Source: an uncultured Paracoccaceae bacterium (GTDB lineage Bacteria; Pseudomonadota; Alphaproteobacteria; Rhodobacterales; Rhodobacteraceae). Taken from it: DNA of 50,453 bases. The notes beneath the pieces are model-generated. The model was given only the letters and a program-made list of their open reading frames with translations, did not search any database and had not been told where the DNA came from. Shown here piece after piece: positions 1 to 50,453 of this stretch (positions are counted from its first letter, which is position 1; every line of letters starts with the position of its first letter). Made by a program: the position numbers and the translations under genes. The stretch is taken from contig CAMZLM010000022.1 of NCBI GenBank assembly GCA_947311485.1, forward strand, positions 1 through 50,453, in the 5' to 3' direction.

Positions 1-606
1 AAGGACGCCATTCTGGTGGTTGAAGGCGAAATCGGCCGCACCCCCGTTGTCGCCGCCGCGCAGGACTTCAGTTTCATGGGTGGCTCGATGGGGATGTATG
101 TCGGCAACGCCATTATCGCCGCCGCCGAACGCGCCGTGGCCGCCAAACGCCCCTTTATCCTGTTTTCCGCCGCCGGTGGTGCGCGGATGCAAGAGGGCAT
201 CCTGTCCCTGATGCAAATGCCCCGCACCACCGTTGCCGTGCAAATGCTGAAAGAGGCCGGCCTACCCTATATTGTGGTCCTGACCCATCCGACAACCGGC
301 GGCGTGACCGCCAGCTATGCCATGTTGGGCGATGTGCATATTGCCGAACCCAACGCCCTGATCGGGTTTGCCGGTCAACGGGTGATCGAACAAACCCTTG
401 GCGAAAAACTGCCCGAGGGTTTCCAGCGGGCGGAATACCTGCTTGAACACGGGATGCTGGATCGTGTGACCCACCGCAAGGACATGCGCGAAGAGCTGAT
501 CACCATTACCCGCATGCTGATGAAGCAGCCCCCCGCCATCAAGGGCGACCTGCCAGCCCCCGTACCGGCCCAGGAAGACGCCACCTTTGAAGGCGATGCA
601 AAGTGA
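1..606 (+). CDS. accD: Acetyl-CoA carboxylase carboxyltransferase subunit beta (5' end missing)
   Basis: Carboxyltransferase beta subunit of acetyl-CoA carboxylase. With AccA it moves the carboxyl group from biotin on AccB to acetyl-CoA, giving malonyl-CoA for fatty acid synthesis in the cytoplasm. The window opens inside the gene, so only about 201 C-terminal residues are seen and the N-terminal zinc ribbon is outside. Crotonase-fold family signatures are present: [23 protein letters not shown] and [11 protein letters not shown]. The stop at 604-606 overlaps the GTG start of folC by four bases (GTGA), so the two genes are probably translationally coupled. An accD-folC pair is common in bacteria. 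Identification is very secure; only the start is unknown. Confidence 0.96.
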
Positions 607-1877
607 GTGCGGCGTCAAGTGATGTCATCCTTGAACGCTTGATGACCCTGCACCCCAAGATTATCGACCTGACACTGGACCGAATGCACCGCTTGTTGGG
701 ATTGCTGGGCAATCCGGAACAATCATTGCCGCCGGTAATCCATGTGGCCGGCACCAATGGCAAAGGATCGGTTTCCGCCATGATCCGCGCGGGTCTCGAA
801 GGGGCGGGCAACAAGGTGCATGTGTTTACCTCGCCGCATCTGGCGCGGTTTCACGAACGCATCCGCGTGGCCGGTGACCTGATTTCAGAACAGGCCCTTG
901 CCACCGTGCTGGAAGAAGTCGAACAGATCAACGGTGATACATCGATTACCTATTTCGAAATCACCACCTGCGCCGCGCTCTATGAATTTTCCCGCGTTCC
1001 GGCGGATTACACAGTGTTGGAGGTTGGCCTCGGCGGGCGTCTGGATACCACCAATGTGATTGATCAGCCGGAAATGGCGATCATCACGCCGGTCTCTATC
1101 GACCATCAGCAATTTCTGGGCGAAACCATCGAGGAAATCGCCGCAGAAAAGGCCGGCATCCTGAAGCGGGGCTGTTTCGGCATTGTCGGACCACAATCAG
1201 ACGCCGCGCTAGAGGTGATCGAGGCCAAAGCCCGCGAGGTCGGAGCAACGTTGAAAACCTATGGCCAGCACTGGCATGTCTGGGAAGAAAACGGCCGACT
1301 GATTTATCAGGATGAATACGGGCTGCTGGACCTGCCAATGCCGGTACTGATCGGTGCGCATCAGGTGTTGAACGCCGGCACTGCCATTGCCGCGCTGCGC
1401 CTGCTGGGCAAGGATGAAACCGCCTGTGCCGCCGCCATGACCGACACCCAATGGCCTGCCCGCCTGCAAAAACTGCGCAAGGGACCGTTGGTTGATCTGT
1501 TGCCCGAAGGCGAAATCTGGCTGGACGGCGGGCATAATGCCGCCGCCGGTGCTGCTCTGGCCGAGGCGCTGGGCCGCCTGCCCGACCGTCCGATGCATAT
1601 GATTGTCGGCATGTTGAACACCAAGGACGTGCGCGGCTATCTGGCCCCGCTGGCCCCCAAGGCGCAATGCCTGCAAGGCGTGTCCATCCCGGGCGAAGCA
1701 GCAACCCTGTCCGCCGAAGAAACGGTTGCCGCCGCCCGCGAAGTCGGCTTTGAAGCACAGGAAGTGGACAGCGTCGAACAGGGTGTGCGCAACATCCACA
1801 AAAAAGACCCGCAATCCAGAGTTCTGATCAGCGGGTCTTTGTATCTTACCGGGAATGTGCTTCAGGAAAACGGATAA
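603..1877 (+). CDS. folC: Bifunctional dihydrofolate synthase / folylpolyglutamate synthase
   Basis: Adds glutamate to dihydropteroate and then lengthens the polyglutamate tail of folates, using ATP, in the cytoplasm. The 424-residue length is normal. The Mur-ligase-type P-loop GTNGKGS lies at residues 50-56, followed by the family motif around [13 protein letters not shown] (about 77-89). The GTG start overlaps the accD stop by four bases. The gene meets hemY tail to tail with no spacer, the two stop codons lying at 1875-1877 and 1878-1880. Confidence 0.95.
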
Positions 1878-3311
1878 TTATTCATCCCGAGGCGTTTCTG
1901 CCTCGGGGGTATCTTCTGTTTCCGGCTCATCAGCCTCCAACAATCCCCCCATCAAAGGCAACATTGCCACACTGCTTGCGGCACCTTCGCTTTCGGATGG
2001 GGTGACCCAATCCATGGTGTCAAACCCGCCACAGCTGTCGCATTTTGGTGCCCATGCGGTATGGGTTTTATGACAAGAGCTACAAACCCACTGCGGCCCG
2101 CGTGATGCACTCAACGCCTTGGCCAACCAACCACGCACGACTTTTTCTTCGGCCCCCTCGCCCCGCACAATCGCGGCCATAATCGCCAACGAACGGGTGG
2201 AGGGGTGTGTTTCAGCCAAATCGCCAATCGCGCGCCTTGCGCCGGGGAAATCCTCGGCGGCGAGCATCAATTCCGCCAGCAACATTTTGGTTTCTCTGTG
2301 GTCTGGGTGGAGTTTGGTCAAGGCGGCAAAACGCTTGAGCCGTGCCGTCGCCGTTTCATCCGGTTCGATTTCGGCAAATGCCGCCGCCAAATCCGGATGC
2401 GGTTTCGCATTCCATGCCTTTTTAACGATCTTGGTAGCCGCACGTTTGTTGCCATCCAGTACCTGCATTTCTGCGGCCAATACCGCCGCCGGAATCAAAT
2501 CCGGTGACAGGCGGTTTGCCTCAAGCACAATTGCTTTGCCTTTGACAACATCGCCTTCGTCCAGCAACAAACGCGCGTTGGCCAAGGCCAGAACTGCCTC
2601 CCGTCGTTTGCCGACATCCTTGGTCAGGATATTGGTGCGCACCTGCGCCGCGATGGTTTTTCCGGCACCTTGCCACTGTTCCTTGTCGGTTTGCAGCTTG
2701 AACAGGGTTTCGATGGTTGCCTTGTGCTGGGGTCGCAGGGCAAAGGCCTTTTCGGCCAGTTTCAGCGCCGTGTCTGTATCGCCTTCTGCCAGCTTTTGTT
2801 TCAGAATTCCCTGCACGCCAACAAAACGGGTTTGGTCATTCTGCAACAGGTCTTTGTAATACCCCAGCGCCCGCTGTTTTTCGCCGTTCATTTCGGCGGC
2901 TTGGGCATTGATCAACTGGGTCAAAGGCGATTTATCCAACAGTTTTTCCGCCTTGTGCGCCTTGGCAACCGCGGTGCGGGCCTCCCCTGCGGCCAAGGCA
3001 ACCATGCCATCAGCCAAGGCTTCGTAGCCGCGTTTCTGCCGGTTGCGGGAAAAATAACGCGAAATCGCGGTTTCGTCACCGTTAAAGAAATGGAACACCG
3101 CCAACAGCAGGCCCAGTATTTTAAACGCCACCCAGACAGCGAACAAAAACAGGGCAATGCCAATCAGCCCGATCAAGGGTTCAAACGTGTATTCCGTTCC
3201 AGCAAAAGACAGCCGTACCTGCCCGCCGTTTTCGATCAGAAACGAAACGCCGAATGCCGCGCCGGTGATAACCCCGATAAAGAGGAAAATGCGAATAAGG
3301 GACCAAAGCAT
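1878..3311 (-). CDS. hemY: HemY-type inner-membrane TPR protein with C-terminal zinc-ribbon
   Basis: HemY-family protein (proteobacterial type, unrelated to the Bacillus protoporphyrinogen oxidase of the same name). Its exact role in haem synthesis is unsettled. Two membrane segments lie at about residues 4-26 and 45-74. A long alanine-rich helical region with TPR-like character follows. The C-terminus carries two CxxC pairs, C410/C413 and C424/C427, arranged like a zinc ribbon or rubredoxin knuckle, and then an acidic tail. It lies downstream of hemD and the Mic60-like gene on the same strand, 13 bp after the latter, so it is probably co-transcribed with them. The 477-residue length fits the alphaproteobacterial family. 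Family assignment is strong; function is inferred from the family and the neighbours. Confidence 0.87.
   Translation of the reverse strand: MLWSLIRIFLFIGVITGAAFGVSFLIENGGQVRLSFAGTEYTFEPLIGLIGIALFLFAVWVAFKILGLLLAVFHFFNGDETAISRYFSRNRQKRGYEALADGMVALAAGEARTAVAKAHKAEKLLDKSPLTQLINAQAAEMNGEKQRALGYYKDLLQNDQTRFVGVQGILKQKLAEGDTDTALKLAEKAFALRPQHKATIETLFKLQTDKEQWQGAGKTIAAQVRTNILTKDVGKRREAVLALANARLLLDEGDVVKGKAIVLEANRLSPDLIPAAVLAAEMQVLDGNKRAATKIVKKAWNAKPHPDLAAAFAEIEPDETATARLKRFAALTKLHPDHRETKMLLAELMLAAEDFPGARRAIGDLAETHPSTRSLAIMAAIVRGEGAEEKVVRGWLAKALSASRGPQWVCSSCHKTHTAWAPKCDSCGGFDTMDWVTPSESEGAASSVAMLPLMGGLLEADEPETEDTPEAETPRDE
1886..1907. terminator. Possible bidirectional hairpin at the folC/hemY junction
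   Basis: A perfect 8-bp stem (CCCGAGGC / GCCTCGGG) with loop GTTTCT lies just past the folC stop and inside the last codons of hemY. There is no strong T-run on either side, so it may be only a weak terminator or a barrier between convergent transcripts. Confidence 0.4.
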
Positions 3312-3324
3312 GTTTTATTCCTCG

Positions 3325-4476
3325 TTATTGAGTGGCACCAAGCGATTGAGCCAGTTCTTTCATTGCAGAGCGTGCAGCAGACAGGTTGGCAAGGGGTGCA
3401 ATCCAGTCCTTCATGGCGGCCTTTGGCGCGTCGCTCAGGGTTTCGGCTTCTGCCAGCGCTTGCTCCACATTTCCCTTGATCAAGTCGTCTTCGATCCGGG
3501 ACAAAATGGCATCCGTGCTGTTACCCTCTTGTCGGGACAACGACCGTGTACCAACTTGCGTCCGCAAAAAGGCCCCCAGTTTTCCCACGACACCGCTACC
3601 GGATTCCGCCTGCGTTTCGGCCTTTAGCGCGCTATACGCCACATCCCCGAACTGGCTGCGTAAATCGGCAAGCGATGGCGTTCCGGTGGCGGCAATCGCC
3701 GCCAAACCTGCCGGGGCCTCAATGCCGGATAAATCCGTCAACCCTTCGAGCGCCCCTTGAAAGGATCCGCCCGTATCCAGAGCCGAGCCAATATCTGTCA
3801 GAAGCCGTGAAGCCGCCGATGTTGCCACTTTTGCGGTGGCGTTACTTTCCTGCTTTGACGTCGCTGCCGCGATATCCGCAATTTGCGCCTTTAGCCCGTC
3901 AATCACCGCCTGATAACCCGACAGTTTTGCAGCCGCTTCTTTGGACAAAGCAGCACCGTTTTCGGTAATTTGCAGTGCGAGCCGTTCATTCATTGCGGCA
4001 AGTTCCGCAGCCATCGTATCCAGACGGGTCTCGACTTTGGCTAAACGGTCCTTGATTTCCTGCGTGTCATTTTTGCCAAGCTCGGCCTTAATACCGGCCA
4101 AGGCCTTGTCCACATTCGCTTGCGTTACATCGCCGGTCGGGCGTGCCTCAAGTGCGGCAAGTTTTTCGGTTACCTCGCTACGCAGGGCGGCAACATCCGA
4201 TTTTGCCTCGAATTGACCGGGCATCAGGAATTCAGCAACAGGGGCCATGCCCTGCGGCAACATCGGCGCGAGCTTGGGTGCCCCCCAGAGGGCAATGCCA
4301 CAGCCCACAGCCAAAAGGAATAAAACCTTTAGCACACGCGCCGAAAGCGGGGTGTGTTGATCTTCGTCCAGATGCGCATCTGTATCCTCGGCGGGGGCTT
4401 CCGGCGTGGTGTCTTGTGCTTCTACAATTTCCGGCAAATCTTCGGTTTCTTGCGGGGTATCTTTTGGGTCTGACAC
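3325..4476 (-). CDS. Mitofilin/Mic60-like inner-membrane protein (COG4223 type)
   Basis: Bacterial relative of mitochondrial Mic60, which in alphaproteobacteria is encoded beside haem genes and is linked to inner-membrane shape and contacts with the outer membrane. The sequence has an acidic N-terminal tail (residues 1-45), one membrane segment at about 48-66, a long Ala/Lys/Glu-rich coiled-coil region at about 85-215, and a helical C-terminal part that would be the mitofilin domain. Most of the 383-residue protein would face the periplasm. It sits between hemD and hemY, the typical location of this family. Homology is judged from architecture and position rather than a single motif. Confidence 0.8.
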   Translation of the reverse strand: MSDPKDTPQETEDLPEIVEAQDTTPEAPAEDTDAHLDEDQHTPLSARVLKVLFLLAVGCGIALWGAPKLAPMLPQGMAPVAEFLMPGQFEAKSDVAALRSEVTEKLAALEARPTGDVTQANVDKALAGIKAELGKNDTQEIKDRLAKVETRLDTMAAELAAMNERLALQITENGAALSKEAAAKLSGYQAVIDGLKAQIADIAAATSKQESNATAKVATSAASRLLTDIGSALDTGGSFQGALEGLTDLSGIEAPAGLAAIAATGTPSLADLRSQFGDVAYSALKAETQAESGSGVVGKLGAFLRTQVGTRSLSRQEGNSTDAILSRIEDDLIKGNVEQALAEAETLSDAPKAAMKDWIAPLANLSAARSAMKELAQSLGATQ

Positions 4477-4592
4477 GTGAATGGTTGTCCTGTTTGGAAA
4501 ACGTCATACTGAATATAAGGAGGGAATCCCTCGTTTTAAAGGTACGCCTATGTTAAAAAAGCCTCAAGCCAATAGAGACGCCTTGCCCAAAA

Positions 4593-5297
4593 TTAGAGCA
4601 ATTCAGCCAGTGCCGCGATCATACCGGCACGGTCCGGTGTCCGGGAAATAGTCAGACGGTCTATGGGAAATCCTGCAAATTTTTGAGCAACAGTTTGGCT
4701 AATGCAAACCACATGCACATTACAAGCGCCTGATAAACCGTCTATTTTCAATAAACCACATGCGGAATTCGCAGAAAAAACCGGAATAACAACCGCATTG
4801 GTTTGCATCAGGTTAAGCGCATTTTTCGACAGAGAACGTTGGATTTGCCGATACAAAACCACCTCGCGCGCCTGAAATCCTGACCGATGCAGTTCAGGCA
4901 ACAGGTCAAAAGAAACCTGCGCGCCTCTCAGGTAGAGAAATACCGGTTCGGGGGGCAAAATTTTGCTCTTTGACCAGACAAGGAAATCGGCCACGGTTTT
5001 ACCGGTTGCCGTTGCGTTCAAACCTGTTTCCAACGCGGCCTTTTGCGTTGTTTTGCCCACACACAAGGCAGGGATATCACGGTCGGCTGTCAGAGATGCA
5101 TATCTTTTCACCGCATTGGCAGAGGTAAAAACCAGATGCGTAACACCGGTCAAGTCAATCACTGCCGTCACGGGTTCGATATGAATGACAGGGCTGTAAA
5201 TTGCATTAACCGGTCGTCCCAATACCTGCGCCAGCGCATCAACAAAGCTGTGCGCGGCGTCTTGTGGACGGATCATCAACAGGCTGGGTTGGGTCAT
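4593..5297 (-). CDS. hemD: Uroporphyrinogen-III synthase
   Basis: Closes hydroxymethylbilane to uroporphyrinogen III, inverting ring D, in the tetrapyrrole pathway to haem, sirohaem and cobalamin. The frame stays open upstream to 5423, but the ATG at 5297 gives a protein beginning MTQPSLLMIRPQ, which matches the usual HemD N-terminus, and a normal length of 234 residues. The family is poorly conserved; the N-terminal pattern, the size and the Mic60-hemY neighbours support the call. Its usual partner hemC is not upstream: the next gene is the divergent tsaD. Confidence 0.85.
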   Translation of the reverse strand: MTQPSLLMIRPQDAAHSFVDALAQVLGRPVNAIYSPVIHIEPVTAVIDLTGVTHLVFTSANAVKRYASLTADRDIPALCVGKTTQKAALETGLNATATGKTVADFLVWSKSKILPPEPVFLYLRGAQVSFDLLPELHRSGFQAREVVLYRQIQRSLSKNALNLMQTNAVVIPVFSANSACGLLKIDGLSGACNVHVVCISQTVAQKFAGFPIDRLTISRTPDRAGMIAALAELL

Positions 5298-5460
5298 TCC
5301 GATGTGAAACCATTGCGAGAGTTGAACACAAATGCTAGGGCCGTGCCAAAGCAATACAGCGTTTGCCGCAAATGTTGAATTCCTTTTTGTGACCGGCCGA
5401 CCGGCACACCGGAATTGGGACAAGGCAGCCTCGCAACACCCTTAAGGGCCGGATAGGGCA

Positions 5461-6558
5461 ATGACAAACACACTCACCGTTTTAGGACTGGAAAGCAGCT
5501 GTGATGATACCGCCGCCGCGATTGTGCGTTATTCCGGCGCAGGACCGGAGGTGCTGTCCTCTGTGGTTTGGGGGCAAAATGAATTGCACGCCGATTTTGG
5601 CGGTGTGGTTCCGGAAATTGCCGCCCGCGCCCACGCAGAGCGGCTGGATATTTGTGTGGAGCGGGCGCTTGATCAGGCCGGTCTTGGCTTGGCCGCCGTG
5701 GATGCTATTGCCGTGACCTCCGGTCCGGGGTTGATCGGCGGTGTGCTCAGCGGGGTCATGTGCGCCAAAGGGTTATCGGTGGGGTCCGGCAAGCCATTGA
5801 TCGGGGTCAATCATCTGGCGGGCCACGCCCTGACGCCACGCATGACAGATTCTGTGGCGTTCCCGTATTTGATGCTCTTGGTATCCGGCGGGCATTGCCA
5901 GTTTTTGGCGGTGCATTCCGAGGATCATTTCAAACGTCTTGGCGGCACCATTGATGATGCCCCGGGCGAAGCATTTGACAAAACGGCCAAGCTGCTGGGA
6001 CTGGGCTATCCCGGCGGGCCGTTGGTGGAACAAGAAGCGCTGACAGGGGATGCAAACCGGTTTAAACTGCCGCGTCCGCTGCTGGATCGGCCAGGGCAGG
6101 ATATGTCATTCTCCGGCTTAAAGACCGCCTTGCGCCGTGCGCGTGATGTGTTGGTTGCGGAAAAGGGCGGATTAACACGGCAGGATCGGGCGGATCTTTG
6201 CGCCGGTTTTCAGTTGGCGGTTTCGGATACGCTGGGTGAAAAAACGCGGCGGGCTTGTTTGGTGTTTCGGGATGGTGTTGATGTCACGCAGCCCGTTCTG
6301 GCCGTGGCCGGCGGAGTTGCCGCAAACACTGTGATCCGGAACCGGTTGCAACAAGTCGCCGATGAAACCGGTTTTAAATTCCTCGCCCCGCCCCTGAAAT
6401 TTTGCACCGATAACGCGGCAATGATCGCCTGGGCGGGATTGGAGCGTTTCAGACAAGGACATTGCGATGATTTGACCCTTGCAGCGCGCCCCCGCTGGCC
6501 CTTGGATCGCGAGGCCGCGCCGATGTTGGGGTCCGGTAAAAAAGGGGCCAAAGCATGA
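5461..6558 (+). CDS. tsaD: tRNA N6-adenosine threonylcarbamoyltransferase
   Basis: Transfers the threonylcarbamoyl group to A37 of ANN-decoding tRNAs to make t6A, working with TsaB and TsaE; tsaE lies further along this window. The protein has 365 residues. The ASKHA-fold start GLESSCDDT is present, and the metal-binding HxxxH motif is H118/H122 in VNHLAGH. The stop overlaps the gpsA start by four bases (ATGA). The gene is divergent from hemD, and the 163-bp gap between them should hold both promoters. Confidence 0.96.
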
Positions 6559-7526
6559 GCCGAATCGGCATTATCGGAGCAGGCGCATTTGGTACAGGGT
6601 TGGCCTGTGCCATCGCACGGGCGGATCATGATGTGGTTTTGTGGGGGCGGGATGCTGCCCAAATGGCGCAAATGCAAAAGCACGGTCAGAACGAGCGTTA
6701 CTTGCCAGATGTTATGTTTCCGGAAACACTCTCTGTGACCGATAACCTTGCTGATTTAAGCGGTTCAACGGCATTGTTGATGGTTTTTCCAGCCCAGAAA
6801 CTACGGCCTTTTTTGCAGGAAAACGATTTATGCGCACTGGAGTGCCCAATGGTTTTTTGTGCAAAAGGGTTGGAAACCGGAACCGGTTTAACGCAAACGC
6901 AAATTGCCGAGGACTTAGGCATCAATCTGCCTTTGGCTGTGATTTCCGGCCCCGGCTTTGCCGGTGAAATCTCCCGTGGGAAACCTACCGCCTTGTCGAT
7001 TGCTTGCGCCGACAACAAGATTGGTGGTGCCTTGCAAGCCGACCTTTCGTCAACCAGCCTGCGGCTCTATTTGACGCAGGATATTACAGGCGTGCAAATG
7101 GGGGGGGCCTTGAAAAATGTCTATGCCATTGCCTGCGGCATTGTTGTGGGGGCCGATTTGGGTGAGAGCGCGCGCGCGGCCCTGCTAACGCGCGGCTTTG
7201 CCGAAATGTCCCGACTGGCGCAGAAATTAGGGGCCAGACCCGATACGTTGGCCGGGTTGTCCGGTTTTGGCGATTTGGCACTAACCTGCACGTCGCCACA
7301 ATCCCGAAATTTTTCTTTTGGCGAGGAGTTGGGCCGTTCAGGCGGGTTTGGGACCGGCACCACCGTCGAAGGGATCGCGACTGCGCGGGCCTTGGTGGCC
7401 TTGGCAGATAAACAGGGTATCGAAATGCCAATCGCAAGGGTGGTGGCGGATGTGTTGGCGCATAAAACCACTGTGTCCGAAGCATTGCAAACCTTGATGG
7501 CGCGACCGCTTAAACGGGAGGGTTAG
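6555..7526 (+). CDS. gpsA: Glycerol-3-phosphate dehydrogenase [NAD(P)+]
   Basis: Reduces dihydroxyacetone phosphate to sn-glycerol 3-phosphate, the backbone for phospholipids. The Rossmann motif GAGAFG is at residues 8-13, and a [11 protein letters not shown] segment holds the catalytic lysine. The 323-residue length is normal. Its ATG overlaps the tsaD stop, so the two form an operon. Downstream lies a 218-bp gap with a small GC-rich inverted repeat near 7535-7567 that lacks a T-run. Confidence 0.96.
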
Positions 7527-7700
7527 GAAGAGAAAGGGGAGACTTATCCGATTCAAAGCCTCCCCTCTACCCCGAACCCCGCAAGGGGCCCTCGCAAACA
7601 AGTATCCTTAAGGCGAAGTTAGGCCGTCCATTGGTTTTCTGCAAATACTGTATCTCAATAAGTTTAGGTAATTCAGCGTATTAACCAGTTTCAAACAATA

Positions 7701-7728
7701 AAAAAGGTGCCACAACAGGCACCTTTTT
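7701..7728 (-). terminator. Intrinsic terminator of the DUF2853 gene
   Basis: A perfect 11-bp stem, AAAAAGGTGCC / GGCACCTTTTT, has a 6-nt loop (ACAACA). It lies 17 bp after the stop of the reverse-strand DUF2853 gene. The A/T arms give a T-run in either direction, so it could also end gpsA transcripts. Confidence 0.85.
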
Positions 7729-7744
7729 CGGATCTATAGCGGTG

Positions 7745-8086
7745 TTAACCGTATACGGATTCTTTGCCAAACTGCTTGGTCAGCATGTAATAGACAACCG
7801 CGCGATATTTGTTGCGCTCTGAACGGCCATAGGTATCCATGGCTTTGTTGATTGCTTCCATCAGTTCCGGTCCGTCTGCCAAACCCAGTTTTTTCATCAG
7901 GAAATTATTCTTAACCGTCTCGAGCTCACTTGCCTGCGATGCCGCAACGGTCGATGCATCCGCATTGTAAATCGACGGCCCGCAACCAATCGTTACCTTG
8001 GTCAAAAGGTCCATATCCGGCGTCATGCCGCATTTATTCTTCAGGTCGTCTGCATATTTAGCGATTAGATCGTCGCGCTTGCCCAT
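7745..8086 (-). CDS. DUF2853 family protein
   Basis: A 113-residue soluble, mostly helical protein of unknown function that I recognise as the DUF2853 family, widespread in Rhodobacterales. No enzyme motif is visible. The start at 8086 is preferred over an in-frame ATG at 8101 because a strong ribosome site (AAGGAG) sits six bases upstream of it. It is a single-gene unit with its own terminator at 7701-7728. The C-terminal part (YGRSERNKYRAVVYYML) is the most distinctive segment. The name rests on memory of the family; the coding call is strong. Confidence 0.82.
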   Translation of the reverse strand: MGKRDDLIAKYADDLKNKCGMTPDMDLLTKVTIGCGPSIYNADASTVAASQASELETVKNNFLMKKLGLADGPELMEAINKAMDTYGRSERNKYRAVVYYMLTKQFGKESVYG

Positions 8087-8228
8087 TGGGTTCTCCTTCA
8101 TTGTTCATCGAAAAATTTCGATTTCCTTCCACAGAGGAACCCCCATCAGGCCTCCTCCCCTGCGTAAATGTAGGCGATGGGGGGACACAAAAAAAGGGGC
8201 AGGCAAGAAAAACTTCCTCACCCATAAA

Positions 8229-8252
8229 AAAACGGCCCCGAAAGGCCGTTTT
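8229..8252 (-). terminator. Intrinsic terminator of ahcY
   Basis: The stem AAAACGGCC / GGCCGTTTT has a 6-nt loop. Read on the reverse strand it is followed by a T-run. It starts about 22 bp after the ahcY stop codon. Confidence 0.87.
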
Positions 8253-8274
8253 ATTACTCAAAATCGCATGGAAT

Positions 8275-9660
8275 TTAGTAACGATAATGCTCTGGCTTGT
8301 ACGGACCATCTGTTTCCACGCCGATATAATCGGCCTGATCTTTGGTCAGTTCAGTCAGTTTCACACCGATTTTTTTCAGGTGCAAACGCGCTACTTTTTC
8401 GTCCAGATGCTTGGGCAGAATGTAAACTTCATTCTTATAGGCATCGGTGTTTGTCCACAATTCCATCTGCGCCAAAACCTGATTGGTAAAGCTGGCAGAC
8501 ATCACAAACGACGGATGGCCGGTGGCGTTGCCAAGGTTCAACAAACGACCCTGAGACAGCAGGATCATCCGGTTGCCGGATGGCATTTCAATCATATCCA
8601 CCTGGTCTTTGATGTTGGTCCATTTGTGGTTGGCCAGCGCCGCCACTTGAATTTCATTGTCAAAGTGGCCGATATTGCCAACAATCGCCATATCTTTCAT
8701 TTCGCGCATATGCTCGATACGAATGATGTCTTTGTTGCCGGTGGTGGTGATGAAAATGTCGGCATCTGCAACAGCGTCTTCCAGTGTGACAACCTCAAAG
8801 CCGTCCATTGCAGCCTGCAATGCACAAATCGGGTCGACTTCCGTCACTTTCACACGGGCACCGGCACCCTGCAGCGATGCAGCGGAACCTTTGCCAACGT
8901 CGCCGTACCCGCACACAACAGCAGTCTTGCCCGCCATCATGGTGTCGGTTGCGCGACGGATACCGTCAACGAGGGATTCTTTACAGCCGTATTTGTTGTC
9001 AAACTTGGATTTGGTAACCGAGTCATTCACATTGATCGCCGGAAATGGCAATTGACCATTCTTTTGAAGGTCGTACAGACGGTGTACACCTGTTGTCGTT
9101 TCCTCGGACACGCCTTTGATTTGGGCGCGCATTTTTGTAAACCAGCCCGGGGTCGCGGCCATACGCTTTTTGATTTGTGCCTGAATGCATTCTTCTTCTT
9201 CGGAAGTCGGAGCGCCAAATTCTTCGCCGCCTTCAATGCGGGCACCCAGCAGGATGTAAAGCGTCGCATCGCCACCATCGTCAAGGATCAGGTTAGGCCC
9301 GTCATCAAACATGAAGGATTTGTCGAGGTAATCCCAGTGCTCTGTCAGGGACTGGCCTTTGATTGCGAAGACAGGAACACCTGCGGCAGCAATCGCAGCA
9401 GCAGCATGGTCTTGTGTGGAATAAATGTTGCAAGACGCCCAGCGCACGTCGGCACCCAAGGCTGTCAGCGTTTCAATCAGAACAGCTGTCTGGATTGTCA
9501 TGTGCAAGGAACCAACAATACGGGAACCCTTAAGCGGCTTGCTGTCGCCGAATTCTTCGCGCAGCGCCATCAGGCCCGGCATTTCGGTTTCTGCAATGTC
9601 CAGCTCTTTGCGGCCAAAATCGGCCAGCGAGATGTCTTTGACGATATAGTCGGTGGTCAT
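8275..9660 (-). CDS. ahcY: Adenosylhomocysteinase (S-adenosyl-L-homocysteine hydrolase)
   Basis: Reversibly splits S-adenosylhomocysteine, the by-product of methylation, into adenosine and homocysteine. It uses bound NAD+ and relieves product inhibition of methyltransferases. The start at 9660 ([10 protein letters not shown]) is chosen over an in-frame ATG at 9693 because an AGGAG site lies just upstream, giving 461 residues, normal for the family. The NAD-binding segment [10 protein letters not shown] and the conserved C-terminus KPEHYRY are present. It is followed by a clear terminator. In relatives ahcY lies beside the divL-tsaE-addAB block, and here regBA and nnrS sit between. Confidence 0.97.
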
Positions 9661-9746
9661 GGCCACACTCCTGTAAGTTCTATAATTCTGCATCCAGATA
9701 GCATCCGGTTACGGAATGGGCAACATGCCAGTGTTTGCAGCGCTTT

Positions 9747-10949
9747 TTATGCACGGCAGTTGGGTTTACGCGGTTGCTGGCGCGGCGTTACCAGCCAACG
9801 CCCGACACGCAACACAAACAAGCCAAAACCCAACGTCCAAAGCGTTGCTGCCAGTTCAATGCCAGAGTGCCCCCACACCCCGAAATCCGGTGCAAGACTG
9901 CGCAACAGGCTGGCCAGAATAATCAAAAAAAATGCCAAGGTAAGCGTCTTTGGGGCCTCAAGTGCGCGTCCTGTATGACCGAGCGTTGCCCGCATCATCA
10001 CCGCAACCGTAGTGCCGCCAATGGCTCCGATCCCCAACAGGTGCAGCCCCCCCACATAGGTATCCAGTCCAGCAGCCCCCGTCAGCCCCAAGAGCAACAA
10101 TCCCGCAGGCAAAAAGAAATAGGCAATGTGCAGCATCAACAACAATGGCGAAGGCAAAGTGCGCACGCCCTGCCAACGCGACAACCGAAAGAAATGCAAC
10201 AAAGCCGCAATACAGAGCAACGCACCAACGGGCAGCGCCTCCGGCCACATCACCCAGCCAATCAGACCCACCGCCGCCAGTGCAATGCTGATGGCATCAT
10301 AGCGCGCAAAGGGAATTGGCAATGGCCCCGGCCCCTGTTTCACCAGCCAGTTGCGGGTAAAGCTCGGGATGACCCGCCCCCCGATCAGCATGATCAAAAA
10401 CACCACCGCCGCAAACCCCAACCGCGTGCTGTACGGGGCATCACCTGTAATCGCGGCTTCGGCATGAAAAGCAAGGTTGGCAAGGAACAAAAGCGTCACC
10501 GGCAACAAAACCTTGAGGTTACGCCAGTTCTTGCCGGCCAAAATCTCGCGGCTGATCATCAATACAATCGCTGCCAAAAACGCCACATCCAGAACCATGA
10601 CAATCGCAGTGGAAAAACCGGTCAAACCGGCCATTGCCAATCGCCCCAGCACCCAAATCAGGGTCAAAACCACAAGAGGCATCCCCCGCACCGGCATGCG
10701 GCCTGTCCAGTTTGGTACGGCGGTAAACAGAAAACCTGCAATCACCGCCGCAGAATAGCCAAACAGCATTTCGTGAATATGCCAGAGCCGCGCCGGAAAC
10801 GGGGCGGCCAATTCAATGTGGCCATAATACACTGCCATCCACAACGGGATCACCAGAAACCCGAACACCCCCGCCAGCAGGAAAAAGGGCCGGAACCCAT
10901 AGCTAAAGAGAACGGGGCCTTTGTATTCTTTTTTCAGTGTCGGTGGCAT
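9747..10949 (-). CDS. nnrS: NnrS family membrane protein
   Basis: Polytopic haem- and copper-containing membrane protein family linked to protection of metabolism against nitric oxide; known nnrS genes are under NO- or oxygen-responsive regulators. The protein is very hydrophobic along its length, with about 12 predicted membrane segments. The family signature near the N-terminus (SYGFRPFFLLAG, then WHIHEMLFGY) has conserved histidines that probably bind metal. I use ATG 10949 (400 residues). A TTG at 10979 is also possible, but a promoter placed by the FNR-like site at 11010-11023 would start transcription near 10976 and exclude it. It is divergent from the HD-domain gene and lies 86 bp before ahcY on the same strand. 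Confidence 0.9.
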   Translation of the reverse strand: MPPTLKKEYKGPVLFSYGFRPFFLLAGVFGFLVIPLWMAVYYGHIELAAPFPARLWHIHEMLFGYSAAVIAGFLFTAVPNWTGRMPVRGMPLVVLTLIWVLGRLAMAGLTGFSTAIVMVLDVAFLAAIVLMISREILAGKNWRNLKVLLPVTLLFLANLAFHAEAAITGDAPYSTRLGFAAVVFLIMLIGGRVIPSFTRNWLVKQGPGPLPIPFARYDAISIALAAVGLIGWVMWPEALPVGALLCIAALLHFFRLSRWQGVRTLPSPLLLMLHIAYFFLPAGLLLLGLTGAAGLDTYVGGLHLLGIGAIGGTTVAVMMRATLGHTGRALEAPKTLTLAFFLIILASLLRSLAPDFGVWGHSGIELAATLWTLGFGLFVLRVGRWLVTPRQQPRKPNCRA

Positions 10950-11009
10950 GGGGTGCTCGTGTACAATTATTCCAGACAAGTGATGTTACTCGGAATGCAC
11001 ACCGTTTCC

Positions 11010-11023
11010 TTGACAAAAGTCAT
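11010..11023. promoter_or_regulatory. FNR/CRP-family-type palindrome (candidate nnrS operator)
   Basis: TTGAC-AAAA-GTCAT is a near-perfect palindrome of the FNR/Dnr type (TTGAN-N4-NTCAA). It lies between divergent nnrS and the HD-domain gene. Its centre is about 40-41 bases upstream of the start implied by a TAACAT -10-like element (reverse strand, 10988-10983), which is the class II activator position. The regulator is not known from this window. Confidence 0.55.
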
Positions 11024-11088
11024 TTTGCAAAGACTTGATTATCCTCGGCCAATGCATAAAAACACCTCCAGATTACCGGAGATAAAAA

Positions 11089-11679
11089 ATGCCCCAACCC
11101 CGCGCCTGGCAACGGATGCTATCTGGCCGGCGGCTGGATCTTTTGGATCCTTCACCGCTGGATATCGAAATCGAGGACATCGCCCACGGGTTGGCCTTTG
11201 TTGCCCGCTGGAACGGACAAACACGGGGCGATCATGCGTATTCGGTGGCGGAGCATTCGTTGTTGGTCGAACAGATTTTTGGTGAAATGCATCCCAAAAC
11301 CGATGTGAAATGGCGGCTGGCGGCGCTGCTGCATGATGCGCCGGAATACGTTATCGGCGATATGATTTCACCGGTGAAGGCCGCTGTCGGTCCTGACTAC
11401 GGGCATTTGGATGATCGTCTGACGGCGGCAATTCACATTCGTTTCGGACTGCCCGCCGTGATCCCTGCATTGATCAAGAAACAGATCAAAAAGGCCGACA
11501 TTATCAGTGCCTGGCTCGAAGCCACCCAAATCGCCGGTTTTTCCGAAAACGAGGCAGACAAACTGTTTGGCAGGCCGGCCCCGTTGATGATCAAAACCCT
11601 GCAAATTCGCCTGCGCCCGGCAAAAGAAGTCCGGCAAGATTTCACAGACAGGCACAACGCCTTGATTGCCGCAGTTTAG
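11089..11679 (+). CDS. HD-domain phosphohydrolase, YfbR-like
   Basis: HD-superfamily metal-dependent hydrolase of 196 residues. The likely metal ligands are H56 in the AEHS segment, the H82-D83 pair in LLHDAPE and a later aspartate. The order HDAPE...GDMISPVK resembles the YfbR 5'-deoxynucleotidase family, so a role in removing nucleoside monophosphates is plausible but not proven. The ATG has a GGAG site seven bases upstream. It overlaps the end of regA by four bases, tail to tail. Confidence 0.82.
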   Translation: MPQPRAWQRMLSGRRLDLLDPSPLDIEIEDIAHGLAFVARWNGQTRGDHAYSVAEHSLLVEQIFGEMHPKTDVKWRLAALLHDAPEYVIGDMISPVKAAVGPDYGHLDDRLTAAIHIRFGLPAVIPALIKKQIKKADIISAWLEATQIAGFSENEADKLFGRPAPLMIKTLQIRLRPAKEVRQDFTDRHNALIAAV

Positions 11680-12230
11680 CGCGGGCTGCGTTTGGCCAGA
11701 ATACGCTGTAAAGTACGCCGGTGCATGTTTAAACGGCGCGCGGTCTCGGACACGTTACGGTCGCACAGTTCAAACACCCGCTGAATATGTTCCCAACGCA
11801 CGCGGTCGGCGGACATGGGGTTTTCCGGCGGCGGGGGCTTGTCACCCGCAACCGCCAAGAGCGCGTTGGTCACATCGGTTGCGTCCGCCGGCTTGGATAA
11901 ATAATCGGTCGCCCCGATTTTCACAGCAGCCACCGCCGTTGCGATCGCCCCGTAACCGGTCAAAACAACAACCCTTGCCTCGGGGCGTTTGCCGCGCAGG
12001 ACCTCGACCACATCAAGGCCGGTCCCATCCTCCAAGCGCAAATCAACCACGGCATAGGCCGGCGGTGTCGCCGTACAAAATGCACGTCCCGCCGCAACAG
12101 AAGCCAGCGCCGTGGTTTTGAAACCGCGCTTATCCATGGCACGCGCCAGACGACGCCGGAACGGTTCGTCATCATCCAAAATCAGAAGCGAATTATCTTC
12201 TCCGATGTCCTGCAACTGCCGTTCTACCAT
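11676..12230 (-). CDS. regA: Response regulator RegA/PrrA/ActR
   Basis: Redox-responsive transcription factor, partner of RegB. In related bacteria the pair controls photosynthesis, respiration, CO2 and N2 fixation and denitrification genes under low oxygen. The receiver domain occupies residues 12-125, with acidic pocket D19-D21, phospho-acceptor D63 (VVDLRLEDG) and K113 (SKPAD). A proline linker follows, then a Fis-type helix-turn-helix at the C-terminus (SETARRLNMHRRTLQRIL). The 184-residue length is exactly that of the family. It lies 88 bp downstream of senC on the same strand, reproducing the regB / senC-regA order of Rhodobacter. Confidence 0.96.
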   Translation of the reverse strand: MVERQLQDIGEDNSLLILDDDEPFRRRLARAMDKRGFKTTALASVAAGRAFCTATPPAYAVVDLRLEDGTGLDVVEVLRGKRPEARVVVLTGYGAIATAVAAVKIGATDYLSKPADATDVTNALLAVAGDKPPPPENPMSADRVRWEHIQRVFELCDRNVSETARRLNMHRRTLQRILAKRSPR

Positions 12231-12245
12231 CGTAGCGGGTATCCT

Positions 12246-12295
12246 ACCTAAATCCTGTGCGTTTTACTTGTTTAATCGCAAAAGGGTATTTAGGT
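12246..12295. repeat. 8-bp inverted repeat upstream of regA
   Basis: ACCTAAAT (12246-12253) and ATTTAGGT (12288-12295) form an inverted repeat with a 34-base AT-rich spacer, just in front of the regA start at 12230 and after the senC stop. It could be a regulator site or a loose mRNA hairpin in the senC-regA spacer. There is no T-run, so termination is unlikely. Confidence 0.35.
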
Positions 12296-12318
12296 CAAAT
12301 GTTCCGCATTCACGGCAT

Positions 12319-12930
12319 TCAGGAGTGTTGCTTTACATAGCAGGCAACCGTATCGGCCATTTCTTCGGGGGTGGTGTCACGCTTGAAAAAATCCCAAAAC
12401 CCATCCGGCCCAACCAGATAGGTAAAGGTCGAATGATCCATCAGATAATCCTCAGGATCGTCGCCATTTTTGCGGAAATAGGTTTTATAGGCTTTAGACG
12501 CCGCTTTGACCTGTTCGGGCGATCCGGTCAGACCGATCATGCGTTCATGCACGTTTTCGGCAAAATCACCCACTGTTTCCGGATCATCGCGCTGTGGATC
12601 GATTGAAATGAACACCGGTTGCACGTTGATGCCCCTTTCGGCGAGAATATCAACTGCTTCGGCATTGCGTGCCGTGTCAAACGGGCACACATCGGGACAA
12701 AACGTGTACCCGAAATAAATCAGGGTCGGCCCTTTGATGATGTCCTTGTCCGTAACCGTTTCACCCTTGGAATTCACCAACGTGAAAGGTCCGCCAATCG
12801 CGGCCTTGCCACCGGCCACAACAGCCGTGCCGCATGGGTTGGCAGGTGTGGAGTTATAATAATAAACCCCGCCAACACCCACAGCCCCCGCCACAACAAG
12901 CGCCGCGATAATTGCTTTTATGTTCGACAT
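12319..12930 (-). CDS. senC: SCO1/SenC/PrrC family copper-binding protein
   Basis: Membrane-anchored, periplasm-facing thioredoxin-fold protein that helps deliver copper to cytochrome oxidase. In Rhodobacter it also influences RegB/PrrB signalling. An N-terminal membrane anchor covers residues 4-24. The copper motif C78-PDV-C82 and the distal H166 are all present. The start at 12930 has an AGGAG site eight bases upstream; this gives 203 residues, and the in-frame codons upstream are rejected. It is divergent from regB across 99 bp and is followed by regA. Confidence 0.94.
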   Translation of the reverse strand: MSNIKAIIAALVVAGAVGVGGVYYYNSTPANPCGTAVVAGGKAAIGGPFTLVNSKGETVTDKDIIKGPTLIYFGYTFCPDVCPFDTARNAEAVDILAERGINVQPVFISIDPQRDDPETVGDFAENVHERMIGLTGSPEQVKAASKAYKTYFRKNGDDPEDYLMDHSTFTYLVGPDGFWDFFKRDTTPEEMADTVACYVKQHS

Positions 12931-13029
12931 TTTTGTCTCCTGTTTTGCAAGGTTCCATCTGTTGGCGTCTTGCTCTACCCTTCTGAATTGAAAGACAAGG
13001 TAAAAAACGTTCACAAACCGGTGAAAATA

Positions 13030-14445
13030 ATGGAACAGGCCCCCCGCAGCATATTTGACAATTCCGCCCGCAGTGAATGGGTCCGAATGCGCACGCTTTT
13101 GCTGTTGCGGTGGCTCGCGGTGGCAGGACAGACCCTTGCAGTATTTGTCGGGGTGTATTTTCTGGAACTGCGCCTGAATGTCGGCTTGTGTATGCTGACG
13201 ATCGGTACCTCTGTTATTTTCAACCTGATTTCGATTTTCGTTTTACCAGAGAGCAAACGCCTCTCCCAACGCCAAACCACATTTTCGTTGCTGTTCGATC
13301 TGGGGCAACTGGTATTTTTGCTGTATCTGAATGGCGGGCTGAACAACCCCTTTGCCGTATTGATTTTGGCCCCCGTTACGATTTCGGCAACCGCCCTGAA
13401 ACGCAATGCTACGCTTTTGGTCGCAGGGGGGGCGATACTGTCGATTACGCTGTTGGCCCTGGATTACATCCCCTTGCAATCAGTTACCGGCCAGCTGTTG
13501 GAATTGCCCGACCTGTATATAGGTGGCACATGGGCCGCGTTGATTATTGGCGTTGTCTTTTTATCGGCCTATGCCCGCCGTGTGACGGTTGAAACCTTCA
13601 CCATGTCACAGGCCCTTGCCGCAACCCAAATGGCCATGGCGCGCGAACACGAACTGTCAATGCTTGGCGGTGTGGTTGCCGCGGCAGCCCATGAAATGGG
13701 AACACCGCTCGCCACGATCAAGCTGGTGGCGAGCGAATTGGAAGACGATTTAAAGGATCAGCCGGAGCTGCAAGAAGACGTAAAGCTGATCAACGAGCAA
13801 ACCGACCGGCTGCGCCAGATTTTGCGCGATATGGGGCAGGCGGGCAAAGAGGATATGTTAATCAAAAAGACCCCGATTACCAGTCTTGTACAAACAGCCG
13901 CAGAACCGCACGAAAACCGCGGCAAGGAAATCCATTTTCTGGCTAATGGGGAAACAGATTTCTCGGCTCTGGATGACATCCCGTTTGTGAACAACAGCCT
14001 TGAAATCATCCACGGCATTCGCAACCTCATTCAGAATGCAGTGGATTTTTCCGAATCAACCGTATGGGTGCAATCCGTATGGACCGATAAATCCATTCGG
14101 GTTTTGATCGGGGATAATGGCAAAGGCTATCCTGTAGAACTGCTTGGGCGCATCGGGGAACCCTATTTGGGCAAACGCTACAGCAAAGAGACCGGACAGC
14201 CGAATCGTCCGGGGTATGAAGGCATGGGGCTGGGTCTGTTCATTGCCAAAACCATGCTGGAACGTACTGGCGCGCAGCTGACCTTTGCCAATGCGGCAAT
14301 GGACGGGTACGTCAATGTCGGACAAAACAGATATTTGCGCAGTATGGTGGGCGTAACAGGTGCGGTTGTGAATGTCCGGTGGCAGCGCGAGCATATTGAA
14401 CGCGCGCGGGGCGGGGCTTTGGCACCAAACCCCCAAGTAAAATAG
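13030..14445 (+). CDS. regB: Sensor histidine kinase RegB/PrrB/ActS (redox cysteine replaced by Leu)
   Basis: Inner-membrane histidine kinase that phosphorylates RegA according to redox state. About six membrane segments occupy residues 22-183. The quinone-binding heptapeptide GGxxNPF is intact at 102-108. The H-box has phospho-acceptor H221 (AAHEMGTPLATI), and the ATPase domain shows N-box NLIQNAVDF, then GDNGKGYP and GMGLGLFIAK. The residue matching the redox-active C265 of R. capsulatus RegB is L261 (codon CTG at 13810-13812, context DRLRQILRDMG). The start is taken at ATG 13030 (471 residues); a GTG at 13021 is possible, and no strong ribosome site is visible for either. Confidence 0.95.
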   Translation: MEQAPRSIFDNSARSEWVRMRTLLLLRWLAVAGQTLAVFVGVYFLELRLNVGLCMLTIGTSVIFNLISIFVLPESKRLSQRQTTFSLLFDLGQLVFLLYLNGGLNNPFAVLILAPVTISATALKRNATLLVAGGAILSITLLALDYIPLQSVTGQLLELPDLYIGGTWAALIIGVVFLSAYARRVTVETFTMSQALAATQMAMAREHELSMLGGVVAAAAHEMGTPLATIKLVASELEDDLKDQPELQEDVKLINEQTDRLRQILRDMGQAGKEDMLIKKTPITSLVQTAAEPHENRGKEIHFLANGETDFSALDDIPFVNNSLEIIHGIRNLIQNAVDFSESTVWVQSVWTDKSIRVLIGDNGKGYPVELLGRIGEPYLGKRYSKETGQPNRPGYEGMGLGLFIAKTMLERTGAQLTFANAAMDGYVNVGQNRYLRSMVGVTGAVVNVRWQREHIERARGGALAPNPQVK

Positions 14446-14465
14446 TGTTCCTTAATTTCGTATTC

Positions 14466-14480
14466 TTAAAATTTTCTTAA
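14466..14480. promoter_or_regulatory. Exact CtrA-type box (TTAA-N7-TTAA)
   Basis: TTAA at 14466-14469, seven bases, then TTAA at 14477-14480. The box covers the expected -35 position (14471-14476) for the TATAAT at 14494-14499, which is where CtrA sits at promoters it activates in Caulobacter. The downstream gene is a DivL-like PAS protein. Confidence 0.55.
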
Positions 14481-14493
14481 GTATTGATCGGTA

Positions 14494-14499
14494 TATAAT
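14494..14499 (+). promoter_or_regulatory. Consensus -10 element (TATAAT) of the PAS-protein gene
   Basis: A perfect TATAAT stands 17 bases downstream of a poor -35 (TTTTCT), so the promoter probably needs an activator; the CtrA-like box overlaps that -35. Transcription would start near 14506, leaving a leader of about 50 bases to the TTG at 14557. Confidence 0.55.
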
Positions 14500-14556
14500 T
14501 TCACCCTAAGGTATATGCTATGTAGCCAGAAACGCAACCAAAGGAAGATCTCTAAT

Positions 14557-15768
14557 TTGTCAGACGTTGATTTGATGGCACCCACTACGTTAATACTTTT
14601 TGCGCTCGCCGGGGCGCTGTTGGCATGGGTGATAAATCGGCTTTTCTTTCAGCCAGAAAATACGCCACAACACTCCCCGCAAGAACTGCAACAAACCCTT
14701 GATCACGCACCGCTCATTATTTGGGCCGAAACAAATAACAAAGTTATCTGGAGCAATGCTCCCTATCAAACCCTGTTTGAAAAAATAGACCAGATCGGCA
14801 TTGCCGCCTTTGAACCTGTCACAAAATACACCCGAAGCGGTAACAGCAGGCGTATGCGAATTTGTGCCAAAGATGAAAAACAAACCGCTGAATTTATTGT
14901 TGAAAAAATAACCATCGACAACAAAACAATCTACTATGCAAGCGATGCCAAACCCTTGATTGAAACCGAACAAGAACTGCAGAGGTTCATTCAGACACTC
15001 ACCGGCACATTTGCGCATCTGCCTATTGGCTTGGCCATCTTCGACAAAAAACGGGATTTGTCTTTGTTCAACCCCGCCCTGACGGAGTTGTTGAATTTAC
15101 CTGCCGAATGGTTAATACGCCAGCCCAGTTTGATGGGTTTTCTTGACCGGCTGCGAAGCGAGGGGATCATGCCGGAACCCGATGATTTCAGCTCGCTTCG
15201 CGAAGAATTCCATAACCTCGAAAGCGGTGCTGTCGAAGGTACTTATCGCGCGGAATGGACCTTGGCGAACGGGCGAATATACCGTGTGGTGGGCCGACCC
15301 CATATTCAGAGCGGCCTGGCGCTTTTGTTCGAGGATATTTCGAAATCGGTGATGGTTGAACGTCAATATCGCGCCGAACTGGAACAACTATATTCAGCTT
15401 TTGACAGTCTCGCCGACGGCGTCGCCATATTTGATCCATCCGGTGAGTTGGTTTTCGTCAACGATGCCTTCGACGAATTATGGTGTTGTGATATGGCCGG
15501 TGCTCTGGCCCCGGTCAACGTGATTGATTTCACCCGAACCCTTCAGGAACGATCCGCCCCCACGCCGGCGTGGGGAGATTTTCGCGAATTTGTTCTAGAA
15601 CCCACCGAGCGCAGCCAGTGGCAAGCCATATTCAATTTAAATACACAAAGAACAGTCTTGGGAACATTTTCACCAATTACCGGGGGGCAAGTCTTTTGCG
15701 AATTCAAAGTGGTTACCAACACAGAACTTTTCCAGTTGGATGAAAAGCCAAGGCAAAAAAACATATAA
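14557..15768 (+). CDS. Membrane-anchored multi-PAS protein, DivL-like but without kinase domain
   Basis: An N-terminal membrane segment (about residues 8-27) is followed by three PAS-like regions, at about 40-125, 140-275 and 285-385; the second and third resemble the PAS_7 type (ILPIGLAIFD-like and LADGVAIFDPSGELVFVN patterns). It then stops: no H-box and no HATPase domain are present, and tsaE starts 71 bp later. In rhizobia a complete DivL-like sensor kinase occupies this position beside tsaE-amgK-murU-addBA. The start is uncertain. TTG 14557 has AAGGAAG nine bases upstream (403 residues); ATG 14575 and ATG 14515 are in frame, but the latter has no ribosome site and lies almost at the predicted transcription start. 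It may be a PAS-only signal partner. No function is proven. Confidence 0.75.
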   Translation: MSDVDLMAPTTLILFALAGALLAWVINRLFFQPENTPQHSPQELQQTLDHAPLIIWAETNNKVIWSNAPYQTLFEKIDQIGIAAFEPVTKYTRSGNSRRMRICAKDEKQTAEFIVEKITIDNKTIYYASDAKPLIETEQELQRFIQTLTGTFAHLPIGLAIFDKKRDLSLFNPALTELLNLPAEWLIRQPSLMGFLDRLRSEGIMPEPDDFSSLREEFHNLESGAVEGTYRAEWTLANGRIYRVVGRPHIQSGLALLFEDISKSVMVERQYRAELEQLYSAFDSLADGVAIFDPSGELVFVNDAFDELWCCDMAGALAPVNVIDFTRTLQERSAPTPAWGDFREFVLEPTERSQWQAIFNLNTQRTVLGTFSPITGGQVFCEFKVVTNTELFQLDEKPRQKNI

Positions 15769-15800
15769 ATGTAGGGTCTTGATTACCAATGCCGGTTGAC

Positions 15801-15825
15801 GCAAAAGCAGTCAATACTGCTTTGC
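15801..15825. repeat. Imperfect hairpin between the PAS gene and tsaE
   Basis: GCAAA(A)GCAG pairs with CTGCTTTGC around a 6-nt loop, with one bulged A. It lies 15 bp before the tsaE start and has no T-run, so it may affect translation or mRNA stability rather than end transcription. Confidence 0.3.
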
Positions 15826-15839
15826 CGAACTGATCCATC

Positions 15840-16334
15840 ATGACCTCGCACTTTTATCTACCAGACACTTCTGATACAGAATGGGCCGCCAAATGTTTTG
15901 CCGAAGTCGTAACGGCTGGCGACACGATTTTATTGCAAGGGCCGGTTGGTGCCGGAAAAACCGATTTTGCCCGCCGCCTGATCCAAACCCGACAAAGTGA
16001 ATTTGGATGTGTCGAGGAAATCCCCTCCCCCACATTTACGCTCGTGCAAACCTATCCCGTTGGTGATGTCGAAATCTGGCACGCTGATTTATACCGCCTG
16101 TGCGACATCGACGAATTATACGAACTTGGCCTCGAGTCCGCATTTGAAACGGCAATCTGTCTGGTGGAATGGCCTGAACGGCTCGGCCCGATGGCCCCCC
16201 CAAACGCGATGTGCCTGCGATTTGAAATCACCGAAAACGATGCGCGTATCTTGCATCTTGATGCGCAACACCCAAAATGGGACAGTGTGGCAAAAATGCT
16301 GGCTATAAAGCTGACTGAAATACAGGATACCTAA
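15840..16334 (+). CDS. tsaE: tRNA threonylcarbamoyladenosine biosynthesis ATPase TsaE
   Basis: P-loop ATPase that recycles the TsaB-TsaD complex during t6A synthesis. The Walker A motif GPVGAGKT is at residues 34-41, the family segment SPTFTLVQTY follows, and a WPER motif is near the middle. The 164-residue length is normal. The stop overlaps the ATG of the kinase gene amgK by one base (TAATG), so tsaE-amgK-murU-addB-addA appear to be one transcription unit. Confidence 0.93.
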   Translation: MTSHFYLPDTSDTEWAAKCFAEVVTAGDTILLQGPVGAGKTDFARRLIQTRQSEFGCVEEIPSPTFTLVQTYPVGDVEIWHADLYRLCDIDELYELGLESAFETAICLVEWPERLGPMAPPNAMCLRFEITENDARILHLDAQHPKWDSVAKMLAIKLTEIQDT

Positions 16335-17356
16335 TGCCCAACCGCACCGCTGATCTGCTTGATTTTGTCCAGAAATCAGGCTGGGAAAATGCCAACCGCA
16401 GCCTGCTGGCAGCGGATGCTTCTACCCGCAGTTATGACCGTTTGCACAACCACCAAACAAATGAAACGCGGGTTGTGATGAACGAACCCGCCCTTGATAA
16501 TTCAAGCATACCCGCGTTTTTAAAGGTCACTGAAATTCTGCGACAGGCGGGTTTTTCTGCACCGGAAATTCACGCAGAAGACATACAGAACGGGTTCTTG
16601 TTGATCGAGGATCTGGGTGATGATCTCTTTGCAAAACTATGTAAAAACAATGCAGTGCCGGAACGGGTACTCTACGAAACCGCAATAGATGTGTTGCTGG
16701 AACTGCGCCAGCATCCGGTGCCCAAAAACATCCATCTTTACGATTCAGAAACCTACCTGCGTGAAGCCCGACTTTTAACCGAATGGTACCTTCCGGCCGC
16801 TTCCGGATCTGCCGTTGCGCCAGATGTGTCCGGTTCTTTTGACCGGATTATCAATCAGCTTTGTGCTGGAATACCGAACGATCACACCATTTTGGTTCTG
16901 CGCGATTATCACGCGGAAAACCTGATTTGGTTACCATCCCGCCAAGGTGTCAAACGGGTTGGCCTGCTGGATTACCAAGACGCCCTGATCGGCCATCCGG
17001 CCTATGATCTTGTCTCGCTGCTAGAGGACGCCCGCCGCGACACCACCGCAGAATTGCGCGCCGGTATGCTGCAACGTTACATCGAAAAATCCGGTTGCAA
17101 TCCCGATGATTTCACCCGCGCCTATCATATTCTCGGCGCGCAGCGGAACATCAAGATTATCGGCATTTTTTCCCGCCTTTTCCTGCGGGATGGCAAGGAT
17201 AAATACCTCGATTTGATCCCCCGCGTCTGGAACCATTTGCAACGTGATCTCACCCATCCTGCTTTGGCTGAACTGCTAGGGTGGGTTGAACAGCACCTCC
17301 CTGCACCCGATGCGGAAACACTCTATTTATTGCGGAACCGATCCCATGTTGCCTGA
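16334..17356 (+). CDS. amgK: N-acetylmuramate/N-acetylglucosamine anomeric kinase (aminoglycoside phosphotransferase fold)
   Basis: Probably phosphorylates MurNAc at C1 in the peptidoglycan recycling route that bypasses de novo UDP-MurNAc synthesis; the next enzyme, MurU, is encoded directly downstream. The APH/choline-kinase fold is shown by the catalytic loop LRDYHAENLIWLP and the metal-binding LLDYQDALIG. The 340-residue length fits. It overlaps murU by 11 bases. The AmgK assignment depends on the pairing with murU, while the kinase superfamily is certain. Confidence 0.88.
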   Translation: MPNRTADLLDFVQKSGWENANRSLLAADASTRSYDRLHNHQTNETRVVMNEPALDNSSIPAFLKVTEILRQAGFSAPEIHAEDIQNGFLLIEDLGDDLFAKLCKNNAVPERVLYETAIDVLLELRQHPVPKNIHLYDSETYLREARLLTEWYLPAASGSAVAPDVSGSFDRIINQLCAGIPNDHTILVLRDYHAENLIWLPSRQGVKRVGLLDYQDALIGHPAYDLVSLLEDARRDTTAELRAGMLQRYIEKSGCNPDDFTRAYHILGAQRNIKIIGIFSRLFLRDGKDKYLDLIPRVWNHLQRDLTHPALAELLGWVEQHLPAPDAETLYLLRNRSHVA

Positions 17357-18053
17357 AGCCATCATGATTTTCGCAGCCGGTTTTGGCACCCGCATGGGCG
17401 CGCTCACCAAAAACTGCCCCAAGCCATTGATCAAAGTCGCCAACAAGCCTCTGATCTCCTATTCCCTACAGCTCGCTCGTGATGCCGGACTGCGCCGGAT
17501 TGTGGTCAATAGCCACTACCATGCCGAACAGCTCGAAACCTATCTGTCCGGTCATTCCGATATCACCGTTGTGCGTGAAACCCCCGATATTCTGGAAACA
17601 GGCGGCGGGTTGCGCAATGCTCTGCCCCAATTGAACAGCAATCCGGTTTTTACGCTGAATTCCGATATGATCTGGACGGGGGAAAACCCCCTGACCGCAT
17701 TGGTCAAAGGCTGGGATCCTGCGAAAATGGATGCCTTGCTGATGCTGATCCCCACACAAAATATCGAACAAAACACCAGCCCCGGGGATTTCTACCTGGA
17801 TAATGCAGGGCGCATTGACTGGCGCGGGGACCGGCCCACAGCCCCGTTTATGTACACCGGCGCACAGATCATCAAAACCGACCTGCTCCGCTCATTTGAA
17901 CAAAAATGCTTTTCTCTGACGGCCGTTTGGGACAGAATGATACAAGCAAGGCGTGCGTTTGGCCTTGTCCATTCAGGCGGCTGGGTGGATATTGGCCAAC
18001 CCGAACGTATTGGCGTTGCCGAGGCCACATTGCAAAGGAATGATTTTGAATAA
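17346..18053 (+). CDS. murU: N-acetylmuramate alpha-1-phosphate uridylyltransferase
   Basis: Nucleotidyltransferase that would convert MurNAc-1-phosphate plus UTP into UDP-MurNAc, the second step after AmgK in cell-wall recycling. The N-terminal signature is AAGFGTRMGALTKNCPKPL, the sugar-nucleotide pyrophosphorylase motif, with the PKPLIKV lysines. The start is the ATG at 17346 (MLPEAIMIF), inside the end of amgK; in-frame codons further upstream would overlap amgK too far. 235 residues is normal for MurU and shorter than mannose-1-phosphate guanylyltransferases, a common alternative label. Confidence 0.88.
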   Translation: MLPEAIMIFAAGFGTRMGALTKNCPKPLIKVANKPLISYSLQLARDAGLRRIVVNSHYHAEQLETYLSGHSDITVVRETPDILETGGGLRNALPQLNSNPVFTLNSDMIWTGENPLTALVKGWDPAKMDALLMLIPTQNIEQNTSPGDFYLDNAGRIDWRGDRPTAPFMYTGAQIIKTDLLRSFEQKCFSLTAVWDRMIQARRAFGLVHSGGWVDIGQPERIGVAEATLQRNDFE

Positions 18054-21000
18054 CTCCATCGCGTTGCACGGTGTTTATGGCGTCCCTGTCGGGTGTGATT
18101 TCGCGGCGACATTTGCAAAGGGTCTGCTCGAACGGTTTTCATCCCGCCCCCCCGAAGCATTGGCACGCGTGGAAATCTATGTGAACAGCCGCCGCATGGA
18201 ACGCCGCCTGCACGAAGTATTTCTGCAACATGGCACGCTTTTATTGCCACAGGTGCATTTGATCACTGAAATCGCCGACCGCCCCGATTTGCCCATCGCC
18301 CTGCCAGCGCCGGTCACCCCCCTGCGGCGACGGTTGCAATTGGCGCAATTGGTCAAGGCATTGCTCGCACAGGAACCGGACCTTGCCCCGCGGTCCGCTG
18401 TTTTTGATTTTGCCGCATCGCTCGGTGACCTGCTGGACGAAATGCAGGGCGAAGGCGTACCTTTTGATCGGCTCGAAAAAATCAAGGTCGGCGAATTGTC
18501 CGGTCATTGGGATCGATCGTTAACCTTTCTGCGAATCCTGTCGGAACACTGGCACCCCGGAAAGGCCGTCGATCCACAGGACAGGCAACGGGCGGTTGCC
18601 CTCGCATTGGCCGCAAAATGGGAACAGCAGCCCCCCGACCATCCGGTGATTATTGCCGGCTCGACCGGTTCTCGTGGTGCGTCGGCGGAATTCATGCGTG
18701 CGGTGGCCGGCCACCCGCACGGGGCCGTGGTATTACCCGGTTTCGACAGCGCCATGCCCGCCGCAGCGTGGGAAAATTTCAGTGATCCACGGGTTTCCAT
18801 GGATCATCCCCAGTCTGCCCTGTACCGGTTTTGCCAATCTCTGGATTTGGACATGGCGACGCTGCCGCTGTGGAATCCGTCCCCCCCCGCGCATCCGGCA
18901 CGAAACCGGCTTGTGTCCTTGGCCATTCGTCCGGCCCCTTTTACCGATCAATGGCTGGCCGAAGGTCCGGCGCTCATAACGGAAATTCCGCAAGCCACCG
19001 CAAACATCACCCTGCTGGAATCCGAAACCCCCAAAGACGAGGCCCGCACCCTTGCCCTGCGCTTGCGACAGGCCGCCGAAGACGGGCAAAAAACCGTGTT
19101 GATTTCACCGGACCGCGCGCTGACCCGCCGTGTCACCGCTGCGCTGAGGCGCTGGAATATCGTACCGGACGATAGCGCCGGTCGCCCATTGCACCAGTCG
19201 CCGCCCGGGGTTTTGTTGCGACTGCTTGGCAATTGTTTTGGCCAACGCCTAACACCGCTTACGCTGACGTCTTTGCTCAAACATCCCCTGACCGCGCGCG
19301 GGGATGACACTGGAAACAACCGGTTGTTTGCCCGCAATCTGGAACTCGAGGAACTGCGCGGTGGTGCCCCTTTTGTGGATTTCGCCCGACTGGAGGATTG
19401 GGCCGCCAAGGCCGACAACCCCGCACTGATCCTGTGGGTTGGCTGGCTGCGGGATATGCTGGAACCGTTGCAGCAAATATCTGTTGCACCCTTGGTGGAA
19501 TGGCTGGCGTTGCACAAACGCCTTGCCGAACAAATGGCTGCGGGTCCCGGACAAACCGGCAGTGGCGAGCTGTGGGAAAAGGAAGCGGGCAAGGAGGCGG
19601 CAAAGGCCTTTGCCAAACTGGAACTAGAAGCCGAAGCCGCCGGTGAATTATCTGTCAGCGATTACACCACTCTGTTCTTGCAAGTCCTGAAGGATGGCGA
19701 GGTCCGCGAAGCCCTCACGCCGCATCCACATATTGCGATTATGGGACCACGCGAAGCCCGCGAACAAGGGGCTGATCTGGTTATCCTTGCCGGTCTGAAC
19801 GAGGGCATCTGGCCCAAACCGGAAACCCCTGATCCATGGCTCAACCGGTCCATGCGACAGCAAATCGGCCTCCCGCCGCCAGAACGGCAAATCGGTCTGT
19901 CTGCGCATGATTTCCAACAGGCCATCGCCGCACCCGAGGTTATTTTGTCCCGTGCCCTGCGCGATGGCGAAGCCCCGACTGTGGCCTCGCGTTGGTTGTT
20001 GCGATTATCCAACTTGCTTGGCGGGCTTGAACAGGGCGACAGCACCAGCCTGACACAAATGCGCGCCCGTGGCGCACGGCTTGCCGATTGGGCACAGACA
20101 CTGGATGTGCCCGAAACCGAAATGCCCCGCGCCCCGCGTCCGGCACCTTGCCCGCCTGTCCATGCCCGCCCGAACCGCCTGTCGGTCACCCGGATCAAGA
20201 CCCTTGTCCGTGATCCATACGCCATTTACGCCAGTTCAATTTTGCGCCTGAGACCCTTGTTTCCACTGGGAAAAGAACCAAACGCTATGGAACGCGGCAA
20301 CGCCCTGCACGAGGTTTTGGAGGTTTTCATTACCCAAACGCTCGACAACCTGTCCAACATCACCCGGGAAAAATTTCTGGAAACCGCCGCCCTTGTTCTG
20401 GAAAAAGAGGCCCCGTGGCCAGCCGCCCGCCGGTTTTGGCTGGCGCGGTTGGCGCGGATTGCAGAATGGTTTGTGACAACCGAAACCGACCGCCGCAAGC
20501 GCGGGCAGGTTCTGGTTCAGGAACGCACCGGCGAACGCCGTATTCCCGATCTGGATTTTCTGTTGACGGCCAAGGTGGACCGCATCGACATTACGCCTTC
20601 CGGTGATTTGTGGATCTATGACTATAAATCCGGCAAGCCCCCCACCCCCGCGATGAGCAAAACCTTTGACAAACAGTTACAGCTCGAGGCCGCCATCGCA
20701 GAGGCCGGCGGGTTTGACGACCTGCCACCCGCCCCTGTGGCCGGTCTGGAATACATCGGATTGGGGGCTTCGGCATCCGCCGTAAGCGGCATCATTCGAC
20801 CGGTTGAAATAGATTCCGAAATTGTCACCACAATCTGGGATGAATTGACCCTGTTGATACGCGCCTATCAAAAACCACAACAAGGATATTCGGCCCGCGC
20901 GCGTATGCAAAAAAATCAGGATATTTCCGATTACGACCACCTCGCACGCCGTGGGGAATGGGAAGACAACGACACACCGCAACCGGAGCAAGTTGGATGA
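18040..21000 (+). CDS. addB: Double-strand break repair protein AddB
   Basis: Subunit of the AddAB helicase-nuclease, which processes double-strand DNA ends for RecA loading in alphaproteobacteria in place of RecBCD. The N-terminal half has the inactive-helicase-like fold typical of the family. The C-terminal PD-(D/E)xK nuclease shows D861-Y-K863 in YDYKSGKPP, with an upstream ERGNALHEVLE segment. ATG 18040 gives 986 residues. A TTG at 18046 is better spaced from the AAAGGA at 18034-18039 and could be the true start. It overlaps the murU end and, by four bases, the addA start. Confidence 0.93.
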   Translation: MILNNSIALHGVYGVPVGCDFAATFAKGLLERFSSRPPEALARVEIYVNSRRMERRLHEVFLQHGTLLLPQVHLITEIADRPDLPIALPAPVTPLRRRLQLAQLVKALLAQEPDLAPRSAVFDFAASLGDLLDEMQGEGVPFDRLEKIKVGELSGHWDRSLTFLRILSEHWHPGKAVDPQDRQRAVALALAAKWEQQPPDHPVIIAGSTGSRGASAEFMRAVAGHPHGAVVLPGFDSAMPAAAWENFSDPRVSMDHPQSALYRFCQSLDLDMATLPLWNPSPPAHPARNRLVSLAIRPAPFTDQWLAEGPALITEIPQATANITLLESETPKDEARTLALRLRQAAEDGQKTVLISPDRALTRRVTAALRRWNIVPDDSAGRPLHQSPPGVLLRLLGNCFGQRLTPLTLTSLLKHPLTARGDDTGNNRLFARNLELEELRGGAPFVDFARLEDWAAKADNPALILWVGWLRDMLEPLQQISVAPLVEWLALHKRLAEQMAAGPGQTGSGELWEKEAGKEAAKAFAKLELEAEAAGELSVSDYTTLFLQVLKDGEVREALTPHPHIAIMGPREAREQGADLVILAGLNEGIWPKPETPDPWLNRSMRQQIGLPPPERQIGLSAHDFQQAIAAPEVILSRALRDGEAPTVASRWLLRLSNLLGGLEQGDSTSLTQMRARGARLADWAQTLDVPETEMPRAPRPAPCPPVHARPNRLSVTRIKTLVRDPYAIYASSILRLRPLFPLGKEPNAMERGNALHEVLEVFITQTLDNLSNITREKFLETAALVLEKEAPWPAARRFWLARLARIAEWFVTTETDRRKRGQVLVQERTGERRIPDLDFLLTAKVDRIDITPSGDLWIYDYKSGKPPTPAMSKTFDKQLQLEAAIAEAGGFDDLPPAPVAGLEYIGLGASASAVSGIIRPVEIDSEIVTTIWDELTLLIRAYQKPQQGYSARARMQKNQDISDYDHLARRGEWEDNDTPQPEQVG

Positions 21001-24000
21001 ATTTTGACGATGCAACCCTTGCCCAAATTCGCGCGGCGGACCCGATGGCCTCTACCTGGGTGTCCGCGAATGCCGGTTCCGGTAAAACCCGTGTTCTGAC
21101 CGATCGCGTGGCGCGGTTGTTGCTCAACGGAACCGATCCGCAAAAAATTCTGTGCCTGACCTACACCAAGGCCGCCGCTGCCGAAATGCAGAACCGATTG
21201 TTTGAGCGGCTGGGAAAATGGGCAATGATGCAGGAACCTGACTTGCGCCAAGCGCTCGAGGAACTCGGGGAAAAGCCTTCCGCACTGGGCAGTGAAAGCC
21301 TGCGACTGGCGCGAACCCTGTTTGCCAATGCGCTTGAAACCCCCGGCGGGTTGAAGATCCAAACCATCCATTCCTTTTGCGACAAACTGCTTCGCCGTTT
21401 TCCGCTAGAGGCCGGCGTGTCGCCCGTGTTCGAAGTCATGGAGGACCGCCAAGCCAGACTGCTGCGCGAGGAGGTGCTGGAAGAACTGGCAGACCGCAAA
21501 GCCATGGCAGAAGTGGACGCGCTGGCGCAGTACATCAGCGATGCAGAACCGGATAGGCTATTACGGGAAATTGTCTCCAAACGCATACCTATGTGCCAGC
21601 CGGTTGTGGCCGAAACATTTGGCATTTCGGCACAGGACAGTTTGAAAGGCCTCCTTGAAACGGTGATGACACCTGAAAACCGGGCGATGCTGCAACAAGC
21701 GGTGGTGGCCTTGAATACCGGCAGTGTGACCGACGTTAAACACGCCACCAAATTGACAGCCGCCTTGGTACACACCCACCCGAACGAGGTTTTGCAGCTG
21801 CTTGAATCGGTCTGCCTGATTGCCAACAGCAAAAAGCTGGGCAAGAAAAACGTGGCCAAGCAACAAGGGGTGATGACCAAAAAGTTACAAAGTACCCATC
21901 CGGCGCTATGTGAAAATTTGGCCGAATTTACCGTGCTGATCGAATCCACGCGCAATAAACGGGTTGGCGTTCTGTCCTATGCACGCGCCACGGCACTCGC
22001 GAATTTCAGCCGTGCGTTTTTGATTGAATATGACCGACGCAAGTCCATGACCGGCAAACTGGATTTCGACGATCTGATCGCCAAAGCAGGGGTTTTGCTG
22101 GGCAACTCTGCCTCTGCGCAGTGGGTTTTGTACAAGCTTGATGGCGGGATTGACCATATTTTGGTGGACGAGGCCCAAGATACCAGCCCCGCACAATGGG
22201 CGGTGGTAAGCCAGCTCGCCGATGAATTCACCAGTGGCCAAGGGGCCAGCGAGGCCGAACGGACCCTGTTTGTTGTTGGCGATGAAAAACAGTCGATCTA
22301 TTCCTTTCAAGGGGCTGACCCAGCAGAGTTTTCCAAAATGCGGGATCGTTTTGCCGATCGGTATCAACAGGTAGACAAGCATTTGGCGCGGCAGGAATTG
22401 CTGCATTCCTTTCGTTCGTCCGACACCATTCTGAGCCTTGTGGACAGAGTGTTTGACGGAGACGCGGGGGAGGGGCTTGAAGGCGACATCCGCCACCGCG
22501 CATTTTTTGAGGACAAACCCGGGCGCGTCGATCTGTGGCCCTTTGTCGAGGCAGAACAAACCAAGGATGAAACACCGTGGTTTGAACCGGTGGATTTACC
22601 CAGCCCCAATGATCCCCGCACCATTCTGGCAAATCAGGTTGCCGATTGGGTGGAACATGTGGTGGGCGACAACATGGTCCTGCCCGGCAGCAAACCCGAA
22701 CGGGTGATTACCGCAGGGGATATCCTGATTTTGGTGCAAACCCGCGGCCCGTTATTTCACGCCATTATCAAGGCCCTGAAAACCCGTAATGTGGCCGTTG
22801 CGGGTGCCGATCGCCTGAATGTGGGGCAGGAACTGGCTGTGCGGGATATCCTGTCATTGTTGAAATTTGCCGATCTGCCCGAGGATGATCTGTCGCTGGC
22901 AGAGGCTCTCCGCTCGCCGATTTTTGGCTGGTCCGAAGATCGGCTTTTCCGGCTGGCATACGGGCGAAAGGGGTCTCTTTGGCAGCAAATTCGCGCTTCG
23001 GAGGAAGACACTTCCGCCACTTTAAATATGCTTCGCAAACTCTTGCAGCAGGCTGATTTTTTGCGCCCGTATGAATTGATTGAAATGATCCTGACCGAAT
23101 TCAAAGGCCGTGAAAACCTGTTGGCACGGTTGGGGAGTGAAATCGAGGACGGCATCAATGAATTGCTCACGCAGGCACTGAACTATGAACATGTAGACGT
23201 GCCGACACTCGCCGGTTTTTTACACTGGTTTGAATCCGGCGAGGTTGAAATCAAACGTGAAATGGCACCGGACGCGAATCAGGTTCGGGTGATGACCGTT
23301 CACGGGGCCAAGGGGCTTGAATCCCCCGTTGTCATTCTACCGGACACGGCAAAACGTCCCTACCGCGACCGCGATCAAATCGTGGTGCTGGAAGACGGCT
23401 CACCGGTTTGGAAGGTGGACAAAAGCAATGCCACGGAGGCACAGCTTCAGGCGATGGAAAAACGCAAGGCCTTTGAACTGCAAGAACGCATGCGTTTGCT
23501 CTATGTGGCCATGACCCGCGCCGAGAGCTGGCTTGTCGTTTGCGGGGCCGGAAAAGAAGACGAAAGCTGGTATGATCTGGTGCGCCAGGGGCTCGAACCC
23601 CTTGCCGTTCAGGAAACCGACTCGCCGTTGATGGATGGCGAGCAAACCGTCATGTGGAAATGGTCCGAAAAAAATATGGCAGCACAGGAAAGCAGGGACC
23701 GCCCCAAGGCAACTGTACCTGATTGGGTGACGTCACCGGCCAAATCCGCCGCGCGCGCCGCTGTCCCCCTGTCGCCCTCCAAAATGGATGGTGCAAAGGC
23801 GCTGTTTGGCGCGGGTGTGCCGGTAAGCGAAGAAGATGCCTTGCGGCGTGGGCGTCAGGTTCACAAACTCCTTGAACATCTTCCTGCAATTACCCGTGAC
23901 GAATGGGCAGCACAGGCAACAGCCCTGTTGACCGGCGATTGCATGCCCAAAGGTCCAGACGAATTGCCGCAGGTTTTGGCAGAGGCAACGCAGGTGCTGA

Positions 24001-24353
24001 GCACCCCCGAACTCGCCCCGTTCTTTGGGCCGGATACACTGGCAGAGGTCGGCATAACCGCCGTTTTGCCCGAACTGTCCAACCGGCAAATAGACGGCAT
24101 AATTGATCGATTGATCATTAAGGAAAACAGTGTCTTAGCCATCGACTTTAAAACCAACCGCGTGGTTCCTGCATGTGAAAATGAAACGCCGCTTGGTATT
24201 TTACGGCAGATGGGAGCCTATGAATCCGCCTTGCGCCAGATTTATCCGGACAAGCAAATCAAACTTGCCATCCTGTGGACGTTAAATGCCACACTCATGG
24301 AGATCCCCGCCGAAATGGCCCGCAACGCGTTACAGACTGTCGGTTCGCCTTGA
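20997..24353 (+). CDS. addA: Double-strand break repair helicase-nuclease AddA
   Basis: UvrD/RecB-type 3'-5' helicase with a C-terminal nuclease, partner of AddB. Walker A is ANAGSGKT at residues 24-31. Helicase motif II (LVDEAQDT) lies near residue 390, followed by GDEKQSIYSFQGA (motif III) and VMTVHGAKGLE (motif V). The nuclease motif IDFKTNRVVP is near residue 1049. The ATG at 20997 overlaps the addB stop (ATGA); in-frame codons from 20958 lie inside addB and are not used. 1118 residues is normal for the group. Confidence 0.95.
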   Translation: MNFDDATLAQIRAADPMASTWVSANAGSGKTRVLTDRVARLLLNGTDPQKILCLTYTKAAAAEMQNRLFERLGKWAMMQEPDLRQALEELGEKPSALGSESLRLARTLFANALETPGGLKIQTIHSFCDKLLRRFPLEAGVSPVFEVMEDRQARLLREEVLEELADRKAMAEVDALAQYISDAEPDRLLREIVSKRIPMCQPVVAETFGISAQDSLKGLLETVMTPENRAMLQQAVVALNTGSVTDVKHATKLTAALVHTHPNEVLQLLESVCLIANSKKLGKKNVAKQQGVMTKKLQSTHPALCENLAEFTVLIESTRNKRVGVLSYARATALANFSRAFLIEYDRRKSMTGKLDFDDLIAKAGVLLGNSASAQWVLYKLDGGIDHILVDEAQDTSPAQWAVVSQLADEFTSGQGASEAERTLFVVGDEKQSIYSFQGADPAEFSKMRDRFADRYQQVDKHLARQELLHSFRSSDTILSLVDRVFDGDAGEGLEGDIRHRAFFEDKPGRVDLWPFVEAEQTKDETPWFEPVDLPSPNDPRTILANQVADWVEHVVGDNMVLPGSKPERVITAGDILILVQTRGPLFHAIIKALKTRNVAVAGADRLNVGQELAVRDILSLLKFADLPEDDLSLAEALRSPIFGWSEDRLFRLAYGRKGSLWQQIRASEEDTSATLNMLRKLLQQADFLRPYELIEMILTEFKGRENLLARLGSEIEDGINELLTQALNYEHVDVPTLAGFLHWFESGEVEIKREMAPDANQVRVMTVHGAKGLESPVVILPDTAKRPYRDRDQIVVLEDGSPVWKVDKSNATEAQLQAMEKRKAFELQERMRLLYVAMTRAESWLVVCGAGKEDESWYDLVRQGLEPLAVQETDSPLMDGEQTVMWKWSEKNMAAQESRDRPKATVPDWVTSPAKSAARAAVPLSPSKMDGAKALFGAGVPVSEEDALRRGRQVHKLLEHLPAITRDEWAAQATALLTGDCMPKGPDELPQVLAEATQVLSTPELAPFFGPDTLAEVGITAVLPELSNRQIDGIIDRLIIKENSVLAIDFKTNRVVPACENETPLGILRQMGAYESALRQIYPDKQIKLAILWTLNATLMEIPAEMARNALQTVGSP

Positions 24354-24413
24354 CCCTATGGGTCGGGATAATTAGGTTACAGCCAACTGAAAAATCCTAC
24401 CTAGGAGAGCATA

Positions 24414-24734
24414 ATGGCAACTGTAGCCGTGACCGACGCCACCTTTGAAGCCGAAGTAACCAATTCCGATATCCCTGTAGTGGTGGATTTCTGGGCTGAA
24501 TGGTGCGGCCCTTGCAAACAGATCGGCCCAATTCTGGAAGAATTGTCCGCTGAACTCGACGGCAAAGTCAAAATCGCCAAGATCAACGTTGACGAAAACC
24601 CGAACACACCGGCACAAATGGGTGTTCGCGGCATTCCGGCATTGTTCCTGTTCAAAGACGGCCAGGTTGTTTCCAACAAAACCGGCGCGGCACCCAAGGC
24701 TGTTTTGTCCGGCTGGATTAACGAGAACATCTAA
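24414..24734 (+). CDS. trxA: Thioredoxin
   Basis: Small cytoplasmic dithiol reductase that keeps protein cysteines reduced and serves ribonucleotide reductase and other enzymes. The active site is W30-C31-G-P-C34-K, with the cis-proline in GIPALFLF. The 106-residue length is standard. An AGGAG ribosome site precedes the ATG. The gene follows addA by 60 bp, as in other alphaproteobacteria, and is closed by a terminator at 24756-24780. Confidence 0.97.
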
Positions 24735-24755
24735 GAACCGTTGTCACCGGTTTTC

Positions 24756-24780
24756 AAAGGGCGGCCACGGGCTGCCCTTT
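24756..24780 (+). terminator. Intrinsic terminator of trxA
   Basis: AAAGGGCGGCC / GGCTGCCCTTT forms an 11-bp stem with one G-T pair and a 3-nt loop, followed by TGTGCGTTTTCTCTTT. It lies 21 bp after the trxA stop. Confidence 0.75.
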
Positions 24781-24815
24781 GTGCGTTTTCTCTTTCAAGC
24801 TCAGGAGCCTGAACA

Positions 24816-25034
24816 ATGCAATTCATCGACAACCTCCCCCTTTCCACCCTGATTATCGGCGCGCTGGCGCTGGGGTTGGCCCCGTTTTTTCCCGAACCGC
24901 ATCTGGTGGAAAAACTGCGGATGCTGTTTCAGGGCACACTCACCAAGCCGGTTGATATTTTCGACCTGCTGATGCACGCGTCCTTACCGGTTTTGCTGGT
25001 GATCCGGCTCATTCGAATGGCGCTGGCCGGATAA
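24816..25034 (+). CDS. Small hydrophobic membrane protein of unknown function
   Basis: A 72-residue protein with two likely membrane helices, at about residues 8-25 and 50-70. It has an AGGAG ribosome site eight bases before the ATG. Similar short proteins occur after trxA in Rhodobacterales and are sometimes labelled 'RND transporter', which the length cannot support. It overlaps the end of the convergent alpha/beta hydrolase gene by 26 bases. I do not know its function. Confidence 0.65.
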   Translation: MQFIDNLPLSTLIIGALALGLAPFFPEPHLVEKLRMLFQGTLTKPVDIFDLLMHASLPVLLVIRLIRMALAG

Positions 25035-25863
25035 AATCCACCACCGCACCGGTCACCTGATCGGCGTGGGTATAGGCAAGGCCGTGGCCTGCCCTGGACA
25101 CCACAACAATCTGCGCTTGCGGCACCCGCTGGCGCAGAATTTCGGCACTGGCAACCGGAATGACCGTATCCTTTTCACCGAAAATCGCCAATGTCGGCAG
25201 CCCCGCCTTGGTCAGTTTTTCATAGGCCGGCCGCAAATCCGTGCGGATCACATGGCGCAGGCTGCTAAGCACGGCCGCAGCAAAGGCCGGCTGGCGGGTT
25301 TCGGCAATCTGCATGTCGATCATGACAGAATCCACACCCTCGTTTCGGGCAGATTCCCGCAGCCCCTTACGAAATCGACGCGGACCAAACAGCCCGAAAA
25401 ACACATCGCCCAGCGCCGGCATCAGCATCAGCGTATTGAAAAAACCGCCCAACGTGTTGCGCAACCCGACCGGAGCCAACAATATCAACCGTCCAACCCG
25501 ATGTGGCTGCAAGGCGGCATAGCTGGTGACAATACCGCCGCCCATGGAATAACCCAACAAGTTGACCGGCCCCTGAATATCCAACACTTCGATCAGTTCA
25601 TCCAGTTCCTTGACGAAAAAATCACTGGTCTGTGCCTGCCCCGGATATTCGGAAAAACCGCGGCCAAAATGGTCAAAGGTCAACACCCGAAACCCCGCCC
25701 GCACCAAATCCGGCAACATATCACGCCAGACAAAACCGGGCGTGCTGAGGCCATGCACCAACACCAGCACCGACCCGTTTTCCGGTCCGTGCCATTGATA
25801 AAATATCCGGCCATTGGACAGATCGGCAAAGCAGCCCTTGTCCCGTGCATATTCAATCGGCAT
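25009..25863 (-). CDS. Alpha/beta-fold hydrolase
   Basis: Cytoplasmic serine hydrolase of 284 residues with no signal peptide. The nucleophile is S106 in GYSMGG, with the acid in FGEKDTVIP and the base in SRAGHGLAYT. The oxyanion-region motif VHGLS is at residues 37-41. The start overlaps the PhyH dioxygenase gene by 11 bases, so it is probably the last gene of the reverse cluster that begins with fghA or yaiI. The substrate cannot be told from the sequence. Confidence 0.85.
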   Translation of the reverse strand: MPIEYARDKGCFADLSNGRIFYQWHGPENGSVLVLVHGLSTPGFVWRDMLPDLVRAGFRVLTFDHFGRGFSEYPGQAQTSDFFVKELDELIEVLDIQGPVNLLGYSMGGGIVTSYAALQPHRVGRLILLAPVGLRNTLGGFFNTLMLMPALGDVFFGLFGPRRFRKGLRESARNEGVDSVMIDMQIAETRQPAFAAAVLSSLRHVIRTDLRPAYEKLTKAGLPTLAIFGEKDTVIPVASAEILRQRVPQAQIVVVSRAGHGLAYTHADQVTGAVVDFIRPAPFE

Positions 25864-26662
25864 TTTCGTCCTTCCAGATCACCGGAAACCAGTCTTCGCG
25901 CAGGCGTTGCCCTGCAACCATATTATGCCCCGGAAACGGCGGAGACGTTCGCCCGGGCCGCTCCACATAGCGCACATCATCGCCCAGCCAGCGCAACGAC
26001 AGGGCGCGGCGTTGCCCCCCGCCCGGATTACCACGCGCACCGTGGACTGTGCGATAGTCAAACAGCACCATATCACCGGGCTGCATCGGCCATTCCAGCA
26101 CGGTGAAACCGTCTGGATCGGCATCGGGATCCGGTACCTCTATCCAGTCCTGTGCGCTGTCATAAAAATCGCTGTTATCCGCCCAACTGACCGGTCGCAC
26201 AGGCTTATTCCAGCGATGCGACCCCGCAATCATCCGTAGAGAAGCATCCGTCACCGGATCAACCGGCATCCACATGCTGACGGTTTGCTCGCCCTCGACA
26301 AAATAATATGGCCCGTCCTGATGCCACGGCGTGGGGGTCGGGGTGCCGCTGGATTTAACCAGCACATGATCATGAAAAATTTGGGCACTGCGGGATTGCA
26401 TCAGGCGCGCGGCAATTTCGGCGGCGGGGCTGTTGCGGATGATATCCTCGAATTCCGGTACCCGCTGCCAGTTGCAATAATCATCAAAGAAACGCCCCTC
26501 GGCCACGCCGTTTTCGCTGGCATAGGGTCCGGGGCTGGCAAGATTGCGTTCAATTCCAGCGACCATCTGGTCCACCCATCCGCTCAGGGCACCCCGGATC
26601 AACACGGCTCCGTCCCTTTGAAAATCCGCAATGTGTTTGGCTGTAACCAGAGGGTTTGTCAT
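25853..26662 (-). CDS. Phytanoyl-CoA dioxygenase (PhyH) family protein
   Basis: Fe(II)/2-oxoglutarate-dependent oxygenase superfamily. The facial triad is visible as H114-x-D116 (PWHQDGP) and H207 (YRTVHGARGNP), with R219 in QRRALSLRW as probable 2-oxoglutarate ligand. It should be an active hydroxylase, substrate unknown; relatives act on fatty acyl-CoA, ectoine and small amino-acid-like compounds. The start at 26662 overlaps the stop of the cyclodeaminase-like gene (ATGA) and is preferred over an ATG at 26680. The 269-residue length is normal. Confidence 0.85.
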   Translation of the reverse strand: MTNPLVTAKHIADFQRDGAVLIRGALSGWVDQMVAGIERNLASPGPYASENGVAEGRFFDDYCNWQRVPEFEDIIRNSPAAEIAARLMQSRSAQIFHDHVLVKSSGTPTPTPWHQDGPYYFVEGEQTVSMWMPVDPVTDASLRMIAGSHRWNKPVRPVSWADNSDFYDSAQDWIEVPDPDADPDGFTVLEWPMQPGDMVLFDYRTVHGARGNPGGGQRRALSLRWLGDDVRYVERPGRTSPPFPGHNMVAGQRLREDWFPVIWKDENAD

Positions 26663-27594
26663 GGATTCAGGGCCTTCCATTTCTGCAGGATGTATTTCGC
26701 GGTCATCAAATCCAGATGTGCGCCGCCGCCGTTCTTGAACAGGGTGATATCATTGCCGGATAACCGCCCCGTGCTGCCTTGTGCCAGATCGTATAAATCA
26801 CCCTGAATATCATCACGAGAGATCACCCCGTTCTGAAGCGGGATTTTCAATTCTCCGATGTGGTCCAGCGTGGTTTCCCGACTGTCGACAAAAATCCGCG
26901 AACGGGTCAGGGCGGTGTCGTCCGCTTCCCGCATGTCAGGACGATAGGCACCGATCAAATCAATATGCTGGCCTGCCTGCAACCAATCCCCATGCAGCAC
27001 CGGATCCGTAGACATGGTGGCACAGCAAACCACATCCGCCGCAGCAACAGCGGCAGGCAGATCGGTAACAGCAGAAATGCTATGGTCCGCTTGCAAAGCC
27101 TTGGCGAACGCCACCGCCTTTGACGGCGTTCGGTTCCAGACGCTAAAGTCCAGCCCGTCAAAAGCAGAACCATAGGCCGACACCAGATTGGCCCCGACCG
27201 TACCAGCCCCGATGATCAGAACCTTGCGAATATCCTTGCGGGCCAACAACCGCGCCCCGAGCAGGCTATCACCTGCGGTTTTCCATTTGGTCACCAGATG
27301 AAAGTCGATCACCGCTTCCAACACGCCGGTATCATCGGCAAAAACCATCACCCCGCCATGGATCATCGGCAGGCCCTTGCCCACATTCGACGGTACGATT
27401 GTGGCGCTTTTTACCGCAACCCCCAAACCGTCAATCCATGCGGCACGCGACAGCAGGGTATCATCACCCCGATAGGCAAAACCATCGGCGATGCTCGGGG
27501 CTGCCAGCCGATGACCGGCCAACATTGCATCCGTGACGCCCTGCCAATCCAGCATGGGGTCCATTTCGTCAAAACCGATAAAGGGGATTTGCAT
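26659..27594 (-). CDS. Ornithine cyclodeaminase / mu-crystallin family protein
   Basis: NAD(P)-dependent enzyme family that includes ornithine cyclodeaminase, alanine dehydrogenase and imine reductases. The Rossmann motif GAGTVG is at residues 129-134, and K62 in the VKSATIVP segment corresponds to a substrate-contacting lysine. The arginine usually found in the TxxRTA motif is lysine here (K105, in VTKWKTAGDS), so the carboxylate contact may differ. The 311-residue length is normal. The ATG directly abuts the stop of the HAD gene and the end overlaps the PhyH gene. The true substrate is unknown; 'ornithine' is only the family name. Confidence 0.84.
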   Translation of the reverse strand: MQIPFIGFDEMDPMLDWQGVTDAMLAGHRLAAPSIADGFAYRGDDTLLSRAAWIDGLGVAVKSATIVPSNVGKGLPMIHGGVMVFADDTGVLEAVIDFHLVTKWKTAGDSLLGARLLARKDIRKVLIIGAGTVGANLVSAYGSAFDGLDFSVWNRTPSKAVAFAKALQADHSISAVTDLPAAVAAADVVCCATMSTDPVLHGDWLQAGQHIDLIGAYRPDMREADDTALTRSRIFVDSRETTLDHIGELKIPLQNGVISRDDIQGDLYDLAQGSTGRLSGNDITLFKNGGGAHLDLMTAKYILQKWKALNP

Positions 27595-28227
27595 CTAGTC
27601 CAGCTCCGCTTCCCGAGGGGTTAACAATCCTTCAACCACCAGCCGTTTTGCCAAGCCCTTCGGATTGGTGAACAGATGGGTTTTCCATCCCCGCATCCGC
27701 GCGGTTTCAAGGTTTTCCGCCCGATCATCGGTGAATAACAAGGCCTCGGGGTTCACACCGGTTTCGGTTTCCAGCACCGCATAGAATGCCGGATCCGGTT
27801 TCATCATTTTCAACTGTCCCGACACAAAGATTTGGTCAAACCCCTGCAAAAACGGATAGGCATTTTGCGCCACTTCAAAGGTGCCGACACCAAAATTCGT
27901 CAGGGCAAAAACCGGAATGTTTTTCGCGCGCAACTGCGCCTTGAGCCGGACCGACCAGTCGATCGCCGGAGTCGCGATATCCAGCCAGCGGTCATGCCAA
28001 AGCCGGATATATTCCGCGTATTGCGGGAATTGATCCGCAAGGGCATAAACCGTTTCCTGCCAAGGATCACCCATATCGATCCGGTCATTCATGTCCAGAA
28101 TGGCGGTTTCGGAAAACATTTTTTCGCGGGCCTCTGAACTGCCCATGACGGCATCGAAAAATTCTTCGGGGTGCCATTCGATCAGCACCCGACCGATATC
28201 AAAAACAACCGCTTCAATCCGGCTCAT
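27595..28227 (-). CDS. HAD-superfamily hydrolase (type IA)
   Basis: Phosphatase-like protein of 210 residues. Motif I is FDIGRVL with nucleophile D10; the usual second aspartate is glycine, as in YihX-like and dehalogenase-like members. Motif II is ALTNFG, motif III the lysine in MKPDPAFY, and motif [10 protein letters not shown]. It overlaps the YaiI-type gene by four bases upstream and touches the cyclodeaminase-like gene downstream. The substrate is unknown; a small sugar phosphate is a reasonable guess. Confidence 0.85.
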
Positions 28228-28685
28228 TCCGTTTCCTTTTTTGCAAAGCGCACTTCGCGTTCCATGGTATCGAGAAACCGCGAACGGTCCGCCTTGCCAA
28301 ACGGTTTGCCGCCCCCCTGACGAAAGGGATCGGCGGCGCGCAAATCGGCCATCAGATCACGGGTCGCCAACAGGTTGCCGATGTTGGCGGGGGTGAACAT
28401 TTCACCGTTATGCCGGATCACCCGCGCACCGGATTCCACACATTTCGCCGCCAGAGGAATGTCGCCGGTAATCACCACATCGCCCCTGCCCGCACGATCG
28501 GCAATCCACATATCGGCCACATCCGGCCCGTCCGGTACAATCACGGTTTCCACCAGCGGATCAAGGCTGGGACGCAAACCGCCGTTACACACCACAAAGA
28601 CCTGTAATTTGTGACGGCTTGCCACGCGCATTGCCTCGTTGCGTACGGGGCAGGCATCGGCATCTATAAAAACCCGTGTCGGCAT
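28224..28685 (-). CDS. YaiI/YqxD family protein (DUF188)
   Basis: Cytoplasmic protein of 153 residues with the family's N-terminal signature [12 protein letters not shown] and a PIN-domain-like pattern of acidic residues (DADAC, then GDIPLA, the latter from [13 protein letters not shown]). A nuclease-type fold is suggested by the family, but no activity is established. The stop overlaps the HAD gene by four bases. Its first base is also the last base of the fghA stop, so the three genes run as one unit. Confidence 0.88.
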
Positions 28686-29515
28686 TACAGGCCCAGCGCC
28701 TCTGCATGGAAATTAACGTGGTCGCGCATAAAGCTGGCAACAAAGAAATAGCTGTGGTTATAGCCGGGTTGCAAACGAAACGCGCCCGGTTGGCGGCGGG
28801 CGGCCATGGACTCGGCCAGTATTTCCGGTTGCAGCAGGTTGACGAACTGATCCGCTGCCCCCTGATCTACCAATACCGGATTGGGGTGCCCGTTTTCCCG
28901 CATCAAAATACTGGCGTCATGGGCCTGCCATGCCTGCGGATCCTCCCCGAGGTAGGCACCGAACTGGGCCTTACCCCAGTCAGAACAGGATGGATTGGCC
29001 AGCGGCGCAAAGGCAGAGACCGATTTATACTGCTGCGGCAGGGTCATGCCGAGGGTCAAGGCCCCGTGCCCGCCCATGGAATGGCCTGTGATCGCCTGAC
29101 GATCCGCATCCAGCGCAAATTCCGCCATCACCAGCGCCGGCAGTTCATCCGCTACATAATCCCACATCTGAAAATGCGGCTTCCACGGGTCCTGTGTGGC
29201 ATTCACATAGAAACCCGCCCCCTGCCCCAGCGCGAAATCATCGTCATCGGCCACACCGTCACCGCGCGGCGAGGTATCGGGAAAAATCAGCGCCATCCCC
29301 CGCGCCGCCGCCCATGCCTGCGCGCCGGCCTTTACCATGGCATTTTCATGCGTGCAGGTCAGGCCGGACAGATACCACAACACCGGCACCTTAGCCGTTT
29401 TCGCCTGTTTCGGCAGAAACAAGCCAAAGGTCATATCACAATTACAGGCATCCGATTTATGGGAATAAACCCCCTGCATCCCGCCAAAGCAGCTATCTTC
29501 TGATAAAACCTTCAT
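28685..29515 (-). CDS. fghA: S-formylglutathione hydrolase
   Basis: Splits S-formylglutathione to formate and glutathione, the last step of glutathione-dependent formaldehyde removal. The esterase-D family signature [10 protein letters not shown] contains nucleophile S146, and the N-terminal [10 protein letters not shown] motif is present. The start at 29515 (MKVLSEDSC) gives the usual 276 residues; an in-frame ATG at 29542 is less likely. It leads the reverse cluster. The glutathione-dependent formaldehyde dehydrogenase that would act before it is not in this window. Confidence 0.93.
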
Positions 29516-29704
29516 TATTTTCAAACCTTTGTTATTGAGCAATCACAGTTTCGCGCGCGCCCGTTGCAACCGCGTTCAGACAGACTAAATCACGACAATC
29601 ACAAGCTGGCAATGAAGAACTCTGCCCCCCTTGTTGCAGGGCTTTTCAAATGCCATAAGGCGCAATCTGCGTTGTGCAGCACATCAATGACAGGCAAAAC
29701 GATC

Positions 29705-30724
29705 ATGCAAAAGGTTCTGGTTACAGGCACCGCCGGTTTCATCGGGTTCCATCTGGCAAAACGGCTGTTGGAACAGGGAAACGAGGTTTTGGGAATCGAT
29801 TCCATCACCGATTATTACGATGTAAATCTAAAGCGCCGCCGCCATGAAATTCTGGCGGAAAACCCGCGCTTTACCGCGCAGGAAATCAGCATTTGCGACA
29901 CGGATGCCTTTTTTCAGGCCGCGCGCGATTTTCAGCCTGACGCGATTGTACATTTGGCTGCACAGGCCGGCGTGCGCCATTCAATCGAAAACCCGCGTAC
30001 CTATATTGAAACCAACATCAACGGCACCTTCAACGTGATGGAAATTGCCCGCGAACTAGACGTAAAACATTTGCTGATGGCCTCGACCAGTTCGGTTTAC
30101 GGGGCGAATACGGAAATGCCATTTACCGAAACCCAGAAATGCGACACGCAGATGTCGCTCTATGCCGCGACCAAGAAGGCTGGCGAAAACATGGGCCATT
30201 CCTATGCGCATCTATGGGATTTGCCGGTCACCATGTTCCGGTTCTTTACGGTTTACGGCCCTTGGGGGCGCCCGGACATGGCGCTGTTCAAATTTACCAA
30301 GGCCGGGCTGGAAGGCAAACTGATCGACGTTTACAACCACGGCAATATGGAACGAGATTTCACCTATGTGGGGGATATCGTGCGCGCCATCGCCCTGCTG
30401 ATTACCGCACCACCACCGAAAAAGGCAGCCCGCGCCACATGGCAGGATATTCCTGGCGATTCTCTGTCGCCGGTAGCCCCGTTTCGAGTGATGAACATCG
30501 GCAATTCTGAAAAGGTGCGGTTGCTGGATTACATCGGTGCGATAGAAAACGAAATCGGGCGACCGATCGAAAAGAATTATATGGATATTCAGCCCGGCGA
30601 TGTGCCAGCATCATGGGCCAACTGTGAATTGCTCATGCATCTGGTGGATTACCAACCGCGGACCTCGGTTCAGGAAGGTGTGGCGAATTTCGTGGCGTGG
30701 TATCGGGATTATTACGGGGTTTGA
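29705..30724 (+). CDS. NAD-dependent nucleotide-sugar epimerase (UDP-glucuronate 4-epimerase type)
   Basis: Short-chain dehydrogenase fold of 339 residues. The NAD motif GTAGFIG is at 8-14, a serine lies in STSSVYG, and catalytic Y153/K157 are in YAATK. The N-terminal pattern ([10 protein letters not shown]) is typical of UDP-GlcA 4-epimerases such as LpsL, which supply galacturonate for LPS or capsule; UDP-GlcNAcA epimerase is an alternative. The start is taken at MQKVLVTG. In-frame codons back to 29564 lack conserved sequence, although ATG 29687 is possible. The sugar dehydrogenase gene follows by one base. Confidence 0.88.
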
Positions 30725-30725
30725 T

Positions 30726-32003
30726 ATGGGCAATCTGGGTTCTGTAAAGATAGCAATCATCGGCCTTGGTTATGTGGGGCTACCGCTGGCGGTGGCGTTT
30801 GGCAAACATTTCCCCGTGGTCGGATTTGACAGCAACCCCGCGCGGATTGCGGAGCTGGGTCAGGGCCATGATGCCACGATGGAGGTATCCGGCGATGAGT
30901 TGGCCATGGCCGACAAGCTGACGTTTCACACGGATACGCAGGCGCTGCGCGATTGCACCGTGTTTATCGTGACAGTGCCAACCCCGATTGATGCATATAA
31001 ACAACCGGATCTGTCCCCCCTGATTGCTGCATCCGAAACCGTGGGCAAGGCGTTAAAAGCCGGCGATACGGTGATCTACGAAAGCACGGTTTACCCCGGT
31101 GCCACCGAAGAGGACTGCGTGCCGGTGCTGGAAAAAACGTCCGGCCTGACCTTTAACAAGGACTTCTTTGTCGGCTACAGCCCCGAACGCATCAATCCCG
31201 GGGACAAGACCCACCGGCTGGTGAATATTATCAAGATTACAGCCGGTTCAACCCCTGAAACCGCCGATTTCGTCGATACCCTGTACCGGCGGATCGTGAC
31301 CGTTGGCACCCACAAGGCCAGTTCGATCCGTGTGGCAGAAGCCGCCAAGGTGATTGAAAACACCCAGCGCGATGTGAATGTGGCATTGGTAAACGAACTG
31401 GCGCTGATTTTTGACCGGCTGGGGATCGACACCGGCGAAGTATTGGAGGCCGCCGGCACCAAATGGAATTTTCTACCGTTCAAGCCGGGCCTTGTTGGCG
31501 GGCATTGTATCGGGGTGGATCCCTATTACCTGACCCACAAGGCACAGGCGGCGGGCTATCATCCTGAAATCATTCTGGCAGGACGCAAGATCAATGATTC
31601 CATGGGAAAGGTGATTGCGGCCAAGCTGATCAAGGCAATGATCCGCAAATCTGTGCCGGTGGTTGGGGCAAATATCCTGATTATGGGGTTGACGTTCAAG
31701 GAAAACTGCCCCGATTTGCGCAATACCCGCGTGGTGGATGTAATCGCGGAATTACAGGAATACGGTGTACAAGTGCAGGTCTATGACCCTTGCGCGAACA
31801 AGGCCGCCGCCAAGTCTGAATACGGAATTGATCTGCTGGAGGCCCCGCAACAGGGAGGCTATGATGCTGTGATACTGGCCGTAGCCCACGACCAGTTTCG
31901 CGATATGGGCACCGATGCGCTCATGGGGTTGGGAAAGTCGTGCAGCATCATTTATGACCTGAAACACCTGCTCCCGGTTGGCACCGCCGATTTGCGGTTG
32001 TAA
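30726..32003 (+). CDS. Nucleotide-sugar dehydrogenase (UDP-GlcNAc/UDP-GalNAc 6-dehydrogenase type)
   Basis: Oxidises C6 of a UDP-sugar to a uronic acid with two NAD+. The Rossmann motif GLGYVG is at residues 13-18, the catalytic cysteine is C261 in [12 protein letters not shown], and the C-terminal domain motif [14 protein letters not shown] is present. The 425-residue length and overall pattern are closer to TviB/WbpA enzymes than to short UDP-glucose dehydrogenases. With the epimerase upstream it would provide acidic sugars for surface polysaccharide. No glycosyltransferase lies nearby, so the product's use is unknown. Confidence 0.88.
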
Positions 32004-32069
32004 TTTTCCCGTCTACCGATCACGACAGCACACAAAAAATTTAATAACCTTGTGTTTACGATACGGCTT

Positions 32070-32108
32070 CGTCTAACCTGATTTTAATCAACAAAAACAG
32101 GTTAGACG
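32070..32108. promoter_or_regulatory. Perfect 11-bp inverted repeat before the ABC transporter operon
   Basis: CGTCTAACCTG (32070-32080) and CAGGTTAGACG (32098-32108) flank a 17-base AT-rich loop. The right arm ends where the G-rich ribosome site (32107-32113) begins, 12 bases before the TTG start. It could be an operator for a dimeric repressor or an mRNA hairpin that limits translation. Confidence 0.6.
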
Positions 32109-32119
32109 GGGGAAAAGGT

Positions 32120-33898
32120 TTGCGCGAAAAACGACTTATCAAGGTGCGCGACCTGTCAATTGGATTTGGAAAAGGGCCTGCACTTATTCGTGACATCAAT
32201 TTTGATGTGAATTGTGGGGAAACACTGGCGCTGGTCGGGGAATCCGGTTCCGGAAAAACCCAGACCTGCCGCGCTATTCTGCGGATTTTGCCCAAGGCCG
32301 CGCGCATTCATTCCGGTACCGCCATTCTAAGTTCGCCAACCGGCGGCTGCGATTTGCTGTCACTGAGCGAGCGGGAGCTGGGCGATATTCGTGGCGACCG
32401 GATTTCGATGATTTTTCAGGAACCGATGCATTCCCTGTCGCCAATGCACAAAATCGGCGCGCAAGTGAGCGAAGTGTTATGCCTGCATCGTGGTCACAGC
32501 AAGCGCAGTGCCAAACAGGAAGTGTTGCAGAGCTTTGCACGGGTGGGGTTCCCGGATCCCGAACGGGTGTATCGGTCCTATCCCTTTGAAATTTCCGGCG
32601 GCATGCGCCAACGCGCGATGATTGCCATGGCGATTATCGCCAAACCGGATTTGCTGATCGCGGATGAACCGACAACCGCGCTGGATGTAACCACACAGGC
32701 GCAGGTTCTGGGGCTGATCAAGGATCTGCAACAGGAAACCGGCATGGCAGTCATCCTTGTTACCCATGATCTGGGCGTGGTGGCCAATGCTGCCGACAAG
32801 GTGGTGGTGATGCGCAAAGGCCGGATCATGGAATCCGGGTCCGTCGCCGAGGTAATCGACGATCCGGCACATGGCTATACCCGCCAATTGATTGCCGCCG
32901 CGCCGGTGATCCCGCACGAGGCAAACCCCAGTTGCGCACGCACCATAGAAGACCCGATTTTGCAGCTGCAGAATGTGTCCAAAAGCTTTGATCTGCGCGG
33001 TGGTGGGTTCATGTCCAAAGGCGGGCTGGTCAAGGCCGTTCGGGGGGTAAACTTCACCATCGGGCGAGGCAAGACCTTTGCCATTGTCGGGGAATCCGGG
33101 TCCGGAAAATCCACCGTCGCACAAATCGCGCTGGGCGCGCGCGCACCGGATACGGGCGGTATAATCCGCTTCTGGCCGGAAAACGGGGCCACCCCGCTTG
33201 AAGTCCAGACCCTTGAACCAGAAGAAAAACGCCGGTTTCAGCGACAGGCACAGATGGTATTTCAGGATCCGTTCAGTTCCCTGTCGCCCCGAATGCAGGT
33301 GATTGACACATTGACCGAACCGCTGGAAATCCACAATATCGGTATCCGGCGGGAACGGCAGGACCGAGCGGTGGAATTGCTGGAACAGGTCGGGTTGAGC
33401 CCCTCGATGCTGCGCCGGTTTCCCCATGCCTTTTCCGGCGGCCAACGCCAGCGCCTGTCAATTGCCCGCGCGCTGGCGCTGCGGCCCAGCTTGCTGGTGT
33501 GTGACGAACCGACTTCGGCACTGGATTTATCGGTACAGGCGCAGGTGCTGGAATTGCTGGAGGATATCCGCGACCGAATGGCGCTGTCGTATTTGTTCAT
33601 CAGTCACGATTTGGCTGTGGTGGCGCGGATTGCAGATGAAGTGGCCGTGATGCGGCGCGGGCAGATTGTGGAACAGGCCGCACCGGATGTGTTGTTCACC
33701 GCGCCCAAACACCCCTATACCAAAGCGCTGATTGCGGCCTGTCTGGAACCGAGCGTTTGTCAGAAAATAGATTTGGACGCCGTGGCCACAGGGGCGGGAA
33801 ATCCACAAAGCTGGCCGGAAGAATACCGTTTCAAGGACATGATCGCGCCGGAACTGGTGGAAACCGATCCCGGCCATTTCGTGCGGGTGGCGCTATGA
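32120..33898 (+). CDS. ABC importer ATPase, two fused ATP-binding domains (peptide/YejF type)
   Basis: Energises import through the two permeases encoded downstream. Two complete nucleotide-binding domains are in one 592-residue chain. The first has Walker A GESGSGKT at 40-47, signature SGGMRQR and Walker [13 protein letters not shown]. The second has Walker A GESGSGKS near 323, signature SGGQRQR and [12 protein letters not shown]. Each half ends in the oligopeptide-type C-terminal segment. The start codon is TTG, in a G-rich context and right behind the inverted repeat at 32070-32108, which suggests weak or controlled translation. The stop overlaps the binding-protein gene (ATGA). Confidence 0.92.
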
Positions 33899-35835
33899 TG
33901 CGGATTTTACAGCCTGTTGCGTTGCTACTGGCAGCCGCAATTGCCTCTCCGGTTGTTGCCGATCCGGACATGCGCCCGCCGAACACCAGCCCCTATCACG
34001 AATCCGAATTCTGGGAAGATCAGGTGAAATATGGCATCCTGCCACCGATCGAACAGCGCTTGCCCGAGCAACCGATTGTTGTCGATCTGGCCGCCAAGGG
34101 GCGCAAATTCGGCCAGCAGGGCGGTACATTGCGCACGATGATTACCCGGTCCAAGGACATCCGCCAAATGGTGGTATACGGCTATGCCCGTCTGGTGGGG
34201 TATGATGAAGATTACAATCTGGTACCGGATCTGTTGCAGGATGTGATTGTTACCGAGGGGCGGATTTTCACGCTAAAACTGCGCAAGGGCCACAAGTGGT
34301 CCGACGGCAAACCCTTTACCAGCGATGATTTCCGCTATTGGTGGCAGGATATCGCCAACAACAAGAATTTGTCTCCCTCTGGCCCGCCGTCATTTATGCG
34401 ACTGGACGGGGAATTGCCGCGCGTCCGTTTTCCGGATGAAACCACGGTTATCTTTGAATGGTCCAAACCCAACCCCGGTTTTCTGGTCCGGCTGGCACAG
34501 GCGCGCCCGCCGTTCATTTACCGCCCGGCGCATTATCTGCGTCAGTTCCACAAGGTCTATGCCGATCCGCAAAGTTTGGCCAAACAGATAGCAAAGAAAA
34601 AAGTCCGTTCATGGGCCGCGCTGCATAACAAGCGCGACAACATGTATAAATTCAACAATCCAGGCTTGCCGACCCTGCAACCGTGGATCCCTGCCGACAC
34701 CGGCAAGGACAGCCGCCGCCAATTTGTACGCAACCCGTTCTTTCACCGTGTCGACAGTCGCGGGTGGCAATTGCCCTATATCGACACCGTAGAAATGAGC
34801 ATTGTCGGCAAGGGTCTGGTTGCGGCAAAATCCAATGCCGGTGAAGCAGACTTGCAAGCACGCGGGTTGAATTTCCAGAATGTACCAATTTTGAAAAAAG
34901 GCGAAATGGAAGGCGGGAATTATCGGCTGAACCTGTGGCAGAACGGTAGCGCATCGCAAATCGCGATTTATCCGAACCTGAATTTTTCCAATGCAAAATG
35001 GCACAAAGTGCTGCGCGATATCCGGTTCCGCAAGGCGCTGTCCCTGAGCATTGATCGGGTGCTGATCAACCGTGTTCTGTATTTCGGCCTTGCGGTCGAG
35101 GGCAACATGACCGCCCTGCCCGCCAGCCCGTTTTTCTCCGAAGAAAATCTGCACAAGAATGCACAGTTCGATCCCGCAGAGGCCAACCGTTTACTGGACG
35201 AAATGGGCTTTACCAAACGGCTGGGCAATGGTCAGCGGTTGATGCCGGACGGGCTGCCGCTGCAAGTGCTGATCGAAACCGCAGGAGAACGCCAAGAGGT
35301 CGAGAGCGCCTTGCAGATCATCACCGACAATTGGCGCGATATCGGCATCGGCCTGACCATCCGCCCGCTGGATCGCGATATTCTGCGCCAACATGTGTTT
35401 TCGGGCCGCACCATGATGTCGGTCTGGTATGGCTGGGACAACGGCATTCCCACACCCGATACCCCGCCCGATTATCTGGCCCCCCGCGCGCAGGAGTTTT
35501 TCTCGTGGCCGAAATGGGGGCAATATTATCAAACCGGCGGCAAAGCGGGGGAGCCTGTGGACATGCCCGAAGCCAAACGCCTGCTGGAACTGGCGGCGAT
35601 CTGGGAAGCTTCCACAGATACAGACACCAAATCACAGGTCTGGCGTGAAATGCTGAAAATCCATGCGGAGCAGCTCTTTGGTATCGGTATTCTGGCCGAA
35701 GCCCCGCAACCGGTTGTGGTGTCCCGTCACCTTGAAAATGTTCCACAAAAGGCGCTCTGGGCCTGGGATCCGGGCGCGCATTTCGGGATACACCGGATGG
35801 ATGAATTCTTTTTCAATAACGTGGAGGACGACTGA
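33895..35835 (+). CDS. Periplasmic substrate-binding protein, family 5 (long type)
   Basis: Periplasmic receptor of the ABC importer, 646 residues, with an N-terminal signal peptide (hydrophobic residues about 5-20, cleavage near AVA-type VVA-DP). It belongs to the SBP_bac_5 family; the N-terminal motif LPPIEQRLPEQPIVV followed by GGTLRTMI marks a long subgroup common in rhizobia and Rhodobacterales. The core segment FTLKLRKGHKWSDGKPFTSDDF is the classic family signature (each part under review is conserved). The ligand may be a peptide or an oligosaccharide and cannot be read from the sequence. It overlaps its neighbours by four bases upstream and one base downstream. Confidence 0.88.
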   Translation: MMRILQPVALLLAAAIASPVVADPDMRPPNTSPYHESEFWEDQVKYGILPPIEQRLPEQPIVVDLAAKGRKFGQQGGTLRTMITRSKDIRQMVVYGYARLVGYDEDYNLVPDLLQDVIVTEGRIFTLKLRKGHKWSDGKPFTSDDFRYWWQDIANNKNLSPSGPPSFMRLDGELPRVRFPDETTVIFEWSKPNPGFLVRLAQARPPFIYRPAHYLRQFHKVYADPQSLAKQIAKKKVRSWAALHNKRDNMYKFNNPGLPTLQPWIPADTGKDSRRQFVRNPFFHRVDSRGWQLPYIDTVEMSIVGKGLVAAKSNAGEADLQARGLNFQNVPILKKGEMEGGNYRLNLWQNGSASQIAIYPNLNFSNAKWHKVLRDIRFRKALSLSIDRVLINRVLYFGLAVEGNMTALPASPFFSEENLHKNAQFDPAEANRLLDEMGFTKRLGNGQRLMPDGLPLQVLIETAGERQEVESALQIITDNWRDIGIGLTIRPLDRDILRQHVFSGRTMMSVWYGWDNGIPTPDTPPDYLAPRAQEFFSWPKWGQYYQTGGKAGEPVDMPEAKRLLELAAIWEASTDTDTKSQVWREMLKIHAEQLFGIGILAEAPQPVVVSRHLENVPQKALWAWDPGAHFGIHRMDEFFFNNVEDD

Positions 35836-36863
35836 TGCCGATCATCCGATTTGCCGTTTTCCGTTTCTTGTCCATGCTCGGCACGCTGGTAGTGGTTTCC
35901 GCGCTGGTGTTTTTTATCATGAACCTGCCGCCGGGGGATTACCTCAGCAATCTGATTTCCGAATTGCGGGCCACGGGGCAGGAATCCGGCATCGCCAAGG
36001 TGGAATTCCTGCGTCACGAATATGCGCTGGATCAACCCCTGTGGAAGCAATACCTGATCTGGATGGGGTTTTATCCCGGCCCGCACGGGTTTTCCGGCAT
36101 TGTTCAGGGTGATTTTGGCTGGTCTTTCGAATTTGACAAACCGGTCGCGGAAATTGTGGGTGATGCCCTGTGGATGACAGTTCTGGTCAATGTGGCCGCT
36201 ATCCTGTTCGTCTATATGGTGGCGCTGCCGCTCGGGGTGCTGGCAGCGGCGAAATCAAAAACATGGGTGGATTATACATCGGCCTTTGTCGGGTATCTGG
36301 GGTTGGCGACACCGAATTTTCTGTTGGCTTTGATCCTGTTTTACTATGGCCACAAATATTTCAACCTGCCGATCGGCGGGTTAATGGCACCGGAATACGA
36401 AGGTGAACCCATGTCGATGGGCAAGGTGAATTCAATCCTGTTGCACCTGATTATTCCCACCTTTGTAATCGGGACATCCGGTGCCGCCGCGATGATGCAA
36501 CGGCTGCGGGCCAACCTGCTGGACGAGCTAAGCAAGCCCTATGTGGATACCGCCCGCGCCAAGGGCGTGCCGCCGGTCAGGGCCATCCTGAAATACCCGC
36601 TACGGGTGGCGTTTAACCCCTTTGTCGCCGATATCGGCAATCTGCTGCCCTCGTTGATTTCCGGTTCGGTGCTGGTTTCGGTTGTGTTGGGGCTGCAAAC
36701 CATCGGGCCGGCGTTGCTGACCGCCTTGAAATCGCAAGATCAGTTTCTGGCCGGTTTTATCCTGCTGTTTGTGGCCGCCCTGACCCTGATTGGAACCATG
36801 GTGTCGGATGTGCTGCTGATGCTGCTGGACCCCCGCATCCGCTACGGAGGCCGTGACAGATGA
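35835..36863 (+). CDS. ABC importer permease, DppB/OppB type
   Basis: Inner-membrane permease of 342 residues, with one N-terminal membrane helix (about 8-30), a periplasmic loop, and five further helices. The EAA loop that contacts the ATPase is YVDTARAKGVPPVRAIL. The periplasmic loop after helix 1 is longer than in DppB. It overlaps the binding-protein gene by one base and the next permease by four (ATGA). Confidence 0.9.
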   Translation: MPIIRFAVFRFLSMLGTLVVVSALVFFIMNLPPGDYLSNLISELRATGQESGIAKVEFLRHEYALDQPLWKQYLIWMGFYPGPHGFSGIVQGDFGWSFEFDKPVAEIVGDALWMTVLVNVAAILFVYMVALPLGVLAAAKSKTWVDYTSAFVGYLGLATPNFLLALILFYYGHKYFNLPIGGLMAPEYEGEPMSMGKVNSILLHLIIPTFVIGTSGAAAMMQRLRANLLDELSKPYVDTARAKGVPPVRAILKYPLRVAFNPFVADIGNLLPSLISGSVLVSVVLGLQTIGPALLTALKSQDQFLAGFILLFVAALTLIGTMVSDVLLMLLDPRIRYGGRDR

Positions 36864-38005
36864 GTAACCGTTACATTGATCCAGCCCCCTATGATCCCGA
36901 CTCCGAGGCCAGCACCCCCGCCCGCCCAGATCTGGATGCGCCGAACTGGCTGCTGATCTGGCGCAAATTCCGGCGACACAAGCTGGGGTTGGCGTCCGGT
37001 CTGTTTTTACTGGTGTCCTATCTGATGATGCCCTTTGCCGGTTTCATTGCGCCCTATTCGCCGAATGAAATTCACCGCGATCATCTGTATGCCGCGCCGC
37101 AACTGGTGCGCCTGTTTCACAAAGGGGAATTCATCGGACCGTTTGTATATCCGGAAAAGGCCACTGCCGATCTGGTTAATTTCAAGTGGGATTACACAAC
37201 TGATTACGAAAACCCGGCCAAACTGTCGTTCTTTTGCTCTGGTAGCAAACACAGGTTCCTAGGGCTGTTCGAAACCGACAAACACCTGTTTTGCGCCCCT
37301 GAAGGTGCCACCGTATTTCTGTGGGGGGCTGATCGGCTGGGCCGCGATGTATTTAGTCGCATCTTTTATGGTGGGCAACTGTCACTCACTGTCGGCCTGA
37401 TCGGGATCACCGTATCTTTCATCCTCGGCATTACCATTGGCGGCATTTCCGGTTATTTCGGCGGGGTGATCGACTGGTTTACACAGCGCGTGATCGAGGT
37501 TCTGCGCTCCATCCCCGAACTGCCACTCTGGTTGGCGCTGTCGGCGGCTGTCCCGTCGGACTGGAGTCCTGTCGCCGTATTTTTCATCATATCGGTGATC
37601 CTCGGGTTGCTGGACTGGCCCGGACTGGCGCGCGCGGTGCGGTCAAAATTCCTCAGCCTGCGCGAAGAGGAATTCGTGCGCGCTGCCGAAATGATGGGGG
37701 CAAAACCCTCGCGTATTATCCGCAAACATCTGTTGCCGAATTTCTCCAGCCACCTGATCGCCAGTGCCATGTTGTCAATTCCGGCGATGATCCTTGGTGA
37801 AACTGCCTTGTCTTTTCTGGGTTTGGGGCTGCGTGCGCCCGCAGTCAGTTGGGGGGTGATGCTGAATGATGCGCAAAATCTGGCATCGATCGAAATCTAT
37901 CCGTGGACAGCCATTCCCATGTTGCCGGTGATTTTTGTTGTGCTGGCCTTTAACTTTCTCGGGGATGCGATGCGGGATTCCCTTGACCCTTATTCTTATG
38001 ACTAA
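36860..38005 (+). CDS. ABC importer permease, DppC/OppC type with enlarged periplasmic loop
   Basis: Second permease, 381 residues. The N-terminal cytoplasmic tail is about 50 residues, then comes helix 1 (about 52-72). A periplasmic segment of roughly 100 residues follows, clearly longer than in DppC, and contains two cysteines (FFCSGS and LFCAPE) that could form a disulphide. The conserved GADRLGRDVFSR motif leads into the remaining helices, and the EAA loop is FVRAAEMMGAKPSRIIRKH. This is the last gene of the importer operon; no clear terminator is seen after it. Confidence 0.9.
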   Translation: MSNRYIDPAPYDPDSEASTPARPDLDAPNWLLIWRKFRRHKLGLASGLFLLVSYLMMPFAGFIAPYSPNEIHRDHLYAAPQLVRLFHKGEFIGPFVYPEKATADLVNFKWDYTTDYENPAKLSFFCSGSKHRFLGLFETDKHLFCAPEGATVFLWGADRLGRDVFSRIFYGGQLSLTVGLIGITVSFILGITIGGISGYFGGVIDWFTQRVIEVLRSIPELPLWLALSAAVPSDWSPVAVFFIISVILGLLDWPGLARAVRSKFLSLREEEFVRAAEMMGAKPSRIIRKHLLPNFSSHLIASAMLSIPAMILGETALSFLGLGLRAPAVSWGVMLNDAQNLASIEIYPWTAIPMLPVIFVVLAFNFLGDAMRDSLDPYSYD

Positions 38006-38086
38006 CCGCTGGCGGCAATAAAAAATGAATCGGGTTTTTTCAGGACGCTTTAGGAACAGTTAACCTAAATCAAGCACAGTCAGGGC

Positions 38087-38845
38087 ATGACATTATCTGA
38101 TTCTCAAACCGCCTTTCACGAAGCATCCCTGCCCGGTTTTAATGCTGAACCGCTGGTCCCCGAAATGTCGGCGACAGAAAACACCCGCAACCACCGGCAG
38201 CGGTTGCGGGAACGGTTTATGCGGGCCGGAACCATTGCCTTGCAGGATTACGAATTGCTGGAACTGTTGTTGTTTCGGGCCATTCCACGACGGGATGTAA
38301 AACCGCTGGCCAAGACCTTGCTACGCCATTTTGGTGATTTTAACCGGGTAATTTCGGCGCGCCCGTCTTTGCTCGCAGAAATTCAAGGCGTGGGGGACGC
38401 CGTCATTCAGGAACTCAAAATAGTCGAGGCCGCCGCCCATTCCCTGGCGCAGGCGCGGGTATTGCATCGGGATGTTTTGTCCTCATGGGGCGCATTGATG
38501 ACCTATTGCAAAACCGCCATGGCACATCGTGAAACCGAACAATTCCGCATTCTGTTTCTGGATAAAAAGAATATCCTGATTGCCGATGAAGCACAGCAAA
38601 GCGGCACTGTTGATCATGTGCCGGTTTATCCGCGCGAGGTTGCAAAACGGGTGCTTGAACTGAACGCCAGCGCGGTCATCCTTGTGCATAACCATCCCTC
38701 CGGAAACCCTGCACCTTCACAGGCTGATATTGATATGACCACCCTGATCGAAAATGCTTTGGCGGCGATTGGCGTAACCATCCACGATCATGTTATTATC
38801 GGCAAAGAAGAAGACGCCTCTTTTCGCGCACTCGGCCTGCTTTAA
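38087..38845 (+). CDS. radC: RadC family protein (JAB/MPN metalloprotease-like fold)
   Basis: 252-residue member of the RadC family. Helix-hairpin-helix-like sequence in the N-terminal half (IQGVGDAVIQELK) suggests DNA contact. The C-terminal JAB1/MPN domain has the complete metal motif H-x-H-P-S-G...D (VHNHPSGNPAPSQAD, near residue 200). The old DNA-repair label is doubtful; the true role is unknown. The start at 38087 is used, although ATG codons further in (for example MSATEN) would also keep all domains. Confidence 0.88.
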   Translation: MTLSDSQTAFHEASLPGFNAEPLVPEMSATENTRNHRQRLRERFMRAGTIALQDYELLELLLFRAIPRRDVKPLAKTLLRHFGDFNRVISARPSLLAEIQGVGDAVIQELKIVEAAAHSLAQARVLHRDVLSSWGALMTYCKTAMAHRETEQFRILFLDKKNILIADEAQQSGTVDHVPVYPREVAKRVLELNASAVILVHNHPSGNPAPSQADIDMTTLIENALAAIGVTIHDHVIIGKEEDASFRALGLL

Positions 38846-38854
38846 GCACTGGCA

Positions 38855-38882
38855 TTGTCCTGCCTGATAAGGCTACCTATAT
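38855..38882 (+). promoter_or_regulatory. Candidate RpoH (heat-shock) promoter of hslVU
   Basis: TTGTCC (38855-38860), 16 bases, then CTATAT (38877-38882) match the TTG...CTATAT pattern of alphaproteobacterial sigma-32 promoters. Transcription would start near 38889, giving a leader of about 15 bases to the hslV ATG at 38904. Confidence 0.5.
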
Positions 38883-38903
38883 GGTAACGTGAAAGGATGC
38901 TTT

Positions 38904-39464
38904 ATGTCAGAAACCGATAAATTCCCCGGATGGCACGGCACCACCATTGTTGGTGTCAAAAAGGGCGGCAAAGTCGTCGTTGCCGGTGACGGACAGGTCA
39001 GCCTTGGCCCCACCATCATCAAAGGCACCGCCCGCAAGGTACGCCGGATTTCCCCCGGCGGGTATGATGTGGTGTGCGGATTCGCCGGATCCACCGCCGA
39101 CGCATTTACACTACTTGAACGTCTGGAAGCCAAGCTCGAGGCTTCCCCCGGAAAATTGGCAAAATCATGTGTGGAATTGGCCAAAGACTGGCGCATGGAC
39201 AAGTATTTGCGCAATCTCGAAGCCATGTTGATCGTCACGGACGGGGCTGATTTGTTTGTGATTACCGGTGCCGGCGATGTTCTGGAACCGGAAAACGACA
39301 TTGCTGCCATCGGATCCGGTGGCAACTTTGCGCTAGCGGCCGCACGTGCCTTGATGGACACGGATCAGGATGCTGAAACCATCGCCCGCCGTGCCCTGAC
39401 AATTGCTGCTGAAATCTGCGTTTATACCAACGGCAATATGACCGTTGAAGTTATCGAAAGCTAG
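38904..39464 (+). CDS. hslV: ATP-dependent protease HslVU, peptidase subunit
   Basis: Proteasome-like peptidase forming a double hexamer capped by HslU; degrades misfolded and regulatory proteins, mainly in heat stress. The catalytic N-terminal threonine after processing should be T13 in [10 protein letters not shown], leaving a 12-residue propeptide as in other alphaproteobacteria. The AGDGQVS segment is conserved. The start at 38904 has an AAAGGA site; an in-frame ATG at 38889 lies at the predicted transcription start and is rejected. 186 residues. hslU follows nine bases later. Confidence 0.96.
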
Positions 39465-39473
39465 GAACTGACC

Positions 39474-40781
39474 GTGACCGACCTGACCCCCCGCGAAATT
39501 GTTTCCGAACTGGACCGTTATATCATCGGCCAGAATGATGCCAAACGCGCCGTGGCCGTGGCCCTGCGCAACCGCTGGCGGCGTAAATTGCTCGCCGATG
39601 ATTTGCGTGACGAGGTATACCCCAAAAATATCCTGATGATCGGGCCAACCGGCGTTGGTAAAACCGAAATTTCCCGTCGTTTGGCCAAGCTGGCCAAGGC
39701 CCCTTTTCTCAAGGTCGAAGCCACAAAATTCACCGAGGTCGGGTATGTGGGCCGCGATGTGGAACAGATCATTCGCGATCTGGTGGACAGCGCCATCATC
39801 ATGATCCGCGAACAGAAACGTGAACAGGTCAAGGCAAATGCCCATGGTGCCGCCGAAGAACGGGTTCTGGATGCGCTGACCGGCACGGATTCCCGTGAAC
39901 AGACTCGGGATCTGTTTCGCAAGAAACTGCGTGATGGTTTGCTGGATGACAAAGTAATCGAGCTGGAACTGGCAGATTCCAGCAACCCCATGCAAATGCT
40001 GGATATTCCCGGACAACCCGGCGGGGGTATGGGCATGATGAATCTGGGGGATTTGTTCGGCAAGGCCTTTAGCGGCCGCACCCAGAAACGCAAACTTTCC
40101 GTGGCCGAGAGCTATAAAGTCCTGATCGAGGAAGAAGCCGATAAACTGGTTGATCAGGAAACCGTCACCAAAGAAGCCGTCACCGCGGTAGAGGATAACG
40201 GCATTGTGTTTCTGGATGAAATCGACAAGGTTTGTGCCCGTTCCGATGCGCGCGGGGCCGATGTATCACGCGAAGGCGTGCAGCGTGATTTACTGCCGTT
40301 GATCGAAGGCACCACTGTTTCCACCAAACACGGGCCGGTGAAAACCGACCATATCCTGTTCATCGCGTCGGGTGCATTTCACATTGCCAAACCCTCCGAC
40401 CTGTTGCCCGAATTGCAGGGCCGCCTGCCCATCCGTGTAGAGCTGCGCGCCCTGACAGAAGATGATTTCGTGCGGATTCTGACCGAAACCGACAATGCCT
40501 TGACCCGTCAGTATACGGCAATGATGGCCACAGAGGATGTTAGCGTTGAATTTGCCGACAGCGGCATCAAGGCATTGGCCAAAATTGCTGCCGAGGTAAA
40601 TCAATCGGTAGAAAATATCGGCGCACGGCGGCTGTATACGGTGATTGAGCGCGTGTTCGAGGAATTGAGCTTTGTTGCACCGGATCAACCCGGAACATCG
40701 GTTGTCATTGATGCGGAATATGTTGAAAAACATCTGGGTGAACTGGCCCGCAGCTCCGATATATCGCGGTATGTTCTTTAA
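39474..40781 (+). CDS. hslU: ATP-dependent protease HslVU, ATPase subunit
   Basis: AAA+ unfoldase that feeds proteins into HslV. Walker A is GPTGVGKT at 57-64 and Walker [11 protein letters not shown]. The sensor/arginine region [12 protein letters not shown] and the C-terminal end SRYVL, which docks into HslV to activate it, are intact. The start is GTG at 39474 with an AGGAA site upstream. 435 residues. The end overlaps the convergent smr gene by four bases. Confidence 0.97.
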
Positions 40782-41368
40782 CGCTTGCGCCGCAAATATA
40801 CATAATAGGCACCGCCGCCCCCGTGGCGGCCATGCGCTTGTGTAACCTGCAACACCAAGGATGACAGCTGCGCGGATTTCAACCACTCCGGCACGCCTTG
40901 TTTCAGAACCCCGATTTTCGGGCGGTTGAATTCGTCATAACCGGACATTTTACCCTTGCCGGTAATCACCAACAACAGCCGGTAACCGGCGGTATGGGCA
41001 TTATTCACATAGGCATGCAAGCGGATGCGGGCCTGATCCACGGTCAAACCATGTAAATCAAGCGTCCCGTCAATTTCCACCTTGCCCTTGAGCAATCTCT
41101 GAAAATTCCGTTTGTCCATGTTTGGCGATGTTTTGGCCGGCGCTTCTGAAAAAGACGGGGTCAGATGTCCGGTCGGTCGGGTTTTTTGCCCCACACGAAA
41201 CGGTTTAATCGGGGGATGCGGGATGGTTTTCACCACCGGCGCCGGCCTGATCGGATGCGGATGAACAACCGGCGGGGCTGCTGTGGCCTTTTCCACCTGA
41301 TGCACGACTTTGCGCCACAGCTCGGCCTCCTCTGCCGACAGTTGACGTGGGGGTTTTCTGTGCGCCAT
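40778..41368 (-). CDS. Smr/MutS2-C domain protein
   Basis: 196-residue protein with a basic, proline-rich N-terminal half and a C-terminal Smr domain: [11 protein letters not shown], then [10 protein letters not shown] (the TGxG-like loop), ending in a basic tail. Smr domains bind or cut branched DNA or RNA; the role of this stand-alone type is not settled. It follows mltA on the reverse strand with a 3-bp gap, so it is probably the last gene of the Tim44-mltA-smr unit. Confidence 0.88.
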
Positions 41369-41371
41369 CGG

Positions 41372-42421
41372 TTAACCCTCTGGTATCAGGCGACGCGCTG
41401 TTTCAATCGGCAACAGGGTATACATGCGGCCAACCGATTTGGTTTGGCCGGCAATCCGGCCCGCTTCCTTGCCCGAACCATAAAAGATATCCGCCCGTTG
41501 CGCGCCTTTGATGGCGGAACCGACATCCTGCGCCACCATCAGGCGTTGCATCGGATTAGGGCCATTTTTAACAATCCAGACCGGCGCGCCCAGCGGCGTG
41601 TAGCGCGGATCAACCGCGAGCGTGCGCCCTGCTGTCACCGGAACCCGGAGCGCCCCGAGCGGGCCATCGTTCGGGGACAGGTTTTTCAGTTCCTTGAAGA
41701 ACACAAAAGACGGGTTCACCTGCAACAGCTTACGACCATTCACCGGATTACGCCGCACCCAGGCCTTGATCCGCTGGGCAGAGACCTTGTGCGGGGACAT
41801 GATCCCCATACGCACCATTGCCTTGCCAACGGAACGGTATTTGTGACCGTTTTTTCCGTTGAACCCCACTCGCATGACGCCGCCTTCGACCAGTTTTAAC
41901 CGGCCAGACCCCTGAATATGCAGAAAAAAGTTTTCCACCGGATCTGCCAGCCACGCCAGTTCCAGACCGCGACCGCGCAGCAAACCGGATTCGATCTGCG
42001 CGCGGGTTTTCCATTTTCGACCGGGCTTTACCTCTGGCGGGCGGCGATAGATCGGGTACTGGAATTTCCCCTGCTTATGGCGCGACCCGATAATTTCAGG
42101 CTCATAATACCCCGTAAACAGGGTTCGCCCCCCGTTTTCAATCAAAACCGGTTGAAAAAACCTTTCGAAAAAGGCTCTGGCATCCGGTTTGGTTTTGGCA
42201 ACGGTACAGACGGTCGCCCATTCCTGTCGGGACACCAGATCATTGGAACGCACCTTGTCACAGCTTTTGGTAAACGCGGTTAGGGCAGCTGTGTGATTGT
42301 CGGTTTGCCAGCCGGGCAGGTTCCGAAAGGAAACCGCCGTAACCGATACACCGCCCGCATGTGCCAAGGAACCCACCACCAAAAAGGCAGCGTAAAATAT
42401 TTTCGCTGCCTGAAATTTCAT
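41372..42421 (-). CDS. mltA: Membrane-bound lytic murein transglycosylase A
   Basis: Cuts peptidoglycan strands to 1,6-anhydroMurNAc products in the periplasm; those products feed the AmgK-MurU recycling route found earlier in this window. An N-terminal signal peptide (residues 1-22, ending AHA) has no lipobox cysteine, so it may be soluble or otherwise anchored. The MltA domain and C-terminal 3D domain are seen; the catalytic aspartate is expected in AQDVGSAIKGAQRADIF. The start at 42421 overlaps the upstream stop by one base (TAATG) and gives 349 residues. Confidence 0.92.
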   Translation of the reverse strand: MKFQAAKIFYAAFLVVGSLAHAGGVSVTAVSFRNLPGWQTDNHTAALTAFTKSCDKVRSNDLVSRQEWATVCTVAKTKPDARAFFERFFQPVLIENGGRTLFTGYYEPEIIGSRHKQGKFQYPIYRRPPEVKPGRKWKTRAQIESGLLRGRGLELAWLADPVENFFLHIQGSGRLKLVEGGVMRVGFNGKNGHKYRSVGKAMVRMGIMSPHKVSAQRIKAWVRRNPVNGRKLLQVNPSFVFFKELKNLSPNDGPLGALRVPVTAGRTLAVDPRYTPLGAPVWIVKNGPNPMQRLMVAQDVGSAIKGAQRADIFYGSGKEAGRIAGQTKSVGRMYTLLPIETARRLIPEG

Positions 42422-43074
42422 TATTCGCCAGTAGCAACCAACTGCCAATTCGGATCGTTGCTGCCCATGACCCGCGCAAAAGTCCAAATGTCCTTTTGCT
42501 TTTTCACGGTGGTTTCATCACCTTCAATGATTTCGCCATCTTCATTTTTGACAATAGAGGTCAGCTCGCCAATGAATTTCATGGTGATTTCTCCCTCATT
42601 GCTGGCCCGATCAAACGTTGCACCCACGACCTTGACTTCACGCACCCCGATAAAGGTTGCCTCAATCACCAAGCCTTGGGCTTTACGATCCTCGATGACC
42701 GATTCAAAGCTCTCGTAGACATCGTTGGACAAGAAAGGTTTCAACGTATCCAGATCACCGTTTTCAAATGCCATCAGGATCATTTCATATGCTTGACGCG
42801 CACCACCCAAAAACTCTGTCAAAGAGAATTCCGGTTCGACTGCCTTCATCTCCTGCAAAGCTGTTCCTGCAGGGCTGTTAATATCCACGTGATCCGCAAT
42901 ATCCTGATCAAGGCCACCTTCGATGACCTCGAAATCGGGCGCGGTTGATTGTTCGGGGTCTTGAACGCGGGGGGCTTCATAGCCTTCGCGTGTACCCAGA
43001 ACGTTTTTCAAACGCATAATAAAGAAAACGGCGATACCGGCCAAAACCAGTAGCTCAATTATAGGACCATTCAT
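42421..43074 (-). CDS. Tim44/TimA-like domain protein
   Basis: 217-residue inner-membrane protein with one N-terminal helix (about 5-22), a charged linker, and a C-terminal Tim44-like domain (NTF2-type fold). In mitochondria Tim44 tethers the import motor; the bacterial relatives (TimA) are linked to the membrane but their task is unclear. It is divergent from fxsA and leads the unit with mltA and smr, the arrangement seen near the origin in other alphaproteobacteria. secB lies nearby on the other strand. Confidence 0.86.
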   Translation of the reverse strand: MNGPIIELLVLAGIAVFFIMRLKNVLGTREGYEAPRVQDPEQSTAPDFEVIEGGLDQDIADHVDINSPAGTALQEMKAVEPEFSLTEFLGGARQAYEMILMAFENGDLDTLKPFLSNDVYESFESVIEDRKAQGLVIEATFIGVREVKVVGATFDRASNEGEITMKFIGELTSIVKNEDGEIIEGDETTVKKQKDIWTFARVMGSNDPNWQLVATGE

Positions 43075-43191
43075 CGAAAGCCTTTCAACTTTTTATCAAG
43101 ACAGGTGGAACTGTCGGATGTTTGCACATATCTATGACAGTGACGGGTGCAAGTCTACCTGTAGCATATACGCAGAGGTTCAAGAGAGATC

Positions 43192-43683
43192 ATGTGGTTA
43201 TTTCTGTTTTTGGTGGCCATTCCCGTAATCGAGATTGGTTTGTTTATTCAGGTAGGCGGGTGGCTGGGCCTGTGGCCAACATTGGCGATCGTTATTTTGA
43301 CCGCATTTATTGGATCAAACCTGTTGCGGCAGCAGGGGCTGGCCACGTTAAGCCGGCTACAAGGGTCTGTTTCCAATGGTGAAAATCCAATGGACCCGAT
43401 TGCACATGCGGCGATGATCCTGGTTTCCGGTGTGCTATTGCTTACGCCCGGATTTTTTACGGATGGCATCGGTTTTGCCTTGTTGCTGCCACCTGTGCGA
43501 AACGCGGTTATCAAATGGGGGGCGGCGCGCGTGTTGCAGAGCAACACTGTTGTGTTTTCCAATATGTCGCAGGGACGGCCGGATTCCCCGCGAAATTCCG
43601 ATACACTGGATGGCGAATACGAGATTCTGGACGACGAACCGGACAAACCCGGTACTTCCGGTTGGACAAAACCCGATGTGTAA
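43192..43683 (+). CDS. fxsA: FxsA family membrane protein
   Basis: 163-residue protein with several hydrophobic segments in the first 100 residues (FLFLVAIPVIEIGLFIQVG is the family opening) and an acidic cytoplasmic tail. E. coli FxsA modulates phage T7 exclusion by F plasmid; the normal cellular role is unknown. It is separated from the divergent Tim44-like gene by 117 bp and is followed by secB 71 bp later. Confidence 0.88.
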   Translation: MWLFLFLVAIPVIEIGLFIQVGGWLGLWPTLAIVILTAFIGSNLLRQQGLATLSRLQGSVSNGENPMDPIAHAAMILVSGVLLLTPGFFTDGIGFALLLPPVRNAVIKWGAARVLQSNTVVFSNMSQGRPDSPRNSDTLDGEYEILDDEPDKPGTSGWTKPDV

Positions 43684-43754
43684 CGTGTGATTTACGTTGT
43701 CCTTAACTCTTAAACTTGTTACCAAAATGCCGGTGATTTAACGGAGATTTACAC

Positions 43755-44225
43755 ATGGCCGAAGAAAATTCAGGCGCAGAAGAGCAACAGCAAGTCGCGC
43801 CAACAATGAAGATCGTAAACCAGTACATTCGCGATCTGTCATTTGAAAACGTTGCAGCCCAGAAAAATCTGGGTGGAGAGATTAAACCCGAAATTAACAT
43901 TCAGGTTAATCTGGACGCAAACAAAAAGGCAGAGAACCATTTCGAGGTTGCCTTGAAACTGACTGCCAAAGCCGTTTCCGGCGAGGACACGGTTTTTTTG
44001 CTCGAACTGGATTATGCCGGTTTGTTTATCATTGAAAACCTGCCAGAGGAGCAACTGCACCCGTATTTGATGATCGAATGCCCACGCATGATGTTCCCGT
44101 TTGTGCGTCAGATTGCACGCCAGATCACTGCCGATGGTGGCTTCCCGCCGCTGAACATCGACAACATTGATTTCATGGCATTGTATCGGGCCGAACTTGA
44201 ACGTCGCGCTGCGGCTGCAAACTAG
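43755..44225 (+). CDS. secB: Protein-export chaperone SecB
   Basis: Tetrameric cytosolic chaperone that keeps preproteins unfolded and hands them to SecA. The 156-residue length is typical of alphaproteobacteria. Conserved segments are [10 protein letters not shown] near the N-terminus, [12 protein letters not shown], and the C-terminal [14 protein letters not shown]. It is convergent with dnaQ, overlapping by four bases. Confidence 0.96.
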
Positions 44226-44914
44226 GATTTCGGCCAAAGCGTTTCATCGCCAAGTTTGGCGATGAATTCGGCATGCGCCTTTTTTTCCGCCTCGGTAATC
44301 CGGGGCGGTAATTTTTTGGGGCGGGGCGGCACAGTCCAATCCTGCCCCCGGGAATTGCCGGACGCATCTGTACCGGCAACCACATTCAGCGCAAAATCCG
44401 GCTGACGCCCGCCGATCAATTCCAAATAGACCTCTGCCAGAATTTCACTGTCCAGCAAAGCCCCGTGTTTTTCACGTGCAGAGTTATCAATACCAAAGCG
44501 CCGGCACAGGGCATCCAGTGTATTTTGCGCCCCGGGAAACCGTCGGCGCGCCATATCCAGCGTGTCGATTGCCTGTGACATGGGCAATTTCGGCAGGTTC
44601 ATCCGTTCAAATTCCGCATTCAGGAATTTCATGTCAAACGGCGCGTTGTGGATGACCAGTTTGTCCGTGCCGCAAAAATCCAGAAAATCCTGTGCGATGT
44701 GTTTAAAGACCGGCTTGTCCGACAAAAAGTCGATGCTCAGACCATGCACGTTAAATGCTTCAACCGGCATGTCGCGTTCGGGATTAATGTATTGGTGATA
44801 CACCCGTCCGGTCGGCAAGTGGTTGATCAGTTCAACCCCGCCGATTTCAACGATCCGATCACCGGAGTAGGGGTCAAGTCCGGTGGTTTCCGTATCCATT
44901 ACAATTTCACGCAT
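44222..44914 (-). CDS. dnaQ: DNA polymerase III subunit epsilon (proofreading exonuclease)
   Basis: 3'-5' exonuclease of the replicative polymerase. The DEDDh motifs are complete: D7-T-E9 in MDTETTGLD, the aspartate in [10 protein letters not shown], and the final H and D in the [17 protein letters not shown] region. 230 residues. It overlaps coaE by eight bases in the maf-aroE-coaE-dnaQ unit that points away from the predicted oriC. Confidence 0.96.
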
Positions 44915-45512
44915 CCAACCGGCCCTTTGTCAGTTTTTCTACCAGATTATGCACAAATTCCTGTGCTGCCTCCGGCGTTGTGGTTTCCAGCACATAATCC
45001 GCCGCCGCCCGTTTATCCGCATCCGGCATTTGGCGCGACAGGATAAAGCGGAAATTTTCCTCGGTCATGCCGGGCCGTTCCAGAACCCGGCGTTTTTGCT
45101 CTGCCGGCGTGGCGGTCACGACCAGAACCGCATCACAATTTTTATCGCTGTTGTTTTCAAACAGCAATGGAATGTCAAAAACGACAAGGGGGGTATTATT
45201 TTCCACTGCTGTCTGAAAAAAATCTTGCCGGTCTTGCGCAACAAGCGGATGCACAATGCTTTCGATTTTTTTTAACAAATCCGGTGTGGCTGCTATTTTT
45301 TTCTTTAGAATACTCCGGTCTACGCCTTGTGCTGCCACGGCATCCGGAACCAGATTCGCGATGCCGCGTGTGGCGGCTGTATCCCCCGAATAGAGGTCAT
45401 GAACCGCGGCATCCGCATCCCATACCGGCACCCCCAGTTGTGAAAATATCCGCGCTGTTGCGGATTTTCCCATGCCGATAGAACCGGTTAGCCCAAGGAT
45501 AAAAGGTTTCAT
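44907..45512 (-). CDS. coaE: Dephospho-CoA kinase
   Basis: Phosphorylates dephospho-CoA at the 3' hydroxyl, the last step of coenzyme A synthesis. P-loop GSIGMGKS at residues 10-17; [10 protein letters not shown] and a PLL/FENNSD lid region follow. 201 residues. It overlaps aroE upstream by four bases and dnaQ downstream by eight. Confidence 0.95.
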
Positions 45513-46345
45513 TCCGCCAGTACCGTTTCACGCAAATCGGAATCGACCTCGGGTTTTATGCCAAACCACTGTTGAAACCCCGGAACTGCCTGATGCAGCA
45601 GCATACCCAACCCGTCCACGGTCATCAAACCGCGTTGTTCCGCCTGTAGCAACAAATCCGTTTTGAGCGGACTGTAAACAATATCCGTTACCAATGATCC
45701 GGCAGCCGCTTTTGCCAAGGAAAATTCCAGATGCGGTTGCCCGACCATGCCCAAGGATGTGGTATTCACAATCGTTGCGGCATCCGCGATAACTTCCGGT
45801 GCGTCGGCCCAATTGCAAACCTCGACCCGCCCGCCAAAGTGCTCTTGAAGCACTTCCGCCCGCATGCGTGTCCGGTTTGCCAGAATGACCTTTGGCGCAC
45901 CTTCGCCAAGCAACGACGAAATCACCGCCCGCGCAGCACCGCCAGCCCCCAAAACAACGGCTGTTCCGGTGGCGGGATCCCATGCCGGTTGTCCCTGACG
46001 CAGATTATTGATGAACCCGATCCCGTCGGTATTATCCGCATAAATTCCGCCATCCGCCGTAAAGGAAATCGTGTTTGCGGCCCCGATCAAAGCCGCCCGA
46101 TCACTAACCGATGTGGCCATCGCCAAAACCGTTTCCTTATAAGGAATCGTTACATTCACCCCGACAAAGCCCAGTTTTGGCATCGACCGCAGTGCGGTTT
46201 CAAATTCCTGCAGACGAATACCGACGGGAACATAGTGTCCCTGAATACCGTATTTTTTCAACCAGTACCCATGAATACGCGGCGATTTGCTATGCGCGAT
46301 CGGCCAACCAACCACACCGGCAAGAGGAATTCGTTCGGGGCTCAT
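45509..46345 (-). CDS. aroE: Shikimate dehydrogenase
   Basis: Reduces 3-dehydroshikimate to shikimate with NADPH in aromatic amino acid synthesis. The substrate site GWPIAHSKSP, catalytic K70 in VTIPYK, the paired aspartate in DNTDGIGF, and the NADP motif GAGGAARA are all present. 278 residues. It overlaps both maf and coaE by four bases. Confidence 0.96.
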   Translation of the reverse strand: MSPERIPLAGVVGWPIAHSKSPRIHGYWLKKYGIQGHYVPVGIRLQEFETALRSMPKLGFVGVNVTIPYKETVLAMATSVSDRAALIGAANTISFTADGGIYADNTDGIGFINNLRQGQPAWDPATGTAVVLGAGGAARAVISSLLGEGAPKVILANRTRMRAEVLQEHFGGRVEVCNWADAPEVIADAATIVNTTSLGMVGQPHLEFSLAKAAAGSLVTDIVYSPLKTDLLLQAEQRGLMTVDGLGMLLHQAVPGFQQWFGIKPEVDSDLRETVLAE

Positions 46346-46941
46346 GTGGGTAATACTCCTCTGCTTCGCAAAAATCCGAGCACTTCAATCAACGGCAGAC
46401 CAAGAATCGTAAAATAATCGCCCTGCACCTGCGAAAACAATTGTACACCCAGCGATTCCAATTTGTAACAGCCAACCGTTGTCAGGACATCATCGCCCAT
46501 GTCCTCTATATATTTCAGCAAGAATTCATCCGAAAAATCCCGCATAGCCAGCTGCGCCCGCCCAATATGCCGCCAAACCGGGGTGCCATCCTCAAAAATT
46601 ACCACCGCCGAGAGCAGTTGATGCCCTTTGCCCCGCAGATTTTTAAGCTGTGCGATGGCATCGGCTTTGTCATCTGGTTTGCTGTAAAGCTGCCCCTCGC
46701 AAACCAGAACCTGATCGGCCGCAATCACGATGGAATCAGGATTGGACCGCGCCACCCGCATTCCCTTATACTGCGCCAAAGTATCCGCAATATCCCGTGG
46801 CTTGGCCTGTTCTGCCAGCAACGCCGCCATGATCGCCGGTTCATCCACCGGAGAAGTTTTGACCGTTACCGCCACACCGGCCCCCAGCAACAGCTGTTTT
46901 CGAATGGCAGAACCTGACGCGAGTAGAACTTCAACGGACAT
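46342..46941 (-). CDS. maf: Maf family nucleoside triphosphate pyrophosphatase
   Basis: Hydrolyses non-standard or selected NTPs/dNTPs to monophosphates, a house-cleaning role also linked with division arrest. The N-terminal signature LLASGSAIRKQLL and the conserved aspartate in IVIAADQVLV are seen. 199 residues. It has an AGGAAAG ribosome site. Its start codon lies in a DnaA-box-like sequence (46939-46947), at the left edge of the origin region. Family is certain; the preferred nucleotide is not. Confidence 0.93.
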   Translation of the reverse strand: MSVEVLLASGSAIRKQLLLGAGVAVTVKTSPVDEPAIMAALLAEQAKPRDIADTLAQYKGMRVARSNPDSIVIAADQVLVCEGQLYSKPDDKADAIAQLKNLRGKGHQLLSAVVIFEDGTPVWRHIGRAQLAMRDFSDEFLLKYIEDMGDDVLTTVGCYKLESLGVQLFSQVQGDYFTILGLPLIEVLGFLRSRGVLPT

Positions 46942-46992
46942 GGATAACTTTCCTAAGGGGTCGGGATAACTGTGTAGAAGGTATATAACTAT

Positions 46993-47001
46993 TGTGGATA
47001 A
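46993..47001 (-). promoter_or_regulatory. DnaA box, perfect (TTATCCACA on the reverse strand)
   Basis: An exact 9/9 match to the bacterial DnaA box, in reverse orientation, in the left half of the predicted origin. Confidence 0.88.
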
Positions 47002-47111
47002 CTTTGCAGCAAAAGCGGTTTTCGATCAGAATTCAGAAAAAAGCAGTCTTATTCAGAATCCACGCCTGTTTAATCCCCAGAGGGAAAACACAAATTCTTT
47101 AGTCCCCATTC

Positions 47112-47120
47112 TGTGGACAA
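47112..47120 (-). promoter_or_regulatory. DnaA box, one mismatch (TTGTCCACA)
   Basis: Matches the DnaA consensus at 8 of 9 positions on the reverse strand. It faces the perfect forward box 17 bases further on. Confidence 0.7.
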
Positions 47121-47137
47121 GAAAAGTTATTCCGGTT

Positions 47138-47146
47138 TTATCCACA
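47138..47146 (+). promoter_or_regulatory. DnaA box, perfect (TTATCCACA)
   Basis: An exact 9/9 match, immediately left of the AT-rich stretch at 47159-47220, which is a typical place for the box next to the unwinding element. Confidence 0.88.
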
Positions 47147-47255
47147 GAAGTATAAGTTCTTAACTGATTGATCTTATTTACTATTATTAGTTATACTTTC
47201 ACGGTATAAAATTTATTCCAGATGTTGAAAACCGGATTTTTAGGGGATTGTTTTT

Positions 47256-47264
47256 TAATCCACA
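47256..47264 (+). promoter_or_regulatory. DnaA box, one mismatch (TAATCCACA)
   Basis: 8 of 9 positions match, to the right of the AT-rich stretch. Confidence 0.65.
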
Positions 47265-47369
47265 GAGTTTGGTCTGCCTACATCAAATACTACTTTTTAA
47301 ATTTCATTTATTTATATTGTATATAGGACGGGCATAGCGCAAACCTGCTTTGAAAACGGGAAACACTCA

Positions 47370-47822
47370 ATGACAGATCTATTCATCAATTATTACCCTT
47401 GGGTAAAAACTCTGCATATTATTTCTGTGATATCGTGGATGGCCGGTTTGCTGTATTTACCGCGCTTGTTTGTGAACCACGTACAGTATGCCCCTGTGGG
47501 GTCTGAAACCTCCGAGATTTTCAAAGGCATGGAATATCGCTTGCTGCGCTACATCATGAATCCGGCAATGATTGCGACTTGGCTGTTCGGATTGATTTTG
47601 GCGGGAACACCCGGGATCGTTGATTGGACGTCCGGTTATCCCTGGGTCAAGCTGGTGATGATTTCCGGTATGACCGTCTTTCATATGTGGTTATCCAAGC
47701 GGCGCAAGGATTTTGATGCGGATCGGAATAGCCTGTCATCCAAGGCCTATCGCATTGCCAATGAAATTCCGACTTTGATGATGATCGTGATTGTTATCAT
47801 GGTCGTTGTGCGCCCGTTTTAG
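47370..47822 (+). CDS. hemJ: Protoporphyrinogen IX oxidase HemJ
   Basis: Small membrane enzyme that oxidises protoporphyrinogen IX to protoporphyrin IX, the step before iron insertion, in bacteria lacking HemG or the FAD-type enzyme. Four membrane helices are visible in 150 residues. The conserved histidine in KTLHIISVISWMAGLLYLPRLF is the probable haem ligand, and a conserved lysine lies in WVKLVM. Often annotated 'CopD family' because of distant similarity. It is the first gene to the right of the predicted oriC, followed by rho after 127 bp. Confidence 0.92.
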   Translation: MTDLFINYYPWVKTLHIISVISWMAGLLYLPRLFVNHVQYAPVGSETSEIFKGMEYRLLRYIMNPAMIATWLFGLILAGTPGIVDWTSGYPWVKLVMISGMTVFHMWLSKRRKDFDADRNSLSSKAYRIANEIPTLMMIVIVIMVVVRPF

Positions 47823-47827
47823 CAGAA

Positions 47828-47856
47828 TTGACAAAACATCACCGACAGCGTATTCG
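47828..47856 (+). promoter_or_regulatory. Candidate sigma-70 promoter of rho
   Basis: A perfect -35 TTGACA (47828-47833) is followed by a 17-base spacer and a weak -10 TATTCG (47851-47856). The rho leader would be about 87 bases long. Confidence 0.45.
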
Positions 47857-47865
47857 AACGGTAAT

Positions 47866-47897
47866 AGCCCGGTTTCCCCAACCGTTTATGGGCTTTT
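47866..47897 (+). terminator. Hairpin with short T-run between hemJ and rho
   Basis: AGCC+CGGTT pairs with AACCG and GGCT around loop TCCCC, with a 5-base bulge, followed by TTTT. It could end hemJ transcripts. If the promoter at 47828 is real, it would lie in the rho leader and could take part in rho self-control. Confidence 0.35.
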
Positions 47898-47949
47898 CTC
47901 AATAATACTATGAAAGAACGCCGGCTTGTTTCGGCGGCAGGTGATATTT

Positions 47950-49221
47950 ATGGAACAGGAAAAAATCTTTCTGTCTGAACTCAAGGCCAAGGCACCAGCA
48001 GATTTGTTGAAATTTGCTGAAGAGCTTGAAATTGAAAATGCGTCAACCATGCGCAAAGGCGACATGATGTTTGCCATTTTGAAAGAGATGGCCGACGATG
48101 GTGCCGAAATTTTCGGTGACGGTGTTGTCGAAGTTCTACAAGACGGTTTCGGTTTTCTGCGTTCTCCAGAGGCAAACTATCTGCCCGGTCCCGAGGATAT
48201 TTACGTAAGCCCGGAAATGATCCGCAAACACTCGCTGCGTACAGGCGATACTGTGGAAGGTTTGATTCGCGCCCCTGAACAGGGCGAGCGTTATTTTGGC
48301 CTGACCAAGGTTTCCACGATCAATTTTTCCGATCCAGAAGACGTTAAACACAAGGTTCACTTTGATAACCTGACCCCGCTGTATCCCGATGAGCGCCTGA
48401 AGATGGAAGTCGAAGACCCGACCATCAAGGATAAATCCGCCCGCGTGATTGATCTGGTTGCGCCGATTGGTAAAGGCCAGCGTTGTCTGGTTGTTGCCCC
48501 GCCACGGACCGGTAAAACCGTGATCCTGCAAAACATCGCCAATTCGATCGAGAAAAACCATCCGGAATGCTATCTGATCGTGTTGCTGATCGATGAACGC
48601 CCCGAAGAAGTTACCGACATGCAGCGTTCGGTCAAAGGCGAGGTTGTTTCCTCGACATTTGATGAACCGGCCACGCGTCACGTTGCTGTTTCCGAAATGG
48701 TAATCGAAAAGGCCAAGCGCCTTGTGGAACACAAACGCGATGTTGTGATCCTGCTCGACTCCATCACACGCCTTGGACGCGCCTATAACACGGTTGTGCC
48801 GTCCTCTGGCAAGGTTCTGACCGGTGGTGTGGATGCCAACGCCCTGCAGCGCCCCAAACGTTTCTTTGGTGCTGCGCGTAACATCGAGGAAGGCGGCTCC
48901 CTGACGATCATTTCCACGGCATTGATTGATACGGGTTCACGCATGGATGAAGTGATCTTTGAGGAATTCAAAGGGACGGGTAACTCTGAAATTGTTCTGG
49001 ATCGCAAGATCGCCGACAAACGGGTTTATCCAGCCATCGACATTCTGAAATCCGGCACCCGTAAAGAGGAACTGCTGGTGGATAAGGGCGATCTGACCAA
49101 AACCTATGTGTTGCGCCGGATTCTAAACCCGATGGGGACAACGGACGCGATCGAATTCCTGCTTGGCAAGCTAAAGCAAACCAAATCTAACCAGGAATTC
49201 TTTGATTCGATGAATAGCTAA
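47950..49221 (+). CDS. rho: Transcription termination factor Rho
   Basis: Hexameric RNA-dependent ATPase that ends transcription. The N-terminal Rho domain and the cold-shock-like RNA-binding domain ([26 protein letters not shown] region) lead to the ATPase core with Walker A PPRTGKT near residues 184-190, Q-loop and R-loop regions ([24 protein letters not shown] area). ATG 47950 with an AGGTGA site gives 423 residues, the normal size; the ATG at 47926 is rejected. mnmE follows after 29 bp. Confidence 0.97.
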
Positions 49222-49250
49222 CTTTAACCTTTTAGAACAAAGGGTTAACT

Positions 49251-50453
49251 ATGAATGAAACCATTTTTGCCTTGGCCACGGCCAAAGGCAGGGCCGGAAT
49301 TGCGGTAATTCGCCTTTCCGGCTCTTTGGCATTTGAAATTGCGCAAAAAATTATCGGCAGTCCGGTGATACCACGCCGGCCGATGCTGCGCCGGTTGATG
49401 TCTGATGCAGGGGTTATTCTGGACGAAGCGCTGGTTTTGGCGTTTGAGAACGGCGCGAGCTTTACCGGCGAGGATGTTGTCGAGTTTCAATGCCACGGCA
49501 GCCCGGCTGTGGTGGATGCTTTGATCAAAGAACTGTCCAACCATCTGGCACGGTTGGCTGAACCCGGGGAATTTACCCGTCGGGCCTTGGAAAACGGATG
49601 TTTGGATCTCAGTCAGGTAGAAGGTTTGGCAGATCTGCTAGAGGCCGAAACCGAGGCCCAGCGGGTACAGGCTTTTCGGATCATGCGCGGGGCTTTGTCC
49701 AACAAGGTGGATGTTTGGCGCAATGACCTGATCCGTGCAGCGGCCCTGATAGAAGCCACAATTGATTTTGCAGACGAAGACGTACCGATCGATGTGTCAC
49801 CCGAGGTTCGGGAACTGATTGCCAAGGTTAAAACTGATCTGAAAAAAGAAATCGATGGCAGCTATGTTGCTGAACGTATCCGCGATGGTTTCGAGGTCGC
49901 CATTGTCGGGCCGCCGAATATTGGCAAGTCAACATTGCTGAATACGCTTGCCGGTCGGGAGGCCGCGATTACCTCTGAAATCGCGGGCACCACACGCGAT
50001 GTGATCGAGGTCCGCATGGACATCAAAGGCCTGCCCGTAACCCTGCTTGATACGGCCGGATTACGCGAAACAGATGATCGGGTTGAATCTCTTGGCATTG
50101 CATTGGCCAAGAAGCGGGCGCAACAGGCGGATTTGCGTGTCTTTTTGATCGACGGGGTCAACATGGGTGATCTGGATTTGCGGCCAAGCGGTGAAGATAT
50201 TGTCGTAACCGGCAAGGCAGATTTATCATCGAACACGTCAGGGGATGCAATTTCCAGCGTTTCAGGGCAGGGGATTGATCACCTGATTGAACGGATCGCG
50301 ACCGTTCTGGGGCAACGATCCGCGCTTGCCCAGGATGCGGTGCGGCAACGTCACCGTATTGCCATGACACAGTCGCTGGGCTATCTGGCATCAGCAGAAG
50401 ACCTGCTGGATGATTACCTCGACATATCCGAGGTCATCGCCTTGGAGCTAAAC
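49251..50453 (+). CDS. mnmE: tRNA uridine-5-carboxymethylaminomethyl(34) synthesis GTPase MnmE (3' end missing)
   Basis: GTPase that, with MnmG, modifies the wobble uridine of several tRNAs. 401 codons are open to the edge of the window, so the last 25-30 residues, including the catalytic C-terminal cysteine motif, lie outside. The N-terminal tetrahydrofolate-binding domain (TIFALATAKGRAGIAVIRLSG region) is intact. G1 is GPPNIGKS at 220-227, G2 lies in EIAGTTRDVIE, and G3 is DTAGLRET. The expected NKxD G4 motif reads G321-K-A-D324. An AAAGGG site stands seven bases before the ATG. Confidence 0.95.
   Translation, partial: MNETIFALATAKGRAGIAVIRLSGSLAFEIAQKIIGSPVIPRRPMLRRLMSDAGVILDEALVLAFENGASFTGEDVVEFQCHGSPAVVDALIKELSNHLARLAEPGEFTRRALENGCLDLSQVEGLADLLEAETEAQRVQAFRIMRGALSNKVDVWRNDLIRAAALIEATIDFADEDVPIDVSPEVRELIAKVKTDLKKEIDGSYVAERIRDGFEVAIVGPPNIGKSTLLNTLAGREAAITSEIAGTTRDVIEVRMDIKGLPVTLLDTAGLRETDDRVESLGIALAKKRAQQADLRVFLIDGVNMGDLDLRPSGEDIVVTGKADLSSNTSGDAISSVSGQGIDHLIERIATVLGQRSALAQDAVRQRHRIAMTQSLGYLASAEDLLDDYLDISEVIALELN

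Follow-up and report, generated by a model that had tools for sequence, protein, structure and literature searches.

A probable chromosomal replication origin between maf and hemJ in a Rhodobacteraceae bacterium, with recurring DnaA box slots and a candidate opening element

In the 50,453-nucleotide stretch of DNA analysed here (the window), maf and hemJ are separated by a gap of 428 bp (positions 46942-47369) that is very probably the site where DnaA initiates replication of the main chromosome in a Rhodobacteraceae bacterium. This reading, put forward in a preliminary description of the window, is supported by DnaA boxes conserved in position in 56 other gaps, by the presence of parS no more than 8.2 kb away in each of 16 relatives, and by a GC skew that fits the locus in three of five sampled relatives. 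In its place and its neighbours the arrangement maf-gap-hemJ is an ordinary one that is common in Rhodobacteraceae. A conserved candidate opening element on the hemJ side is the one fresh lead at this otherwise ordinary origin.

Results

Features of the maf-hemJ gap

The AT content of the gap is 65.0% and the GC content of the window as a whole 54.4%, in agreement with the gap's earlier description as AT-rich, and gene direction splits at this place as had been noted. In a Pfam check of the flanking genes, Maf (PF02545), AroE and CoaE are read leftwards, and HemJ (PF03653), Rho and MnmE rightwards (Table 1); the window extends only 3.1 kb to the right of the gap. A crude tiling of open reading frames flagged a second non-coding gap at 26107-26658. 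A 275-aa open frame (25853-26680, minus strand) spans this sole rival, and the maf-hemJ gap thus remains the only one above 400 bp. Searches of the whole window with Rfam (at the gathering threshold) and for tRNA genes gave no hit.

Table 1. Features of the maf-hemJ region of the window, and recurring DnaA box slots in the gaps of relatives
Feature	Position	Strand	Remark
maf, left flank	46342..46941	-	PF02545
Probable oriC between maf and hemJ	46942..47369	.	428 bp, 65% AT
DnaA box, perfect TTATCCACA	46993..47001	-	recurring maf-side slot, -377 from hemJ start
Weak DnaA-box-like site TAATCCCCA	47071..47079	+	2 mismatches; score 12.5, seventh in window by relatives-trained matrix
DnaA box TTGTCCACA, 1 mismatch	47112..47120	-	recurring slot, -258 from hemJ start
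DnaA box, perfect TTATCCACA	47138..47146	+	recurring slot, -232 from hemJ start
DnaA box TAATCCACA, 1 mismatch	47256..47264	+	hemJ-side slot, -114 from hemJ start
Element CCTACATCAAATACTACTTT, 14/20 to CCTACATCATCATCATCTTT	47277..47296	+	12 bp after box TAATCCACA; candidate DnaA single-strand binding or opening element
Most AT-rich stretch of gap	47289..47326	.	candidate duplex unwinding element
hemJ, right flank	47370..47822	+	PF03653, UPF0093
rho	47926..49221	+	start is the tool's choice; 47953 also possible
mnmE	49251..50453	+	truncated by window end
Box slot, maf side	-415 to -368 from hemJ start	-	24/56 gaps
Box slot	-280 to -240 from hemJ start	-	16/56 gaps
Box slot, middle	-240 to -203 from hemJ start	+	26/56 gaps
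Box slot	-125 to -95 from hemJ start	-	17/56 gaps
Box slot, hemJ side	-130 to -72 from hemJ start	+	35/56 gaps

DnaA boxes in the gap

The two perfect and two one-mismatch DnaA boxes previously reported are all located in the gap. Allowing up to one mismatch, the whole window contains 18 boxes, four of which are these, and neither of its two perfect boxes lies outside the gap. On average 0.15 such boxes occur in dinucleotide shuffles of the gap, and four were reached in none of 5000. When the window is scored with a matrix trained on the 56 other gaps, with the window's own gap excluded, these four boxes are the top four of the 50 kb; the fourth scores 14.6 and the next-best site, outside the gap, 14.2. 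A fifth site in the gap, at 47071-47079, ranks seventh. A count of perfect boxes over the 222 contigs (3.07 Mb) of the draft genome gives 43, versus nine for a reversed control pattern. Apart from the pair in the gap, 145 bp apart, only one pair of perfect boxes shares a contig, at a distance of 9.7 kb. At up to one mismatch the draft holds 810 boxes versus 417 reversed-control sites, again an excess over the control. With 810 sites, the chance of a four-box cluster at this stringency somewhere in the genome is ~0.04 (Poisson, non-overlapping 428-bp windows). The cluster by itself is therefore not very improbable genome-wide, and it is conservation in relatives that carries weight; taken alone, the boxes are suggestive of an origin without being decisive.

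Conservation of the gap and its boxes in relatives

From 133 loci, 91 distinct maf-hemJ intervals were defined, loci with no maf match, another gene order or an identical interval having been dropped. The intervals fall between 315 and 498 bp in 58 cases and between 1.2 and 8.2 kb in the other 33. One short gap (L007), more than 85% identical to another, was removed, leaving 57 that include the window's own and 56 others. Their length is kept (median 408, interquartile range 394-414). With up to one mismatch allowed, the 56 other gaps contain 150 boxes, versus a shuffle mean of 6.6 (SD 2.4, with a maximum of 12 over 100 rounds); perfect boxes number 26, versus a mean of 0.22. The boxes recur in strand-specific slots (Table 1) in each of which fewer than 0.5 would be expected, the slot borders having been set after the positions were seen. 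Four of the five slots are occupied in the window's gap, and TAATCCACA is the commonest box form in the hemJ-side slot among relatives. Three of the 56 gaps (L013, L022 and L131) hold no box with up to one mismatch.

By HemJ identity, the loci L003 ('Amylibacter sp.', 92%) and L075 ('Rhodobacteraceae bacterium', 77%) stand close to the window, and in G120, a genome assigned to the same genus as the window, HemJ identity is just 52%, far below both.

A conserved element on the hemJ side

Alignment of 12 gaps revealed a conserved block directly after the hemJ-side box, consisting of a CCTACATCATCATC element followed by AT-rich DNA. The family form of this element, CCTACATCATCATCATCTTT, is matched at 14 or more of 20 positions in 41 of the 57 gaps (window included) versus 1.2% of shuffles, a contrast that is flattering because the consensus was derived from the same gaps. 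In the window, 30-bp segments starting at 47289-47297 reach 93% AT and adjoin the boxes. Among the 46 gaps with at least 13 of 20 matches, the distance from the end of the best box to the element is 12 bp in 16, 3 bp in 13 and another value in 17, which suggests one or two tandem boxes plus a 3-bp spacer. In the 33 longer intervals, the 20-mer with a box 12 bp before it is recognisable by eye in a few (L032, L035, L061 and L100) and not in most. The matching place in L032 reads TACTACTACTACTAC. A narrow literature search found no paper describing the CCTACATCATCATC element, which does not imply its absence from print.

parS sites, and the promoter alternative

With up to one mismatch allowed, each of the 16 relatives has two or more parS sites near hemJ, at distances of 2.7-8.2 kb; elsewhere in these genomes, one further site is found in G123 and two in G184. 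The window's own genome has a single parS, inside rsmG and beside parA and parB on contig C108. Genome G120 has the order hemJ-rho-mnmE-mnmG-rsmG-parA-parB (gene names read from open reading frames) and three parS sites, and by synteny with this genome the window's own parS, parA and parB would lie near the gap. The G120 sites are at 13421, 13501 and 15415 of locus L114, and the second falls in the first codons of mnmG, encoding FHVKH.

These observations bear on whether the gap is a mere divergent promoter region for maf and hemJ, its boxes being operators for DnaA-regulated transcription. The two gene starts do diverge, and the gap contains three weak promoter-like matches, a number near the chance level seen in shuffles (1.5, SD 1.2); a terminator scan gave no match. 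In our judgement, the number and recurrence of boxes, the kept length, the conserved AT-rich end and the parS sites exceed what a promoter needs, and we regard this explanation as very improbable.

GC skew and the position of dnaA

The draft of the window's own genome, in 222 contigs, does not allow a whole-chromosome skew. In each of five relatives, skew was computed from 21 to 35 samples 20 kb long, which in some genomes are spaced more closely around the locus; two of the G034 samples overlap. The model places the origin at the maf-hemJ locus and the terminus opposite, and the two halves are compared. The skew fits the locus in G123, G101 and G093 and not in G175 and G034. In G123, 12 of 12 left samples are negative and 9 of 11 right samples positive (P=0.0001), with the best-fit origin 2 kb off the locus. 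The samples with the expected sign number 14 of 20 on the left and 13 of 15 on the right in G101 (P=0.00005, best fit 57 kb off), and 5 of 10 and 10 of 11 in G093 (P=0.003, best fit 22 kb off). The locus is not singled out in G175 (P=0.12) or G034 (P=0.25), where the best-fit turns are 907 and 371 kb away. Within the window, skew is -0.027 over the 46.9 kb left of the gap and +0.073 over the 3.1 kb to its right, and a 6.9-kb stretch of C108, turned to the window's orientation by synteny with G120, has a skew of +0.058. Gene direction alone could explain the positive values of these short right-hand stretches.

The skew also speaks to a reading in which the origin is at or near dnaA, on another contig, and the box cluster of the gap is a DnaA-titration or regulatory site. 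The dnaA gene is a common origin neighbour, and of the 15 relatives that carry it on the same contig as hemJ, 10 have 25-122 kb between the two genes (contigs assumed circular), so that coarse skew is often unable to separate the two places; in G093, where the distance is 25 kb, it cannot. Among the three sampled genomes with a distant dnaA, separation succeeded in one. In G101, with dnaA ~0.5 Mb away, the fit is 0.0234 at maf-hemJ versus 0.0152 at dnaA. In G175 and G034, chosen for a remote dnaA (384 and 633 kb from hemJ), neither place fits well and dnaA is the worse, with a negative fit. The gene is within the first 1 kb of contig 1 in 6 of 17 genomes searched, perhaps just a numbering convention. 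A survey that describes dnaA as not conserved close to ori in Rhodospirillales and Sphingomonadales contrasts these with three other orders including Rhodobacterales, and in this respect implies a dnaA close to ori in the last (PMC8116508). Against this stand the parS sites, at least two of which are near hemJ in every one of the 16 relatives with three in total elsewhere, and the window's own dnaA locus, which has one one-mismatch box in 3.5 kb. Likewise, marker frequency in Hyphomonas neptunium peaks close to hemE, placing its origin near that gene with parAB ~7 kb away (PMC6650430). An origin at dnaA is accordingly considered improbable, and markedly so.

hemE and DUF299

The preliminary description held hemE and the DUF299 regulator gene to be missing, leaving a reduced flanking gene set. 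Both are indeed absent from the flanks of the gap, and DUF299 has no match anywhere in the draft genome; hemE, in contrast, is present in the genome. The last 64 profile positions of its 3' end are found at bases 15-200 of contig C118, at the contig edge. The assembly break thus appears to fall inside hemE. No further fragment was found in the draft, and the rest of the gene is presumably on another contig or in an assembly gap. On C118 (bases 1-1700, L083), the 3' end is beside genes for a TetR-like regulator and a homoserine-dehydrogenase-like protein (names assigned by eye).

Nor is the short gene set peculiar to this genome. Equally short intervals make up 58 of the 91, 8 of the 198 family genomes contain DUF299, and hemE, found in 17 of 17 genomes tested (picked mostly for few contigs, and including the window's own through the fragment), adjoins hemJ only in G093 and G101. 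A lineage-specific loss of hemE and DUF299 from beside oriC would agree with the unmatched DUF299 and with a hemE that is not next to the gap. Given the frequency of the same arrangement in relatives, together with the hemE 3' end on C118 and the presence of hemE in every genome tested, such a loss is extremely unlikely.

The ordinary maf-gap-hemJ arrangement can be set beside loci that retain more of the block. At the outgroup locus L033, both DUF299 (PF03618) and hemE (PF01208) are inside the maf-hemJ interval. The order in G101 is maf-DUF299-gap-hemE-hemJ, G093 retains hemE with DUF299 absent, and L018 retains DUF299 next to hemJ; this mixed retention indicates that the genes were lost or moved piecemeal. 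Gaps still touching one or both genes hold fewer boxes: two in G101 and G093, three in L018 and L033, one in L065 and none in L034.

Discussion

A model of origin opening

In the mechanism we propose, DnaA would bind the boxes of the maf-hemJ gap, four or five in number, and a DnaA-ATP filament, starting at the hemJ-proximal box (47256-47264), would grow across the CCTACATCA element and onto single-stranded DNA. This filament would open the AT-rich stretch at 47289-47326, the predicted place of opening, where helicase would be loaded and from which, if the origin fires in this organism as expected, two forks would depart. Nearby ParB sites, in the window's own genome on another contig and linked by synteny, may help to segregate the new origins. 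A probable origin is thereby placed in a draft of 222 contigs for which a whole-chromosome skew is not computable. The results further suggest that hemE and DUF299 are poorer markers of oriC in Rhodobacteraceae than the arrangement of the boxes and the element on the hemJ side.

Comparison with known origins

Skew, DnaA boxes and parAB proximity were used to locate oriC in 101 Rhodobacteraceae strains, with failure in eight (PMC6699656), and the origins of Rhodobacter sphaeroides were found by cumulative skew and Ori-Finder (PMC6315104). More generally, parAB is close to ori in nearly all genomes analysed in one survey (PMC8116508). The closest counterpart is the oriC adjoining maf that is described, on the basis of DoriC, as conserved in Rhodobacteraceae in a paper on Ketogulonicigenium vulgare (PMC4793288). 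As there, the window's gap adjoins maf; its flank order is conserved, and in the relatives examined here parS lies nearby. Apart from the species, no essential difference from what that paper describes is seen; the recurring box slots and the CCTAC element are added here.

Origin boundaries formed by hemE and COG1806 (DUF299) are described for Caulobacter and Rickettsia, with rearranged boundaries elsewhere (PMC1914354). Sphingomonadaceae oriC adjoins hemE (PMC4741004), and in Methylocystis oriC is predicted away from the dnaA genes (PMC3794950). Like Cori of Caulobacter crescentus as described in PMC1914354, the window's gap contains DnaA boxes and exceeds 400 bp, and the hemE and DUF299 syntenic block is present in outgroups such as L033. 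Unlike Cori, with its hemE/COG1806 borders, the gap is bordered by maf and hemJ, DUF299 being absent and hemE elsewhere. It also differs from Cori in lacking CtrA and IHF consensus matches: no TTAAN7TTAA, TTAACCAT or WATCAANNNNTTR match is found in the gap.

The layout of the basal unwinding system (BUS) of Bacillus subtilis oriC, as given in PMC8287927 and PMC10721633, has a spacer between box and trio that peaks at 10-13 bp and a consensus trio of 3'-GAT-5'. The hemJ-side element resembles this layout in the succession of a box, a short spacer, a trinucleotide-repetitive element that starts with CTA (3'-GAT-5' on the other strand) and AT-rich DNA. It differs in the repeat itself, which is 3'-TAG/GTA-5' in the Rhodobacteraceae family and 3'-GAT-5' in B. 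subtilis. In an approximation of the published DnaA-trio rule, at least three.A. trios were sought within 16 nt of a box, and the longest run in the window is two. Across the 57 gaps, a run of at least three is found after plus-strand boxes in 39 versus 31 for the minus-strand control, and one of at least four in 25 versus 13; the approximated rule hardly separates the two, and BUS membership is therefore not claimed. By analogy, the hemJ-side element may nevertheless work like a BUS. It is conceivable, if rather doubtful, that Rhodobacteraceae origins open by a BUS in which the trinucleotide code is no longer 3'-GAT-5' but has drifted to 3'-TAG/GTA-5' (read on the other strand as CCTACATCATCATCATC), with the CCTACATCAAATACTAC of the window as a degenerate form; Rhodobacteraceae DnaA would then have to capture different bases. 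Through the CCTACATCATCATC element, the reach of the B. subtilis unwinding code into the alphaproteobacteria becomes accessible to a concrete test.
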